Positions 1 through 64,000 of a stretch of 64,000 bases of DNA are shown here, one piece after another. The notes below the pieces were generated by a model. The model saw nothing but the letters and a program-made list of their open reading frames with translations, was not told the DNA's origin and made no database searches. The DNA comes from Malonomonas rubra DSM 5091. GTDB taxonomy: Bacteria; Desulfobacterota; Desulfuromonadia; Desulfuromonadales; Geopsychrobacteraceae. Made by a program: the position numbers and the translations under genes. The stretch covers positions 248,001-312,000 of the forward strand of contig NZ_FQZT01000001.1 in NCBI RefSeq assembly GCF_900142125.1, in the 5' to 3' direction. How positions within the stretch are numbered: the first letter of the stretch is position 1; each line of letters starts with the position of its first letter.

Positions 1-67
1 CAGCCAGTGAGGCCAAAATTAGTACAGCAACAACAACTTCTAGCAGAGTCATTCCTCGACTATTCAT
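1..67 (-). CDS. Type IV prepilin-like protein, N-terminal fragment (cut by window edge)
   Basis: Only the first 22 codons lie in the window. They give a short leader MNSRG followed by MTLLEVVVAVLILASLA, a class III (prepilin peptidase) signal: cleavage after Gly5, Met at +1, Glu at +5 and an unbroken hydrophobic helix. The ATG overlaps the stop codon of the preceding Ig-domain gene by one base (TAATG), so the two are translationally coupled. It is most likely another minor pilin or pseudopilin of the same operon (PilE, FimT or GspH type); which one cannot be told from the fragment. Confidence 0.8.
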   Translation of the reverse strand, partial: MNSRGMTLLEVVVAVLILASLA

Positions 68-708
68 TATTCCATCGCCCCCTTGGAAACATGGGCCAGA
101 TTTAACTCAAACGCTTGTTCTGCTCGTCCCCCGAAACCATCATCAACCACAATCAACACATTAAAAACACCGATCGGCATCTCATCGAAAGACCAACGCA
201 CCAATCCACTTTCAGTGTCAATTGTCATTGCCGCAAGGTCGCTCTCCAAGCTGTAACTCAACTGATCACCATCCAAATCAGAAGCTTCTACCTGATAGTT
301 GAACGTATTTTCGGTAAAAGTGGTCGGAGGCGTCGAGCTGATAACAGGTGAAGCGTTCCCAGCGGTCAGGGGGAACCCCAGCAAAGGCTGCATAGCAACG
401 CCATCTACATTTATCGGTGTCACCTCAACAGCAACTTCATCACCACGGCTAAACCTCTCACCAGGCAGACGAGCCCCCTCGTCTTGCAGCAACTCTTCAC
501 CATTTAGAAACCAGCGATAGGAAAAGCTATAGCCAGTAGCCCCGTCAACCAGAACGGGTTCAACGGTCAGTCCAGAAGCAACAGTGAATTGCATCGGTAT
601 CGCCTGGATAGCTTTGATGACGGCCACCTGCTTTTCCGCAAAAGAATTCGCGCAAAAAAGCAGGCAACTCAATAAGAGGCAAATCATCAAACGCATATTG
701 ACTACCAT
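67..708 (-). CDS. Secreted Ig-like (He_PIG type) domain protein of the minor pilin operon
   Basis: A 213-residue protein with a signal peptide (hydrophobic stretch to about residue 24, ending NSFAEK). The second half, about residues 115-205, has the pattern of the putative Ig domain family He_PIG: a start NASPVISSTPP, a central DLDGDQLSYSL, a SGLVRW turn and a closing VDDGFGG strand. The first half looks like a related beta-rich module (SYRWFLNGEE). It overlaps the end of pilY1's reading frame start by seven bases and the next prepilin by one base, so it is part of the pilus operon. Its role is unknown; an adhesive or assembly accessory of the pilus tip is an inference from position. It has no Cys lipobox. 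Confidence 0.75.
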   Translation of the reverse strand: MVVNMRLMICLLLSCLLFCANSFAEKQVAVIKAIQAIPMQFTVASGLTVEPVLVDGATGYSFSYRWFLNGEELLQDEGARLPGERFSRGDEVAVEVTPINVDGVAMQPLLGFPLTAGNASPVISSTPPTTFTENTFNYQVEASDLDGDQLSYSLESDLAAMTIDTESGLVRWSFDEMPIGVFNVLIVVDDGFGGRAEQAFELNLAHVSKGAME

Positions 709-3700
709 TTCATCCAGTACAGTGGAAACACCGGGTCAACTTCACCAACTGCTCCCGTATTAAAGAAACCGCCGCCACGGCCAACCATGACGGACACAGC
801 CCCTTTGCTGTTAACCATAATTAACGGCTCAGATGCGATACCATCACCAACATTCAATGCACGATCCTGACGTGCAAGCACTGGCGTTGTTTCACCCGTT
901 TCGTCATCGACAGTATCATTCCCTTCATAGAAATTATACACCGCTTCTGCAGTATCTGCTGTCACTGCATAAAGCAATGAAGGGCCAAGCTGTCCGGCAC
1001 AGGGGTCATCAGCATCACTCGGAGTTATTGGTGTATAGGTTGTGAAATAGAGGACGTTATTGAAAACCTTAGGAACAGAAAGGACTTTCTCCCCGTACTT
1101 CGCTTGGATTTCATCACCGTTATCGTCAATTTCCGGGTTAACCAGCTTAATGTACCAGCCATAGTAAGTATCGCTGTTACTCGTATCATTATCCGGATTA
1201 TCAGTATAATCCGGGTAGCTCAGCTTATCCCTGAGGGTTTCTTTTACCGTCCCAGAAACACTGGAGTCCTGTAGCTGGTCTTCCGTTAGATCAACCAGTT
1301 TACTCTCTGTCAAAGGTCCATCAACTGCATAATCCCAGACATGATCGCTAGCCGAAGGAGACGGCTTCTGCCTGTCGCGGACAACATAGAACCTGTCGGC
1401 CACTGCAGTATTCAGCGGGTGTTCTCGATCGCCGGTACCAAAGTAGAGGAAGGTATCGTATCCCATGATAGTAGCCGTCGGTTTAAAGAAAATCTTCCTG
1501 CCATTATCACTACTCGTGCTGACATTCGCAGTAAAAATACGAGTTCCGGTCCAGTTAGTAGTATCGGAACCGTTAATATTGAAACGCCACAACTGACCAC
1601 CAGTATCACCAACGTAGACATGATCAGTGTAACCATCGGAATCACGATCGATCACCAACGGGTCGCTGGGAATCGAATAGGTCATATTTGAATCATCATC
1701 ATATGTGTAAGACCAGACCAGATCACCGCTGTTGGTGAAATCAGGAGAACCATCGGTTGATGAAAGAGACGCAAGCTCAATCATAAATATGCCGCGGCCA
1801 CTAGGCAGATAAGGATCTGACGTGCCGGCACTGGTCACACCTTCTGCCCCCTGGCTGGCAAGAGAGGTAATAGTATTGGCATCAGTGCTTGGATATTGCT
1901 GATTTTGACCATAACGCAAGTCTTCGTTTGTATCGTAGCCAGCACCGACAACAACAACAACTTTACTGGCACTGCCATCACGGACCTTGGTTAACCGTGG
2001 CAAGCTCCAGGTCTGGCCCATTTCACCATAATCGGTCGTGTCACTATTTATACTCCACATGTACTGCGGGTCTTCCGGATTGCTGATGTCGATTGCGAAA
2101 TATGATCCGCTCGGCCCGGATGTAATTGTGCTGGTACCGCCACCACGACGCATACCACAAATCAGAATTGCTTTGTCCTGATTCGTCCCGCCGGTCTCGA
2201 TAGTACCGTCATTATCTTCATCATAAACATATATAGTCGGTGAATTATCGACAAAGTAATAATGATGGTCGGTATCCCGAATGTATTGCAGATTCGGCAG
2301 CAAATCAGGCGGAATAAAGGCCCACGCCTCTTCTCCAGTGGAATCTCTGAATGCGTGCAGCATCCCGTCATTAGCTCCAACAAAAATATAGGCTTTGTTC
2401 ACGGCGCTGTCCGCTTCATTTGCCTCTGTGAACGTGTAGTTAGCGTAGTTCAGCACCACAGGCTTGGAGTGCATAATATCGCCCATAACCCAGGGGCGTA
2501 CGTCAGTTGTTGCACCACCAGCATCACCAAAGGCATCATAGCCACGGATGAAGTTGATTGTTTTTACCGCCGTCGCATCATCTGCAACATCGAGAGTTGC
2601 TGCTGATATATTCGGGCTACCATCAGTATTTACCTTGAACAAGTTCTCATCTGCATTCAGGTCTGTTTCAGGAGACGCTGTATCCGCAATTGTGTAGATA
2701 TTGCGACTGGCAACATTTCCCTTCAAAATTTCAGCAACCCCACCATCATCAACCCAACCGCCGTCTAAATCGTCCGGCACATTGTCACCGTTTGCATCGA
2801 CAAACCAGAAAGACGCAATTGTTGGATTGCCATCACCATCAGTCAGGAAATAACCATCGCTGTCTGTGGCCAGAACCGTATCACCAGAACCATTGAACGC
2901 TGTTATCTGGCTGTAGTAATTCAGACCAAATTTTTTCAGGTTGCCATACCAAGGTTCGTCTTCCATCGGCTTAAAGAAGCCAAGATAAATCCGCTGACCA
3001 CTATAAGCACGGTTTTCCGGGCTGGCCGGGACAACCGGGGCAACAAAGGAGCTATCCTCTTCAAGGATACCGGTAATAATATCGGTCAAAGCTTCAATGA
3101 GCTCACCTGGATTATTGATGTTGCGATAAATACCGTGGCCATATGTCTCTGCCGCCGTTTTCAAACGTTCTACTTCCGGAGTCATCATCTGGATAATGTG
3201 GGTGTTGACCTTCGGGGTGAAACCATCGATATCATAATTCAGGTAATCATAAAGAAGCGCCGCAACATCATCGGCCAAACCTTCATGTCCATCACCAGTG
3301 AGGTCGCCGCTATCTTCTCCAGATTCCGTTCTCACTTTGGTTTTGGTCTGCGAGTTATTGCCCGCACTACCTGTCGTCAAAATAACCAGGTGATTACTCT
3401 GGCACCAGTGCTCTATCGGGGAATCGTAGGCAGCGCTATCACTGGCAATCCCATCAGAGCTGTCTGCTTCACCAATCCAGTAAAGGTAGGCGTCCCACAT
3501 CGATTCGTTAACCGGCTGAGTATTGCCGTTAACCAAGTCCTCCAAAACTGTCAAACCGGCGACCAAATCGTCATAATTGTCTGGGCCACCAGTATCGTTC
3601 AAACCAGCTTTAACAACCGGAACAATGATTTTACCACCATGGTTGTTGTCGCCAAAAGTCATCATCCCCATGTTGGCAAGTTCGCGAACCTGATCGAAAA

Positions 3701-4553
3701 CCACATGCTCCATTTGGTATTGGACCATGTCCATAACAGTTCCAAGGACCTCCCAGGAAACAGTTCCATCGGTAAAGATGGTACCTGTAACCATATTGTC
3801 CCAGTCTAAAGCTGTGCCACCCGAGGTTCCGGCACCAACACATTTTAGGATCAAACCCTCGACAGCAGATGATTCTTCAACTAAATCGCCCATAGCATAT
3901 GGAGTATTTGCAGCCCAAGTGGTTGCTACGGCGACATTCTCCAAATAGTTTCGAAAGTTTCCTGTAAAATAATTTTCGAACTGATTCTGATTGTTAGGAC
4001 AATAGCCCTGCGAATGGAGTGCCCCATACCAGAAACCATTTTGCTCTAATGCGTAGCGTGGATGGGTTTCACCGCTATCATCATCAAAGCCATCACCGTC
4101 AGGGTTGGCCCGGTGATAAGTATCATCACCATCAGTGTCGGCATAATCGGTCACTTCGACACCATCGCTGTCGATCCCGTAAAAACTGGTTTGCCAGCTT
4201 CCACTCCCCTCATTGTCGGTTATCCGCGAACATTCAATTTCGTCAACAGTGAAGCTTACTTCCTGGTAATTCGTATTGTTCTCATTGGCGACATTGCGTA
4301 GATAAACCTGCTCACGCGGGTAGGGAACGGCCATCCCAACGCTATAGTCGACGGAAGGGTCATAAGGCTCAACGCTGCCCATATCTTTCATGGCGCCACT
4401 GTTATCAATTAGGAACATGATGTTCGGGCGTGCCTCGGAAGATGTCCCGGTGTATACAGCAGCATCGCCATAGTAATAATCAGGTTTGGCGTGTAGTTGG
4501 CAGGCAAGCGACAAAACTAAAACAACGACTATCAATAAAACTTTATTTTTCAT
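702..4553 (-). CDS. pilY1: PilY1-like pilus tip / assembly protein
   Basis: A 1283-residue secreted protein. An in-frame start 24 bases upstream exists, but this ATG is preceded by GGGGAG six bases away and opens a normal signal peptide (MKNKVLLIVVVLVLSLACQLHA). Residues 44-56 carry a von Willebrand A-like start with a degenerate MIDAS (DNSGAM, D50). Asp/Gly-rich calcium-binding-like loops occur near residues 139-160 and again in the middle of the protein. The C-terminal half is the PilY1 beta-propeller; around residue 970 it has the family calcium loop DRDSDGYTDHVYVGD followed by GGQLWRFN. PilY1 proteins sit at the pilus tip, control retraction and take part in adhesion and surface sensing. 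It lies in a pilV-pilW-pilX-pilY1 order, as in Pseudomonas and Geobacter. No CXXCH haem motif was seen. Confidence 0.93.
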   Translation of the reverse strand: MKNKVLLIVVVLVLSLACQLHAKPDYYYGDAAVYTGTSSEARPNIMFLIDNSGAMKDMGSVEPYDPSVDYSVGMAVPYPREQVYLRNVANENNTNYQEVSFTVDEIECSRITDNEGSGSWQTSFYGIDSDGVEVTDYADTDGDDTYHRANPDGDGFDDDSGETHPRYALEQNGFWYGALHSQGYCPNNQNQFENYFTGNFRNYLENVAVATTWAANTPYAMGDLVEESSAVEGLILKCVGAGTSGGTALDWDNMVTGTIFTDGTVSWEVLGTVMDMVQYQMEHVVFDQVRELANMGMMTFGDNNHGGKIIVPVVKAGLNDTGGPDNYDDLVAGLTVLEDLVNGNTQPVNESMWDAYLYWIGEADSSDGIASDSAAYDSPIEHWCQSNHLVILTTGSAGNNSQTKTKVRTESGEDSGDLTGDGHEGLADDVAALLYDYLNYDIDGFTPKVNTHIIQMMTPEVERLKTAAETYGHGIYRNINNPGELIEALTDIITGILEEDSSFVAPVVPASPENRAYSGQRIYLGFFKPMEDEPWYGNLKKFGLNYYSQITAFNGSGDTVLATDSDGYFLTDGDGNPTIASFWFVDANGDNVPDDLDGGWVDDGGVAEILKGNVASRNIYTIADTASPETDLNADENLFKVNTDGSPNISAATLDVADDATAVKTINFIRGYDAFGDAGGATTDVRPWVMGDIMHSKPVVLNYANYTFTEANEADSAVNKAYIFVGANDGMLHAFRDSTGEEAWAFIPPDLLPNLQYIRDTDHHYYFVDNSPTIYVYDEDNDGTIETGGTNQDKAILICGMRRGGGTSTITSGPSGSYFAIDISNPEDPQYMWSINSDTTDYGEMGQTWSLPRLTKVRDGSASKVVVVVGAGYDTNEDLRYGQNQQYPSTDANTITSLASQGAEGVTSAGTSDPYLPSGRGIFMIELASLSSTDGSPDFTNSGDLVWSYTYDDDSNMTYSIPSDPLVIDRDSDGYTDHVYVGDTGGQLWRFNINGSDTTNWTGTRIFTANVSTSSDNGRKIFFKPTATIMGYDTFLYFGTGDREHPLNTAVADRFYVVRDRQKPSPSASDHVWDYAVDGPLTESKLVDLTEDQLQDSSVSGTVKETLRDKLSYPDYTDNPDNDTSNSDTYYGWYIKLVNPEIDDNGDEIQAKYGEKVLSVPKVFNNVLYFTTYTPITPSDADDPCAGQLGPSLLYAVTADTAEAVYNFYEGNDTVDDETGETTPVLARQDRALNVGDGIASEPLIMVNSKGAVSVMVGRGGGFFNTGAVGEVDPVFPLYWMKW

Positions 4554-4580
4554 ATCAACTCCCCAGTAACTTCTCATTTT

Positions 4581-5132
4581 TTAAAAAACCTGACCACCAC
4601 GATTAACAAAGAGAGTTTCTACCCGTGCAGCTGCTCGATCTCTGGCTCTCGCCTCAACCGAGACCCGGTAATATGCAGCATCGCCACCATCACCTGTATC
4701 CGTCGAATTGCTGGTCCGATAAATGTTGCTGATATAGGCATCTGTGCTTGTCTGATTCGACATGCCTGCTGGAGGCAGACCGGTGTAAAAATCGATTTCG
4801 TTTCTGCCATTAACCTCAAGCTCCATTCCATCGGGCAAAAGGTCTGCAATATCGTTATCGTCATCAATAAGGTCATAATTTGTGCCTGCTGCAATAGAGC
4901 CTGGATCGAGGATGACTTTATTCTGAGCATATTCGACCGCCAGTTCGGCAGCGACAAATGCCTCACTATTAGCACGAGCATTACTGGTTATCTTCAGTTC
5001 AGTGTCGGTCGTATTCAAAACCATCACCCCGGTAATGCTTAAAACCGTCAGCATGCTCATAGTCAGAATCAGGGCAAAACCCTTTTCATTACCGAGAACT
5101 TCTCCAGACTTTTTAACTTTCAGTAATTTCAT
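4581..5132 (-). CDS. pilX: PilX-like minor pilin
   Basis: A 183-residue protein with the PilX N-terminal signature: a basic leader (MKLLKVKKSGEVLGNEKG), then FALILTMSMLTVLSITGVMV as the pilin helix and the typical NTTDTELKI / ARANSEAFVAAELAVEYA continuation. As is usual for PilX, the +5 Glu of major pilins is absent. Minor pilins of this type prime assembly of the type IV pilus and form the base on which PilY1 sits. A GGGGG sequence lies just before the ATG. It follows pilW directly (2-base gap) and is 27 bases from the pilY1 start. Confidence 0.88.
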   Translation of the reverse strand: MKLLKVKKSGEVLGNEKGFALILTMSMLTVLSITGVMVLNTTDTELKITSNARANSEAFVAAELAVEYAQNKVILDPGSIAAGTNYDLIDDDNDIADLLPDGMELEVNGRNEIDFYTGLPPAGMSNQTSTDAYISNIYRTSNSTDTGDGGDAAYYRVSVEARARDRAAARVETLFVNRGGQVF

Positions 5133-5134
5133 GG

Positions 5135-6076
5135 TTAATCCCCCATGACATTGCGAATCTTGACAACAGTTCGCAGCGTACGTGTTTTTGTTCCTGAATA
5201 AGCATCCAAACCGGTTTTCGTATTATCCGTTTGCGCAGAGGCGACGATTCTGATCGCTTTGATTTGATCAAGATTCGCAACCGCAGGTGCATTCGATTCA
5301 GTGCCATCCTCCATCAAGTAGGTCAGATCAATGGCGCTGATAAAGTTGGCAACAACACTGGCGCCAACATCATCCTGGCGAACCAGTTCGAAGTTATTGG
5401 TCCCAGCATTTTGCGTCGGCCGCAACCAGTAATTGACAACAGCAGGGTAAGCTTCTCCATTTTGTTTACGAACAACCATGTCCCCCGCCTGAATTGCTCC
5501 ACTGACGTAACTTCCTCCAGCCCCGGTATCGGTTGCTGAAATCGTATTGGCCCCAGAATCAACAGCTGTAACTGCCCAGTTCTCACCAGGACTCAAATCT
5601 TCTAATGTCGAAGGGCGGATGACCTTAATCCACTGACCGGAAGCGAAAGCATCCTCCATCACGTCTTCAACTTCCAACGTCACTGTGGGGGTTGAAAACG
5701 CCTCATCAACGACACGAGCATAGGCTCGCAGAGAAGAACTGGTCTGCAAGGTGAAAAAATTACCGACGTCATCGGTATCATCCAAATCGCCATCGCGGTT
5801 AGCATCAATGCCAAAGATATTTGGTGCACCTGTAATTGGATTTTCATCGGCTGGAATAAGGAATCCTGCCATGCGGATATCAGACACAAGAGTTTCTAAC
5901 GCAATCCTCAGGTTCTGCTGGACATCAACGACCTCTTCTGTAGTCGCTGAGGTTTTCTTGTTGTCAATAAAAAGTCCCATGGCTGCAATCACCACTAACC
6001 CCATAATGACCATGACAACAAGAACTTCTATAAGGGTAAAACCCTTCGGCTTCTGCAAACACAACGGACGGCACAT
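5135..6076 (-). CDS. pilW: PilW-like minor pilin
   Basis: A 313-residue prepilin. After a basic leader, the cleavage motif KG/FTLIEVLVVMVIMGLVVIAAM is complete (Gly -1, Phe +1, Glu +5). The following VVDVQQNLRIALETLVSDIRMAGF segment is the usual PilW continuation. The remainder is a long beta-rich globular domain. A strong Shine-Dalgarno GGAGG precedes the ATG by eight bases. It lies between pilV and pilX with gaps of 2 bases on both sides, so the genes are cotranscribed. PilW is a minor pilin of the tip/initiation complex. Confidence 0.9.
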   Translation of the reverse strand: MCRPLCLQKPKGFTLIEVLVVMVIMGLVVIAAMGLFIDNKKTSATTEEVVDVQQNLRIALETLVSDIRMAGFLIPADENPITGAPNIFGIDANRDGDLDDTDDVGNFFTLQTSSSLRAYARVVDEAFSTPTVTLEVEDVMEDAFASGQWIKVIRPSTLEDLSPGENWAVTAVDSGANTISATDTGAGGSYVSGAIQAGDMVVRKQNGEAYPAVVNYWLRPTQNAGTNNFELVRQDDVGASVVANFISAIDLTYLMEDGTESNAPAVANLDQIKAIRIVASAQTDNTKTGLDAYSGTKTRTLRTVVKIRNVMGD

Positions 6077-6078
6077 AT

Positions 6079-6504
6079 TTAGAACCTCCGCTTCATAACG
6101 GTTTTAACAACATTCGGTGGCTTAGGGTTTGAAGCTGTTACCGTGATTTGTGACAAACCGGTGTGAGTTGTTCCATCAATAACAGGGTCAACAACTACAG
6201 AAACAAGGACATTGCACGTTCCTGCTCCCTCAATGTCAACAGTTGTCCATGCGCTGTCTGTCACGGCCGTTAACAGGTTTGCATCATCTCCGTCCATTGC
6301 GAGGAACTCTTCAACGACACCATCGGCCAGTGCCGTTTTCGCTGTAAGTGACTGTGCTCTGGTATTGCCGGTAATCCCCGTTATCTGCATTCCAGCCAGT
6401 GCCAGCAGACCAATGGAGAAAATTGTCAAAGCAACGAGAACCTCAACCAAGGTAAAACCAGAGTTATCGGAGGAAAATTTCCTTAAGAGCAGACACTTCA
6501 TCAT
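6079..6504 (-). CDS. pilV: PilV-like minor pilin
   Basis: A 141-residue prepilin with the motif SG/FTLVEVLVALTIFSIGLLALAGMQ: Gly -1, Phe +1, Glu +5 and the PilV-type IFSIGLLALAGMQ helix. Then follows the GNTRAQSLTAKTALADGVVE segment common to PilV. It is the first gene of the minor pilin operon; GGGGA lies about eight bases before the doubled ATG. The 182 bases upstream are AT-rich and should hold the operon promoter, but no clear sigma-70 or sigma-54 site was convincing. Confidence 0.88.
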   Translation of the reverse strand: MMKCLLLRKFSSDNSGFTLVEVLVALTIFSIGLLALAGMQITGITGNTRAQSLTAKTALADGVVEEFLAMDGDDANLLTAVTDSAWTTVDIEGAGTCNVLVSVVVDPVIDGTTHTGLSQITVTASNPKPPNVVKTVMKRRF

Positions 6505-6686
6505 TTAATATCCCCTATAAACAAACGTAACATAAAGTTAACATTATAAAAAATTTACGCAATAAAAATGCCGAAACAAAAACTCAATCTAAGCCTATCA
6601 TTGCGATAGGTTATAGACCAAAGGTTAGCGCCAATAAAGAAATAAGTGCAATATATACATTGTTGCTTTGCAAACTTTGCACAACA

Positions 6687-8192
6687 TCAAACGACAGGTA
6701 GATCAATTCGAAACAAACTGCCGACAGAAACTTTCGAATCAACAGAAATCTTACCACCGGCCTCATCAACAATTCTATGGCAGATTGCAAGACCAAGACC
6801 CGTTCCTTCTCCGGATTTCTTGCTGGTATAAAAAGGTTCAAAAATTTTATCTAACTCTTCGGGTTCAATACCACAGCCACTATCCTCAATCTGAATTGAG
6901 AGCGAACCCTCAATATTGTCCGCACTCAAAGTCACAGCACCCTCACCCGAGCATGCATGCACTGCGTTTAAAAGGAGATTAACGTATAACTGTTGAAGCT
7001 TGTGGCGACTCATGCGAACAGCATCAGACTCATCAGGAAGCCTGTCTATGACTTTGATCGTATCCAAGGCGCCCTGCCTCTGGAGTAATCCGACCGTATC
7101 CCTTAAAATTTCGACAGGATCAAGCTCTTCGATGCAATCAGATGAAGGTCGCGAAAAGTCGAGCAACTCTCGAACCAGAAAATCGATCCGTTCCGCTTCT
7201 GTTAAAGAGCAACTTACTATTTCGCTATCATCTGCCGACAATCTGTTTTTCAAAATTTCCAGGTAGCCGATCAACGCGGCCAAAGGATTTCCAAGTTCGT
7301 GAGCCAGTCCTGCAGCTAATTGCCCGACTGATGCCAGCTTTTCGCTACGAATCAGCTCATCCCTAGCCTGCTTCAGTTCGAGATTCGTCTTCTGCAGCAT
7401 ATCGATATGAGATTGAGTTTCATTGCGGCTTTGTTGTAATGCTTCAACCATTTTATTGTAGGCATCTGCCAGGCTTGCAATCTCCTGTGGGCCAGCAACC
7501 GGCAACCGTGTTTCCAAGCTGCCACGGCCAACAGCCTCCGTGGCTTTTAGCAAATTACGAGCGGGGCTGATGACATTTCTCTGAAGCAGATAGTATCCAA
7601 TTAAAACGAGAACAATGCCGTAGCAAACGACATAAGCAAAAATGACTTTCTGCGAAAACAGTAATCGATAACGGATATCATCGAGAGAAAAGTGAATTTC
7701 CAAGATCCCTCGGAAACGATTTTCCTCTAGCAAGGGGACTGCATAGTGAGCAAAAGTTTGCGGACTGCCTGACAGGTCGAGAAGAGATGGAAACGAAATC
7801 TCACGCTGCAGGTCTTGCAAGAGTTTTGCTTGCTGCAAACGCGGTTGAGTAAAAGGCTTCAAATCTCCGTTTACATCTGAGTGCAACAATTCGAGGTTGC
7901 GATCGTAAATCCACCATCCAGCAACCCCGAGCTCCTGTGGTAATCGTTGCATCAGTTCGCTTTTTTCCAGCGAAACACCAGCGTGAGCCTGCGACATCGC
8001 CATGCCGAGTGTCTGCGTTAGTGCGTTCAACTGAACGACACGCTGTTCAAGCAGACTTTTTTCCGACAACCTTAGCAACAAAACTCCGCCAAACAACAGA
8101 GCAGCGCCCATCAGCAAGGTAAGGGTCAACAAAACTTCACTTCGCAAACCAGCATTTCGTCGCAAGCCATATCTCCATAAACGTGGTATCAC
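6687..8192 (-). CDS. Membrane sensor histidine kinase (NtrB/PilS-like, HAMP)
   Basis: A 501-residue kinase with transmembrane helices at about 18-41 and 183-203, a roughly 140-residue periplasmic sensor region between them, a HAMP linker (about 200-255), a coiled-coil stretch, the dimerisation/phosphoacceptor helix with H298 in AHELGNP, an N box (N409 in NLLLNAVHA), and the ATP-binding DSGCGI and GEGTGLGLAI motifs. The HELGNP form is usual for NtrB-type kinases whose partners activate sigma-54 promoters. It starts at GTG with a poor Shine-Dalgarno. No response regulator is adjacent, so its partner is elsewhere. Its place directly upstream of the minor pilin operon suggests, but does not prove, pilus-related control. 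Confidence 0.88.
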   Translation of the reverse strand: MIPRLWRYGLRRNAGLRSEVLLTLTLLMGAALLFGGVLLLRLSEKSLLEQRVVQLNALTQTLGMAMSQAHAGVSLEKSELMQRLPQELGVAGWWIYDRNLELLHSDVNGDLKPFTQPRLQQAKLLQDLQREISFPSLLDLSGSPQTFAHYAVPLLEENRFRGILEIHFSLDDIRYRLLFSQKVIFAYVVCYGIVLVLIGYYLLQRNVISPARNLLKATEAVGRGSLETRLPVAGPQEIASLADAYNKMVEALQQSRNETQSHIDMLQKTNLELKQARDELIRSEKLASVGQLAAGLAHELGNPLAALIGYLEILKNRLSADDSEIVSCSLTEAERIDFLVRELLDFSRPSSDCIEELDPVEILRDTVGLLQRQGALDTIKVIDRLPDESDAVRMSRHKLQQLYVNLLLNAVHACSGEGAVTLSADNIEGSLSIQIEDSGCGIEPEELDKIFEPFYTSKKSGEGTGLGLAICHRIVDEAGGKISVDSKVSVGSLFRIDLPVV

Positions 8193-8335
8193 TTCAAATA
8201 AAATAACAAAACATTAACAATATAAAATCATCATAATTCAGCAAAAAAATGAAATCTAGGCTTTATAAGCTCACTGAAAATGTTAGATAATTACTAATCA
8301 GAGAACCCAATACTTCGTCTAAAAGGACATATCCC

Positions 8336-8527
8336 ATGCAAAGAACACCTTACCTTGACGCTGAAGCTTGTATAGGCTGCGAAACCTGTACCCGCATCTG
8401 CCCAAAAGTATTTGAAATGGTTTCGGAACACAAAGCCGGAATTCACAACCCGACTGGTGACACTGAGGAAAAAATTGAAGAAGCGATGGATAATTGCCCA
8501 GTAGCCTGCATCACCTGGAACGATTAA
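8336..8527 (+). CDS. Single [4Fe-4S] cluster ferredoxin
   Basis: A 63-residue ferredoxin with cysteines at 12, 15, 18, 22 (CIGCETCTRICP) and a distant Cys-Pro at about 54 (NCPVACITW). The N-terminal group CxxCxxCxxxCP plus the remote CP is the pattern of monocluster ferredoxins of the Desulfovibrio/Thermotoga type, in which the middle Cys may be free or may form a disulfide. It is a soluble low-potential electron carrier in the cytoplasm. AAGGAC precedes the ATG. It ends two bases before the next gene and is the first of a five-gene plus-strand run. Confidence 0.88.
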   Translation: MQRTPYLDAEACIGCETCTRICPKVFEMVSEHKAGIHNPTGDTEEKIEEAMDNCPVACITWND

Positions 8528-8529
8528 GC

Positions 8530-9102
8530 ATGGGCCGCAAGCTGATCCGACTTCTGCTTTTCAGCTGCATCGGTATTTTGCTCACAGGATGCATTTCATC
8601 CGTTGCCAAACAGCAACCGGGAAATGACGTTAACGAGCAGCTGTACATTGACGCGCGGCTCAGCTTCGCCATCAAGCATCCGTTGAACTGGGAACGTCTG
8701 CAAACACCGGTCTCATCGCCGAAATACAGTGCTGACACCGTTCGGTGGGAAATCAAAGATCTACAGAGTAAAGATCGCGGAGCAGGAGTTATGTTAATTC
8801 GAAGCCGGCTTTCCGACACGGAAAAACAACTGACCGATCTACTGAGTAATTATCTCTCGACTGTTCCGGAACTTGAAAGCGGGAAAGTTGAGAAGATCGA
8901 ACTACCCTCTGGAGATGCTCTCAAATTGTTGGGGCATGACAAGAAATATGGCCGTTTGACCATAGCGATTAAAGGGCAAGAGCGGGACTTCATCCTTTCT
9001 CTCGAATATCCATCCAGTCGATTTGATGAACTTTTGCCGTTTTTTCAGGATATTGCCAACAGTTTTACCGAAATTGTCCCCCCGGCTAAAGACAGCAAAT
9101 GA
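8530..9102 (+). CDS. Putative lipoprotein of unknown function
   Basis: A 190-residue protein. Residues 1-21 form a lipoprotein signal (KLIRLLLFSCIGILLTGC) with the lipobox LTGC. The mature part begins with SFAIKHPLNWERL, a pattern seen in PsbP/DcrB-like folds (a beta-sheet domain that often follows Y/F-P-x-x-W), and contains the closing IANSFTEI element of that fold; this assignment is from pattern only. An upstream in-frame ATG overlaps the ferredoxin and is less likely than this start, which comes three bases after the ferredoxin stop. It overlaps the next gene by ATGA, so it is coupled to it. Confidence 0.7.
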   Translation: MGRKLIRLLLFSCIGILLTGCISSVAKQQPGNDVNEQLYIDARLSFAIKHPLNWERLQTPVSSPKYSADTVRWEIKDLQSKDRGAGVMLIRSRLSDTEKQLTDLLSNYLSTVPELESGKVEKIELPSGDALKLLGHDKKYGRLTIAIKGQERDFILSLEYPSSRFDELLPFFQDIANSFTEIVPPAKDSK

Positions 9103-9668
9103 AAATTCCGGTACGTCCAGTCGCACTCATCAACAAGTATTATGCCGACTCACCTCGAGCTCGCCAGATCCTTCTGGAACACAGCAGACAGGTCAGTCGA
9201 CGGGCGCTAAAAATAGCACGCAACCTGAAATCGACGGCACAGCCCGATCTGCAATTTATCGCTGAGGCAGCCATGTTGCATGATATCGGAATGATTCGAA
9301 CAGACACGCCCGAACTCGATTGCCATGGTTCCGGTTCTTACTTGCAGCACGGCATCGAAGGCCGGAATATTCTTGAAAAGGAAGGCCTTGAGCGTCATGC
9401 GCTGGTTTGTGAGCGCCACATCGGTATCGGTTTAACGGCGAAAGAAATCGAAAACCAAAAGCTTCCATTACCGAAACGGGATATGCTGCCTGTCTCGCTG
9501 GAGGAAAAGATTATCTGCTATGCAGACCTGTTCTATTCCAAAAGCGAGAAAAATCGAGGCAATGAAAAATCTCTCGAAAAAGTTCGCAAAACACTGCGTA
9601 AATTCGGCAAAGAGAAACTTTTTGTTTTTGACCAATGGCAGAAACAATTTGAGCCGGAACTGAAATAA
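9099..9668 (+). CDS. HD-domain (HDIG) phosphohydrolase-like protein
   Basis: A 189-residue protein with a full HD metal-binding pattern: an early His (LLEHSRQVSRRAL), the doublet in AAMLHDIGMI, later His in QHGIEGRNIL and CERHIG, and the final Asp in ICYADLFYSK. HD proteins of this size are metal-dependent phosphohydrolases acting on nucleotides or other phosphates; the substrate cannot be predicted. Its ATG overlaps the lipoprotein stop. A Lys-rich C-terminal tail (KSEKNRGNEKSLEKVRKTL) follows the domain. Confidence 0.8.
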   Translation: MKIPVRPVALINKYYADSPRARQILLEHSRQVSRRALKIARNLKSTAQPDLQFIAEAAMLHDIGMIRTDTPELDCHGSGSYLQHGIEGRNILEKEGLERHALVCERHIGIGLTAKEIENQKLPLPKRDMLPVSLEEKIICYADLFYSKSEKNRGNEKSLEKVRKTLRKFGKEKLFVFDQWQKQFEPELK

Positions 9669-9669
9669 C

Positions 9670-10287
9670 ATGAATGACTGGTTACATCAGAGTATCCAGC
9701 TTTTACCGGCAGGAAACAGTTACTATTTCCTTCTCCTGGCGATTGCATTCATCGAGTCATTACCGATATTTGGCCTACTTATGCCTGGCAGTACCCTTAT
9801 CGTTCTGGCTGGTTTCCTCGCATTCCAAGGCAAAGGGTTATATTTTCCCATCATGCTCCTTACTGCAAGCGGTGCTCTGCTGGGTGACCTCCTCAGCTTT
9901 TGGCTGGGCAGCCATTTTGGCAGCAAATTGCTGCTGACCAGAAGTTTTCGTAAGCACCGCATGCTGGTTAAACAATCAGAAACTTTCTTTTGCTCCCATG
10001 GCGGAAAAAGTGTTTTCTTCGCTCGTTTTCTCGGCCCAATTCGTGGCATTACCCCTTTTATTGCAGGCTTATCGAACATGCCTGCAAAACTGTTCAGCAT
10101 TTATGCTGTCATCAGCGCTGCCCTCTGGGGAATCGTCTATCCCGGTCTTGGCTATTTGGGCGGAGCAAGCTGGGAACAAGCGCAAAGTATGACTGCTCGT
10201 TTTGGCCTGCTGGTCCTGCTGGCGTTAGCGATTACAATAATCCACTATTGGCTGCGTCGCAGTCTGAAATCTTCAGGAGAGAAATAA
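9670..10287 (+). CDS. DedA-family inner-membrane protein
   Basis: A 205-residue integral membrane protein with the DedA/SNARE-associated pattern: ESLPIFGLLMPGSTLIVLAGFLA near the N terminus, a second conserved block LGDLLSFWLGSHFG, and FARFLGPIRGITPFIAGLSNM, followed by C-terminal membrane helices. DedA proteins are half-transporter-like envelope proteins implicated in flipping of phospholipid or undecaprenyl phosphate and in membrane potential homeostasis. It starts one base after the HD-domain gene's stop. Confidence 0.88.
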   Translation: MNDWLHQSIQLLPAGNSYYFLLLAIAFIESLPIFGLLMPGSTLIVLAGFLAFQGKGLYFPIMLLTASGALLGDLLSFWLGSHFGSKLLLTRSFRKHRMLVKQSETFFCSHGGKSVFFARFLGPIRGITPFIAGLSNMPAKLFSIYAVISAALWGIVYPGLGYLGGASWEQAQSMTARFGLLVLLALAITIIHYWLRRSLKSSGEK

Positions 10288-10290
10288 ATT

Positions 10291-10938
10291 ATGGACATTG
10301 ATATATCGGTCATCGAAGCCCGCGTACTCGGCGCTTTTATCGAAAAAGAAATGACTACGCCAGACTATTACCCGCTCAGTCCCAACGCCCTGACAAACGC
10401 CTGCAACCAGAAATCGAACCGTAATCCAGTCATGCAACTGGAAGAAGCTGACGTGATGGAGGCCGTCGAATCATTGCGAAAAAAAGGCTTGGCGATGCAA
10501 TCGCAAGATGCTGGTAGTCGCGTCATAAAATTTCGTCATATTTTAAGGGAAAAACTTTATCTTGATGATCACGAACTGGCAATTCTGGCGGAGTTGCTGC
10601 TGCGTGGTCCCCAGACTCCGGGCGAACTACGCTCTCGCTGCGACCGCATGGCTCGCTTCGAAGAGCTGACAAGAGTCGAACAAAGCGTGCAGGAACTGAT
10701 CGATAAAGAGCCACCGATGGTGGCCAAACTGGCTCGTCAGCCCGGCCGCAAAGAGCACCGTTATGCCCACCTTCTCAGCGGCCCTGTTGACGAAGAGGAG
10801 TTAAACCAATCAGGGACCGTGGTACAAACGACGACCAGTAGCACCGTTTCCACCCTGGAAGAAGACGTCAGGCTACTTAAAGAAGAGCTAGCGAGCTTAA
10901 AGGAAGAGTTCAAGATTTTCCGGGAACAGTTCGAATAG
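10291..10938 (+). CDS. YceH (DUF480) family protein
   Basis: A 215-residue YceH protein: ARVLGAFIEKEMTTPDYYPLSPNALTNACNQKSNR is the diagnostic N-terminal segment (two winged-helix domains), followed by LAELLLRGPQTPGELRSR and a coiled-coil C-terminal helix (EEDVRLLKEELASLKEE). The function of the family is not firmly known; the winged-helix fold suggests nucleic-acid or protein binding. A GGAGAG Shine-Dalgarno lies at the end of the dedA gene. It closes the plus-strand run and is followed by a terminator. Confidence 0.9.
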   Translation: MDIDISVIEARVLGAFIEKEMTTPDYYPLSPNALTNACNQKSNRNPVMQLEEADVMEAVESLRKKGLAMQSQDAGSRVIKFRHILREKLYLDDHELAILAELLLRGPQTPGELRSRCDRMARFEELTRVEQSVQELIDKEPPMVAKLARQPGRKEHRYAHLLSGPVDEEELNQSGTVVQTTTSSTVSTLEEDVRLLKEELASLKEEFKIFREQFE

Positions 10939-10966
10939 ACTGTTTTTTCCAATATTTCAAGCTATA

Positions 10967-11000
10967 AAAAAGGCCGCCCCGAAACCGGAGCGGCCTTTTT
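10967..11000. terminator. Bidirectional intrinsic terminator
   Basis: An 11-bp perfect stem (AAAAAGGCCGC / GCGGCCTTTTT) with a 12-base loop gives a T-run on both strands. It separates the converging yceH (plus) and acnB (minus). Confidence 0.9.
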
Positions 11001-11021
11001 GTTATCGATCAGAAATCGACC

Positions 11022-13556
11022 TTACTTACCGTAACCTTCCATCTCGTCAAACTGAAGGTACTTGTAGATTTCTTCCTTCTTCGGTGCGACCTTCTCCTTG
11101 TAGGCAGCCAGGTACTCAGCCGGAGTCGGCAGCTTGCCAAGGTTGGTGGTCACTGCACCGAGTTCAGCGGAGCCGAGGTAAACCTGGGCACCGTTACCGA
11201 TACGGTCGTCAAAGTTACGGGTACTGGTGGAGAACATGTTCACACCATCAGGAACACGAGCCTGGTTACCCATGCAAAGCGAGCAGCCAGCGATTTCCGG
11301 ACGTGCGCCCATAGCACTGAAAACCGAGTAGACAGCCTCATCCTTAAGCTGCTGCTGATCCATGCGGGTCGGTGGGCAAACCCAGGTACGAACGCTCGGA
11401 TTGAACTTCTCACCACGCCAGATTTCGGCGGCAGCGCGGAAGTGACCGATGTTGGTCATACAGGAACCGAGGAAAACGTCCTGGATCGGAGTTCCCTGAA
11501 CGTCTGAGAGCAGCTTGACATCATCCGGATCATTCGGGCACGCCAGGATCGGTTCGGTGATCTCAGCCAGATCGATCTCGATCACGGCAGCGTACTCGGC
11601 GTTCTCGTCAGCGCGGATCAGCTTCGGATCCTTCAGCCACTCGTTGACGGCATCAATACGGCCCTGCAGGGTTTCTGCATCCTGATAGCCCTCTTCAATC
11701 ATCTTCTTCATCAGGGCAACGTTGGAACGCAGGTAAGTGCAGACGCTGTCTTCGGAGAGTTGGATACAGCCGGCAGCAGCAGAACGCTCGGCAGCGGCGT
11801 CAGTCAGCTCGAAAGCCTGCTCAACCGACAGGTTCGGCAGACCTTCCATTTCAAGGATACGACCGTTGAAAATGTTAACTTTATTTTTCTTCGGTACGGT
11901 CAGCAGGCCCTGCTTGATGGCGTAGTAAGGAATCGCGTTGACGGCATCACGCAGAGTAATACCTTCATTGAACTCACCCTTGAAACGAACCAAGACCGAC
12001 TCAGGCATGTCGAGCGGCATGAAACCGAGAGCACCGGCAAAAGCGATCAGACCGGAACCGGCCGGGAAGCTGATGCCAATCGGGAAACGGGTGTGGGAGT
12101 CACCACCGGTACCAACGGTATCTGGAACCAGCAGGCGATTCAACCAGCTGTGAATAACACCGTCGCCCGGACGCAGCGGCACACCGGCGCGATCGGAGAT
12201 GAATTTCGGCAGGTTGTTATGCATCTTAACGTCGGCCGGCTTCGGATAAGCAGCGGTGTGACAGAAAGACTGCATAACCATCGGCGACTTGAAGCGCAAA
12301 CAAGCCAACTCTTTGATCTCGTCAGCGGTCATCGGACCAGTGGTGTCCTGAGAACCGACGGTGGTCATCAGCGGCTCACAAGCGGTACCCGGCAGGATAC
12401 CTTCAACGCCACAGGCGCGGCCGACAATCTTCTGTGCCTGACTGTAGCCTTGTCCTGCTTTCGGAGTCGGGTTGTCAGCCGGTGTGAACACATCAGTTTC
12501 GCCCATGCCCAAAGCTTCGCGAGCCTCAGTCGTCAGCGAACGGCCAATGATCAAAGGAATCCGGCCACCAGCACGGTACTCATCAGCAACGGTATCCGGC
12601 TTGATTTCGAAAGTGGAAACCACTTCACCAGCTTCGTTGGTCACTTCACCTTTAGCGGTATTGATGGTGATCACATCGCCCATGTTCAGCTGGGTAACGT
12701 CCATACGCAGTGGCAGGGCACCAGAATCCTGAGCAGTATTGAAGAAGATCGGAGCGATAACGCCACCGATGATCACGCCGCCACGACGCTTGTTCGGAAC
12801 TGCCGGGATATCGTCGCCGATACACCAGAGGACGCTGTTACAAGCCGACTTACGGGACGAACCGGTACCAACAACGTCACCGACAAAAGCGACCTGATGA
12901 CCTTCGGCACGCCACTTGGCAATTTCTTCGATGCCACCAGGGAAACGGGTTTTACCCATTGCCAACGCATGCAGTGGGATGTCAGGACGGCTCCAGGCGT
13001 CACCAGCCGGGGAGAAATCGTCAGTGTTGATTTCGCCTTCGACCTTAAAGACTTTAACTTTGATGGTTTCTGCCAGTTCGGGCTTATTGGTGAACCACTC
13101 AGCATTCGCCCAGCTCTCAACCACCTTCTTGGCGGCAGCATTACTCTTCGACAGGGCAATAACGTCCTGAGCTGCGTCATAAACATAAGTCATGCTGGAC
13201 AGAGCAGTAGCAGCCTCATCGGCCAACTCAGCATCACTCAAAGCAGCAATCAGAGGCTGAACATTGTAGCCACCGATCATGGTACCGAGAATCTGCACAG
13301 CCTTTACTTTATTGATCAGCGGGGAGCTCTTGGCGCCAGTCGTAATATCGGCCAGGAATGCAGCCTTGACTTCCGCAGCAGGATCAACACCCGGGGAGAC
13401 CCGTTCGGTAAACAGGTTCATCAGGAAATCGTCTTTTCCTGCAGGCGGGTTCTGCAACAGTTCGCACAGCCCTTCTGTTTGCTCTGGGCTCAGCGGCAGA
13501 GCTGGAATCCCTTGGGCATTACGCTCTTCTTCATGTTTCAAATAAGCATCAATCAT
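11022..13556 (-). CDS. acnB: Aconitate hydratase B
   Basis: An 844-residue bifunctional aconitase B / 2-methylisocitrate dehydratase. AcnB is recognised by the N-terminal HEAT-like domain (from MIDAYLKHEEERNAQGIPALPL), a swivel domain after it (EGEINTDDFSPAGDAWSRPDIPLHA), and C-terminal cluster ligands in GSCMTNIGHF and GCSLCMGNQ. It interconverts citrate and isocitrate in the TCA cycle and needs a [4Fe-4S] cluster. The start follows GGAGGAGAG. Upstream lies a -35 box and a palindromic site shared with mdh (13662-13695). It is a monocistronic unit bounded by a terminator. Confidence 0.97.
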   Translation of the reverse strand: MIDAYLKHEEERNAQGIPALPLSPEQTEGLCELLQNPPAGKDDFLMNLFTERVSPGVDPAAEVKAAFLADITTGAKSSPLINKVKAVQILGTMIGGYNVQPLIAALSDAELADEAATALSSMTYVYDAAQDVIALSKSNAAAKKVVESWANAEWFTNKPELAETIKVKVFKVEGEINTDDFSPAGDAWSRPDIPLHALAMGKTRFPGGIEEIAKWRAEGHQVAFVGDVVGTGSSRKSACNSVLWCIGDDIPAVPNKRRGGVIIGGVIAPIFFNTAQDSGALPLRMDVTQLNMGDVITINTAKGEVTNEAGEVVSTFEIKPDTVADEYRAGGRIPLIIGRSLTTEAREALGMGETDVFTPADNPTPKAGQGYSQAQKIVGRACGVEGILPGTACEPLMTTVGSQDTTGPMTADEIKELACLRFKSPMVMQSFCHTAAYPKPADVKMHNNLPKFISDRAGVPLRPGDGVIHSWLNRLLVPDTVGTGGDSHTRFPIGISFPAGSGLIAFAGALGFMPLDMPESVLVRFKGEFNEGITLRDAVNAIPYYAIKQGLLTVPKKNKVNIFNGRILEMEGLPNLSVEQAFELTDAAAERSAAAGCIQLSEDSVCTYLRSNVALMKKMIEEGYQDAETLQGRIDAVNEWLKDPKLIRADENAEYAAVIEIDLAEITEPILACPNDPDDVKLLSDVQGTPIQDVFLGSCMTNIGHFRAAAEIWRGEKFNPSVRTWVCPPTRMDQQQLKDEAVYSVFSAMGARPEIAGCSLCMGNQARVPDGVNMFSTSTRNFDDRIGNGAQVYLGSAELGAVTTNLGKLPTPAEYLAAYKEKVAPKKEEIYKYLQFDEMEGYGK

Positions 13557-13661
13557 TCTCTCTCCTCCATATTCATGGTTTGCAGCGAAAGCTGCTCTAA
13601 AGACTTAAGCCATAGATGATTTCGCTCGCAGGTTCTCACAGCCTGAACGGGCGCAAAACAT

Positions 13662-13695
13662 TGCATACTGTATACGATTTTAAGGTAACCGTCAA
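13662..13695 (-). promoter_or_regulatory. acnB promoter with palindromic operator
   Basis: On the minus strand TTGACG (13690-13695) is followed after 15 bases by TATACA (13669-13674). The -10 lies inside an imperfect palindrome at 13662-13676 (plus strand TGCATACTGTATACG), which differs at two positions from the perfect site at the mdh promoter. Same motif, same spacing and same overlap with the -10 point to a common repressor. The regulator is not identified. Confidence 0.6.
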
Positions 13696-13821
13696 TGATT
13701 CGAATAGCCAAATTGCCGCATTATTAAACGCGTAGAAAAACCATAACCAAAAGACACTGATGTCATTTTCTGTCACACATAAGCTGAATACTGAAGCCAC
13801 ACACAAGCCAAGGAGAGAAAG

Positions 13822-14028
13822 ATGTTTGAACTACTGTTTTTACTTAGCATCGTTTTAATCGTTAGCAGTCAGTTTCTGCCTTTACAGCAAACGGAAGCGG
13901 CAAAGAAAACTTGCAGAAATCGCAAGAAAACACACTCAGAAAAAACAATTTCAAGCAAAACAAAACCCCACCAGAACAAGTCCGGTGGGGCCGCAAAAGA
14001 ACAAATGTCTTTTCGATTTACTCTTTAA
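13822..14028 (+). CDS. Possible small membrane-anchored peptide (doubtful)
   Basis: A 68-codon open frame with a perfect AGGAGAG Shine-Dalgarno and an N-terminal hydrophobic segment (FELLFLLSIVLIVSSQFL), followed by a very Lys-rich tail. Its second half reads through the fkpA terminator and the last eleven bases overlap the end of the fkpA gene on the other strand. No homology is recognised. Either a real small protein or chance; the ribosome site and hydrophobic start are the only support. Confidence 0.3.
   Translation: MFELLFLLSIVLIVSSQFLPLQQTEAAKKTCRNRKKTHSEKTISSKTKPHQNKSGGAAKEQMSFRFTL
13958..13990 (-). terminator. Intrinsic terminator of the FKBP isomerase gene
   Basis: Minus-strand stem CCCCACC / GGTGGGG with an 11-base loop followed by TTTTGTTTTG. 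Confidence 0.8.
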
Positions 14029-14701
14029 TCTTCAGCAGTTCAACTTCAAAAACCAAAGCCGAGTTCGGCGGGATCACCGGTGGAGCACCACGGTCACCAT
14101 AGGCTAACGCAGGAGGAATAGCCAACTCCCACTTTGCTCCCTCTTTCATCAACTGCAAAGCTTCGGTCCAGCCTGGAATCACACCACCAACAGGAAAGCT
14201 TGCCGGTTCGCCGCGCTTATAGGAGCTGTCGAACTCGGTGCCGTCGACCAGGGTTCCCTTATAGTGAACTTCAACCATCGATTCCGGCTTTGGCGAAGCA
14301 CCCTTTCCCTCAGAAATAACTTTGTACTGCAAACCACTTGGCAGGGTTTTCACGCCATCTTTCTTGCCATTGTCGGCGAGAAAAGCTTCAGCTGCCTTTG
14401 CGTTTTCCTCTGCTGCGGCAGCAGCTGCTGCCATCTGCTTCATCTGCATTTCCTGCTGATAGGCAGTGAGAATCTGAGCCATCTCCTGCTCGGTCAGCAA
14501 AGTATCTTCCCCCTTCAGAGCTGCCATCATCCCTGCGGCAATCTGGTCGGGTTCAGCATCAATTTCTTGTTGTTTCATGTTCAATCCGATATTCATGCCA
14601 ATAGCATATCCCAGCTTGGCCTGCTCGGTTTTCAGTGCATCCTGCGCAAAAGCAGTGGTTGCAGCCAGAAGCAGCAACAGAATAATGAAAATCTTTCTCA
14701 T
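14018..14701 (-). CDS. FKBP-type peptidyl-prolyl cis-trans isomerase (FkpA/Mip-like, periplasmic)
   Basis: A 227-residue protein with a signal peptide (residues 1-19, IFIILLLLLAATTAFA), an alpha-helical FKBP N-terminal dimerisation domain (about 20-115: LGYAIGMNIGLNMKQQEID, then an Ala-rich helix), and a C-terminal FKBP domain (about 120-227) with the catalytic signatures VEVHYKGTLVDGTEFDSS, GVIPGWTEALQLM and LAYGDRGAPPVIPPNSALVFEVELL. It is a periplasmic proline isomerase and chaperone like E. coli FkpA or Legionella Mip. AAGGAG precedes the ATG. It stands alone between two terminators. Confidence 0.93.
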   Translation of the reverse strand: MRKIFIILLLLLAATTAFAQDALKTEQAKLGYAIGMNIGLNMKQQEIDAEPDQIAAGMMAALKGEDTLLTEQEMAQILTAYQQEMQMKQMAAAAAAAEENAKAAEAFLADNGKKDGVKTLPSGLQYKVISEGKGASPKPESMVEVHYKGTLVDGTEFDSSYKRGEPASFPVGGVIPGWTEALQLMKEGAKWELAIPPALAYGDRGAPPVIPPNSALVFEVELLKIKE

Positions 14702-14732
14702 GACAACTCCTTGTAACTCGTGGCGAAAAAAT

Positions 14733-14765
14733 AAAAAGGCTCGATGAAAATCACCGAGCCTTTTT
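14733..14765. terminator. Intrinsic terminator downstream of korC
   Basis: An 11-bp stem (AAAAAGGCTCG / CGAGCCTTTTT) with an 11-base loop and T-runs on both strands; it ends the minus-strand kor operon 35 bases after korC. Confidence 0.85.
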
Positions 14766-14799
14766 ATAGCTTATTTGTCAAGAACCAGCAAGCCGTTTA

Positions 14800-15348
14800 C
14801 TAAGCGAGCAATTCCTGGGCTTTTTCGTAACCAAGTGCATAAGCTTTCTTGTTCAGGTCAACAAAAGCTTCCGGAACCTTTGCAAGAACGGCCTTCTCTC
14901 CAGATTCGCGAGAAACAACACCAGTCATAGCGATCATGGCACCCAACGCGATAACGTTGGCAACGATCTCACGACCGATTTCAGTCTTGGCAAGACGCAT
15001 AATCGGCAGGTAGTAAACCTTGAAGTCACCTTCCGGTGCCTTCGGAGCAAAATCGCTGTCAAGAAGCAAGATGCCACCAGACTTGATACCATTAGCATAC
15101 TTGTCAGCAGCTTCCTGGGTCATTGCCAGGCAGGCATCAACGATGGTTGCTTTCGGGTAATCGATCGGCTTGTCGCCAATGATAACCTCAGATTTGGAAG
15201 CACCACCACGTGCCTCAGGGCCGTAGCTCTGGGACTGAACAGCGTTTTTACCTTCAATGATAGAAGCAGCTTCAGCCAGAATAATTCCGGCGGTGATCAG
15301 ACCCTGACCACCAGCACCGGAAAACCGAAGTTCATATCTTTCACTCAT
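14800..15348 (-). CDS. korC: 2-oxoglutarate:ferredoxin oxidoreductase, gamma subunit
   Basis: A 182-residue gamma-type 2-oxoacid:acceptor oxidoreductase subunit. The N-terminal GAGGQGLITAGIIL and the QSYGPEARGGASKSEVIIG motif are diagnostic. It completes the CoA-binding face of the enzyme that converts 2-oxoglutarate, CoA and oxidised ferredoxin to succinyl-CoA, CO2 and reduced ferredoxin. It is the last gene of korDABC, 25 bases after korB, with an AAGGAG Shine-Dalgarno. The specificity for 2-oxoglutarate rather than pyruvate or branched oxoacids is inferred from gene order and the neighbouring TCA genes. Confidence 0.9.
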   Translation of the reverse strand: MSERYELRFSGAGGQGLITAGIILAEAASIIEGKNAVQSQSYGPEARGGASKSEVIIGDKPIDYPKATIVDACLAMTQEAADKYANGIKSGGILLLDSDFAPKAPEGDFKVYYLPIMRLAKTEIGREIVANVIALGAMIAMTGVVSRESGEKAVLAKVPEAFVDLNKKAYALGYEKAQELLA

Positions 15349-15373
15349 GATTCAATTCTCCTTATGGGTGTGA

Positions 15374-16189
15374 TCAGGCACCTTGTACGCGATCAATAAT
15401 CTTCTTATATTGCTCGCAGTACTCGGGCTTGTCTTCTTTGTAGAGGACACCGGTCAGAATCTTGCCTTCAAGTTGCTCGGCGCTCATCTTGGCAGCAGCA
15501 GCAACCGGAACAGCAGTCTCCTTGAGAACTTTCATCATATCAACAACGCTGCGGAACTTGTTGCGACGGCCGTAAGTGGTCGGGCAATCGTCAACAACTT
15601 CAATCACCGACATACCCTTGTGCTTGATACCTTCAGCGATCAGCTTGTCAATCTGAGTGGCGTGGAAAGCGGTAGTACGGGCAACAAAGGTTGCACCGGC
15701 GCCGATTGCCAGCTTGCTGATATCAAATGTCGGATCCGGGTTGCCGTAAGGAGTTGTTGAAGCCTTGGCATCAGTCGGAGTACATGGAGAGAACTGACCA
15801 CCAGTCATACCGTAGATGTGGTTGTTCAGCAGCACGTAGGTCATGTCGATGTTACGACGACATGCGTGAATGAAGTGGTTACCACCGATAGCGGTACCGT
15901 CTCCGTCACCACCACAGCAGATAACGGTCATTTCCGGCTTGGACATCTTTACGCCAGTAGCGAATGCGGCTGCACGACCATGAGCGGTGTGCAGAGTGCA
16001 GAAATCCATGTAACCTGGAAGGCGACTAGCGCAACCGATACCGGAAACAAGGGCAGTATTGTTCTTCTCCAGACCACAGGTATCCATGGCACGGATCAGA
16101 CCTTTCATAACAATTCCGTGACCGCAACCCGGGCACCAGATGTGCGGCAGCTTACCGGGGCGGATAGACTTTTCGTAATCGTAAGCCAT
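15374..16189 (-). CDS. korB: 2-oxoglutarate:ferredoxin oxidoreductase, beta subunit (ThDP-binding)
   Basis: A 271-residue beta subunit with HIWCPGCGHGIVMKGL at the start, SGIGCASRLPGY, and the thiamine diphosphate/Mg site GGDGDGTAIGGNHF, followed by NNHIYGMTGGQ. It binds ThDP and in the usual KorAB architecture the proximal [4Fe-4S] cluster (CPGC and other Cys residues). It starts with the ATG one base before the korA stop frame ends (spacing zero), so it is translationally coupled to korA. Confidence 0.93.
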   Translation of the reverse strand: MAYDYEKSIRPGKLPHIWCPGCGHGIVMKGLIRAMDTCGLEKNNTALVSGIGCASRLPGYMDFCTLHTAHGRAAAFATGVKMSKPEMTVICCGGDGDGTAIGGNHFIHACRRNIDMTYVLLNNHIYGMTGGQFSPCTPTDAKASTTPYGNPDPTFDISKLAIGAGATFVARTTAFHATQIDKLIAEGIKHKGMSVIEVVDDCPTTYGRRNKFRSVVDMMKVLKETAVPVAAAAKMSAEQLEGKILTGVLYKEDKPEYCEQYKKIIDRVQGA

Positions 16190-17332
16190 TTAGAGTACCT
16201 CCTTCACCTGGTCAATAATCTGACCCGGGGTGAGCGGATCACCGTCAACACGATTAACACCAGCCAGCTTGCAATCGCTTTTAACGATACGCTCTACTTC
16301 AAAAATCATCTGACCAAGGTTCATTTCAGGCACAACAATGGCTTTTGCCTGCTTACCAAGCTCAGCTACACGCTTTTCAGGGAAAGGCCAGAGAGTAATC
16401 GGACGGAACAGGCCGGCCTTAATACCCTCTTCACGCAACTCGTTAACAGCATAGCGTGCGGAACGAGCACTGGAACCGTAAGCGAGAATGATGACGTCAG
16501 CATCATCGCACTTATATTCTTCATTCGACTCAATGTCGGCACGTGCGGCCTCACACTCAACCTTTGCGATCTGGCGACGCTCTTCGAAATCGACCAATTC
16601 AGCTTTTGTTGTCGGGAAACCGTCAGCAGCTTTGTTCAGACCGGTGACATGGAAACGATACTCAGAACCGAATGCTGCCAGCGGCGGAACATCAGTGTCC
16701 GACTTGGCGTCGTACGGTTTGTAATCTTCCGGTGCGCAGGTCGGTGCAGCGCGGTCGATAACTTCAAGTTCACCTGGCTCAGGGAACTCGATACGCTCAC
16801 GCATGTGACCAACGATCTCGTCGAACAGGACCTGAACCGGCATACGATATTTCTCAGCAAGGTTGAAAGCACGAACAGTCTCGGTGAAAATCTCCTGACA
16901 GGACTCAGGACAAACAGCAATAGCAGCGTGGTCACCGTGAGTACCCCAGCGTGCTTGCATAACGTCAGACTGACCCGGGCCAGTCGGCATACCAGTCGAA
17001 GGACCACCACGCATGACGTTAATAATAACGCAAGGAGTCTCAGCGATACATGCGTAACCGATCAATTCCTGCTTGAGAGAAACACCCGGACCGGAGGTAG
17101 CGGTCAGCGCTTTAGCGCCGGTCAAGGAAGCACCGATAACCGACGCCATAGCAGCGATTTCGTCTTCCATCTGGATGAACTTTCCACCGACCTTCGGAAG
17201 TTCTTCAGACATAACTTCCGCAACTTCGGTAGAGGGAGTAATGGGGTAGCCGCCAAAGAATGTGCAGCCTGCGTAAACAGCGCCCAGGGCGCAAGCAGTG
17301 TTCCCCTGTAATAGAGCTACTTTTTTAGCCAC
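16190..17332 (-). CDS. korA: 2-oxoglutarate:ferredoxin oxidoreductase, alpha subunit
   Basis: A 380-residue alpha subunit with the pyrimidine-binding start CTFFGGYPITPSTEVAE, ATSGPGVSLKQELIGYA and MRGGPSTGMPTGPGQSD, then the central transketolase-like domain. The residues GYPITPS contact the aminopyrimidine of ThDP in this family. The start is GTG preceded by AGGAGG. It follows korD by 21 bases and is fused to the operon without internal signals. With acnB and mdh it gives the oxidative half of the TCA cycle typical for acetate oxidation. Confidence 0.94.
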   Translation of the reverse strand: MAKKVALLQGNTACALGAVYAGCTFFGGYPITPSTEVAEVMSEELPKVGGKFIQMEDEIAAMASVIGASLTGAKALTATSGPGVSLKQELIGYACIAETPCVIINVMRGGPSTGMPTGPGQSDVMQARWGTHGDHAAIAVCPESCQEIFTETVRAFNLAEKYRMPVQVLFDEIVGHMRERIEFPEPGELEVIDRAAPTCAPEDYKPYDAKSDTDVPPLAAFGSEYRFHVTGLNKAADGFPTTKAELVDFEERRQIAKVECEAARADIESNEEYKCDDADVIILAYGSSARSARYAVNELREEGIKAGLFRPITLWPFPEKRVAELGKQAKAIVVPEMNLGQMIFEVERIVKSDCKLAGVNRVDGDPLTPGQIIDQVKEVL

Positions 17333-17353
17333 GAAACGACCTCCTATAGCGTC

Positions 17354-17548
17354 TTACAGCTTGTGAACTTTAATTGCGAAATCAGGGCAGCGCAATTCGC
17401 ACTGGTTACATGCGATACATGCATCAGCATTGGCGACCTTGACAACAAATGCGTCCATCTCCAGAACTTTAGTAGGGCAGAATTCTGCGCAGATTGCGCA
17501 ACCCTTACAGTACCTTTCGATGATCTCGATTTCCGCTTTCGCGCTCAT
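17354..17548 (-). CDS. korD: 2-oxoglutarate:ferredoxin oxidoreductase, delta (2[4Fe-4S]) subunit
   Basis: A 64-residue dicluster ferredoxin subunit: cysteines 14, 17, 20, 24 (CKGCAICAEFCP) and 44, 47, 50, 54 (CIACNQCELRCP). In four-subunit oxoacid oxidoreductases this subunit passes electrons from the ThDP site to external ferredoxin. It is the first gene of the korDABC operon. GGAGAAAG precedes the ATG. Confidence 0.93.
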   Translation of the reverse strand: MSAKAEIEIIERYCKGCAICAEFCPTKVLEMDAFVVKVANADACIACNQCELRCPDFAIKVHKL

Positions 17549-17601
17549 TAGCGTCTTTCTCCTTTACACGTAATTTGCTGCTTAATTAATAGAACAGCTT
17601 A

Positions 17602-17678
17602 CCAAAGCGGCGGAATCCTAACACAAGCGGCGGACCCGCGCCAGTTAAAATGTATACAGGAACAAATTACCGCTTTGG
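17602..17678. promoter_or_regulatory. Repeat-rich kor upstream region
   Basis: The 54-130 bases upstream of korD hold a 10-bp direct repeat AAGCGGCGGA at 17605-17614 and 17625-17634 (20-bp period), a 9-bp inverted copy (CCAAAGCGG at 17602-17610 against CCGCTTTGG at 17670-17678), and a TGTATACA palindrome at 17651-17658 that matches the left arm and centre of the acnB/mdh operator. A clear -35/-10 pair could not be placed; a TGTTAGGAT extended -10-like sequence lies on the minus strand near 17620. Regulation by the same factor as mdh is an inference. Confidence 0.4.
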
Positions 17679-17755
17679 CTTGAGTGATTCGCCTTTGACG
17701 AGCCGGACGAAATCAGACTTCCTTAATTCGAATTTTCGAATATTTACAGTTAAGA

Positions 17756-17783
17756 AGAAGGGCAGCCGATTGGCTGCCCTTCT
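17756..17783 (-). terminator. Intrinsic terminator of mdh
   Basis: A 12-bp perfect stem (AGAAGGGCAGCC / GGCTGCCCTTCT) with a GATT loop, then TTCTTAA on the minus strand. It lies 26 bases after the mdh stop and separates mdh from kor. Confidence 0.75.
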
Positions 17784-17808
17784 GGATCGAACCAGTTCGG
17801 AAAACCGT

Positions 17809-18777
<969 letters not shown>

Positions 18778-18858
18778 TTAAAGATAATTTCGCCTACCTC
18801 AAATGGCAGGCATGGAAATAACCCTGTTTAACTTTATGCTATTCACAGTAGATTGCGG

Positions 18859-18892
18859 TGTATACAGTATACAAACAATTTTTACCTGTCAA
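18859..18892 (-). promoter_or_regulatory. mdh promoter with perfect palindromic operator
   Basis: On the minus strand a consensus TTGACA (18887-18892), 15-base spacer, TATACT (18866-18871). The -10 lies within a perfect palindrome at 18859-18873 (TGTATAC-A-GTATACA). The position predicts repression by occlusion of RNA polymerase. The sequence resembles operators of GntR-family regulators (B. subtilis GntR uses an ACTTGTATACAAGT core), but no such gene is in the window. Confidence 0.7.
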
Positions 18893-19014
18893 GAACCTTT
18901 CTACAGCACCTGATAATTTATCTTAAAAATCGATCGAGGCAGGCTAATTGACCGTTTTTTAATGGTTTTTCATTTTCCTGTTTTGACAAAACCAAACCTT
19001 ATTATTCAAATACA

Positions 19015-19075
19015 AAAAGCGCTTATCACCTGATTGTCTTTGTAAGGTTAAACAACCAACCGAATAAACGCTTTT
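19015..19075 (-). terminator. Candidate terminator after the LysM lipoprotein gene
   Basis: A 12-base near-perfect inverted repeat (AAAAGCGCTTAT / ATAAACGCTTTT, one G-U) with a 37-base loop, followed by TTTTTG on the minus strand. The large loop lowers confidence. Confidence 0.45.
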
Positions 19076-19104
19076 AGTTTCTTCAAGCTTCAACTTGCTG
19101 CAAC

Positions 19105-19803
19105 TCAGAACAGCTTCAACTCCTCTGCTTCACGTCTTGCAGCCTCAATTTCTTCTTCACTCTTATCCCGGGGAATAACCAGCTCCTGACCGGGAAAAAT
19201 TTCTTTCGGATCCTTGATTTGATCTCTGTTCGCTTTGTAAATCAACGGCCACAGCATACCATCTTCGTAAACTTCTTCCCTAGCCGCAATCATCATCAGG
19301 TTTTCCGCGCCCCCAACAACAACCTTATCCAGCAATTTTGGCTTGACAGCTTCCGGCTCAACCGGTGGCTCAGGCTTTTTTTCAGTCAGAGCTTTTTCAC
19401 GGGCTTCACGTTCCTGCTTTTTCCGCAACAGCTCAGCCTGCCTGAGTTCTTCAGCCAGCTGCTTTTCTTCCGCCAACTTCGCCAACCGCTCTTGTTCGAG
19501 CTGCTTTTTCCGTTCGACTGTCAGAGCCAACGCTTTCTGCGAGTAATGACGAGCATGTTGCAACGACTCAGATGCAGACTCATATTCTCTTTGCTGCATT
19601 AAAGCTTCCGCTTTTTTCAATGCCTCATCAGCTAGCAAATAGACGTTTGGAGCATGCTGAGACGCACCAGAAGCATATGCGTAGGCCACAACGCTGCGCG
19701 CATCCTCCAATTCTGCAACTGGCGGTTTCGCACAGCCTGCCAGTATGAGCAGCCCAACGACCAGCAAAAGCAGATGCTTTTTCAGCGATTTCGTTTTCAA
19801 CAT
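19105..19803 (-). CDS. LysM-domain lipoprotein with DUF4398-like helical region
   Basis: A 232-residue lipoprotein: signal ending LLVVGLLILAGC (lipobox LAGC), an alpha-helical region resembling DUF4398 (residues about 30-95: SVVAYAYASGASQHAPNVYLLADEALKKAEALM), a long charged coiled coil rich in Glu, Lys, Gln (about 95-160), and a C-terminal LysM-like element (MIAAREEVYEDGMLWPLIYKANRDQIKDPKEIFPGQELVIPR). Such proteins sit in the outer membrane and bind peptidoglycan. A GTG six bases upstream is an alternative start; neither has a good Shine-Dalgarno. It lies 25 bases downstream of aspS. Confidence 0.85.
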   Translation of the reverse strand: MLKTKSLKKHLLLLVVGLLILAGCAKPPVAELEDARSVVAYAYASGASQHAPNVYLLADEALKKAEALMQQREYESASESLQHARHYSQKALALTVERKKQLEQERLAKLAEEKQLAEELRQAELLRKKQEREAREKALTEKKPEPPVEPEAVKPKLLDKVVVGGAENLMMIAAREEVYEDGMLWPLIYKANRDQIKDPKEIFPGQELVIPRDKSEEEIEAARREAEELKLF

Positions 19804-19828
19804 AAACACCGGGTCATGCTAAATAAAC

Positions 19829-21616
19829 TTATTTCTGACGCGCCCGCAAACGGATACCAAGCTCCTGCAGTTGCTTTTCAGTTGCCTCACTCGGCGCCTC
19901 AGACAACAGGCACGTTGCCTTCTGGGTTTTCGGGAAAGCAATAACGTCGCGGATCGAATCAGCGCCGGTCAAAATCATCATCAGGCGATCGAGACCAAAA
20001 GCGATACCACCATGAGGCGGCGCTCCAAAGCTGAGAGCATCAAGCAGGAAGCCAAACTTTTCGCGCTGTTCTTCCTCATCGATACCAAGAAGCTCAAACA
20101 TCCGCGACTGGACTGATTGGTCATGGATACGGATACTACCTCCTCCAACCTCTGAGCCGTTAAGCACCAGGTCATAGGCCTGCGCCCGCACCTGCCCCGG
20201 ATCTGTATCGAGCAGCGGGATATCTTCTTCCAGCGGCGAGGTAAATGGATGATGCACGGCAACGTGACGCTTTTCATCCTCATCGTACTCAAACAGCGGG
20301 AAGTCGGTAATCCAGGCGAACTTATAATTCTGCTTGTCGGCCAGGCCAAGTTTTTGGCCAAGATGTCCACGCAAGCGGCCAAGAGCTTCATTGGCAATCG
20401 ACGGCTTATCGGCCATAAACAGCAACAGGTCACCGACCTCTGCACCCAATTTCTCGTTGAGCGCCTTCAGCTCGTCCTCTTTAAAGAACTTGGCAATCGG
20501 GGACTGCCAACCGTCCTCGTTCACCTTGACCCATGCCAAACCTTTAGCACCGTAGATCTTGACGAAATCAGTCAGGTCGTCCAGTTCTTTACGCGAGAAG
20601 GTTGCACAGCCCTTGGCGTTAACAGCCTTGACCAACCCACCGCTGGCAGCAACATCGGCAAACACTTTGAAATCAGAACCAGCAACCAGATCAGTGATAG
20701 TAATCAGTTCCATACCGAAACGCATATCCGGGTTATCAACCCCGAACCGCTCCATCGCCTCAGCATAAGAAAGGCGCGGCATCGGCAGCTGGACATCAAC
20801 GCCAATCGCCTCCTTGAAGATGGTCGCGATCATCCCCTCCATCACACCCATGACATCGTCTTTATTGACGTAGCTAAGCTCACAGTCGATCTGAGTGAAT
20901 TCCGGCTGGCGGTCAGCCCGCAGGTCTTCATCCCGGAAACACTTGACGATCTGGAAGTAGCGATCAAAGCCGGATACCATCAACAGCTGTTTGAACAGTT
21001 GCGGAGACTGCGGAAGAGCATAGAAGTTGCCGGTATTGACCCGGCTCGGCACCAAGTAATCGCGCGCACCCTCCGGAGTACTCTTAGTCAAAACCGGTGT
21101 TTCGACTTCAATAAAGCCCTGTCCGTCGAGATAATTGCGCACGGTTTTGGCTACCAGGTGCCGCAGCAGCAGGTTGCTCTGCAACGCCGGGCGTCGCAGG
21201 TCAAGATAACGATACTTCAGGCGGATATTCTCGGCAACCTCAGTAAATTCATCCAGCATGAACGGAGGAGTCTCTGAACGATTGAGGATCTTCAACTCGC
21301 TGATCTCGATTTCGACTTCGCCGGTCTTCATCTTCGGGTTGACAGTACCCTCGGGGCGTGGAGAAACCTTGCCCTTGGCCGCCAGCACGAATTCATTACG
21401 CACTTGCTCCGCCTTCTGCAACGAGGCGAGGTCACGATCCGGATCAAGTGCCAACTGGACGATCCCTTCACGATCGCGCAAGTCGATAAAAATCAGCCCA
21501 CCGTGATCACGGCGCCGCTGAACCCAACCCATGACACAGACGTCCTGGCCGATATTTTCAGCGGTCAGGTCACCGCAACGATGCGTTCTTTTCCAGTTTC
21601 CTAGTTTATCGTTCAA
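19829..21616 (-). CDS. aspS: Aspartyl-tRNA synthetase
   Basis: A 595-residue class IIb synthetase of the bacterial type: OB-fold anticodon domain (residues about 1-110 with [17 protein letters not shown]), motif 2 [19 protein letters not shown], the bacterial GAD insertion (about 290-410), and motif 3 [13 protein letters not shown]. It charges tRNA-Asp, possibly also tRNA-Asn if no AsnRS exists; this cannot be decided here. The start codon is TTG with GGAGG seven bases upstream. It follows hisS, the common aspS-hisS pairing. Confidence 0.97.
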
Positions 21617-21758
21617 AGCAGTTCCTCCAAATCGGTTCCGATCTTGCTTTTTCTATTATGTGAATCGGCAAGCGATGATTATAAAAACCACCCTTGCACC
21701 GGTCAAGGACAACTCATCAACCGGATATCATTCTTAACATACCTGGCTTTTCGCCGCT

Positions 21759-23009
21759 TCAGCCAGCGGTTGCCAGCACCTCAGCCAACTGGGTTAAAGC
21801 AACTTCCTGCTGACTGCTATCAGCCATATTTTTCAACTGGGCACAACCTGCGTTCAGTTCATCCTCACCCAAAATCAAGGTGTATTCCGCATTCAACTTG
21901 TTTGCGCGCCGCATCTGCGCTTTTAAGCTTTTCCCCTGATAATCCATCTCGGCTCGAACACCTGCAGCCTGCAATCGGCTCATCAGCAGAAACGCTTCAT
22001 CCTGTGCCTTTGCACCGAGGGCTGCAATAAAGAGCTTCGGAACTTCAGGAGCGACCTTCTCATCCCCCTTCATCAGCACCAGACGTTCGACGCCTATGGC
22101 AAAACCGATCCCTGGCAAAGCAGGGCCACCAAGGCTTTCAACCAAACCGTCGTAGCGACCACCAGCGGCAACAGCATTCTGTGAACCAAGCTGATCGGTT
22201 ACCATTTCGAAGGTGGTACGAACATAATAATCCAGACCACGCACCATCCGAGAATTCACAGCAAAAGGAATTTCCAGTGCGTTCAGGTGTCTTTTGACCG
22301 TAGTGAAATGTTCGTCACAGCCGTTACAAAGATGCTCAAGCATGGCCGGTGCGTCAACAGTTGCTTCTTTGCAGCCTGCAACTTTGCAATCAAGTACGCG
22401 CAAGGGGTTGGTCTGGTAGCGACGTTTGCAGTCATCACACAAACGGTCGAGACGCTCTTCAAGATAGTCAATCAACTGCTGCCGATAGGCCGGACGACAT
22501 TCGGGACAACCAAGCGAGTTAACCTGTAATGAAACCGACTGGATGCCGATCTCTTGGAAATACTGGTGCAGCATCGCCAGGACCTGGGCGTCGATCTTCG
22601 CATCCTCCACCCCCAGCACCTCGGCGCCGATCTGGTGAAATTGGCGATAGCGGCCTTTCTGCGGACGCTCATAACGAAACATCGGTCCGGTGTAATAAAG
22701 CTTGGAAACCGGATCTAAAGTATGCAGTTTATTCTGGATAAAGGAGCGCATCACCGGTGCGGTCCCTTCCGGGCGCAGCGTCAGCGAATTACTACTTTTA
22801 TCGTCGAAAGTGTACATCTCTTTTTCAACGATATCGGTCGTCTCACCGATCGAACGACAGAACAGTTCGGTTTTTTCCACTGCCGGAGTCCTGATTTCGG
22901 AGAAACCATAGGCTCCGAAAACCTGCCGTGCGGTTGTTTCCAGAAACTGCCAGGTTTCAATTTCGCCTGGCAAAATATCGTTCATCCCTTTAATTGCCGT
23001 AATACTCAC
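21759..23009 (-). CDS. hisS: Histidyl-tRNA synthetase
   Basis: A 416-residue class II synthetase. Start MSITAIKGMNDILPGE, motif 2 GPMFRYERPQKGRYRQFHQIG, a central Cys-rich insert (CPECRPAYR, CDDCKRRY) that may bind zinc as in several bacterial HisRS, the histidine-specific motifs LDYYVRTTFE and AAGGRYDGLVESLGG, and GFAIGVERL as motif 3. The start is GTG after GAGGA. It is 142 bases upstream of aspS and probably cotranscribed. Confidence 0.97.
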   Translation of the reverse strand: MSITAIKGMNDILPGEIETWQFLETTARQVFGAYGFSEIRTPAVEKTELFCRSIGETTDIVEKEMYTFDDKSSNSLTLRPEGTAPVMRSFIQNKLHTLDPVSKLYYTGPMFRYERPQKGRYRQFHQIGAEVLGVEDAKIDAQVLAMLHQYFQEIGIQSVSLQVNSLGCPECRPAYRQQLIDYLEERLDRLCDDCKRRYQTNPLRVLDCKVAGCKEATVDAPAMLEHLCNGCDEHFTTVKRHLNALEIPFAVNSRMVRGLDYYVRTTFEMVTDQLGSQNAVAAGGRYDGLVESLGGPALPGIGFAIGVERLVLMKGDEKVAPEVPKLFIAALGAKAQDEAFLLMSRLQAAGVRAEMDYQGKSLKAQMRRANKLNAEYTLILGEDELNAGCAQLKNMADSSQQEVALTQLAEVLATAG

Positions 23010-23174
23010 AAACTGATCCTCTTACATGTCACCTGAAGCGCGCAAAAAGGCGCAGACTGCTCACACAAGCCCGACACGATAACCTATTTTCCCACGAACG
23101 AAAAGAGAGAATAACAATCGAAGAAATTTAGCGGCAGGAGGAACAAAATAAAAGGAAAGGTTTGCGGTATATGA

Positions 23175-24539
23175 TCAGTCGTCCAGACTTTCAACCCCGT
23201 GAACGACATTGCGCTGATCTTTGCCGGCATACATCGCCCGATCGGCCAGATCGAGCAGCGCATCCTTCTCCACTGCATCTGTCGGAAAAGTTGCGTACCC
23301 GGCGGTCACAGTAAGGCGAGAATCAAGCTCCTGCGTGGCCAGGAAAACATGTTCTTCAATTGTTTTACGGATCCGCTCTGCAACGATATTGGCAGTACGT
23401 CCATCTGTCTCGACCAGCATCGCAGCAAACTCGTCACCACCAAACCTGAACAGAGTATCAACATCACGAACGCAGCCGCGCAGCAACTGGCCAACTTCCT
23501 GCAACGCCGCACTACCTGCGAGATGACCATACTGATCGTTAATGTCCTTGAAGTGGTCAAGGTCGAGAAAAAGCAGTGAAAACTGCAGACCATATCTTTG
23601 CGAGCGGCGGATTTCCTGCTCAAGAGCAACCTGCATGTAACGATGATTATACAGCCCGGTCAAATCATCGGTGTACATCAGCTCCTGAGCATCTTCAAAC
23701 CGACAGGCATTTTCAAATCCGAGCGCAATCTGCTCGCACAGGTAGTGCAAGTCGGCCACAGGCGCCCTGCCTTCAAGGCCATCCGGCACATCTACAAGCA
23801 GCAAGCCCCCTTTAACGACACCCGCTTCTGCCAGAGGCAACAGGTAGCTGTCGCGGCTTTTTATCTGTCCTGCCGACAGTCCTGATTCTCGCAGGCTGCT
23901 GAAACTCAGGTAATTTTTTAATTGCGGCAGCAGCTCCTTGACGAACTGGTGGCAATTATCGTCGCGCAAATTACGTAGAACTGAGACCTGCGCCTCTGCT
24001 CCGTCTTTGCAAAGAAAAGCACAACCACGTGTTGCACCAACCAGCCTCAGCAAAGCATCAACAGCTTGCGGCAACAGACGATTCAAATCGATCAAAGAGG
24101 ATATTGATTGACCGGACTGATAAAGTTCTATCTGGGATTTGAGATGTCTGTTCTCTGCCAGCAGGCGGCGTTGTTCAAGGCATGTCCGCACAAGATGTTT
24201 CAACTCGTCCGGATCAAAAGGCTTGACCAGATAGTCACGGGCACCACTTTTCAGCGCCTGAATGGCAGATTCGATGCTGGCATATCCGGTCACCAGAATA
24301 ACTTCGGGAGAATCAGGGAGGAGTCGAGCAGCGCGCAGAACTTCAAGGCCACACTTACCTGGCATAACGATATCGGTGAGAACCAGATCTATGCCACCTT
24401 TTTGCATCCGCTGAATGGCTTTCTCGCCATTTTCACAGACTTCAATACGGCAATCTTCACCGGAAAGCATGTCCTGATAGAGCTTGCGAAAAAAAAGCTC
24501 ATCATCGACAACCAGAACTGTAGATTGGGATGGAACCAT
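23175..24539 (-). CDS. Response regulator with diguanylate cyclase (GGDEF) output
   Basis: A 454-residue protein. Receiver domain 1-120 with the acid pair in VVDDE, phospho-acceptor D56 in LVLTDIVMPG, and Lys in YLVKPFD. A GAF-like sensor region lies at about 140-280. The GGDEF domain (about 285-450) has the intact motif GGDEF at 367-371 and an inhibitory site R358xxD361 five residues before it, so it is predicted to make c-di-GMP with product inhibition. An upstream in-frame start is rejected because AGGGGG precedes this ATG and the family start VLVVDDE follows at once. It lies 51 bases downstream of comEC. Confidence 0.93.
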   Translation of the reverse strand: MVPSQSTVLVVDDELFFRKLYQDMLSGEDCRIEVCENGEKAIQRMQKGGIDLVLTDIVMPGKCGLEVLRAARLLPDSPEVILVTGYASIESAIQALKSGARDYLVKPFDPDELKHLVRTCLEQRRLLAENRHLKSQIELYQSGQSISSLIDLNRLLPQAVDALLRLVGATRGCAFLCKDGAEAQVSVLRNLRDDNCHQFVKELLPQLKNYLSFSSLRESGLSAGQIKSRDSYLLPLAEAGVVKGGLLLVDVPDGLEGRAPVADLHYLCEQIALGFENACRFEDAQELMYTDDLTGLYNHRYMQVALEQEIRRSQRYGLQFSLLFLDLDHFKDINDQYGHLAGSAALQEVGQLLRGCVRDVDTLFRFGGDEFAAMLVETDGRTANIVAERIRKTIEEHVFLATQELDSRLTVTAGYATFPTDAVEKDALLDLADRAMYAGKDQRNVVHGVESLDD

Positions 24540-24589
24540 AAGCCCCCTATAATAATGAGTTTTATTTAAACAACGATAGCTGTTCAGTG

Positions 24590-26959
24590 TCAACGAAAAA
24601 GCCCATCTCGCCAGCAGGTAACTTTCCATCTCTCATGAGACAGCTCAGCCTTTATCGTTCCCATGGTATCTGTCCGATAGAGTGGCAGCTTTTGTTCAGC
24701 ACTAAAATCGACCAGTTCTTTCGCCGGGAATCGATACCTGTTGCCATAACCGGCGGAAACAAGAGCGATATCAGGTTCCGTAACACGCATCAGCTGCCGA
24801 GTATTGGAATACCTGCTGCCGTGGTGAGGCAGCTTCAACAAGCTGACCGGTCCGGGCAAACCGGCAGCCAGCAGGCGATTCACCCCCTGTTTTTCCAGAT
24901 CTCCTGTCAACAACAGACCATCGCTTTTGTCTTGCAGGTAGAGAACCAGCGACGAGTTATTTTTGTTTTTGCTGTCTTTTGCATGAAAAAGCTGCAGTCC
25001 CTCTTGCATCCAACCTGGCACCTGTGTCCAGCCAGAAGAAAATTTACCTACCGGGGTCTTTGTTTCGCGCAGGACTCGCTGCAAATCCGGATGCAGGTTG
25101 TCCACCTCTTCTGCTGACCAGAACTGCCCTACCGGAAAATGGCGCAAAACAAAAAGCAACCCTTTGCGATGATCGGGGTGATCATGTGTCAGCAACACCG
25201 CACTCAAACGATCAATTCCCAGTTCACCCAGGGCTGGGGCCAGCAAACGCTCACCGACATCGAATCGGTCGCTGTACAAGCCACCACCATCGATCAGAAT
25301 CGACTGCCCTTCGGGGCTAACCAGCAGCATCGACTCTCCCTGACCAACACTCAGCATATAAAGAGTCAGATTATTCAACCTCTGCTGGGGCCAAAGGCAG
25401 CCTGCCGCCAGCAAACAACATGAAACTGTCATCAACAGCTTTTGTCGGCGATTTTTAAGCTGCCACCAGAGCAACGGGAGCAATAGCAGAAAAGCAATCC
25501 CCCAGTACTCCCGCATGTTCAAAAAAATGTAGCGCGCGTTTAAGCCCGGGAGCTGAGTCAGATAATCGATCAACAGCAAAATAATCTGCAGAATTCCGGC
25601 TGATAAAGAAATGACCATTTCGTGCAGAAAGGTTTCCCCCGGAACAAGTAATGTCAACAAACCGGTCGGCAGAGCGATTAACGACACCAGCGGAACAGCA
25701 AACAGGTTTGCCAACAGGCCGGAGGGCGAAAGCAGGTGAAAGTTGGCCAGCACCAGCGACTGGGTTGCCAGTGTTGCTGAAACGGTGACCAGCAAAAGCC
25801 TCAGCGGCCAGTGCAGCACCGGTATCAATGTCGCTGTTTTGCCTTGCCACAAAGGCCGCCACAGCAGTATCCCGGCAGCCCCGGCAAATGACAACTGCCA
25901 GGAAGCTTGCCATAACAGCAGAGGGTTATAGAGTAACGAGAGGAAAGCCAGGCTGATCAAAAGCCGGAGCGGGTTTACCTGGTATCTGCACAGCCAGAAC
26001 AACGCCGCAAACGTCGCGACAAAAAACGCACGTCGGGTCGAAACGGCATCACCTGTTACCAGCAAATAAAGAAAGAGCAGCGGCAGCAACAGAATCGGCA
26101 ATACGCGCTGTGGTGGCTGCCAGTTCATCAATCTCGGGCTGCGGCGATAAACCGTCAGAAGCAGCTGATAACCGAACAAAGCAAGCAGACCGAGGTGCAA
26201 TCCGGAAATTGCAAACAGGTGACTGATCCCTCCCGCAGCCAGTTTCTTGCGAACCCCGTCCGGCAAAAGCTTCCCCTCCCCCAGCAGCAAAGCTCGCAAC
26301 AGGACCGATTCTGTTTCATCAGTCAAGCGCTCCAATTTTTCCACAGCAGATTCTCGCCACTGCGTGATCCCAGACAAAACCCACCTGTCACTTCGCCCTA
26401 GCAACTTAATCCGGTCCGCCTTTTTCACCCACCCGGTCAGGGCAATACCCTGTCCTGCCAGATAGCGCGGCCAATGAAACTCTCCTGGCGTGCCAAACAA
26501 TCGTGGTTTACGTAGCTTCGCTTCGACTGCCACCTTGTCTCCGGGAAGAAAGCCGATCAGAGGCTCGTTTACATAGAGTCGCAGTCGACAACTCTCCGGT
26601 CGCAGTTGTGCCCCGTCGAGATCAGTTAACGAAAAAATTTCCAGATCGACCTGACTGCGCTGATCGGTCAACTGGCGAACCGAAAGAAGATCCCCCTTCA
26701 CCAACAGCCTGCTCTTATTTTCAAGGAACGTCTCGACAGGCAATGGCAAAGGAAACTGAAGCGAATAACGAAGATTGGCTTGAAGGAAAAATATCGGCAG
26801 CAAAAACAACAGAAGTGCGAAGCGACGCCGCCTAAGAAACACTCCCAACAACAGCGCACAAGCGAAAACAACGATCGCTATTGGCTTCGGCAGCTGGGCG
26901 TATGGCGCCAGCAACAGGCCAGCAATTGTGGCAAATAACAACGCAGGTATCAGCAGCAT
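24590..26959 (-). CDS. comEC: ComEC/Rec2 DNA-uptake channel protein
   Basis: A 789-residue polytopic protein. N-terminal membrane helices and OB-like DUF4131 region (about 1-190), the Competence domain (about 215-480: LLRALLLGEGKLLPDGVRKKLAAGGISHLFAISGLHLG), and a C-terminal metallo-beta-lactamase domain (about 520-780) with GQGESMLLVSPEGQSILIDGGG and THDHPDH. ComEC moves single-stranded DNA across the inner membrane in natural transformation; the MBL domain is thought to be the nuclease that degrades one strand. Together with the type IV pilus genes this suggests competence, an inference. The ATG follows a G-rich GGGGGG. Confidence 0.93.
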   Translation of the reverse strand: MLLIPALLFATIAGLLLAPYAQLPKPIAIVVFACALLLGVFLRRRRFALLLFLLPIFFLQANLRYSLQFPLPLPVETFLENKSRLLVKGDLLSVRQLTDQRSQVDLEIFSLTDLDGAQLRPESCRLRLYVNEPLIGFLPGDKVAVEAKLRKPRLFGTPGEFHWPRYLAGQGIALTGWVKKADRIKLLGRSDRWVLSGITQWRESAVEKLERLTDETESVLLRALLLGEGKLLPDGVRKKLAAGGISHLFAISGLHLGLLALFGYQLLLTVYRRSPRLMNWQPPQRVLPILLLPLLFLYLLVTGDAVSTRRAFFVATFAALFWLCRYQVNPLRLLISLAFLSLLYNPLLLWQASWQLSFAGAAGILLWRPLWQGKTATLIPVLHWPLRLLLVTVSATLATQSLVLANFHLLSPSGLLANLFAVPLVSLIALPTGLLTLLVPGETFLHEMVISLSAGILQIILLLIDYLTQLPGLNARYIFLNMREYWGIAFLLLLPLLWWQLKNRRQKLLMTVSCCLLAAGCLWPQQRLNNLTLYMLSVGQGESMLLVSPEGQSILIDGGGLYSDRFDVGERLLAPALGELGIDRLSAVLLTHDHPDHRKGLLFVLRHFPVGQFWSAEEVDNLHPDLQRVLRETKTPVGKFSSGWTQVPGWMQEGLQLFHAKDSKNKNNSSLVLYLQDKSDGLLLTGDLEKQGVNRLLAAGLPGPVSLLKLPHHGSRYSNTRQLMRVTEPDIALVSAGYGNRYRFPAKELVDFSAEQKLPLYRTDTMGTIKAELSHERWKVTCWRDGLFR

Positions 26960-26993
26960 GTCCCCCCCGGCATTTGCTGATTGATACGAAGAA

Positions 26994-27022
26994 AAGGCCG
27001 GAAGTGTAATGCTTCCGGCCTT
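26994..27022 (-). terminator. Intrinsic terminator of the fructose-1,6-bisphosphatase gene
   Basis: An 11-bp perfect stem (AAGGCCGGAAG / CTTCCGGCCTT), 7-base loop, followed by TTCTTCG on the minus strand. Confidence 0.75.
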
Positions 27023-27037
27023 AATCCAATACTTTAA

Positions 27038-28036
27038 TTACTTTTTGGAAGAATTCTTTTTTGCTTGAGTTTTTGATTCTTCTTCATTTTGATTCGTTTC
27101 CATCTTGGCGATAAATTCTTCTGCCAATTTGACATCCTCTTTACAGCCGATGAAAACAGGAGCCCTTTGATGGATTTCCTCTGGTTGCAGATCGAGAATC
27201 CGTTTGTGACCGTTTGAAGCGGCACCGCCGGCTTGCTCAATCAGATAAGCCATCGGATTAAGTTCGAACAGCAACCGCAGCTTACCTTTCGGTAAATCAT
27301 TGAGGTGCGGGTAAAAGAAAATGCCTTTGCCTTTCAGCAACACCTGATTAATGTCAGGAACAAAACCACCACTGTAGCGCAGCTTGACTCCCCGCTCTTC
27401 GAGATGAGTGACGAAAGCTTCAGTGCCCGGAGTGTACTTGTTACGCTGGCCACCTGGAGAATAGAGGTTGCCGCTTGGCTCAATCCTGATGTTTTCCTGC
27501 AGCAGGGTGTACTCCATCAGGTTGTTCATACCGAACTCATGCACCCCGTTGCCGACACTATAAACCAGCGTCGTCCGCGGGCCATAGAGAATGTACATAG
27601 CGGCAACCTGATTATTCCCTGGCTGCAACAGGTCACAGCCTTCAAAAATCGAAACAATGGTACCGACAGCCAGGTTGACATCAACCAGCGATGAGCCATC
27701 AAGTGGATCGAAAGCAACCGAGTACTTGCCGTCACAATCGGGCGAGATCGGGATAATCTCGTCCATTTCTTCCGACATCATGTTGGCGACAACACGCGAA
27801 TGATCGAGCCGCTTGCGCAGGATGCGATCGGCCAGCACATCGAGTGCCAGTTGCTGCTCACCATACAGGTTCGAAGTACCGGCAACACCCAGGTCACCGG
27901 TGCGGATCGAGTGAATAATATACTTGGAAGCTTCCGCAATCTCACAGATCAGATGGATCAGGTTATCATCAACCTCTTGTTCGCGGAGGTGGCGGCGTAG
28001 ATCAATCTGAAATTTTGTTTTCCCCGGTTCACTCAT
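27038..28036 (-). CDS. fbp: Fructose-1,6-bisphosphatase, class I
   Basis: A 332-residue gluconeogenic phosphatase. Metal and substrate motifs: VANMMSEEMDEI, VAFDPLDGSSLVDVNLAVGTIVSIF, and NPMAYLIEQAGGAASNGHKRILDLQPEEIHQRAPVFIG. It converts fructose 1,6-bisphosphate to fructose 6-phosphate, as needed for growth on acetate. This ATG is preferred over an in-frame upstream start because family members begin close to FQIDLRRHLRE; GGGAG lies 11 bases upstream. The C-terminal Lys/Glu/Ser-rich tail (about 15 residues) is an unusual extension. Confidence 0.95.
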   Translation of the reverse strand: MSEPGKTKFQIDLRRHLREQEVDDNLIHLICEIAEASKYIIHSIRTGDLGVAGTSNLYGEQQLALDVLADRILRKRLDHSRVVANMMSEEMDEIIPISPDCDGKYSVAFDPLDGSSLVDVNLAVGTIVSIFEGCDLLQPGNNQVAAMYILYGPRTTLVYSVGNGVHEFGMNNLMEYTLLQENIRIEPSGNLYSPGGQRNKYTPGTEAFVTHLEERGVKLRYSGGFVPDINQVLLKGKGIFFYPHLNDLPKGKLRLLFELNPMAYLIEQAGGAASNGHKRILDLQPEEIHQRAPVFIGCKEDVKLAEEFIAKMETNQNEEESKTQAKKNSSKK

Positions 28037-28212
28037 AATACTGAAGACTCCCGATCTGGCTTGGCACAAGGCAACAAAAACAAAACGGCAGTTTAGCGTA
28101 GAACGACAGACACAGCAACCACCAACTGCCAGCCTGTATTACTCCCAACTTTCTTCCCAGGAAACTGTTGCTATAATTCTTTTACGCTTTCTCTTACTCG
28201 CTGGAGATGCAC

Positions 28213-28527
28213 ATGCAAAACGATGAAAAAAAATCGACAAAACTTTTCCGCACTGCGGGATCAGCTCTTAACAACATTTCCTTTCGCACCAATCAATACA
28301 AACAGGTGGTGCAGAAAAAGATCGACCTAGAGGCGTTGCAGAAGCGAATTGACCAGTTACACATCGAGCTGGGGAAAGTCGTTGCCGAGCAATATCACGC
28401 AGGACAAAGAGACCTGCTCGCCAGCAAAGAAGTTTCGCGACTGCTGGAAAAATCGACCAGCCTCAGGCGGAGTGCAGAGCTGTTAAAGGAAGAAATTGAA
28501 TTGATAAAAAACGAAAAAACACCTTAA
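28213..28527 (+). CDS. Small coiled-coil protein of unknown function
   Basis: A 104-residue soluble, highly charged and mostly helical protein with heptad-like runs (LEALQKRIDQLHIELGKVVAEQ; SAELLKEEIELI). The start was chosen because GGAG lies six bases before it; an ATG six bases upstream sits too close to that site. No family is recognised. It is transcribed alone, between the divergently oriented fbp and the convergent TPR metallopeptidase gene. Confidence 0.65.
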   Translation: MQNDEKKSTKLFRTAGSALNNISFRTNQYKQVVQKKIDLEALQKRIDQLHIELGKVVAEQYHAGQRDLLASKEVSRLLEKSTSLRRSAELLKEEIELIKNEKTP

Positions 28528-28548
28528 GAACAACTTGAAGAGCCAAGC

Positions 28549-29778
28549 TTATCCCTTTTCACGCCAATCAGCTTCAAACTTAGAGTAAGTCAAACCGTAG
28601 ATCCCATAAGCGGAAACAAAAGCATCTGCAAAAGAGTTACCAGCAGCCAATGCATCGAGGTAATCACGCAAACGGTACCAGCCATATTCGTTGAGCAGGT
28701 AGCTGACCATCGCTTGGCTTTGCTGATAGGCCAGTTTCACGTCGTCACCATTAAAGCGACTGAAAGTCCCTTCAAGTTGCTGCAGGCTGAACAGCCCCCC
28801 TTCTGCCCGGGCCCGCTCCAACAGATCTGTCTGCAGCGGCAGATATTCATCGCCAGCGTAAGTTGCCAGACCTTCATTTAACCACCCGGGCAGGTTCGCA
28901 CCGACAATATCTCGCAATAGCACATGCATATATTCGTGATAGAGCAACATACGTACAGAGTCGCCGACCTGCTGTACACCGCCAACCGGCAAACGCACTT
29001 TACCGTCGTAAAGCCCCCCGGCCCAGTCAGGAGAACCGGTCAGGTCGGAAAACTGTTGCCGGCTGTAAAGCAGTACGGCAACACGCTGTTCAGGATAATG
29101 TGCCAGCCATGAGCCAAGCTCATTATAGGCCTCTTCCAAAACGTCCAGTACAGCGTCACCTAAATCATCATTCTTTTCACCATCAAAAGTGATGACAAAA
29201 TGTCCTCCGTAGGTTTTGTCCATATCCTGCTCAACAGACAACTCGCGACGGACTTTGGCCAGCATGTCCTGTAAGACGCTGTCGTCCGGAGCAAGCTCAG
29301 AAGCAGCTTCAAGCACATCAGTCGCTTCATAGAGGCGGTCTGTGAAATAGAAAATTTCGCCCAGATAACGGAGGATCTGCGCATCCGGCTCCCCCATCGC
29401 ACGTGCTTCCTGAAGTTCGATCTCTGCCTCGTCATACAGTTTTTGCCGATAGAAGCCGACCCCGCGCAAGACCCAGCACTCACGTCTATCAGCGAAACGC
29501 TCGGCCTCGTACATCAAATCAGTCAACTCGTCGTATTCGTGACGCTGCAGAAAAAAACCAGCGGTAGCAAGGTAAGCGTTGACCAGGTTCTGACGCAGGG
29601 ACTCCACATGCGGCGCAGTAGAGGTCGCTTTTTTCAACAGCTCTATCCCCTCAAGGTAGCGCCCTTCTTCCAACAACTCCACCGCACTGTTATTCAATTG
29701 CAATGGGCTCTGCGCACCAACAAAGGTGACAGAGCCCAGCAAAAGAAAAACAGCAACAAACAGTAGAGGCGGTTTCAC
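28549..29778 (-). CDS. Secreted TPR protein with gluzincin (peptidase MA-like) domain
   Basis: A 409-residue protein with signal peptide (to about residue 22, GSVTFVGA), TPR-type repeats (about 25-180), and a C-terminal gluzincin metallopeptidase domain with HEYMH at 281-285 and the third zinc ligand E302 in GWLNEGLATY. The HExxH...E geometry is that of the peptidase MA family (Pfam Peptidase_MA_2). It is predicted to be a periplasmic zinc protease; substrate unknown. GTG start overlaps the stop of the CysZ-like gene (GTGA), so translation is coupled. Confidence 0.85.
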   Translation of the reverse strand: MKPPLLFVAVFLLLGSVTFVGAQSPLQLNNSAVELLEEGRYLEGIELLKKATSTAPHVESLRQNLVNAYLATAGFFLQRHEYDELTDLMYEAERFADRRECWVLRGVGFYRQKLYDEAEIELQEARAMGEPDAQILRYLGEIFYFTDRLYEATDVLEAASELAPDDSVLQDMLAKVRRELSVEQDMDKTYGGHFVITFDGEKNDDLGDAVLDVLEEAYNELGSWLAHYPEQRVAVLLYSRQQFSDLTGSPDWAGGLYDGKVRLPVGGVQQVGDSVRMLLYHEYMHVLLRDIVGANLPGWLNEGLATYAGDEYLPLQTDLLERARAEGGLFSLQQLEGTFSRFNGDDVKLAYQQSQAMVSYLLNEYGWYRLRDYLDALAAGNSFADAFVSAYGIYGLTYSKFEADWREKG

Positions 29779-30557
29779 TCGGAAGCCTCGCGGGGGAAGT
29801 CACACCAGAGCAGGGTTGCACCGACAACCGCCAGCGGGATGCAGAAAAATTGCACGAAAGGAATCGTCAACAGACAGAAAATGCCGCAGCCGTAACCAAT
29901 CATCAGAACCGGGCGTTTCGTGATGTAACGACGCTGCTGGGTGAAGGTAAGCTGCTTGCGCATCAGGACAAAAGCCATGTACTCGACGACGAGAAAAAAC
30001 AGGGTGAACATCGGTGCCAGCACAGCATAAATCATCGAGCCAACACCGGGAATCAGGTTGATCCCCAGCAGCAGCACCATGCAGATAATAAACACCGACA
30101 TTTTCTTGATTTCGACAAAGATCGAGTTCTTCGCTTCTTTCCAGAAACGGCCAACGCTGAACCGCTCGTCCGGCTTCCGCCCGACCTTCAATGCCTCGAC
30201 ATGCTCTGACAGCAGTTCGTTAAAAGGTGATGCGATCAAGTTACCAACCACGGTAAAGGTGAAAAACACCACCACGCTGGTCAGCAGCATTGCCACTGTC
30301 CAGGCCAGATAATAGAGCGCAGCGCCATACCAGACCTCCGTATTCGGCGCGTAGGTTTCCAGCAATCCCTGAAACAGATCGAGTCCGTAATAGACTGAAA
30401 TGGAAAACACCAACACATTGATGGCGAATGGGATCGCCAAGTATCTCAGCAGTCCCGGACGCTTGCTGAGGAATTTCGCCGCCCGTAGCGGGTAACTGAA
30501 ACCACGAGTAAAACCGGCCACCGGCTTAATGGTGGCAGAGGCAACTTTGCCGATCAT
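29775..30557 (-). CDS. CysZ/EI24-family integral membrane protein
   Basis: A 260-residue polytopic protein of the EI24 (DUF540, CysZ-like) family: start TRGFSYPLRAAKFLSKRPGLLRYLAIPFAINVLVF, FNELLSEHVEALKVGRKP and a C-terminal YGCGIFCLLTIPFVQFFCIPLAVVGATLLW. E. coli CysZ imports sulfate; many members away from cysteine genes have no proven role. Its neighbours here give no hint of sulfate assimilation. ATG overlaps the epimerase stop (ATGA). Confidence 0.82.
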   Translation of the reverse strand: MIGKVASATIKPVAGFTRGFSYPLRAAKFLSKRPGLLRYLAIPFAINVLVFSISVYYGLDLFQGLLETYAPNTEVWYGAALYYLAWTVAMLLTSVVVFFTFTVVGNLIASPFNELLSEHVEALKVGRKPDERFSVGRFWKEAKNSIFVEIKKMSVFIICMVLLLGINLIPGVGSMIYAVLAPMFTLFFLVVEYMAFVLMRKQLTFTQQRRYITKRPVLMIGYGCGIFCLLTIPFVQFFCIPLAVVGATLLWCDFPREASE

Positions 30558-31429
30558 TCTTCCTCCCGACAGACTTTCAATCCATCCTGCAGGGTTGGGA
30601 ACTGCAGGGTAATATTCAATTTATCCAGCATCTTTCGATTCGACATCCGCCGTGACTCTTTCTGATAAGAAAGCATCAGCGGATTCATGACTTTTTCAGC
30701 TTGAGCCATCGATATTTGCTTCGGTCTTTCCAGCGCATAAAGGTCGGCTACGGCGAGGAAATAATCGGTCATGCTGCTCTCCTGACCGTCGCAGACGTTG
30801 AAGATATCACCATGCTCGCCACGCTCCATCGCTGCCAGGCATACCTGCACCAAGTCGAAAGCGTGAATCCGGTTGGTAAAAGAGGCATCTTCCGGCAACA
30901 GCACCGGGTGGCCCTGCACAATGCGTGCAACCGGCAAGCGCCCCGGCCCGTAAATTCCCGTGACACGCAGGATGACCAGTTCGAAACCAAGCTTTTCCGC
31001 TTGCTCCATCAGCTGGTTTTCTGCGCTGGCACGCCGCATCGCTCTTGCTGTCTGTGGGTTGATCGGCCGATCTTCCGTCACCACCTCACCGCCACAGTCG
31101 CCATACACTCCGCTAGTGCTGATGTAAACCAGCTTCTTCGGTGTATTTTCCGGTGAAAGCTGGCGACAGAAATTAAGCATGCGATAGTCGCTTTTGCCAC
31201 CACCCTGCGGAGGCATGAAATAAAACACTTGCTTCCCGCTGCATGGAAGTTTGGGCGCATCTTCCTGATAATCAAAATTCCCGACAACGGTGGAGAAACC
31301 TTTTTCTTGCAATTCGCTTGCACGTTCTTCGGTTTTTGCTGTTGCCGTAACCTGTGCGCCCTGCTCGAGGAGGATTTTTCCGACTCTATTGCCGATATCA
31401 CCGCAACCGACGATTAAATAGTGCTGCAC
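30554..31429 (-). CDS. NAD(P)-dependent epimerase/dehydratase-like protein (extended SDR, YeeZ type)
   Basis: A 291-residue Rossmann protein: GCGDIGNRVG at residues 8-17 binds the cofactor, then DYQEDA, YISTSGVYGDCGGEVVTEDRPI and LRVTGIYGPGRLP. These are features of extended/atypical SDRs of the YeeZ family, in which the usual YxxxK pair is not kept. The substrate is unknown. GTG start with GGAG eight bases upstream, 11 bases after pepN. Confidence 0.85.
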   Translation of the reverse strand: MQHYLIVGCGDIGNRVGKILLEQGAQVTATAKTEERASELQEKGFSTVVGNFDYQEDAPKLPCSGKQVFYFMPPQGGGKSDYRMLNFCRQLSPENTPKKLVYISTSGVYGDCGGEVVTEDRPINPQTARAMRRASAENQLMEQAEKLGFELVILRVTGIYGPGRLPVARIVQGHPVLLPEDASFTNRIHAFDLVQVCLAAMERGEHGDIFNVCDGQESSMTDYFLAVADLYALERPKQISMAQAEKVMNPLMLSYQKESRRMSNRKMLDKLNITLQFPTLQDGLKVCREEE

Positions 31430-31440
31430 TCGCGGGGCTC

Positions 31441-34080
31441 CTAACTCAGGCTTTTACTGACAATTTCGTAAAGATCTTTTGACAGCTCCGCTGCCTGCAT
31501 CCGAACCAACTCCGCCTTCATCAACTCCCGACGATGCGGCTCCAACCGTTTCCAGCGGGTAAAAGGCCCAGCCATCCGCGCTGCAACCTGCGGGTTTTTT
31601 TGATCAAGAAGTAGAACCTGATCTGCTAAAAACCGGTACCCCGCACCATCACCACGGTGAAAGGCCCCAAGGTTCTGGGTAAAAGCTCCAACCAGAGAAC
31701 GGAAACGGTTCGGGTTGCTCATACTGAATGCCGGATGACGCAACAGAAGCTCAACTTCTGCAAATACTTGCGGCTGGTGCGACATCGCCTGTACGCTGAA
31801 CCACTTATCGATCAGCAGCGGGTGCTCCTGCCAGCGCTGGTAAAAATCATTTATCACCGCCAGCCGATCCTGCGCCGGGTTATCAACCATCACGGCGAAA
31901 GCTGCCAGGCGATCCGTCATGTTCTGCGACTTATAGTATTGCTCCAGGCAGAGATCTGTCATCCTCTGATCGTGCAGCTCCATCAGCAACGTCAAGCAAA
32001 AATTACGCAGACTGCGACGCCCGACCGCTTGCGGGTCAAGACTGTATTCCCCGTCATCGGCACATTCCTGGTAACGCTCCATCAATGCAGCCTGGCACTC
32101 GCTGCCGAGTTGCCAGCGGGCACGGTCACGAACTTCCCTGACAGCTTGCGGATTGCATTCCTCTAGCTGATCAGAGAGGTACTGCTCACTTGGCAGTGTC
32201 AGCAGCTGAGTCAGTAAACTCATATCGGCCTGCCGATCCTCCAACGCATGCCGCCAGGCACAGATAAACTTCGGACTGAGAACAAACTGCCGCCCCTCTT
32301 CCAGATCACTCAGCATGCGCAGCAGCTCTTTCAGCGCCAGTGTCTGCCCCGCTTCCCAGCGATTGAATGAATCAGCGTCGTGTGCCATGCGGAATGCCAG
32401 CTCATCGTCGCTGAAATCAGCTTTCAGTCGAACCGGCGCCGAAAAGCCGCGAAGGGGTGAAAGAATCGGTTGTTCCTTTAAGCCGATAAAAGTAAAACTC
32501 TGCTCTTTTTCACAGAGTTCCAGCACTCGCGTGGTTGCTCCCGCACTATCTTCTCCCTCCAGCTGCAACGGGATATCGCTGCCATCAGCAGCCAGCAAGC
32601 CAACCGCCAGCGGAATCTGAAACGGTTGCTTCTGCTCCGCTTCAGGTGTCGGCGGACAGTGCTGCACCATGTCGAGACGCAGGCTTTTTGCCTGTTCATC
32701 ATAATGACTGCGGATCAGCACTTGCGGCGTCCCTGCCTGAGAATACCAAAGTTTGAACTGTGACAGGTCGCGCTGGCCAGCGGCCTCCATCGCCCTGACG
32801 AAATCATCGCAGGTCGCAGCATCACCATCGTGCCGTTTGAGGTAGAGCTTGACACCATCGACAAACTTTTCTTCGCCGAGCAGGGTCCGCATCATGCGGA
32901 TCACTTCTGCTCCCTTGTTATAGACGGTCATTGTGTAGAAATTGTTAATTTCGACGTAGGAGGCGGGGCGCACCGGGTGGGCCATCGGTCCGGCATCTTC
33001 CGGAAACTGGTGTTGACGCAGGATACGCACATCGTCGATACGACAGACAGCTGCCGAATTCATATCGGCAGAAAACTGCTGGTCGCGATAGACCGTCAGC
33101 CCTTCTTTCAAACTGAGCTGGAACCAGTCGCGGCAGGTCACCCGGTTGCCGGTCCAGTTATGGAAATACTCGTGAGCAATGACCGATTCAACACCAAGAT
33201 AATCAGCATCGGTCGCTGTCTCAGGGTGGGCCAGAACATACTTGGAATTAAATACGTTCAGACCCTTGTTTTCCATCGCGCCCATATTGAAGTCATCAAC
33301 AGCGACGATCATGTAGCGATCGAGATCGTACTCCAGATCAAAGACATCTTCGTCCCACTTCATCGATTTCTTCAACGAGAGCATGGCGTGATCACAAAAA
33401 TCCTTGTTCCGTTCCTCGACAAAAATCTGCAGCAGCACATCACGTCCGGATCTGGTTTTGTAGCTATCCTCGATACAAACCAGATCCCCGGCAACAAGTG
33501 CAAACAGGTAGCTCGGTTTCGGGAAGGGATCTTCCCACTCAGCATAGTGATGACCGTTTTCCAACTCACCCTCGGCGATCAGATTACCGTTACTCAGCAG
33601 AACCGGGTATTTCTTCTCCGCCTCAATACGAACACGGAATTTCGCCATCACGTCTGGGCGGTCAGGATAAAAGGTGATTTTACGGAAGCCATGCGCCTCG
33701 CACTGGGTGCAAAAGTTTCCACTCGACTGGTAAAGCCCTTCCAGGGAGGTATTGCCAGCCGGGTCAATTTTCGTTTCGATCTCCAGACAGAACTTTTCCG
33801 GGACCGCAAAAATAGTCACCCCCTCCGCGTCAAGCTGGTAATTATCGCCCGACAAGGTTTTACCATCCAGCACAACGCTGATCAGTTCCATGCTGTTGCC
33901 ATCAAGGCGTAAGGGTTCCGGTTCCGTACGATCTAAGTTACGGCTCATCTGCAATTTAGATCGCACCAGCGTCGCCGAAGGTTCCAGCTGAAAAGTCAGC
34001 TGAACCTGATCAACCAAGTAGGCGGGGGTTTTATAATCTTCAAGGTGAATAGCTTCAGGAGCTTTCGTATTTGCGGCCAT
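31441..34080 (-). CDS. pepN: Aminopeptidase N (M1 zinc metallopeptidase)
   Basis: An 879-residue M1-family aminopeptidase: GAMEN at 267-271, HEYFH at 303-307 and third zinc ligand E326 (SLKEGLTVYRD), followed by the DUF3458/ARM-like C-terminal domains (QVLIRSHYDEQAKSLRLDMVQHCPPTP) typical for E. coli PepN. It removes N-terminal residues from peptides in the cytoplasm. First gene of a probable operon with the epimerase, the CysZ-like protein and the TPR peptidase. AGGA lies nine bases before the ATG. Confidence 0.96.
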   Translation of the reverse strand: MAANTKAPEAIHLEDYKTPAYLVDQVQLTFQLEPSATLVRSKLQMSRNLDRTEPEPLRLDGNSMELISVVLDGKTLSGDNYQLDAEGVTIFAVPEKFCLEIETKIDPAGNTSLEGLYQSSGNFCTQCEAHGFRKITFYPDRPDVMAKFRVRIEAEKKYPVLLSNGNLIAEGELENGHHYAEWEDPFPKPSYLFALVAGDLVCIEDSYKTRSGRDVLLQIFVEERNKDFCDHAMLSLKKSMKWDEDVFDLEYDLDRYMIVAVDDFNMGAMENKGLNVFNSKYVLAHPETATDADYLGVESVIAHEYFHNWTGNRVTCRDWFQLSLKEGLTVYRDQQFSADMNSAAVCRIDDVRILRQHQFPEDAGPMAHPVRPASYVEINNFYTMTVYNKGAEVIRMMRTLLGEEKFVDGVKLYLKRHDGDAATCDDFVRAMEAAGQRDLSQFKLWYSQAGTPQVLIRSHYDEQAKSLRLDMVQHCPPTPEAEQKQPFQIPLAVGLLAADGSDIPLQLEGEDSAGATTRVLELCEKEQSFTFIGLKEQPILSPLRGFSAPVRLKADFSDDELAFRMAHDADSFNRWEAGQTLALKELLRMLSDLEEGRQFVLSPKFICAWRHALEDRQADMSLLTQLLTLPSEQYLSDQLEECNPQAVREVRDRARWQLGSECQAALMERYQECADDGEYSLDPQAVGRRSLRNFCLTLLMELHDQRMTDLCLEQYYKSQNMTDRLAAFAVMVDNPAQDRLAVINDFYQRWQEHPLLIDKWFSVQAMSHQPQVFAEVELLLRHPAFSMSNPNRFRSLVGAFTQNLGAFHRGDGAGYRFLADQVLLLDQKNPQVAARMAGPFTRWKRLEPHRRELMKAELVRMQAAELSKDLYEIVSKSLS

Positions 34081-34178
34081 AATATTTTATCCTGATTGGG
34101 AATGAAGCCCGATAGATTCAGTGAAGTTTTGATGATAGCACCTTTCAACCCGATCCGGGTAGCGTGGTGCCGAAAAGA

Positions 34179-34232
34179 AAAACGGGCTGTCAGCAAAGAA
34201 CTTTTTCAACTCCCCCTGCTGCAACCCGTTTT
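34179..34232 (-). terminator. Candidate terminator after pssA
   Basis: A two-part stem: AAAACGGG (34179-34186) with CCCGTTTT (34225-34232), and CAGCA (34191-34195) with TGCTG (34217-34221); the minus strand continues TTCTTTTCGG. The loop is 21 bases. Confidence 0.5.
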
Positions 34233-34249
34233 GTCGTCTTAAGCTTGAA

Positions 34250-35035
34250 TCAGCTCTCGCTTGCCGACTCCGCCCGTTGTGATTTTATTTTCCGCCGTCG
34301 ATAGAGCGCTTCGATCGGGCCTGAAATCATGTAAACCATGCCGATGATAAACAGCATAATTTCAGGCTTGGCGACGATCAGAATCATAGCCATGATCGCC
34401 CCAACCAGCATCATGAACGGCTGCCGCTTAAACAGCTCAGGGTCTTTGAGCGAGAAATACTTGATGTTGCTGACCATCAGAAATGCGAGGGCAAACACCA
34501 GGATCACCACGGAAACCTTTTTGATCGTTCCGGTTCCGCCCAATTCGTAAAACAGCAGGACGCAGGTGGCAACAATTCCCGCCGCCGCAGGAATTGGCAG
34601 GCCGACAAACCGCTTCGATTCGACCGTTGACACCTGGACGTTGAAGCGCGCCAGGCGCAGGGCCCCACAGATAACAAACAGGAAAGCCGCCAGCCAACCG
34701 AGCTTGCCAAAAGGCTGCAGCGCCCAGGTATACATGAGGACGCCCGGTGCAACGCCGAAAGAGATGACATCTGCCAACGAATCGAGCTCGACACCAAACT
34801 TGCTGGTTGTCCCAGTCAGTCGCGCCACCTTCCCGTCGAGGCCGTCGAAAACACCGGCCAGCAGGATAAACCAGGCGGCGCGGGCAAAATTACCGTCTGT
34901 GGTGGCGATAATGGCGTAAAAGCCGGCAAAGATCCCGCCGGCGGTCACCAGGTTCGGCAGCAGGTAAACCCCCTTGCGCAGGTTATCCCGCTTGTAGCTT
35001 CTCATGCAGTCGTTGTTTACAGGTTCGTCATTCAA
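34250..35035 (-). CDS. pssA: CDP-diacylglycerol--serine O-phosphatidyltransferase
   Basis: A 261-residue membrane enzyme. The CDP-alcohol phosphotransferase motif is complete: DGLDGKVARLTGTTSKFG followed by VELDSLADVISFG. It makes phosphatidylserine from CDP-diacylglycerol and serine, which the upstream Psd then decarboxylates to phosphatidylethanolamine. The TTG start overlaps the psd stop by four bases (TTGA), with GGGGA upstream; an internal ATG at codon 11 is less likely. Last gene of the ilv-psd-pssA run. Confidence 0.94.
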   Translation of the reverse strand: MNDEPVNNDCMRSYKRDNLRKGVYLLPNLVTAGGIFAGFYAIIATTDGNFARAAWFILLAGVFDGLDGKVARLTGTTSKFGVELDSLADVISFGVAPGVLMYTWALQPFGKLGWLAAFLFVICGALRLARFNVQVSTVESKRFVGLPIPAAAGIVATCVLLFYELGGTGTIKKVSVVILVFALAFLMVSNIKYFSLKDPELFKRQPFMMLVGAIMAMILIVAKPEIMLFIIGMVYMISGPIEALYRRRKIKSQRAESASES

Positions 35036-35676
35036 GGCAGTGTCCCCAATACAGTTTCGCCGGCGACAGTCTTTTCGCCGAGCCTGATTGTCACGTCACT
35101 GCCATTCGGGAAATAGATATCGACCCGTGATCCGAAACGGATCAGACCGTAACGCATACCTGTTTTAAGCATATCGCCGATGACCGGGTAAGTAACAATG
35201 CGGCGCGCAACCAGTCCGGCAATCTGCACGAACAGAATACGGCTCCCCTTATCCGTCTCCAGCAAAATACCACCCTGTTCATTGCACTTGGCAGCCTTAT
35301 CGAGAGAGGCATTGAGGAACTGGCCCTTCTGATAGTACATTTCGACCACTTTGCCGCTGCAGGGCGCACGGTTGACATGCACATTGAAGACATTCATGAA
35401 AATGCTGACCTTGGTCACCCTCTCCTTGAAGTAGCGCGGTTCTTCCGTATCGCCGACAAAGATGACTTTTCCATCCGCCGGAGCGATGACCAGATCATCT
35501 CCTTCCGGGACGACCCGTTCCGGGTTGCGGAAAAAATAGACCGTGAACAGAGTGAGCAACAAGGCCAGGAAGGTCAGGAAACCCCAACCGATCATGGCAA
35601 ATACCAGCGTGACAAAGCCGAACAGTCCTATAAAAGGATAGCCTTCGACGGCAATCGGTTTGTTTTGATTTTTCAT
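35032..35676 (-). CDS. psd: Phosphatidylserine decarboxylase proenzyme (short, PSD-A type)
   Basis: A 214-residue proenzyme. The self-cleavage site is RFGSRVDIYFP near the C terminus; the Ser becomes the pyruvoyl group. Two N-terminal membrane segments (IGLFGFVTLVFAMIGWGFLTFLALLLTLF), IAPADGKVIFVGD and the MNVFNVHVNRAP motif identify the family. Its short size is that of the archaetidylserine-decarboxylase-like group found in Geobacter. An in-frame TTG 15 bases upstream is an alternative start. Confidence 0.94.
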   Translation of the reverse strand: MKNQNKPIAVEGYPFIGLFGFVTLVFAMIGWGFLTFLALLLTLFTVYFFRNPERVVPEGDDLVIAPADGKVIFVGDTEEPRYFKERVTKVSIFMNVFNVHVNRAPCSGKVVEMYYQKGQFLNASLDKAAKCNEQGGILLETDKGSRILFVQIAGLVARRIVTYPVIGDMLKTGMRYGLIRFGSRVDIYFPNGSDVTIRLGEKTVAGETVLGTLP

Positions 35677-35759
35677 CTTTTCATCCCGCAAAAAGGAAAA
35701 AGGGCAATCGTTTAACGACCGACCTTTTTACCACAAACAAATGAAATTGTTTAGCCGAA

Positions 35760-36800
<1,041 letters not shown>

Positions 36801-36935
36801 TTATCCCGCCCGGCACGTCATAAAGTCGCCTCAGAGCAGGTTTGGTGACAAAACGGTTGCCACTTATAACACAGAGCTATCCGCGAGGCAAAGTCTTAAA
36901 CACCGGCAACTTAACAACCGTTTGGCTTGATCAAA

Positions 36936-37427
36936 CTAACCGGTCACCCCTTTTGCACCCCGCCCCATAACGATCGGGCCGGAACGAACGATCTCCTTGA
37001 TTCCCATCGGCCGCAGCAGCTCAATCAGGCCATCAATTTTGGCCGGCGCGCCGGTAATCTGCACGGTGTATGACTTCGGTGTTACATCGACAACGTTGGC
37101 GCGGAAAATATCGACAATCCGCAGCGCTTCGGCGCGCTGATCCGCTTCTGCTGTTACTTTGATCAAAGCCAGTTCACGCTCGACATATTGCTCGCCGGTA
37201 AAATCAACCACCTTGATGGTCGAAATCAGCTTGTTCAGCTGTTTGTTGATCTGCTCCAGAATGCGATCATCGCCACGGGTCACCAGTGTCATCCGTGAAA
37301 TATTCGGCTCCAGAGTCGGTGCCACCGACAGACTCTCTATATTGAAACCACGTCCGGAAAACAGACCGGAAATACGCGAGAGAACACCGAACTCATTCTC
37401 CACCAACACAGAAATTGTATGCTTCAT
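36936..37427 (-). CDS. ilvH: Acetolactate synthase, small (regulatory) subunit
   Basis: A 163-residue subunit with N-terminal ACT domain (HTISVLVENEFGVLSRISGLFSGRGFNIESLSV) and the C-terminal ALS_ss domain (ITGAPAKIDGLIELLRPMGIKEIVRSG). It confers valine feedback control on IlvB. GAGAGGA precedes the ATG. It follows ilvB by 37 bases. Confidence 0.96.
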   Translation of the reverse strand: MKHTISVLVENEFGVLSRISGLFSGRGFNIESLSVAPTLEPNISRMTLVTRGDDRILEQINKQLNKLISTIKVVDFTGEQYVERELALIKVTAEADQRAEALRIVDIFRANVVDVTPKSYTVQITGAPAKIDGLIELLRPMGIKEIVRSGPIVMGRGAKGVTG

Positions 37428-37464
37428 TGCAAAATCCTCTCTATCTTAAAAAATCTGACCGACG

Positions 37465-39162
37465 CTAGGACGCCAGCACCATTTCGTGAATGCCCTTACC
37501 GGCCGGGACCATCGGCAATACATTTTCTTCGCGCGAAATCTTGAATTCCATCAGGACGGGTCCCGGGATTTCCAGCGCTTTTTTGATGGTCGCCTCAACA
37601 TCACCAACCTTGTCGCATTGAAGACCCGCAGCGCCGTAAGCTTCTGCTAGTTTGATGAAATCGATCGGCAGTTCCATGACCGTCTGACTGTAGCGCTTAT
37701 CAAAGAACATTTGCTGCCACTGACGCACCATACCGAGATAATTGTTGTTGAGAATGACGATTTTCACCGGCAGTTTGTACTGCACCAGGGTCGCCAGTTC
37801 CTGCGAGTTCATCTGGAAAGACCCGTCACCGGAGATATCGACCACCTGCCGCTCAGGGTACGCGACCTGAGCGCCAAGTGCCGCAGGCAGGCCGTAACCC
37901 ATGGTACCGAGTCCTCCGGATGTCAGGAATGTGCGTGGCTGACGGAACTGAAAAAACTGCGCTGTCCACATTTGATGCTGGCCGACCTCAGTGGTAATGA
38001 TGGCGTCATCTTCTGTCAGCTCGCGAACCTTCTCAATAACGAACTGCGGCTTGATGGTTGATTCGGAGTGCTTGTAAGCCATCGGGTGCTTCTGCTTCCA
38101 CTCATCGACCGTTTCGCGCCACTCCGTGGTTTTACTGACCAGTTTCTGCAATTCATCCGGCTTTTCAGCCAGGGCAGCTCCCAACTGGCTGAGAACATCC
38201 TTCAGATCGCCAACGATCGGCAAATCAACGGCAACGTTCTTCTTGATCGAGGTCGGATCAATATCGATGTGGATGACTTTTGCTTTCTTGGCAAAGGCAT
38301 CGATACGACCGGTAACGCGATCATCAAAACGGGCACCGATCGCGACCAGCAGGTCACATTCGGTCACAGCCATGTTGGCGTAAAAAGTCCCATGCATACC
38401 GAGCATACCCAGCGCTAACGCGTGGTCCTGAGGGAAGCCGGACATCGCCATCAGGGTTGTGGTCACCGGGGTCTGGGTCATTTCGGTAAGCTTGACCAGT
38501 TCTTCGTTAGCGGCTGACAGGTTGATACCACCGCCGACATAGAAAACCGGGCGTTTCGCATCCAGCAGCATTTTGGCGGCTTTACTGATCTGCCGCTTAT
38601 TGCCGGTATAGGTTGGTTTATAACCGCGTAAGCTGACTTTATCCGGATACTTGAATTTATATTTCGTGACCTGGATGTCTTTCGGCAGATCAATCAGAAC
38701 CGGGCCTGGACGCCCAGTGCGGGCAATATAGAAGGCCTCCTTGATAGTCCGTGCCAGATCCTTGATATCCTGCACAAGGAAGTTGTGTTTTGTGCAGGGG
38801 CGGGTAATACCGCACATATCCGCTTCCTGAAAAGCGTCGTTGCCAATCAACGGGGTCGGAACCTGGCCGGTGATCACCACCATCGGAATCGAGTCCATGT
38901 AGGCTGTTGCAATACCGGTAACTGTATTGGTCGCCCCAGGGCCACTGGTCGCGATCACCACGCCGACCTTGCCGGTGCAGCGGGCATAACCATCAGCAGC
39001 ATGAACAGCGGCCTGTTCATGCCGAGTCAGGACATGCTCAATCGGCGAATCGAAAAGATCGTCATAGATATTGATGACAGCGCCGCCGGGATAACCGAAC
39101 ACGGTATCGACGCCCTCTTTCTGCAAACTCTCCAGTAAAATCTGCGATCCGGTCAGTTCCAC
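37465..39162 (-). CDS. ilvB: Acetolactate synthase, large (catalytic) subunit
   Basis: A 565-residue ThDP enzyme: [14 protein letters not shown] and [14 protein letters not shown] (catalytic Glu about residue 49), FAD-related central domain, and the ThDP/Mg motif [18 protein letters not shown]...[13 protein letters not shown]. It condenses pyruvate with pyruvate or 2-oxobutyrate. GTG start after AGGAGG. A 14-bp hairpin lies upstream, between ilvD and ilvB. Confidence 0.97.
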
Positions 39163-39207
39163 CTGATCCTCCTCTAAAGTCGTCTCTCTGAATCAGCATA
39201 TATAAGA

Positions 39208-39241
39208 CACCGGCAGTGAATATGATGATTCACTGCCGGTG
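39208..39241 (-). terminator. Hairpin between ilvD and ilvB (terminator or attenuator)
   Basis: A 14-bp perfect stem (CACCGGCAGTGAAT / ATTCACTGCCGGTG) with an ATGATG loop. On the minus strand it is followed by TCTTATATA, a poor U-tract. It could end part of the ilvD transcript or protect the ilvB mRNA 5' end. Confidence 0.5.
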
Positions 39242-39307
39242 GTAAAGAAGGGAGTTTAACGCCCTGAAGATATAAAAATCAATATAGTTTCGAAACTTTG
39301 TTTGATT

Positions 39308-40978
39308 TTAATCCGCCTTGCACACAGCACCAGTTCCCGCATGGGTCACAACCTTGGCGTAACGTGCCAGCCAACCAGTTTTGATCTTCGGCTCCGGCGC
39401 TTGCCATTTGCCAGCGCGCTCAGCCAGGACATCGTCCGACAAATCGATTTTCAGGCTGCGATTCGGAATATCGAGGCTGATCGAATCACCATCTTCGATC
39501 AAAGAAATCGGACCGCCCTGAGCAGCTTCCGGGGAGATGTGACCGATGCAGGGGCCGCGGGTTCCACCGGAGAAACGACCGTCGGTAATCAAAGCAACGC
39601 TGTCGCCAAGGCCAAGTCCCATCAAGGTTGCGGTCGGTGCGAGCATTTCGCGCATACCGGGGCCGCCCTTAGGACCCTCGTAGCGAATGACGACAACATC
39701 GCCAGCGACGACTTCTCCACCCATCAGAGCCTCCATCGCTGCTTCTTCCGAGTCGTAGCAGCGCGCCTTGCCGGTGAAAGTCATCATCTTTTCGGACACA
39801 CCTGACTGCTTGACCACTGCTCCTTCCGGTGCAAGGTTGCCTTTGAGGATAGCAATCCCGCCTTCCGGACGAACCGGATCATTGACCGGATGAACAACCT
39901 CTTCATCCACAGACTCGACACTCTCGACAATCTGCTTGATATTGACACCGAGCAGAGTCGGATTGTCGTTAATGCGATCGCGCAATTGGTAAAGAACCGC
40001 CGGCACACCACCAGCAGCATCCAGATCTTCCATGAAATGAACACCACCCGGATTCATCGACGCCAGCTGAGGAGTCGTTTTGCCCAGCTCGTCGAAAGCA
40101 TCAAGCGGCAAATCGACACCGGCTTCGCGGGCGATAGAGAGCAGGTGCAGGACAGTGTTGCTGGAGCCGCCAAGAGCCAGGTCTACGCGGATGGCGTTTT
40201 CAAACGCTTCCTTAGTCAAAATCTGGCGCGGAGTAATATTATTGCGCACCAGATCGACGACCTTCTCACCAGAAGCAAAAGCGATGCGCCGTTTCAGCGA
40301 AGACACGCAAGAAGCGGTACCGCAACGCGGCAGGCTCATGCCCATGGTTTCCGTTAGAATCGCCATGGTGTTGGCAGTGAACAGTCCCTGGCAGGAACCG
40401 GCGGTCGGACAGGCGTTGTCCTCGCACATCATCAGCTGTTTTTCATCGATAACACCCGCCTTGTACTGGGCCATTGCTTCGAACGTATCGGTCACGAAAG
40501 AGAAGCGCTTGCCTTCCCGGCCGGAACCGGTCTGCGACGGGCCGGCAGTGACAACGATACAGGGGATATCCAGCCGTGCCGCCGCCATCAGCATGCCGGG
40601 AGTAATCTTGTCGCAGTTAGTCAACAACACAAGACCATCCAAACGATGGGCTTCCGCAATCGACTCCACCATGTCGGCGATCAATTCGCGGGTCGGCAGC
40701 GAATAGTGCATCCCCTTGTGGCCCATGGCAATGCCATCACAGACACCGGGAATACCGAAAATAAAGGAATAACCACCACCGGTGTGAACACCTTTTTCAA
40801 TAAAGCGCTCCAGATCACGCATTCCGGTATGACCGGGGATGAGGTCGGTAAAAGAGGAAGCGATACCGATAAAGGGCTTCTTCATCTCTTCGTTCGGGAC
40901 ACCGGTGCTTTTGAGCAAAGCACGGTGGGGAGTTCTTTCAAAACCTTTGGTGATGGCATCACTACGTTTTTCGCTCAT
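39308..40978 (-). CDS. ilvD: Dihydroxy-acid dehydratase
   Basis: A 556-residue dehydratase of the IlvD/Edd family. Iron-sulfur ligands are visible in [37 protein letters not shown] follows, and the C-terminal [19 protein letters not shown] is diagnostic. It converts dihydroxy-isovalerate to 2-oxoisovalerate. First gene of the ilvD-ilvB-ilvH-ilvC-psd-pssA order. AGGTG lies nine bases before the ATG. Confidence 0.97.
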
Positions 40979-41052
40979 AATTTTTCACCTGTCATCGGGG
41001 TCACCCCGGATAAAAGTTCGATATGGTCAAACTATTTAATCTATAAACAAAA

Positions 41053-41098
41053 ATACAGCAAAGGGTTTAAGCGGAACTGCTTAAACCCTTTGCTGTAT
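41053..41098 (-). terminator. Long perfect hairpin terminator after the DUF465 gene
   Basis: A 20-bp perfect stem with a 6-base loop (left arm 41053-41072, right arm 41079-41098). The minus strand continues TTTTGTTTATAG, a U-tract, so it terminates the DUF465 transcript before ilvD. Confidence 0.85.
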
Positions 41099-41130
41099 GA
41101 ATTCTTTTATTAACTGGTCTGATACGGCGC

Positions 41131-41349
41131 TCAGGCGCGAGCAGTGTGCAGGATTTTCTCCATTGCGTCTTTGCCCGCCAGCTTCATCTTCTTAACCTTA
41201 TTTTTCTCCAGCTCTTCCTGCGGGGAGAGATAGCCTTTTTTTTCGTATTCGGACAATTGTTTTTCGAAAAGGATGTGTTCTTCGTAGAGCATGCGGAAAC
41301 GGGGGTTACTGTCGAGAAGGGTTTGCAGCACATTCTGATCAATATCCAT
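41131..41349 (-). CDS. DUF465 (YdcH-like) small protein
   Basis: A 72-residue helical protein with the DUF465 pattern: NPRFRMLYEEHILFEKQLSEYEKKGYLSPQEELEKNKVKKMKLAGKDAME. The family is small and cytoplasmic with no established function. GGAGG precedes the ATG. It lies 106 bases downstream of tsaB and could share its transcript; its own terminator follows. Confidence 0.85.
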   Translation of the reverse strand: MDIDQNVLQTLLDSNPRFRMLYEEHILFEKQLSEYEKKGYLSPQEELEKNKVKKMKLAGKDAMEKILHTARA

Positions 41350-41455
41350 TGGGACCTCCGCTTAGTCAAGGTGAGAGCTGTGAAATAACATGCTTATAGC
41401 TAATCAAAATGAAACACAAATGTCAACAGCCGAGACCGCCGCGAATCACTTAAAA

Positions 41456-42157
41456 TTATTTCGTTTTACTTAACTCCGCATCGGATGGGCGAATATAGGT
41501 CGGCAGCAATTCTACGGGTCCTATAACCTCGCCCCGCAGATAGTTCTGCAATCCCAGCCAGGCCGCTTGAGACGCCCGAGGCTGGTGGGCCGTTGCGGGG
41601 GCAAGCAAAAGGGTGTCTTCCTGTTGCTCCTCAATCAAGGAACGATACAACGGGACAGCGTCACCTACCAGCACAACCCGTTGCGGCAATGCTTCCAGCA
41701 CCCGCTCCGGCGGCAAAACCTGTGCAGCATTCAAAGCAACCGGAAAGTCGTGACTCACATCGAACTGCTGGGTGTAAACTTCCTTTTTACGCGCATCGAT
41801 GAACACACACACCGGCAATGGGTTAACCGGCACGTTCAGCGCAACCATCTGCAAAGACGAAACACCAACAACCGGTTTATTCAGCACCTGCGCCAACCCC
41901 TTGACTGTGGCAATACCGATGCGCAGACCAGTAAATGAACCAGGGCCGGTCACTGCGACGAGCAGGTCCACATCATTCAACTTCCACCCTGCTTCCTGCA
42001 GCAGCAAATCAATCTGTTGCAGCAGCTTTTCGCTGTGGGTTGCCCTCACATTCAACAGAGACTCAGCGACTAGCTTATCCCCTTCACAGAGAGCAACGCT
42101 GCCGGTCATCGAAGAGGTGTCGACAGCTAGAATTTTCGGGGTTTCAATTTGCCCCAT
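41456..42157 (-). CDS. tsaB: tRNA threonylcarbamoyladenosine biosynthesis protein TsaB
   Basis: A 233-residue TsaB: ILAVDTSSMTGSVALCEG start, THSEKLLQQIDLLLQEAG and VTGPGSFTGLRIGIATVKGLAQ. TsaB pairs with TsaD and TsaE to make t6A37 in ANN-decoding tRNAs. The ATG overlaps the rseP stop (TGATG); a TTG one codon upstream is possible. Last gene of the rpsB-to-tsaB minus-strand run. Confidence 0.93.
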   Translation of the reverse strand: MGQIETPKILAVDTSSMTGSVALCEGDKLVAESLLNVRATHSEKLLQQIDLLLQEAGWKLNDVDLLVAVTGPGSFTGLRIGIATVKGLAQVLNKPVVGVSSLQMVALNVPVNPLPVCVFIDARKKEVYTQQFDVSHDFPVALNAAQVLPPERVLEALPQRVVLVGDAVPLYRSLIEEQQEDTLLLAPATAHQPRASQAAWLGLQNYLRGEVIGPVELLPTYIRPSDAELSKTK

Positions 42158-43476
42158 CAACTCAACAACCTGACAATATCGTTGTAAAAAGCGAGGACCA
42201 TCAACATTAACAGCATAGCGATGCCAACCTGCTGAGCCATCTCACGCACGCGGATGGAAACCGGTCGCCGGAGGATCAGCTCGATCAGGTTAAACAGAAT
42301 ATGCCCACCATCGAGGATAGGAATCGGCAACAGGTTGAGAATACCAAGCTGGATCGAGATAAAAGCCAGCACCGACAAAATCGCTGCCAAATCGGTCTGA
42401 GCAGCTTGACCTGCGACTTGAACCACGGTGATCGGACCACCGATATTCTTCGCCGAGACACTACCGCTGAACAGTTTCTGGACAAACACGACCGTCAGCT
42501 CGATCAACTCCCAGGTCCGCTTTGCACCCTCTTCAAAAGCGGCAACAAAACCGTAGCGTTTAACCTCGGTCTGCTGCATCGGAGCAATGCCGATAAGAAA
42601 ATCACCTTCACCATCACGCTGTTCCGGGGTCAGTTCAACAGAGATCGTTTGGCCGGCACGTTCCAGTTGCAGAGGAACTGTTGCGCCTCCATACTGCTGA
42701 ATGACAACTTTCAGATCGTACCAGGTCGCAATTTTCTGATCGCCTATCTGCAGGATCAGGTCACCAACTTGCAAACCGGCTTTTTCCGCTGGCATATTAT
42801 CGGCCAGCCCACCAACACGAGCCTGTTGCATTGGCAACAGGCCGAGGGCCTGCATCCCTTCCAGGCTATTGTTCTCCTCCGGGATTTCCAGCGTCAGCAA
42901 TTTGCCGTCACGTTCTACCTCAAAACGGAGCAAATCACCTGCTGAATTGACAAATGCCTTGTTGGTTTGATTCCAGCTTTCGACCGCCCGCTGGTTGACA
43001 GAAAGAACCTGGTCACCAGCCATAAATCCGCTTTTCGCTGCCTCTGATTCGGCAATGACATGACCGATAACGGCTGGCTCTTCGAGATAGGTCGGCATCT
43101 GCACGCCGGACATGAAAGAAATCGGCAGGATCAGAAATGGCAGAATTAAATTCATCAGCGGGCCAGCAGAAACAATCGCCAGCCGCCGTGAGACCTTCTG
43201 GTCAGCAAAAGAGCGCCTTCGCTCTTCCGGTGTCAGTTCGGCCTCTTCACCATGCTCACCGCTTCCTTCTCCCAGCATCTGCACATATCCCCCCAGAGGG
43301 ATGGCACAGATCAGGTATTCGGTTTCCCCCCACTGTTTGGAAACCAGCTTCGGCCCGAACCCGAGGGAAAAACGCAAAACTTTTACGTTACACCACTTGG
43401 CAACTGCAAAATGGCCAAGCTCGTGAACAAAAACCAGCACCCCAAGCATCAGGATCCCGGCAATTACGGTTGTCAT
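42157..43476 (-). CDS. rseP: Site-2 protease RseP
   Basis: A 439-residue intramembrane metalloprotease: HELGH at 18-22, C-terminal [15 protein letters not shown] with the third metal ligand Asp, and a PDZ region in between ([25 protein letters not shown]; also [18 protein letters not shown]). It cleaves anti-sigma factors and signal peptide remnants in the inner membrane. An upstream in-frame start is rejected: GGAGG precedes this ATG, which overlaps the dxr stop (ATGA). Confidence 0.96.
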
Positions 43477-44633
43477 TTGAGACCTCCATCTATCAAGCTT
43501 CTCGCCTCTCGACGACCCCACCTATCAGCCTGCAGCACTTTGTCGAGCGTTGTCAACTCTTCGCGCTGATGATTTCCCATCACCCTCTCAATTAAACGAG
43601 GGATCCCTAGAAAGCCGATTTTCCCGGCAAGAAAACTATCGACGGCAACCTCGTTGGCAGCGTTCATCACGGCAGGCAAACTATCGCCGACCTTTAAAGC
43701 TTCGTAGGCTAGACGCAGACAGGGGAAGCGTTCGTGATCCGGCGGCTCGAATTGCAAACGACCAGCGGTCGTCAGGTCGAGCGGTTCCTGTTTCAGTGGC
43801 AACCGCTGTGGCCAAGCCAGCGCATAGGCGATCGGTGTTTTCATATCGGGGATACCGAGCTGCGCAATCACCGCGCCATCACGATATTCGACCAGCGAAT
43901 GAACAATGCTTTCCGGGTGGATATGGACATCGATCCGATCGGCAGGCACATCGAATAACCAATGGGCTTCGATCACTTCCAGCCCCTTGTTCATCATCGT
44001 CGCCGAATCGATCGAAATCTTGCGTCCCATATCCCAGTTTGGGTGAGCCAGGGCATCTGCCGGTGTTACCGATTCGAGCTGCTGTAGGCCATGCTTGCGG
44101 AAAGGGCCGCCGGACGCCGTCAATATCAAACGACGAACATCTTGGCTGCGTTGGCCGGATAGCGATTGAAAAATCGCCGAATGTTCACTGTCGACAGGGA
44201 TCATCCTGACCCTCTGCCTTCTGACCTCATCCATAACCAATGAGCCGGCTGCGACCAATGTTTCCTTGTTGGCCAGGGCGATATCCTTGCCTGCCTTAAC
44301 CGCAGCCATGGTTGGCACCAAACCGGCCGCGCCAACGATCGCGGCAACGACCATTTCTACATCAGGATGAGTCGCACATTCTATCAGCCCCTCAATTCCG
44401 TGAAGAATGCGAACCGAGGAGCCGGCTAAACGAACAGAAAGTTCTTCTGCACTACGTGCTGAGGCGACAGTGACCACCTCTGGGCGGAACTGTTCAATCT
44501 GTTTTTGCAGCAGGTCGATATTTTTACCCGCCGACAGCGCAATAACCCGGTACTGTTCAGGGAATTCCGCAACAATCTCCAGAGTATTGACGCCAATAGA
44601 ACCGGTAGAACCAAGGATAGTCAGGTTTTTCAT
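43473..44633 (-). CDS. dxr: 1-deoxy-D-xylulose 5-phosphate reductoisomerase
   Basis: A 386-residue DXR (IspC): NADPH motif [33 protein letters not shown], the metal/substrate segment [13 protein letters not shown], and [10 protein letters not shown]. Second step of the MEP isoprenoid pathway, fitting its place next to uppS. The family starts at this Met; an ATG 24 bases upstream would overlap cdsA. Neither start has a clear Shine-Dalgarno, so the start is uncertain; translation may be coupled to cdsA. Confidence 0.94.
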
Positions 44634-44646
44634 CGAGGTGTCTGTT

Positions 44647-45447
44647 TCAGCAGCCATAACAATACTTGGCCAGAAGATAAACTATGGGGAAAGCAAACAA
44701 CAAGCTATCGAGACGATCGAGAATGCCTCCGTGGCCGGGGATGATAGTCCCGGAATCCTTAACATTGCAAGCACGCTTCAGCAGGGACTCGAAAAGATCA
44801 CCGAGTTGCCCCACGCACCCCAGCAGGAGACCAATCAACAAGCCGTCAATCCAGCCGATCTGAGGCAAAAAGGTTGCTCCAGCAATAAACACAGCCAGGA
44901 CCGAACCGACCAGTCCGCCGATGCCGCCTTCGATACTTTTATTCGGGCTGACCGCAGGGTAAAGCTTTCTTTTCCCTATCTTACTGCCAACAAAATAAGC
45001 GAAGGTATCACAGGCCATCACGACCAGAAGAGCCAAGAAAATCCAGCCCCTGCCATCCTGCAGGGGACGCAGAAGCACAAGCTGCCCCAGCAGAAACGGT
45101 AAGTAAACCAGTCCGAGACAAAGCCAGCCGAGCTTGTTTGGTACAGCAGAAATATCGGGGAGACGGAAAAGAAAAAAGCTTCCGAGCAACAGTAAGATGA
45201 ACGAGTACAGCGGAAACAACAACGCTATCTGCTGAAAATGTAGCAACGGCAAAGCCGCCGCACCGGCAACAGCTGCAAAACGTTGCTCTAAAAGATGGTC
45301 TTCTGCCAGCCCCATGCGGTTGAACTCGAGTAAGGCCAGTAGCAGAACAACAGTAAGGAAAAGGGTAAAGATCAACGGATTGGCAAAAACAACCAATAGT
45401 ATCAGCAGCGGCAAAGCCACCGCTGCTGTCAATATACGCTGTTTAAT
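44647..45447 (-). CDS. cdsA: Phosphatidate cytidylyltransferase (probable AUU start)
   Basis: A 266-residue polytopic enzyme with the CDS signature [12 protein letters not shown] and [33 protein letters not shown]. It makes CDP-diacylglycerol from CTP and phosphatidate. Reading frame options: a TTG at 45498 has no Shine-Dalgarno, would overlap uppS and add 17 residues that do not resemble the family. The codon ATT at 45445-45447 lies six bases after AAGGAG, and begins the family N terminus (KQRILTA). No ATG or GTG exists near this point, so AUU is the likely start, overlapping the uppS stop. Confidence 0.9.
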
Positions 45448-46219
45448 GACTCTCTCCTTCCGGCGATTGAGCAGAAGTCGGCTCCAGTTGATCGTCAATC
45501 AAACCGAAACGACGCTTGCGGGGCCGGTAATCCTCCAAAGCCTTGTGCAGCTCATCGGCATCAAAGTCAGGCCAGAGGACATCAGTAAAATAAAATTCAG
45601 CATAAGCCGCCTGCCAGAGCAGGAAATTACTGATCCGCTTCTCTCCACTGGTGCGGATCAGCAAGTCAGGTTCGGGGATATCTCCGGTATCGAGCAGAGT
45701 TGAAAACTTCCTGTTATCGAAACTATCCAGCTCGATCGTTCCGGCCAGTGCTCCTTCTGCCATTTTTTTAGCCGCCCGTAAAATTTCATCGCGACCTCCG
45801 TACGACAGAGCAAGAATCAGGGTCAGAGTCGTTCCACCAGAGGTTTCCGCTTCTGCTCTTTGAAGAGCCTCGCAGACCGAATCGGACAACCGGTTCCGAT
45901 CGCCGATCACTTGCAGGCGGATACCATTATCAAGCATCTTCTGCCGCTGCGAATCAAGAAACTGAAGCAGCAGTTCCATCAGTGCATCTACTTCCTGTTG
46001 CGGGCGCCCCCAGTTTTCCGAACTGAACGCAAACAGGCTGAGATAACGGATACCAAGGGAAGCACATTCATCCACCACATTGAGAACGGTCTGTACCCCC
46101 TGATGATGACCGGCAACGCGCGGCAACCCCTGTTTTTTTGCCCAGCGGCCGTTACCATCCATGATGATGGCCAGATGCTGCAACGGCGCCTTGTTTTTCT
46201 GCATAACCTGATTTGACAT
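45443..46219 (-). CDS. uppS: Undecaprenyl diphosphate synthase (cis-prenyltransferase)
   Basis: A 258-residue cis-prenyltransferase: HLAIIMDGNGRWAKKQGLPR with catalytic D21, LFAFSSENWGRP, and the C-terminal PEPDLLIRTSGEKRISNFLLWQAAYAEFYF. It makes undecaprenyl diphosphate, carrier for cell wall and O-antigen synthesis. It stands ahead of cdsA, dxr and rseP in the usual order. Confidence 0.97.
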   Translation of the reverse strand: MSNQVMQKNKAPLQHLAIIMDGNGRWAKKQGLPRVAGHHQGVQTVLNVVDECASLGIRYLSLFAFSSENWGRPQQEVDALMELLLQFLDSQRQKMLDNGIRLQVIGDRNRLSDSVCEALQRAEAETSGGTTLTLILALSYGGRDEILRAAKKMAEGALAGTIELDSFDNRKFSTLLDTGDIPEPDLLIRTSGEKRISNFLLWQAAYAEFYFTDVLWPDFDADELHKALEDYRPRKRRFGLIDDQLEPTSAQSPEGESH

Positions 46220-46307
46220 TTACTTCTGCCCTACCCCCCAAACATAAGGCGTAAAAATAACATGACTGCAGCGATAACGGCAAGATTGGAAAAGACGACC
46301 TACAAAA

Positions 46308-46332
46308 AAAGGGTGCCTCCAGGACACCCTTT
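46308..46332 (-). terminator. Candidate terminator after the 54-residue ferredoxin gene
   Basis: An 8-bp stem (AAAGGGTG / CACCCTTT) with a small loop, then TTTTGTAGG on the minus strand. It lies 27 bases after the ferredoxin stop, before uppS. Confidence 0.6.
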
Positions 46333-46358
46333 TCTCAGACGTGTAAATTATAGCCTTT

Positions 46359-46523
46359 TTAGTCGACGATCGCATCAACCGGACAGCTGTCAACACAGGC
46401 ACGACACTCAGTACACTCATCGGTAATGGTGTAAATCTCACCAGATTCAACGATGGCACCAAGCGGGCAAGTATCGACACATGTTCCACAAGCGATACAA
46501 TCTTCGTTAATTTTCAAAGCCAT
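46359..46523 (-). CDS. 2[4Fe-4S] ferredoxin, 54 residues
   Basis: A complete small bacterial-type ferredoxin hidden between frr and uppS. Cysteines at 9, 12, 15, 19 (CIACGTCVDTCP) and 37, 40, 43, 47 (CTECRACVDSCP) give two [4Fe-4S] clusters; the length matches clostridial ferredoxins. Its ATG at 46521-46523 follows GGAGAGTTCCCT. It is a soluble low-potential carrier that could serve Kor or other oxidoreductases; the partner is not shown by context. A terminator lies downstream, so it may be the end of the rpsB-frr transcript. Confidence 0.93.
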   Translation of the reverse strand: MALKINEDCIACGTCVDTCPLGAIVESGEIYTITDECTECRACVDSCPVDAIVD

Positions 46524-46555
46524 AGGGAACTCTCCTAAAGTAATTTCTTAAAGAA

Positions 46556-47113
46556 TCAGATCTCCATTACTTCCGATTCTTTGTTTTCCACTACCGAATC
46601 AATAGTGCCGACAAAATCATCTGTCAGCTGCTGGACATCTTTCTCCGAACGCTTCAGATCGTCCTCGGTGATCTCTTTTTCCTTCTCCAGCATCTTCAGC
46701 GTTTCGTTGGCATCGCGGCGTGCGTTACGAACCGAAATCTTCGCTTCTTCACCCATGCGTTTGATAATCTTGACCATCTCTTTACGCCGTTCCTCAGTCA
46801 GAGCCGGAACCGGCAGACGAATCAATTGACCGTCAGAAGATGGAGTCAAACCGAGGTCAGCCTTGAAGAGCGCTTTTTCGATTTCAGGGATCAGGTTCTT
46901 TTCCCAAGGCTGAACAGTAATAAGACGCGGCTCAGGCGCGGAAAGAGTCGCTACCTGATTCAGCGGGGTCGGCACACCGTAGTAATCAACCCGGACATCG
47001 TCCAGCAGAGTGGTGGTTGCCCGACCTGTACGCACCTTGGTCATCTCTTTTTTCAATGCCTTGACAGCCTTATCCATGGCTGTGCGGGCTTCACTCATGA
47101 CTTCATCAATCAT
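46556..47113 (-). CDS. frr: Ribosome recycling factor
   Basis: A 185-residue [28 protein letters not shown] and [13 protein letters not shown], then [38 protein letters not shown]. It splits post-termination ribosomes with EF-G. The ATG overlaps the pyrH stop, with AAAGGAGGTG inside the pyrH end. Confidence 0.97.
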
Positions 47114-47835
47114 TCTGTGTCACCTCCTTTGACAATTGTACCGATCTGATCGCCCTGCACAACCTTGCGGATGTTGCCGCGCTGAGTCAGATCGAAAATA
47201 ACCATAGGTAGATTGTTATCCATGCAGAGCGAAGTTGCGGTTGCATCCATCACCTGTAAACCCTTCTGCAGAACTTCGAGGTAGGTCAGGGTCGGCAACT
47301 TGACAGCATCGCTGTCCTTCATCGGATCTGCAGTATAAACACCATCGACCTTGGTCGCTTTGAGAATAACTTCTGCGTTAATTTCCATTGCCCGCAGGCT
47401 GGCGGCAGTATCAGTGGTAAAATAGGGGTTGCCGGTACCAGCACTGAAAATGACCACCCGTCCTTTTTCCAGATGGCGAACGGCGCGACGACGGATGTAA
47501 GGCTCAGCAATCTGCTGCATTTCGATCGCAGACTGCACCCGGGTGTCAACCCCCTGCTTTTCCAGCGCATCCTGCATCGCAAGACTGTTCATGCAGGTCG
47601 CCAGCATTCCCATGTAATCTGCACTGGCGCGATCCATCCCTTTGGAGGAGGCCGCCAAGCCGCGGAAGATATTTCCGCCACCGATCACCAGAGCAACCTG
47701 AACCCCCAGCTCGACAACTTCCTTGATCTCGGAGGCAATTCCGGTAATTACTTGCGGGTCGATACCGTAACCCTGATCACCGGCGAGGGCTTCGCCACTT
47801 AATTTCAGTAGGATTCGTCGATACTCAATCGCCAC
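47110..47835 (-). CDS. pyrH: UMP kinase
   Basis: A 241-residue amino-acid-kinase-fold UMP kinase: [43 protein letters not shown]. It phosphorylates UMP to UDP. Start GTG at 47833-47835 with AGGAG upstream and the family start [13 protein letters not shown]; an upstream in-frame ATG overlaps the tsf terminator and is rejected. Confidence 0.97.
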
Positions 47836-47855
47836 AACAGCTCCTGCAGTGAAAA

Positions 47856-47884
47856 AGCCGGATCCCTGCAACAGGGTTCCGGCT
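47856..47884 (-). terminator. Intrinsic terminator between tsf and pyrH
   Basis: A stem of AGCCGGA/TCCGGCT plus inner CCCTG/CAGGG, followed by TTTTTCACTG on the minus strand. It separates tsf from pyrH, so readthrough or a separate promoter must serve pyrH and frr. Confidence 0.75.
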
Positions 47885-47893
47885 GTTATTTAT

Positions 47894-48802
47894 TTACTTG
47901 CTCATCGCAGCGACTTCCGCTGCGAAGTCGTCTTCCTTCTTTTCGATACCCTCGCCAAGCTGGTAGCGAACGTAGCTGTTCAGGACAATCTCGGTGCCCA
48001 GCTCTTTAGCCAGAGCTTCTACAACTTTGCCAACCTTCTGATCAGGGTCGATAACGAAGGCTTGCTCGATCAGGCAGACTTCACCGAAGTACTTGTTGAT
48101 CTGACCGGTGATGATCTTTTCAACAATGTTTTCCGGCTTGCCGCTGTCGATCGCCTTGACGCGCATGATTTCTTTTTCCTTCTCGACGACATCGGCAGGA
48201 ACGTCATCACGCTTCAGGTACTGCGGTGCCGCAGCAGCAACGTGCATAGCGATCTGCTTGCCCAGCTCGACAACCTTAACATCTGTCGACTCAGTCTGCA
48301 GCTCAACCAGAACACCGATCTTGCCTGCACCGTGAATGTAATCGACAACAGCACCTTTGCCGGCATCGACGCGCGCGAAGCGACGGATGTCCATGTTCTC
48401 GCCGATGGTGGCAATTTGATGTGTCAGCTCTTCACCAACGTTACGGCCGGTCTCGGGATAAGCGACAGCTTTGAGTGATTCAACGTCAGCGACGTCGGCA
48501 CCCAGGACAACCTGACCAACACCGGCAGCAAAAGATTTAAAAGCGTCATTTTTAGCGACAAAGTCGGTCTCGGCGTTAACTTCAACCAGGGCACCCACAG
48601 TGCCTTCAGCAACAGCAACAACCATACCTTCAGCAGCCACGCGACCAGACTTCTTGGCAGCAGCGGAAAGACCTTTCTTCCGTAGAAAATCGACAGCCTC
48701 TTCCATGTTGCCACCGGTTTCGGTCAGGGCCTTCTTGCAGTCCATCATGCCGGCGCCGGTCTTTTTGCGCAGTTCCGATACCATCGAAGCAGTAATACTC
48801 AC
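47894..48802 (-). CDS. tsf: Elongation factor Ts
   Basis: A 302-residue EF-Ts: ITASMVSELRKKTGAGMMDCKKALTETGGNMEEAVDFLRKKG is the UBA-like N terminus; the dimerisation core with VEVNAETDFVAKNDAFKSFA and a C-terminal half with coiled-coil insertion follow. It exchanges GDP for GTP on EF-Tu. The start is GTG at 48800-48802, preceded by GGAGG five bases away; an upstream in-frame ATG is rejected for lack of homology. Confidence 0.96.
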   Translation of the reverse strand: MSITASMVSELRKKTGAGMMDCKKALTETGGNMEEAVDFLRKKGLSAAAKKSGRVAAEGMVVAVAEGTVGALVEVNAETDFVAKNDAFKSFAAGVGQVVLGADVADVESLKAVAYPETGRNVGEELTHQIATIGENMDIRRFARVDAGKGAVVDYIHGAGKIGVLVELQTESTDVKVVELGKQIAMHVAAAAPQYLKRDDVPADVVEKEKEIMRVKAIDSGKPENIVEKIITGQINKYFGEVCLIEQAFVIDPDQKVGKVVEALAKELGTEIVLNSYVRYQLGEGIEKKEDDFAAEVAAMSK

Positions 48803-48863
48803 GGTTTCCTCCATAGATTTGTTGCGGGCTTTCGCCCGTAAAATATTTTCGTCGTTAAAGCAA

Positions 48864-48885
48864 CGGCCGGACCGAAGCCCGGCCG
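48864..48885 (-). other. GC-rich hairpin in the rpsB-tsf gap
   Basis: A 7-bp stem CGGCCGG / CCGGCCG with an 8-base loop, followed on the minus strand by TTGCTTT. It could attenuate tsf relative to rpsB or stabilise the mRNA; the weak U-tract does not allow a firm call. Confidence 0.35.
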
Positions 48886-48922
48886 CCGGCCTATGCATTA
48901 AATTGTGTTTCTGATCAGGCGA

Positions 48923-49720
48923 TTACTCGGCAGCCGGTGCTTCCTCAGCAGGAGCGGCAGCCTCTTCGGCCTTGGCAGGAGCAGCCTCAACAACCGGCTC
49001 GTCCTTGCCTTCAGTCTCTACCTGTTTCTTATCTTTGCGCAGCTGGTTACCTTCAACGCAGGCTTCTGCCATCTTGCTGGCAAACAGGCGGATAGCACGG
49101 ATGGCGTCATCATTACCCGGGATGATGTAGTCGATGTTGTCCGGGTCACAGTTGGTATCGACAACAGCAACAACCGGGATACCAAGCTTGTTGGCTTCCT
49201 TGACGGCGATTGCTTCCTTGTTCGGGTCGATGATGAAAACAGCTGCAGGCAGCTTAGCCATATTCTTGATACCACCAAGGTTTTTCTCCAGCTTCTCGCG
49301 CTCACGCTCCAGCTGCAGTGCTTCCTTCTTGGTGTACTGCTCGATGGTGCCATCAGCGGCCATGCCCTCGATCTTCTTCAGGCGATCGATGCTCTGCTTG
49401 ATGGTGGTGAAGTTAGTCAGCATGCCGCCGAGCCAACGATTGTTGACATAGTACTGCTCAGCACGCAGCGACTCTTCCATGATGGAGTCCTGAGCCTGCT
49501 TTTTGGTGCCGACAAACAGAACCTTTTCGCCACTGGCGACGGTGTCCTGAATGAACTGGTAAGCGGTCTTGAAGTAGCGAACGGTCTTCTGCAGGTCAAC
49601 GATGTAGATACCGTTACGTGCGCCGAAGATGTAAGGCTTCATTTTCGGGTTCCAGCGCTTGGTCTGGTGACCGAAGTGAACGCCAGCTTCGAGCAGTTGT
49701 TTCATGGTAATTTGTGCCAT
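48923..49720 (-). CDS. rpsB: 30S ribosomal protein S2
   Basis: A 265-residue S2: [51 protein letters not shown] and [29 protein letters not shown]. It has an Ala/Glu-rich C-terminal tail of about 30 residues ([20 protein letters not shown]) beyond the conserved core. AAGGAG precedes this ATG; an upstream in-frame start is rejected. First gene of the minus-strand translation/envelope block. Confidence 0.98.
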
Positions 49721-49838
49721 TTTCTTACTCCTTGTTCTGGTTTTAATCCTCCGCCCCATTCATTTCCGTCAGGTCTCTGGTGTTCGTCGAGAACCACCCT
49801 GATCAGATCCTGAAGCGTGTGTGATGAATAACTGCACG

Positions 49839-49867
49839 TCTATAACATCGTAGCGCAACCCAGGCAA
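49839..49867 (-). promoter_or_regulatory. Candidate rpsB promoter
   Basis: On the minus strand TTGCCT (49862-49867), exactly 17 bases, TATAGA (49839-49844), about 120 bases before rpsB. The long untranslated leader would fit S2 autoregulation. Confidence 0.5.
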
Positions 49868-49909
49868 GGGAATTTTTCTTTTTTTCCTTGGCTGAAGCGG
49901 TCTACTTTA

Positions 49910-49938
49910 TTTACACAGGCATACGCCTGTACTAATAT
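49910..49938 (+). promoter_or_regulatory. lptF promoter with palindrome in the spacer
   Basis: TTTACA (49910-49915), 17 bases, TAATAT (49933-49938). The spacer carries a perfect inverted repeat ACAGGC-ATAC-GCCTGT (49915-49930). The ATG of lptF begins nine bases after the -10, so transcription would start almost at the initiation codon. Confidence 0.55.
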
Positions 49939-49946
49939 ACGCCGCC

Positions 49947-51122
49947 ATGTCTATTTTACGTATCCACCGCTATATCATCAAAGAGATCAGCACCCCCGCC
50001 CTGCTGAGCCTGTTCATCTTTACCTTCGTAATCCTGATGGGGCGCATCCCCCGTCTGACCGAACTGGTCATCAACAAAGGGGTGCCACTTTTCGATATTG
50101 TTCAGCTGTTCGCCTACATGCTGCCTAACTTTTTCAGTATCACCGTCCCCCTTTCATTTCTCCTCGGAATCCTGCTGGCTTTTGGTCGTCTCTCTGCCGA
50201 TAGTGAATTCATCGCGCTGAAAGCGTCCGGGGTCAGCCTTTACATGCTATTGAAACCGGTCATTGTCATGGCAGTCTGTTTTTCTTTGCTGACCGGCTGG
50301 CTGACCATCAGTGCCAAGCCGGCAGGAAAAAGAGCATTCAGCGCCAAACTGTTCCAGATCGCTTCCAGCCAGGCAAGCGTTGGCATCCGCCCAGGGATTT
50401 TCAATGACGATTTTGACGGGCTGGTGCTTTACACACGCGAAATGAATGACCGTGACGGCATCATGCGGGGGGTTTTTATTTCCGATGAGCGAGAGGGTGA
50501 GACACCAACGACCATCGTTGCCCGTCAGGGGCGTTTCATTCCTGATCCGAACAATTACACCCTGACCCTGCGCCTGAACAATGGCACCATTCATCGCAGC
50601 CCGAACGGCGAAAAAAAACTCACCTACCAGACCATAGGCTTTACCAGCTACGACATCAACCTCGCGACCAACAATGAAACGGGCGAACAGCCTCGTGTCA
50701 GGAGAAGTTCCATGTCCTGGTCGCAACTGAACGAAGCTTACAAAGAAAATGAAAACGCAAAATCCAGACTGAAGCTTTCTGTGGAAAAACATGAGCGCCT
50801 CTCAGTTGCTTTTGCCCCACTGGTTCTTGCTCTGGTCGGCGTTCCCCTCGGTCTGCAATCGACTCGCTCCGGCAAAGGCGCCGGCTTCGCCATGGCGCTG
50901 GCGATCTCCCTGGTTTATTACCTGCTGCTGTCGATCAACACAACACTGGCAAGCAGGGGGTTCATTCCACCGGTCATCGCACTCTGGTTCCCCAACGTCT
51001 TTTTCCTGATTGGCGGCAGTTACTTTCTGCACTGCACAGCAGTTGAGCGGCAGATGGTGTTCTTAAGCTGGCCGAGCCGCATTCTTGCCAAGTTCAAAAG
51101 AAAACCGGGTGGAAGATCATGA
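49947..51122 (+). CDS. lptF: Lipopolysaccharide export permease LptF
   Basis: A 391-residue YjgP/YjgQ-family protein with N-terminal membrane helices (KEISTPALLSLFIFTFVILMGR; LPNFFSITVPLSFLLGILLAFGRLSADSEFIAL), a periplasmic beta-jellyroll domain (about 145-265), and C-terminal helices. LptF and LptG form the membrane core of the LptB2FG ABC transporter that extracts LPS. No Shine-Dalgarno precedes this ATG, and the promoter is only nine bases away; the frame has no better start. It overlaps lptG by ATGA. Confidence 0.93.
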   Translation: MSILRIHRYIIKEISTPALLSLFIFTFVILMGRIPRLTELVINKGVPLFDIVQLFAYMLPNFFSITVPLSFLLGILLAFGRLSADSEFIALKASGVSLYMLLKPVIVMAVCFSLLTGWLTISAKPAGKRAFSAKLFQIASSQASVGIRPGIFNDDFDGLVLYTREMNDRDGIMRGVFISDEREGETPTTIVARQGRFIPDPNNYTLTLRLNNGTIHRSPNGEKKLTYQTIGFTSYDINLATNNETGEQPRVRRSSMSWSQLNEAYKENENAKSRLKLSVEKHERLSVAFAPLVLALVGVPLGLQSTRSGKGAGFAMALAISLVYYLLLSINTTLASRGFIPPVIALWFPNVFFLIGGSYFLHCTAVERQMVFLSWPSRILAKFKRKPGGRS

Positions 51123-52198
51123 AAATCCTGAACCGCTTCCTCCTGGCCCATTTTCTCCGCATTTTATCGCTCAGTGGTGCGGCCTTTGTCGGCATCTACC
51201 TGCTGATCGATTTCTTCGAAAATGTCAGTGACTTCATCGATCACAAAGCAGTCGCGACAGATTACTTTTCTTATCTGTTCAACAGTATCCCCTTTATCTT
51301 TGTACAGATTCTTCCGCTGGCAATCCTGATGAGCGTTGTCCTGACTCTCGGCACTCTTGGCCGCACCAACGAGGTTACGGCGATGCGCGCCTGCGGGGTC
51401 AGTTTGTGGCGCATCGTTCGTCCACTCATGATGCTTGCCCTCTGCCTGTCGATTTTTCAGATGGCGCTAAACGAGTTTGTCGTTCCGTTTAACACCAAGA
51501 TGCTGAACGATCTGAAAGAAATAAAACTGAAAGGAAAGCAGCTCAGCCTGAAAAGGAATGAGCTCTGGTACCGGGATAAAAACCGGATTATAAACATTCG
51601 GGTCGCTGATCCGGTCAACAACAACCTGCACGGCGTCACGATTTTCATCATGGATGACAGTCCAAAAATCGTCCAGCGACAGGAAATCCAGAAGTTGGAA
51701 TACAGGGATGGACGATGGTCGACCCCATTTCTGACCGAATGGCAATTCGACACGGCATACGGTGACCTGAAAAAAGTAGCAGAGTTAAAAAACCAACAGG
51801 TCGACATCAACCGCGAGCCGAATGATTTCACCCGCCAGGCGCAACAGAACAACAGCCTGACCTTCCGTGAACTCTGGCAGACAGTGGGAAAACTGGACAG
51901 CGAGGGGATTGACTCGACCCACCATCGCGTCGAGATGCACAGCAGGCTGGCAGCGCCCTTTACTTGTCTGATCATGGCTTTTCTCGGCGTCCCTTTCGCG
52001 CTGCAACGTGGCCGCAACAGCAATATTGCACTGGGGATCGGTTTAAGCCTGAGTATCGGTGTCGTCTACTTCATCCTGCAATCGCTGGTCACCGCTTTCG
52101 GTTATTCCGGCGCCCTGCCCCCCATCCTCTCGGCTTGGGCGCCAAACATCATTTTCCTGATGGTTGGCGTTTGGATGCTGCTCAGTGTTAAAGAATAA
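51119..52198 (+). CDS. lptG: Lipopolysaccharide export permease LptG
   Basis: A 359-residue YjgP/YjgQ protein: N-terminal FLLAHFLRILSLSGAAFVGIYLLIDFFENVSDFIDHK, AILMSVVLTLGTLGRTNEVTAMRACGVSLWRI (cytoplasmic coupling helix for LptB), periplasmic beta-jellyroll and C-terminal helices. It is the partner of LptF; LptB is not in the window. GGTGGAAG precedes the ATG inside lptF. A terminator follows after 12 bases. Confidence 0.95.
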   Translation: MKILNRFLLAHFLRILSLSGAAFVGIYLLIDFFENVSDFIDHKAVATDYFSYLFNSIPFIFVQILPLAILMSVVLTLGTLGRTNEVTAMRACGVSLWRIVRPLMMLALCLSIFQMALNEFVVPFNTKMLNDLKEIKLKGKQLSLKRNELWYRDKNRIINIRVADPVNNNLHGVTIFIMDDSPKIVQRQEIQKLEYRDGRWSTPFLTEWQFDTAYGDLKKVAELKNQQVDINREPNDFTRQAQQNNSLTFRELWQTVGKLDSEGIDSTHHRVEMHSRLAAPFTCLIMAFLGVPFALQRGRNSNIALGIGLSLSIGVVYFILQSLVTAFGYSGALPPILSAWAPNIIFLMVGVWMLLSVKE

Positions 52199-52209
52199 AG
52201 AAGACAAAA

Positions 52210-52237
52210 AAATCCCGGTCGAATTCGACCGGGATTT
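52210..52237. terminator. Bidirectional terminator between lptG and ahcY
   Basis: A 28-base palindrome (AAATCCCGGTCGAA and its complement). The minus strand continues TTTTTTTGTC, a strong U-tract for ahcY; the plus strand has TTTCGGGATTTTTT. Confidence 0.8.
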
Positions 52238-52275
52238 CGGGATTTTTTCTTCTGTAATTTTTTAAGCAACCCGTT

Positions 52276-53706
52276 TTAGTAACGATAGGTATCCGGCTTG
52301 TACGGGCCATCGACCGGCACGCCGAGGTACTTCGACTGCTCTTCGGTCAGCACCGTCAGCTTTGCGCCCAGTTTATCGAGATGCAGGCGAGCAACCTTCT
52401 CATCTAGCTGTTTCGGCAAAACGTAGACCTTGTTCTCGTAGCTGTCTCCATTCTGGAACAGCTCGATCTGCGCCATCACCTGGTTGGTAAAAGAGTTCGA
52501 CATAACGAAACTCGGATGGCCGGTCGCACAGCCAAGGTTGAGCAGACGACCCTCCGCCAGCACGATAACGCCGTGACCATCCTCGAATTCCCAGCGGTCG
52601 ACCTGCGGCTTGATGTTCATCCGCTTGACCGTGCCGGCTTTTTCCATCGCCGCCATTTCGATTTCGTTATCAAAGTGACCGATGTTGCCGACAATAGCGT
52701 TGTTCTTCATCTGCTTCATATGTTCGAAGGTGATGACGTCCTTGTTGCCGGTTGTGGTGATATAGAGATCAGCATAATCAAGAACATCCTCAACCCGCTT
52801 CACTTCATAGCCTTCCATCAACGCCTGCAGCGCGCAGATCGGGTCGATTTCGGTGACGATAACCCGTGCGCCCTGTCCGCGCAGCGACTGGCAGCAGCCC
52901 TTGCCGACATCGCCATACCCGCAGACCACGGCCACTTTACCGGAGAGCATGACATCGGTCGCACGCATGATACCGTCAACCAGCGAGTGACGGCAGCCGT
53001 AGACGTTGTCGAACTTGCTCTTAGTGACAGCATCGTTGACGTTCATTGCCGGGAACAGCAGGCTGCCCTCTTCTTCCATCTGGTAGAGACGATGCACACC
53101 GGTGGTGGTTTCTTCGGTGACACCCTTGATCGAAGCGGCAGTCTTGATCCACTTCTGCGCATCGGCGATGATCGACTTCTCCAACTGGGCGACCAACTCG
53201 CGCCAGTCTTCCGGATCATCCTCGGAGACATTCGGCACAGCATCTTTCGACCACTCGTCCCCTTTGAGCACGTACAGGGTCGCATCGCCGCCATCATCAA
53301 GAATCATATTGGGATACTCGCCGTTCGGCCAAGTCAGCATCTGCTCGGTACACCACCAGTATTCTTCCAGAGTTTCGCCCTTCCAGGCGTAGACCGGGAC
53401 ACCCTGCGGATTGTCCGGGGTCCCGTTCGGACCAACCGCAACCGCTGCAGCGGCATGATCCTGGGTCGAGAAAATATTGCAGGAGCACCAGCGCACATCA
53501 GCTCCGAGTTCAACCAGGGTTTCAATCAGAACCGCGGTCTGAATGGTCATATGCAGTGAACCGGAAATGCGAGCTCCCTCAAGCGGCTTCTGGCCGTCAT
53601 ATTCTTCGCGCAGCGCCATCAGGCCCGGCATTTCTTCTTGCGCCAGAATAATCTCTTTACGGCCCCATTCGGCCAGCGCTAAATCTTTCACCTTGAAATC
53701 GTTCAC
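52276..53706 (-). CDS. ahcY: S-adenosylhomocysteine hydrolase
   Basis: A 476-residue [53 protein letters not shown]-binding [29 protein letters not shown], and the C-terminal [18 protein letters not shown]. It splits S-adenosylhomocysteine into adenosine and homocysteine, regenerating the methyl cycle. The start is GTG with AAGGAG 11 bases upstream. No SAH riboswitch was recognised in the leader. Confidence 0.97.
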
Positions 53707-54129
53707 TTAATCTCATCTCCTTAGAAAAGCTTTAACTTTTTACAATCAAAGATGCTTATTTACCACAGATTACTGATTCTATACAAGTCAGCTCCTGACA
53801 TTTGATTGTCATCTAACAAGCGACATAAACAATTAAAAACTCTATCTTTATGAAAGCATATCAATTCCGGAAGTATCTATTCTAAGGTTTTACTAATCGA
53901 GAAAGAAACAATAAATTTCCCCTTATCAGGACGATCGCAATAGCCAACTCAGCAAGACAATCTAACTTTTAGAATACAGTTTACAATTAGATCAGAAATG
54001 CTTTTGCACACAAAAAAATTCGCCTGTAGGCTGTATTCAAATAATTGATTTCCCATCTTGATTTGCTACAATTAATTATCGTGTTTTTTTATTGGCAATT
54101 AGACAGCTGAATTCAAGTGAGGAATATAT
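53707..54129. other. AT-rich intergenic region between ahcY and the GAF gene
   Basis: No open frame. It holds the divergent control regions: near ahcY a GTCAGCTCCTGAC inverted repeat (53787-53799) beside TATAGA on the minus strand (53778-53783); near the GAF gene a TTGATT-N16-TACAAT promoter. The rest shows no structure I can support. Confidence 0.5.
54045..54072 (+). promoter_or_regulatory. Candidate promoter of the GAF-domain gene
   Basis: TTGATT (54045-54050), 16 bases, TACAAT (54067-54072), 58 bases before the ATG. Confidence 0.4.
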
Positions 54130-54885
54130 ATGGAAGCTCAGGGAATCTCTTTTGTTAAACTCATGGGATTGGCCACTTTCCTCGAACAAAAAACTGACCT
54201 TGATCAAAATCTGGGACAGCTGGCTGCAATGGCAGCTAACATTCTAAACTCTGAAAATTGTTCTATCATGCTTTTTAAAGAAGATGATTCGAACGATCCA
54301 ATCATGAAAATTTTTGCCAGTCACGGCTATCTTCCTCCGGTGGCTTTTACAGAAATAGCACGACATAAAGAGGGAATTGCCGGACATGTAGCCGCGACAG
54401 GGGAAGCCGTTCTAGTCAGCAATATTGAAAAATCTCCCTACGCCAGCAAAGCTCGCTGGCCAGACCGAAACAACAAGGGCTTTTTATCGGCACCAATTTT
54501 TATTGGGCAAAAAGTTTTAGGCGTAATCAATGTCAACACCCCTAAAGATCATCGTATTTATAACGAAAAAGATCTATATTTACTGTCTTCTACCGCTCTC
54601 GTAGTGGGCAAATCGATTCAAGTAGTTCAGCTACAGAACATTCTCAAGTCTCGCTTTACTCAGCAAGCCCTTATCCAAGAAGCCCGCGCCACTGTAGGGA
54701 ATTCGATAAGCGAAACGGCCCGAAACCCCAGCAAAATGGCCCGCACAATTGGCAAAGCTTTTTATCGAGAAATGAACAATATCGGTTTTAACGACGAAGC
54801 CATCATTCAAGCAGCCACTGAAGTCATTTCCATGCTTGGAGAAAATGTCAAGAGACACAGTCGCCGACTGCAGGACAAAATTTAA
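54130..54885 (+). CDS. GAF-domain protein of unknown function
   Basis: A 251-residue soluble protein. Residues about 15-175 form a GAF domain (LDQNLGQLAAMAANILNSENCSIMLF; GIAGHVAATGEAVLVSNI; SAPIFIGQKVLGVINVN). The C-terminal 75 residues are helical (IGKAFYREMNNIGFNDEAIIQAATEVISMLGENVKRHSRRL) without a recognised output domain. GAF domains bind small ligands, often cyclic nucleotides or redox cofactors. Codon use is much more AT-rich than neighbouring genes, and it sits between two gene-poor stretches, possible signs of transfer. GAGG precedes the ATG. Confidence 0.8.
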   Translation: MEAQGISFVKLMGLATFLEQKTDLDQNLGQLAAMAANILNSENCSIMLFKEDDSNDPIMKIFASHGYLPPVAFTEIARHKEGIAGHVAATGEAVLVSNIEKSPYASKARWPDRNNKGFLSAPIFIGQKVLGVINVNTPKDHRIYNEKDLYLLSSTALVVGKSIQVVQLQNILKSRFTQQALIQEARATVGNSISETARNPSKMARTIGKAFYREMNNIGFNDEAIIQAATEVISMLGENVKRHSRRLQDKI

Positions 54886-55218
54886 TATAAGCCGACTGCC
54901 TCACAGACGTGCATATCCCCTTCTCTTTACGCTAAACATCTGCTTGCGTTCTACTTACATCATTCTCATCTTTGCAGGTAGGCGTTGCAATACCTAGAGA
55001 CATCAGACAATCTGCTGCTGCTCAGCGACGAATCGCGACGCATTGAAGAACGTCCCAGTAAGAGAGAACTGATCTCTTCGCTGAGTCTCGACAAAGGAAA
55101 GGCAGGCCTTCATGAAAATATCCCGCAGGCTGAAGGGCTTTTGTGCTGATACCAAATGGTACGCTCTTTGTCTGCAGAGAACCAAACCTACGCTACATCT
55201 TCACCAAGCAGAACAGCA
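54886..55218. other. Gene-poor stretch with a possible ORF remnant
   Basis: No convincing gene. On the plus strand a TTG-initiated 54-codon frame (54985-55149) with plausible codon use encodes a charged Leu-rich peptide (SRRIEERPSKRELISS), and may be a remnant or a small gene; no family is recognised. No terminator for the GAF gene was seen. Confidence 0.3.
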
Positions 55219-56274
55219 TCAGCGAGTAATCGCTTCCCTTACCCGAAGCCACAAATCTACGATTTCAAACCAGCACCGCAATGCAAATGTTGCAACTAGC
55301 CGACCGAAAAGATTATCACTCAACAAATTCCAGAGAGGCTCGAAACAGTTGGTCACTCTCAATGATCCCTGTCCGGGCGGAAATTTTAGATAAAACGCTC
55401 GCATTGCATCAACAGCAAAAAACAACTGCCAGGCATGCCTTCGCACATAACCGCCACAACGCCACCAGAGCAGAAAACGTTCTTTTACCGGCAAAGCCTT
55501 CAACAACTGCCGAACCAGAGCGAAAAAAGGCCTGATTTGCAGCTGATCGGCCTTGTTCTGCTGCCGGTAAACACCAGCAGCCTCAACAAAAAACTGTTGC
55601 CAGCCAACATCCCGGAAGCACATGATCAAGGCACCGAGGAGTTGTCGCTGCCATAACCCTTCGGTCTCAAAACGCCGCGCAGAGGTACTGATTTCAGCAG
55701 GCAGCAGCTGCCACTGTCCAACTTCACGCAAGCGCTCAGCGAAGTCGGTATCTTCCATCACCGTCATATCTTCAGAAAAACCGTTTAACCTAAAAAACAG
55801 CTCTTTGCGCAGCAGAAAGCCCTGATCACCGTGAATCGTCTCCGGGCGGCCAAGACGGGCTTTCCACTCGTAAAAATAATAAGCATGCGAAGGAGTTTTT
55901 TCACGTCTCCGGAATTTTAGAGCAAAGTGCCCTGCCAGATTGATGCTGCCGGGTTGCTGCAACATATCGAGTGCTCTACGTAATGCCCGGGGATCGGAAA
56001 AGCGGCTGTCAATATGCAGAAACAGCAACCACTCCGCCTCCGCCTGTTGCACTCCGGCATTCATCTGCCGCGCACGACCGACTTCTGAAGAGAAAACCCG
56101 GCCTGGAAAAACGGCCTGCTGCAGATATTCCAGGCTGCCATCCGTTGAACCTCCATCAACAAAGATGAGTTCATAATCAACATCCTGCTGTTCGACCATA
56201 TTGGTAAGAAACGAAGCGATTTCAGATCGCTCATTCAGCAGGGGAACAATGATGTTCAGTTCAGGTTTTCGCAT
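55219..56274 (-). CDS. Glycosyltransferase family 2 (TIGR04283-like)
   Basis: A 351-residue GT-A glycosyltransferase: NIIVPLLNERSEIASFL, ELIFVDGGSTDGSLEYL, RARQMNAGVQQAEAEWLLFLHIDSRF with the metal-binding Asp, and GDQGFLLRKELFFRLNGFSEDMTVMEDTDFAERL. The order of motifs agrees with the TIGR04283 group. The C-terminal 100 residues contain extra helices. Substrate unknown. It is transcribed alone, divergent from eno. Confidence 0.88.
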   Translation of the reverse strand: MRKPELNIIVPLLNERSEIASFLTNMVEQQDVDYELIFVDGGSTDGSLEYLQQAVFPGRVFSSEVGRARQMNAGVQQAEAEWLLFLHIDSRFSDPRALRRALDMLQQPGSINLAGHFALKFRRREKTPSHAYYFYEWKARLGRPETIHGDQGFLLRKELFFRLNGFSEDMTVMEDTDFAERLREVGQWQLLPAEISTSARRFETEGLWQRQLLGALIMCFRDVGWQQFFVEAAGVYRQQNKADQLQIRPFFALVRQLLKALPVKERFLLWWRCGGYVRRHAWQLFFAVDAMRAFYLKFPPGQGSLRVTNCFEPLWNLLSDNLFGRLVATFALRCWFEIVDLWLRVREAITR

Positions 56275-56403
56275 TCAAAAATGTATTCGGAAATAAAGGA
56301 AAAAACGGCTTTAAATCGCCGGTGCCTGTGCTATAACTAATCCCTGATTTTTCAACCTATCCGTCCCGGCGTACACGTCAGGACGATAACCTTTAAACCA
56401 TGA

Positions 56404-57708
<1,305 letters not shown>

Positions 57709-57715
57709 CCGAACC

Positions 57716-57741
57716 GGGGACAGGCATCCTTGCCTGTCCCC
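57716..57741 (+). terminator. Intrinsic terminator of eno
   Basis: An 11-bp perfect stem (GGGGACAGGCA / TGCCTGTCCCC) with a TCCT loop followed by TTTCTTCTTTCTT. Confidence 0.9.
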
Positions 57742-57886
57742 TTTCTTCTTTCTTCCTCCCACACCCAGCCTCGCCACGTTCAAAACAATCTCCACCTGAG
57801 ACAGGTCGGCTAACAGCTGCTATGCTTTCAGCGTAAGAGGTATTTTTCTTTATGACACTGAATCGTCTAATCACCAGGGAGGTCGC

Positions 57887-58084
57887 ATGGGTAAGATATT
57901 AGCAATCGCTGGAAACATCCTGGGCGGAGTTGGCCTGCTGCTTTGCGTCGTGGCCGGATTTGCTCGCCTGAGCGGAAACTATTATGTTTTTTCCTATGAG
58001 GCGATGACCGTTTTCAATGCAGGTGTCGGCGTAATGGTTGCCGCCTGTCTGGCAAAACTGCAGCAGTTGACTTCGACTCCTTAG
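57887..58084 (+). CDS. Small two-helix membrane protein
   Basis: A 65-residue protein with two hydrophobic segments (about 4-28, GNILGGVGLLLCVVAGFARL, and about 38-58, AMTVFNAGVGVMVAACLAKL). A strong GGGAGG site precedes the ATG, and a perfect 13-bp terminator follows, so it is a monocistronic unit. No function is recognised. Confidence 0.65.
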   Translation: MGKILAIAGNILGGVGLLLCVVAGFARLSGNYYVFSYEAMTVFNAGVGVMVAACLAKLQQLTSTP

Positions 58085-58116
58085 TGCCAACTGACAACAA
58101 AGAAGCCGCTCCTTTT

Positions 58117-58144
58117 CAGCCTGTGCCGATTTCGGCACAGGCTG
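58117..58144. terminator. Intrinsic terminator between small membrane protein and metal-efflux genes
   Basis: A 13-bp perfect stem (CAGCCTGTGCCGA / TCGGCACAGGCTG) with a 2-base apex and TCTTGTTG downstream on the plus strand; minus strand continues AAAAGG, so it serves mainly the plus strand. Confidence 0.75.
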
Positions 58145-58168
58145 TCTTGTTGCTCAATCACATATTTA

Positions 58169-58615
58169 TTATTTACTGTGGTAGGACATCTCGAACGATC
58201 TTTTTTTCCCATCTGCCAACTTGCTGCCGATCGTAAACTTATACATCCCTTTCTGATCCAGAGTGACATCACTGCCGAATGCACCATTCATCGCCATCAG
58301 GCGAATCGGACCACCAACCGATCCATCCGGGGCCTGAATTTTCAATGCCACCACTCCATCGCTCAACCCTTCACCCTCGGTGTTCATAAAACCGACCATA
58401 AAGTGATGGGTCTCCTTCATGCCAAGGGCAGCCATTTTTTCACGAGTATCCAACATGTGGCCGGAAGCCATCACACCATCGACTTCAATGTCCTGCAACA
58501 TGATCATGCTGCCACCCATCGACATGCCTCCATGACTCTCGCCATGCTGCATAGCAATTGCTGCCAGCGGGAACATCAGAAAAACCATCACCAGTACCAG
58601 AATCTGTTTCTTCAT
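58169..58615 (-). CDS. Met/His-rich periplasmic protein of the metal-efflux operon
   Basis: A 148-residue secreted protein with signal peptide (KKQILVLVMVFLMFPLAAIA) and, right after cleavage, a Met/His-rich segment (MQHGESHGGMSMGGSMIM). The rest (about 60-148) is a beta-rich domain (VALKIQAPDGSVGGPIRLMAMNGAFGSDVTLDQKGMYKFTIGSKL). The Met/His cluster suggests copper or silver binding; an analogue of the CusF chaperone is an inference, not a homology claim. AAGGAG precedes this ATG; an upstream in-frame start is rejected. It follows the cusA gene by 51 bases. Confidence 0.75.
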   Translation of the reverse strand: MKKQILVLVMVFLMFPLAAIAMQHGESHGGMSMGGSMIMLQDIEVDGVMASGHMLDTREKMAALGMKETHHFMVGFMNTEGEGLSDGVVALKIQAPDGSVGGPIRLMAMNGAFGSDVTLDQKGMYKFTIGSKLADGKKRSFEMSYHSK

Positions 58616-58666
58616 CTTCTTTCTCCTTTTCACTTTGTTTTGAGGATAACTGATCCCCTTTCTTTA

Positions 58667-61600
58667 TTAGTGTTCAAGCAACTCGACCGTACTGGTCGGC
58701 TGTAAATCCTTTTGCAATTTTTTTCCACGCCAGAGATAGAAGATCACCGGGTAAACCATCAACTCCATGATCCCCGAAGTGACCACCCCGCCAACCATCG
58801 GCGCGGCGATCCGCTTCATCACGTCGGCTCCTGCGCCGTGACTCCACATGATCGGCAGCAAACCGGCGATAATCACGGCGATGGTCATGATTTTCGGTCG
58901 TATCCGCTTGACCGCACCGTGATGGATCGCCTGTTTCAAATCGCCAAGGTTGTTCATCCGACCGTTGTCACCCCACAACTTGTGCGCCAAATCGAGGTAG
59001 AGCAGCATAACCACCCCGGTTTCAGCATCTAGTCCGGCCAGGGCGATCACCCCGACCCAGACAGCAACCGACATGTTGTAATCGAGCAACCAGAGGAACC
59101 AAAAAGCGCCGACCAACGAGAAAGGTACCGCGAGGAAGACAATAGATGTTTTGATCATCGACTTGGTGCTGGCGTAGATGATGACGAAGATGATCAGCAC
59201 GGTCAGGGGGATGATCACCATGAAGCGCTTTTTCGCCGACTCCATGTATTCGAACTGGCCGCTCCAGACGATGCTGTAACCGGGCGGCAGTTTGATCTGC
59301 TCGCCGACCAGTTCCTGCGCCCACTTGACATAGGTGCCAACGTCGATACCACGCAGGTCAACATAGACCCAGGCGGTCCGGCGAGCGTTCTCGCTTTTGA
59401 TCCCCGGCGGGCCTTTTTTAATCTCGATTTCAGCAAGCTGGGAGATCGGTACATGCTTACCATCCTTCAGCGGCACTAGCACCTGCCCAAGCGCGGTCAG
59501 GTCATTGCGGTAGTCACGCTGGTAGCGGATATTGACCGGATAACGCTCCAGACCTTCGATCGTCTGGGTCACGTTCATGCCACCGATCGCCGCCTGGATG
59601 CTCTCCTGCACGTCAGCTACGGTCAGGCCGTAGCGTGCCGCTTCTGCGCGGTCAATCCTATAGTCGAGGTAATTGCCGCCGACCACCCGCTCGGAAAACG
59701 CGGTCAGGGTGCCGGGCAGATCACGGACTAGCGCCTCGATCTGCTCGCCCAAATCGCTCAAAATCTGCAGGTCCGGGCCCATAATTTTGATTCCCACCGG
59801 GGTCTTGATGCCGGTCGAGAGCATGTCAATACGAGTTTTGATCGGCATGGTCCAGGCATTGGTTAGGCCCGGGAACTGGATAGACTTGTCCAATTCCGCG
59901 ATCAATTTGTCGATCGAAATCGGCTGTTCCTCGGGCCAAATCAGTCGCAGCGGCTTTTTGATCAATTCAAGCGACTCGTCCCAATCGGAATAAAAGCGTG
60001 CGGCCTGCACCTTGCGCCACTCCGATTCCGGCTTCAACATGATAGTGGTCTCCAACATCGACAGCGGTGCCGGGTCAGTCGCGGTTTCTGCCCGGCCAAC
60101 CTTACCGAAGGTGCGCTCCACTTCCGGGAAACGGGCGATAATCCGGTCAGTCTGCTGCAGCAACTCCTTCGCCTTGGTCACTGAAATGCCCGGCATGGTG
60201 GTCGGCATGTAAAGCAGGTCGCCCTCGTAGAGCGGTGGCATAAACTCACTGCCCATTTTCGAAAGTGGATACCAGATCGAGCAGATCAGTAGCAATGCTA
60301 CCAGCAGGGTCAACTTGCGCCAGTTGAGGACAAAGTCGACGACCGGATGATAGATGCGGATCAGCAGCCGGTTAATCGGGTTGGCATGTTCCGGCTTGAT
60401 CTTGCCACGAATAAACCAGCCCATCAGTACCGGCACGATGGTGATCGACAGTAAGGCAGCAGCACCCATCGAGTAGGTTTTGGTGTAAGCGAGCGGTTTG
60501 AACAGACGCCCAGACTGTTCCTGCAGGGCAAACACCGGCACAAAGGAAACGGTAATCACCAGCAGAGAGAAGAACAGGGTCGGGCCGACCTCTTTCGAAG
60601 AATCGAGGATGATCTGCCAGTGAGGCTTTTTACCCTGATCTCGCTCCAGATGCTTGTGGGCATTCTCGATCATGATGATCGCCGCGTCGATCATGGCGCC
60701 GATGGCAATAGCAATGCCTCCGAGACTCATGATGTTGGCGTTGATCCCCTGAGCGTACATAATCAGGAACGCAATCAGGATCGCCACCGGCAGGGTAAAG
60801 ATAGCGACGAAGGCGCTCGGCAGATGGAACAGGAAGAGCGCGGTCACCACCGCAACGACAATACTCTCTTCGAGCAGTTTGTGTTTGAGGGTATCGACCG
60901 CCCGTTCGATCAGGCCGCTGCGATCGTAGACCGGGACGATCTTCACCCCTTCCGGCAAGCCAGACTGCAGCTGCAGCAGCTTCCCTTTGACATTCTCGAT
61001 CGTTTGCAGGGCATTTTCTCCGAAACGCATGACCACGATACCACCGACCGCTTCGCCAGCACCGTCCAACTCGGCTCCACCGCGGCGCAGTTCCGGGCCG
61101 ATAGTCACCCGCGCCAGATCGCGCAGCAGGATCGGTGTACCACGCTGATCGGTGCCGACCACGACCTGTTCCAGGTCATCGGGCGATTGAATATAGCCGA
61201 GACCACGGACCATGAACTCGGTCTCCGCCATCTCGACCAGGCGGCCGCCAACATCATTGTTACTGCGCTGGATCGCCATGCGGATCTGCGGAATGGTCAG
61301 GTGGTAGGCAAGCAGGCGCTGTGGATCGACTTCAACCTGGTACTGTTTGACGTAACCGCCGATACTCGCCACTTCGGAGACACCGTCGACCGCAGTCAGC
61401 TCGTAGCGCAGGAACCAATCCTGAATAGAGCGCAGCTCCTGCAAATCATGACGATCGCTCTCCAGGACATACTCGTAAATCCAGCCAACCCCGGTGGCGT
61501 CCGGACCGAGGCTCGGTGTCACTCCCTTCGGCAACTTGCCGGAAGCGTAGTTCAGGTATTCCAGCACCCGTGATCGGGCCCAGTAGAGATCGGTGCCATC

Positions 61601-61894
61601 CTCGAAAATGATGTAGACAAAGGAGAGACCGAAAAAGGAGAAACCACGCACCGTTTTCGCCTGCGGCACCGCCAGCATCTGGGTGGTCAGCGGATAAGTC
61701 ACTTGGTCCTCGACGACCTGCGGCGCCTGCCCTGCGTACTCGGTAAAAACGATCACCTGCACGTCGGAAAGATCGGGGATGGCGTCGAGTGGCGTATTTT
61801 TCAGGGCATAGATGCCACCAACCAGCAGAAACGCGGTCAGCAGCACGACCATGAATTTATTGCGGATCGACCACTCTATGATTTTTTCCAGCAT
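58667..61894 (-). CDS. cusA: CusA-type heavy-metal RND efflux pump
   Basis: A 1075-residue inner-membrane RND transporter of the heavy-metal (HME) family: LEKIIEWSIRNKFMVVLLTAFLLVGG start, two large periplasmic loops and twelve predicted membrane helices. The TM4 motif is GAMIDAAIIMIENAHKHLE, the form of CusA (Cu/Ag) rather than the DFGxxxDGAxxxVEN of CzcA (Co/Zn/Cd). The segment PIKTRIDMLSTGIKTPVGIKIMG is also CusA-like. It lies between the adaptor gene (20 bases upstream) and the Met/His-rich protein. Cu/Ag specificity is inferred. Confidence 0.95.
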   Translation of the reverse strand: MLEKIIEWSIRNKFMVVLLTAFLLVGGIYALKNTPLDAIPDLSDVQVIVFTEYAGQAPQVVEDQVTYPLTTQMLAVPQAKTVRGFSFFGLSFVYIIFEDGTDLYWARSRVLEYLNYASGKLPKGVTPSLGPDATGVGWIYEYVLESDRHDLQELRSIQDWFLRYELTAVDGVSEVASIGGYVKQYQVEVDPQRLLAYHLTIPQIRMAIQRSNNDVGGRLVEMAETEFMVRGLGYIQSPDDLEQVVVGTDQRGTPILLRDLARVTIGPELRRGGAELDGAGEAVGGIVVMRFGENALQTIENVKGKLLQLQSGLPEGVKIVPVYDRSGLIERAVDTLKHKLLEESIVVAVVTALFLFHLPSAFVAIFTLPVAILIAFLIMYAQGINANIMSLGGIAIAIGAMIDAAIIMIENAHKHLERDQGKKPHWQIILDSSKEVGPTLFFSLLVITVSFVPVFALQEQSGRLFKPLAYTKTYSMGAAALLSITIVPVLMGWFIRGKIKPEHANPINRLLIRIYHPVVDFVLNWRKLTLLVALLLICSIWYPLSKMGSEFMPPLYEGDLLYMPTTMPGISVTKAKELLQQTDRIIARFPEVERTFGKVGRAETATDPAPLSMLETTIMLKPESEWRKVQAARFYSDWDESLELIKKPLRLIWPEEQPISIDKLIAELDKSIQFPGLTNAWTMPIKTRIDMLSTGIKTPVGIKIMGPDLQILSDLGEQIEALVRDLPGTLTAFSERVVGGNYLDYRIDRAEAARYGLTVADVQESIQAAIGGMNVTQTIEGLERYPVNIRYQRDYRNDLTALGQVLVPLKDGKHVPISQLAEIEIKKGPPGIKSENARRTAWVYVDLRGIDVGTYVKWAQELVGEQIKLPPGYSIVWSGQFEYMESAKKRFMVIIPLTVLIIFVIIYASTKSMIKTSIVFLAVPFSLVGAFWFLWLLDYNMSVAVWVGVIALAGLDAETGVVMLLYLDLAHKLWGDNGRMNNLGDLKQAIHHGAVKRIRPKIMTIAVIIAGLLPIMWSHGAGADVMKRIAAPMVGGVVTSGIMELMVYPVIFYLWRGKKLQKDLQPTSTVELLEH

Positions 61895-61915
61895 GGAATT
61901 TATCCTGTCGACCGA

Positions 61916-63424
61916 TTAATTGAACAGCTCTTCCAGACTTTCTGCGCCTGCATCATCGGCGAATAAATCGTCGAGTTCATCTTCGGTATTTCTTTGCGGC
62001 GATTCGGCTCGAGCCGGCTTCATCATCTTCTGGATCGCTTCGCGCAATTTGCTCTCTGAATCGAGCATAAACTGCGCACTGGTTACCACCTGCTCCCCCT
62101 CAAACAGGCCTTGAATAATTTCTATATGACCGTCTTCGCCCTGCAGACCGGTCTTTACCAGGCGCGGTTCAAACCGGCCTGCGACCAACGCAACGAACAC
62201 CGTCTGTTTTTCCCCGGAGTGAAGAATCGCCTCCTGTGGAACAATCAGTGCATCCTGCTTCTGCTCGCCAGCGAGATAAACGGTCACGTACATATCGGGG
62301 CGTAATTCAAAATCGGTATTATCAAACTCGATGCGAGCTTTAACCGTGCGGGTCTTCGGATCAACAAAAGGATAGATGTAACTGACATGAGCGTTCAGGG
62401 TGCGGCCTTTGACATAAGGTAGCTCGACCCGCACTGGTTGCCCCACTTTGATCCAGGGCAGTTGATATTCATAGATATCGGCCATCACCCAAACGCGCGA
62501 CAGATCGGCCAGATCAAGCAGACTCATGCCGGGAGTAACATACATCCCTTCGTTGACCATTTTCATGGTCACCACGCCATCGTAGGGAGCGAACAGGGTC
62601 ACTGTTTTTCTTACCTGACCCATCTTCTCCAGCTGCTCAATCTGCCACTTGCTGACATCCCACAGCTGCAGCCGCTTACGTGAGGATTCAAGCAGTCGTC
62701 TGGCGCTCTCGGAGATCTGCGGGAAGGTACTGTCTTTAAGCGAGTTGTAATTATCGCGCGCCAGCAACAGTTCCTGCTGGGCTGTGACCAGTTCGGGGCT
62801 GTAAATTTCGAGCAGCTTCTGCCCTTTTTTCACTTGCTGCCCAGTTTCGGCAATGTAGAGTTTTTCTACCCAGCCAGCAATCTTGGCGTTGACCACGTAC
62901 TGCTTCGGCTCTTCGTAACTGACCAGACCGACGGTGCGGATCGAGCGGGAAAGATCACCCCGCATCACCCCGACGGTGCGCACGCCCATATTCTGAATCG
63001 TCGTCGGATCGATACTGATTAAAGTCCCTCCAGTCGCCTCATCCTCGTATACTGGAATCAACGCTATCCCCAGCGGCGACTGGCCAGGCTCGTCGCTGAT
63101 ATAGGTCGGGTCATTCGGATCCTGCCAGAACTTGACCTTACGCTCTCCCGTAGCAGCCGCGCTGCCACCGGTTTCTTCCTTCATCGGTGTCAGGTCCATG
63201 TGGCAGATCGGGCACAGCCCCGGCTCATCAACGATGATCATCGGGTGCATGCCACAGGTCCACTTGGTTCCTGCCGCATGGTCATGGTCATCTTCAGCGT
63301 GAACCAGCTCCGTTCCTTGAATCGGCACGTTCCGAAAGCTTAAATCGGTGCTGAGCAGAACCCCAAGTGCCAGCACCAATACAGAGAGACTGGCCAGAGA
63401 AATTTTCCATAGAGTACGCATCAT
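61916..63424 (-). CDS. cusB: CusB-type membrane fusion protein with metal-binding N terminus
   Basis: A 502-residue adaptor. After an N-terminal membrane anchor (about 7-25), a His/Asp-rich stretch (EDDHDHAAG) leads to a small heavy-metal-binding domain with C57, H60, M62 and C71, C74, H75, M76 (TCGMHPM, CPICHMDL). Then come the barrel-sandwich and hairpin regions (AGWVEKLYIAETGQQVKKGQKLLEIYSPELVTAQQELLLAR). The C terminus is Glu/Asp-rich (DELDDLFADD). It joins CusA to the outer-membrane channel. The ATG follows GAAGGA of the cusC gene end. Confidence 0.95.
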   Translation of the reverse strand: MMRTLWKISLASLSVLVLALGVLLSTDLSFRNVPIQGTELVHAEDDHDHAAGTKWTCGMHPMIIVDEPGLCPICHMDLTPMKEETGGSAAATGERKVKFWQDPNDPTYISDEPGQSPLGIALIPVYEDEATGGTLISIDPTTIQNMGVRTVGVMRGDLSRSIRTVGLVSYEEPKQYVVNAKIAGWVEKLYIAETGQQVKKGQKLLEIYSPELVTAQQELLLARDNYNSLKDSTFPQISESARRLLESSRKRLQLWDVSKWQIEQLEKMGQVRKTVTLFAPYDGVVTMKMVNEGMYVTPGMSLLDLADLSRVWVMADIYEYQLPWIKVGQPVRVELPYVKGRTLNAHVSYIYPFVDPKTRTVKARIEFDNTDFELRPDMYVTVYLAGEQKQDALIVPQEAILHSGEKQTVFVALVAGRFEPRLVKTGLQGEDGHIEIIQGLFEGEQVVTSAQFMLDSESKLREAIQKMMKPARAESPQRNTEDELDDLFADDAGAESLEELFN

Positions 63425-64000
63425 CTATCCTTCTTCGGAATTCAGGTAAACCGGCAGCAGATCAATCTCCAAACCTGCTGCGGCCTCAATCGCTGCCAAG
63501 CTACGCTGCTGGTCACTGATCGCTTTGATGTGATCGATCTGGTAACTGTAGAGAGTCATCAGTGAATCGAGCAGATCGAGAAAATCGACTTTATCGACCT
63601 GGTAAGCACTGAGAGTTGCCTGAAAGGTCTGATCTGCCTGTGGGATAATCCCACTCTGATAAAGTTCGGCCAGTTTCCCGCTTTGTTGATAACGAGTCAG
63701 GGCGCGATGAATTGCTAAATCAACCTTTATGCCGAAATCATTGCGCTCCTGGATAACTTGACGCAGTGCAGAATCAGCTTCAGCTTTTGCAGCGGCTCGA
63801 CGTTCCCGGCGTACAGGCAGGTTGAAACTGATACCAACTACGCCAGCATCATCCTCTTCCGGCTCATAACGATAGGCAGCAAACAGGGTGAAGTCAGGCC
63901 AGTCATCAAGTTTTGCCAAGGTTCTATTTGTCTCAAACGCTTCAATCAAAGCCTCGTAGGCAGTGAACATTGGTCGTCTGGAGTCAACATTCTGCTGCAA
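63425..64000 (-). CDS. cusC: TolC-family outer-membrane efflux protein (CusC-like), C-terminal part
   Basis: The last 191 codons lie in the window; the start is beyond the right edge. Long helices with TolC-type features: NLPVRRERRAAAKAEADSALRQV, LTRYQQSGKLAELYQSGIIPQADQTFQATLSAYQVDKVDFLDLLDSL. It forms the outer-membrane exit of the metal-efflux complex. Its stop is directly followed by the cusB ATG, so the order is cusC-cusB-cusA. Confidence 0.9.
   Translation of the reverse strand: MQQNVDSRRPMFTAYEALIEAFETNRTLAKLDDWPDFTLFAAYRYEPEEDDAGVVGISFNLPVRRERRAAAKAEADSALRQVIQERNDFGIKVDLAIHRALTRYQQSGKLAELYQSGIIPQADQTFQATLSAYQVDKVDFLDLLDSLMTLYSYQIDHIKAISDQQRSLAAIEAAAGLEIDLLPVYLNSEEG

Follow-up and report, generated by a model that had tools for sequence, protein, structure and literature searches.

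A putative AUU, AUC or AUA translation start of cdsA conserved across the Desulfuromonadia

Known non-canonical start codons and their relation to cdsA

The initiation factor IF3 rejects AUU, AUC and AUA starts most strongly, and conserved non-canonical starts are, to our knowledge, known for very few bacterial genes. One example is pcnB of Escherichia coli, whose AUU start was reportedly found by Binns and Masters in 2002 to limit expression. Non-canonical starts kept by selection are already known from infC, pcnB, sigR, ccpN and cvfC1. As described in PMC13009471, Staphylococcus aureus uses an AUU start for cvfC1 and AUA starts for ccpN and infC; in poor medium, reporter expression from such non-canonical starts reaches about 10% of that from AUG, and pcnB is cited as another gene of this kind. 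In Streptomyces, the start codon of sigR is GTC in 32 of 34 species and GTT in 2, is preceded by an extensive Shine-Dalgarno (SD) sequence and has been mis-placed by annotation pipelines; the GTC start is repressed by IF3, and IF3 discrimination against such codons is described in the same source (PMC5472188). Purifying selection on AUG is treated in PMC5622118. The AUU start of E. coli infC, which had been named as the known case in an earlier model-made reading of the DNA analysed here (the sequence-only reading), is thus joined by others, e.g., pcnB, cvfC1, ccpN and sigR (PMC13009471 and PMC5472188).

A comparison with these systems shows where the putative start of cdsA fits in. It shares with infC (AUU in E. 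coli, ATC in Streptomyces, AUA in S. aureus) a conserved AUU, AUC or AUA codon (AUH in the following) behind a good SD sequence, but is mostly AUU or AUC rather than AUA and partly overlaps the stop codon of the preceding gene; moreover, no self-feedback loop of the infC type is expected, because CdsA acts in the membrane as an enzyme of phospholipid synthesis. Both sigR and cdsA carry a conserved non-canonical start within a multi-gene operon, whereas sigR represents a regulatory gene with GTC or GTT starts in one genus and a proven IF3 effect, the corresponding effect on cdsA being a predicted one. The genes cvfC1 and ccpN resemble cdsA in combining conserved non-canonical starts with strong SD sequences, yet these are other genes of another phylum, and their SD sequences are extended in S. 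aureus, while that of cdsA is strong in an ordinary way. The AUU start of E. coli pcnB also has its counterpart in cdsA, but 27 loci of pcnB-like genes of the class, most of which contain an in-frame ATG in the leader and whose starts are unresolved, gave no hint of an AUH codon conserved as the start. Finally, cdsA of E. coli K-12 is the same gene, likewise located after uppS (ispU) and provided with a weak start, which is annotated as TTG; UUG, however, counts among the three canonical codons and lies outside the AUH class rejected by IF3. We know of no report of a non-canonical start for cdsA, and none was found in a search of an open-access library. The gene is mentioned nowhere in the main text of PMC2700814.

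The cdsA locus of Malonomonas rubra

The window, i.e., the whole analysed stretch of 64,000 nucleotides from Malonomonas rubra DSM 5091 (contig NZ_FQZT01000001.1, positions 248,001 to 312,000), contains uppS, cdsA and dxr on the minus strand in their usual order. The relevant features are the following, in window coordinates:

43473..44657, minus strand: dxr, adjoining cdsA downstream, canonical start (control)
44647..45447, minus strand: cdsA (phosphatidate cytidylyltransferase), 266 amino acids counted from ATT, PF01148, full-length alignment in relatives
45418..45420, minus strand: GTG at cdsA codon 10, in frame downstream of ATT, rejected as start
45430..45432, minus strand: TTG at cdsA codon 6, in frame downstream of ATT, rejected as start
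45443..45445, minus strand: uppS stop codon TAA, one base common with the putative cdsA start (ATTAA)
45443..46219, minus strand: uppS (isoprenyl transferase), ATG start, TIGR00055 above cut-off
45445..45447, minus strand: putative cdsA start codon ATT, aligned with AUU, AUC or AUA in 157 of 161 class members
45454..45459, minus strand: putative SD sequence AAGGAG of cdsA, 6 nt from ATT, anti-SD duplex of -9.4 kcal/mol
45496..45498, minus strand: TTG 51 nt upstream of ATT, inside uppS and without SD sequence, rejected as start

The encoded protein matches the PF01148 profile with 215.7 bits (cut-off 24) and scores 100.8 bits against the NCBIfam model PRK11624 of the E. coli-type enzyme, below the equivalog cut-off of 385 bits; it belongs to the same family as the E. 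coli-type enzyme, outside the enterobacterial equivalog model. The uppS-cdsA junction reads GGAAGGAGAGAGTCATTAAACAGCGTATATTGACA, and the overlap claimed by the sequence-only reading is indeed present, with ATT (45447-45445) and TAA (45445-45443) sharing one T. The leader consists of AAGGAG (45459-45454), the spacer AGAGTC and the ATT, which is followed by AAA CAG CGT ATA TTG ACA (IKQRILTA). The claim of a good SD sequence also holds, since the hexamer stands six bases before the ATT and the calculated anti-SD pairing amounts to -9.4 kcal/mol, compared to -2.9 kcal/mol before the TTG at 45498, as far as which the cdsA frame is open upstream. This TTG does lack an SD sequence and overlaps uppS as previously noted, but it is not the sole alternative, because the TTG at codon 6 and the GTG at codon 10 are in frame as well.

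The signal from a single genome is not decisive, since a crude scan of the window flagged 10 of 52 open reading frames, including cdsA, in which some non-canonical codon was preceded by a better SD sequence than any canonical one; it is the conservation among relatives that settles the matter. The use of the same scan for finding further AUH starts in the window was abandoned as too noisy without relatives.

Two other features of the region may be recorded here. A 54-residue two-cluster ferredoxin-like protein (CIACGTCVDTCP ... CTECRACVDSCP) is encoded on the minus strand between frr and uppS (window 46359-46523). A strong stem-loop (GCAGCAGCGG...CCGCTGCTG, window 45400-45433, minus strand, z -1.61) follows a few codons past the cdsA start; it is also strong in one relative (G003), but was discarded as a feature of this start, as most genomes of the same genus do not share it and it leaves no mark in the mean of 139 rows.

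The cdsA start codon in related genomes

A search with the CdsA protein among 147 genomes from the same order and class yielded matches in 143 genomes of 24 families, and the start region was read in all of them; the four genomes without a match (G006, G043, G083, G122) were left out, and three fragmentary genes with their starts present (G076, G038, G023) were kept. The codon aligned with the window ATT is ATT in 109, ATC in 27 and ATA in 3 of the 143 relatives (139/143). Another 18 class members, added to widen the sampling of the same three outer families outside the order, all show an AUH codon (11 ATC, 4 ATA, 3 ATT), which brings the class total to 157 of 161 (112 ATT, 38 ATC, 7 ATA) without any ATG at the site. 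The conservation extends over a long evolutionary distance (24 families), and most rows of the class alignment of the start region retain KQR. The comparison therefore supports an AUU start of cdsA, as the sequence-only reading had proposed along with a check of the codon in related genomes, but shows a class-wide state of cdsA instead of a rarity confined to a single genome. It also bears on the correctness of the base: a sequencing error hiding a true ATG has a negligible probability with the identical codon class in 157 of 161 members, and on this alignment neither such an error nor a peculiarity of one genome can account for the AUU. The exceptions are four GTG users among the 143, with the GTG at the site itself (G121, locus L099), one codon before it (G060, L137; G118, L133) or two codons before it (G086, L140). 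Three of these four belong to one family, so the switch to GTG is rare and clustered.

As AUU, AUC and AUA all encode isoleucine, the conserved codon might be an ordinary internal one behind an upstream start, such as the TTG at 45498 in the window, and a canonical codon is present upstream in 48 of the 139 AUH-containing relatives, e.g., an ATG at codon -5 in four members of one family (G071, G132, G133, G134). This is highly improbable, because in 91 of the 139 (20 families) the frame contains no ATG, GTG or TTG from the closest preceding stop up to the AUH codon, and 24 of these have this stop within five codons; furthermore, the upstream codons vary in position, the TTG of the window lacks an SD sequence, and 113 of the 138 relatives with an SD word of at least 4 nt carry it 6 or 7 nt from the AUH codon (words of at least 5 nt: 126/139). 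Note that six genomes offer a canonical codon at a distance of one or two codons before the AUH, which could be used instead (GTG in G040 and G074; TTG in G018, G139 and G143; ATG in G068). Initiation downstream, for which TTG at codon 6 and GTG at codon 10 are both available in the window, is scarcely credible, as these codons lie at least 21 nt beyond the SD sequence, their use would remove the conserved KQRI, and 22 of the 139 (10 families) lack a canonical codon both upstream and within the next 24 codons. With canonical codons missing in this way, a non-canonical start appears forced in many genomes of the class, short of initiation far within the coding sequence.

The overlap of the two genes in the window could also be taken to indicate that CdsA is made as a fusion to UppS via frameshifting, but the chance of this is extremely small, given that the uppS stop of the relatives may lie as much as 191 nt ahead of the cdsA start or as much as 16 nt past it and that in-frame stops are common just upstream of the AUH codon. 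A more serious objection to a selected weak start is that the T of the AUU may be retained only because the uppS stop begins with it, since an AUG at cdsA would open the uppS frame by changing the T common to ATT and TAA. The uppS stop could be placed by a strict motif in 126 of the 143 genomes (the remaining 17 all being AUH), and start and stop overlap in 63 of these 126, all of them with ATT and TAA and the window among them. We regard a mere by-product of the overlap as unlikely, because 59 of the 63 genomes without overlap still have AUU, AUC or AUA at the codon, and none has AUG. On a quickly made tree of the 143 rows (parsimony, simple model), the overlap was gained or lost 20 times and the codon changed 19 times, 16 of these changes occurring within AUU, AUC and AUA and only 3 involving GTG users. 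The share of ATT at the start (78%) exceeds that among internal isoleucine codons (45%, p = 7e-13); this excess was discarded as a mark of start-codon selection and is not counted as evidence, because most of it can be attributed to the uppS overlap, the genomes without overlap having ATT in 33 of 59 cases.

The neighboring genes start in the canonical manner, as far as they were found around the cdsA loci (uppS 29/29, dxr 26/26), and so do rpmI and rplT (ATG in 30/30 each) in 30 infC loci, in which infC itself has ATA in 27 and ATC in 2 cases, with one unresolved. Apart from infC and cdsA, AUG is therefore used in the genomes of the class as elsewhere. These infC loci (L147-L176, including L158 of the window genome, G000:C19 around 52917-53126) appear to represent a clade-wide AUA version of the self-control start of IF3. 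The median anti-SD duplex energies are -10.2 kcal/mol for cdsA, -11.2 for dxr, -9.4 for rplT, -5.6 for uppS, -8.6 for rpmI and -11.8 for infC. The SD sequence of cdsA does not differ from those of dxr and rplT, is stronger than those of uppS and rpmI and weaker than that of infC; judged against dxr, rplT and infC, it is good but ordinary, rather than unusually strong or extended.

Outside the class, 79 genomes of the phylum were read (19 loci and 60 regions, several families being represented more than once), and a canonical codon within CdsA residues -7 to 3 was present in 66 of these 79, compared to 33 of the 161 inside the class (Fisher p = 2.9e-21). The best-scoring 30 cdsA loci from the phylum of Komagataeibacter, which we take to be the Pseudomonadota, include 27 with a canonical codon and 3 unresolved, paralogue-like ones. 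As judged by eye, cdsA seems to begin with a CTG preceded by a good SD sequence in some loci outside the class, which represent at least two separate families (L198, L200 and L203 from one family; L233, L254 and L262 from another; L247), and two other families of the phylum contain candidates for independent ATT starts (L241 in G382, L194 in G159).

Proposed mechanism and significance

Taken together, it is very likely that cdsA is initiated at the AUU under guidance of the AAGGAG and that this represents a conserved weak start kept by selection, which would be inefficient and IF3-sensitive as judged from its codon. Translation would begin at 45447-45445 with initiator tRNA, directed by the SD sequence six bases upstream, and ribosomes finishing uppS at the overlapping TAA may help to direct initiation in the window genome. 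The good SD sequence would provide for ribosome binding, while the weak codon would let only a fraction of the bound ribosomes proceed. IF3 probably discriminates against the cdsA start; because AUU, AUC and AUA are the codons it rejects most strongly, initiation should be inefficient and the output lowered, resulting in less CdsA per mRNA than of its operon partners, UppS among them. A decrease in free IF3 would then raise the CdsA output, in the same direction as for infC. The class-wide AUU/AUC start suggests that weak initiation is kept to limit or tune the amount of enzyme. Selection would maintain the weak start, with the overlap acting as an added constraint on the T in half of the genomes. 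The retention of AUH codons without overlap (59/63) and the few switches on the tree (3) lead us to think that weak initiation as such is favored, as does the fact that a stronger start is only one transversion away.

For specialists, the surprise lies in the breadth of the phenomenon, which affects a gene of lipid synthesis in nearly every class member read. A practical consequence is that gene callers limited to ATG, GTG and TTG would assign CdsA a wrong N terminus in genomes of the class, as would the open reading frame call in the window, which takes the TTG. If the proposed reading is true, the start-codon weakness of an essential lipid gene would be a regulatory trait of long evolutionary standing, perhaps tying membrane synthesis to IF3. 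A wider version, which we offer as a tentative and rather doubtful possibility, is that the class possesses a small IF3 regulon operating via AUH starts and comprising at least infC and cdsA, by which the first committed step of phospholipid synthesis would be tied to initiation capacity, with selection keeping cdsA off AUG class-wide even without overlap. If this were true, ribosomes outrunning IF3 would lead to faster synthesis of both IF3 and CDP-diacylglycerol synthase, and the membrane supply would thus be matched to growth.
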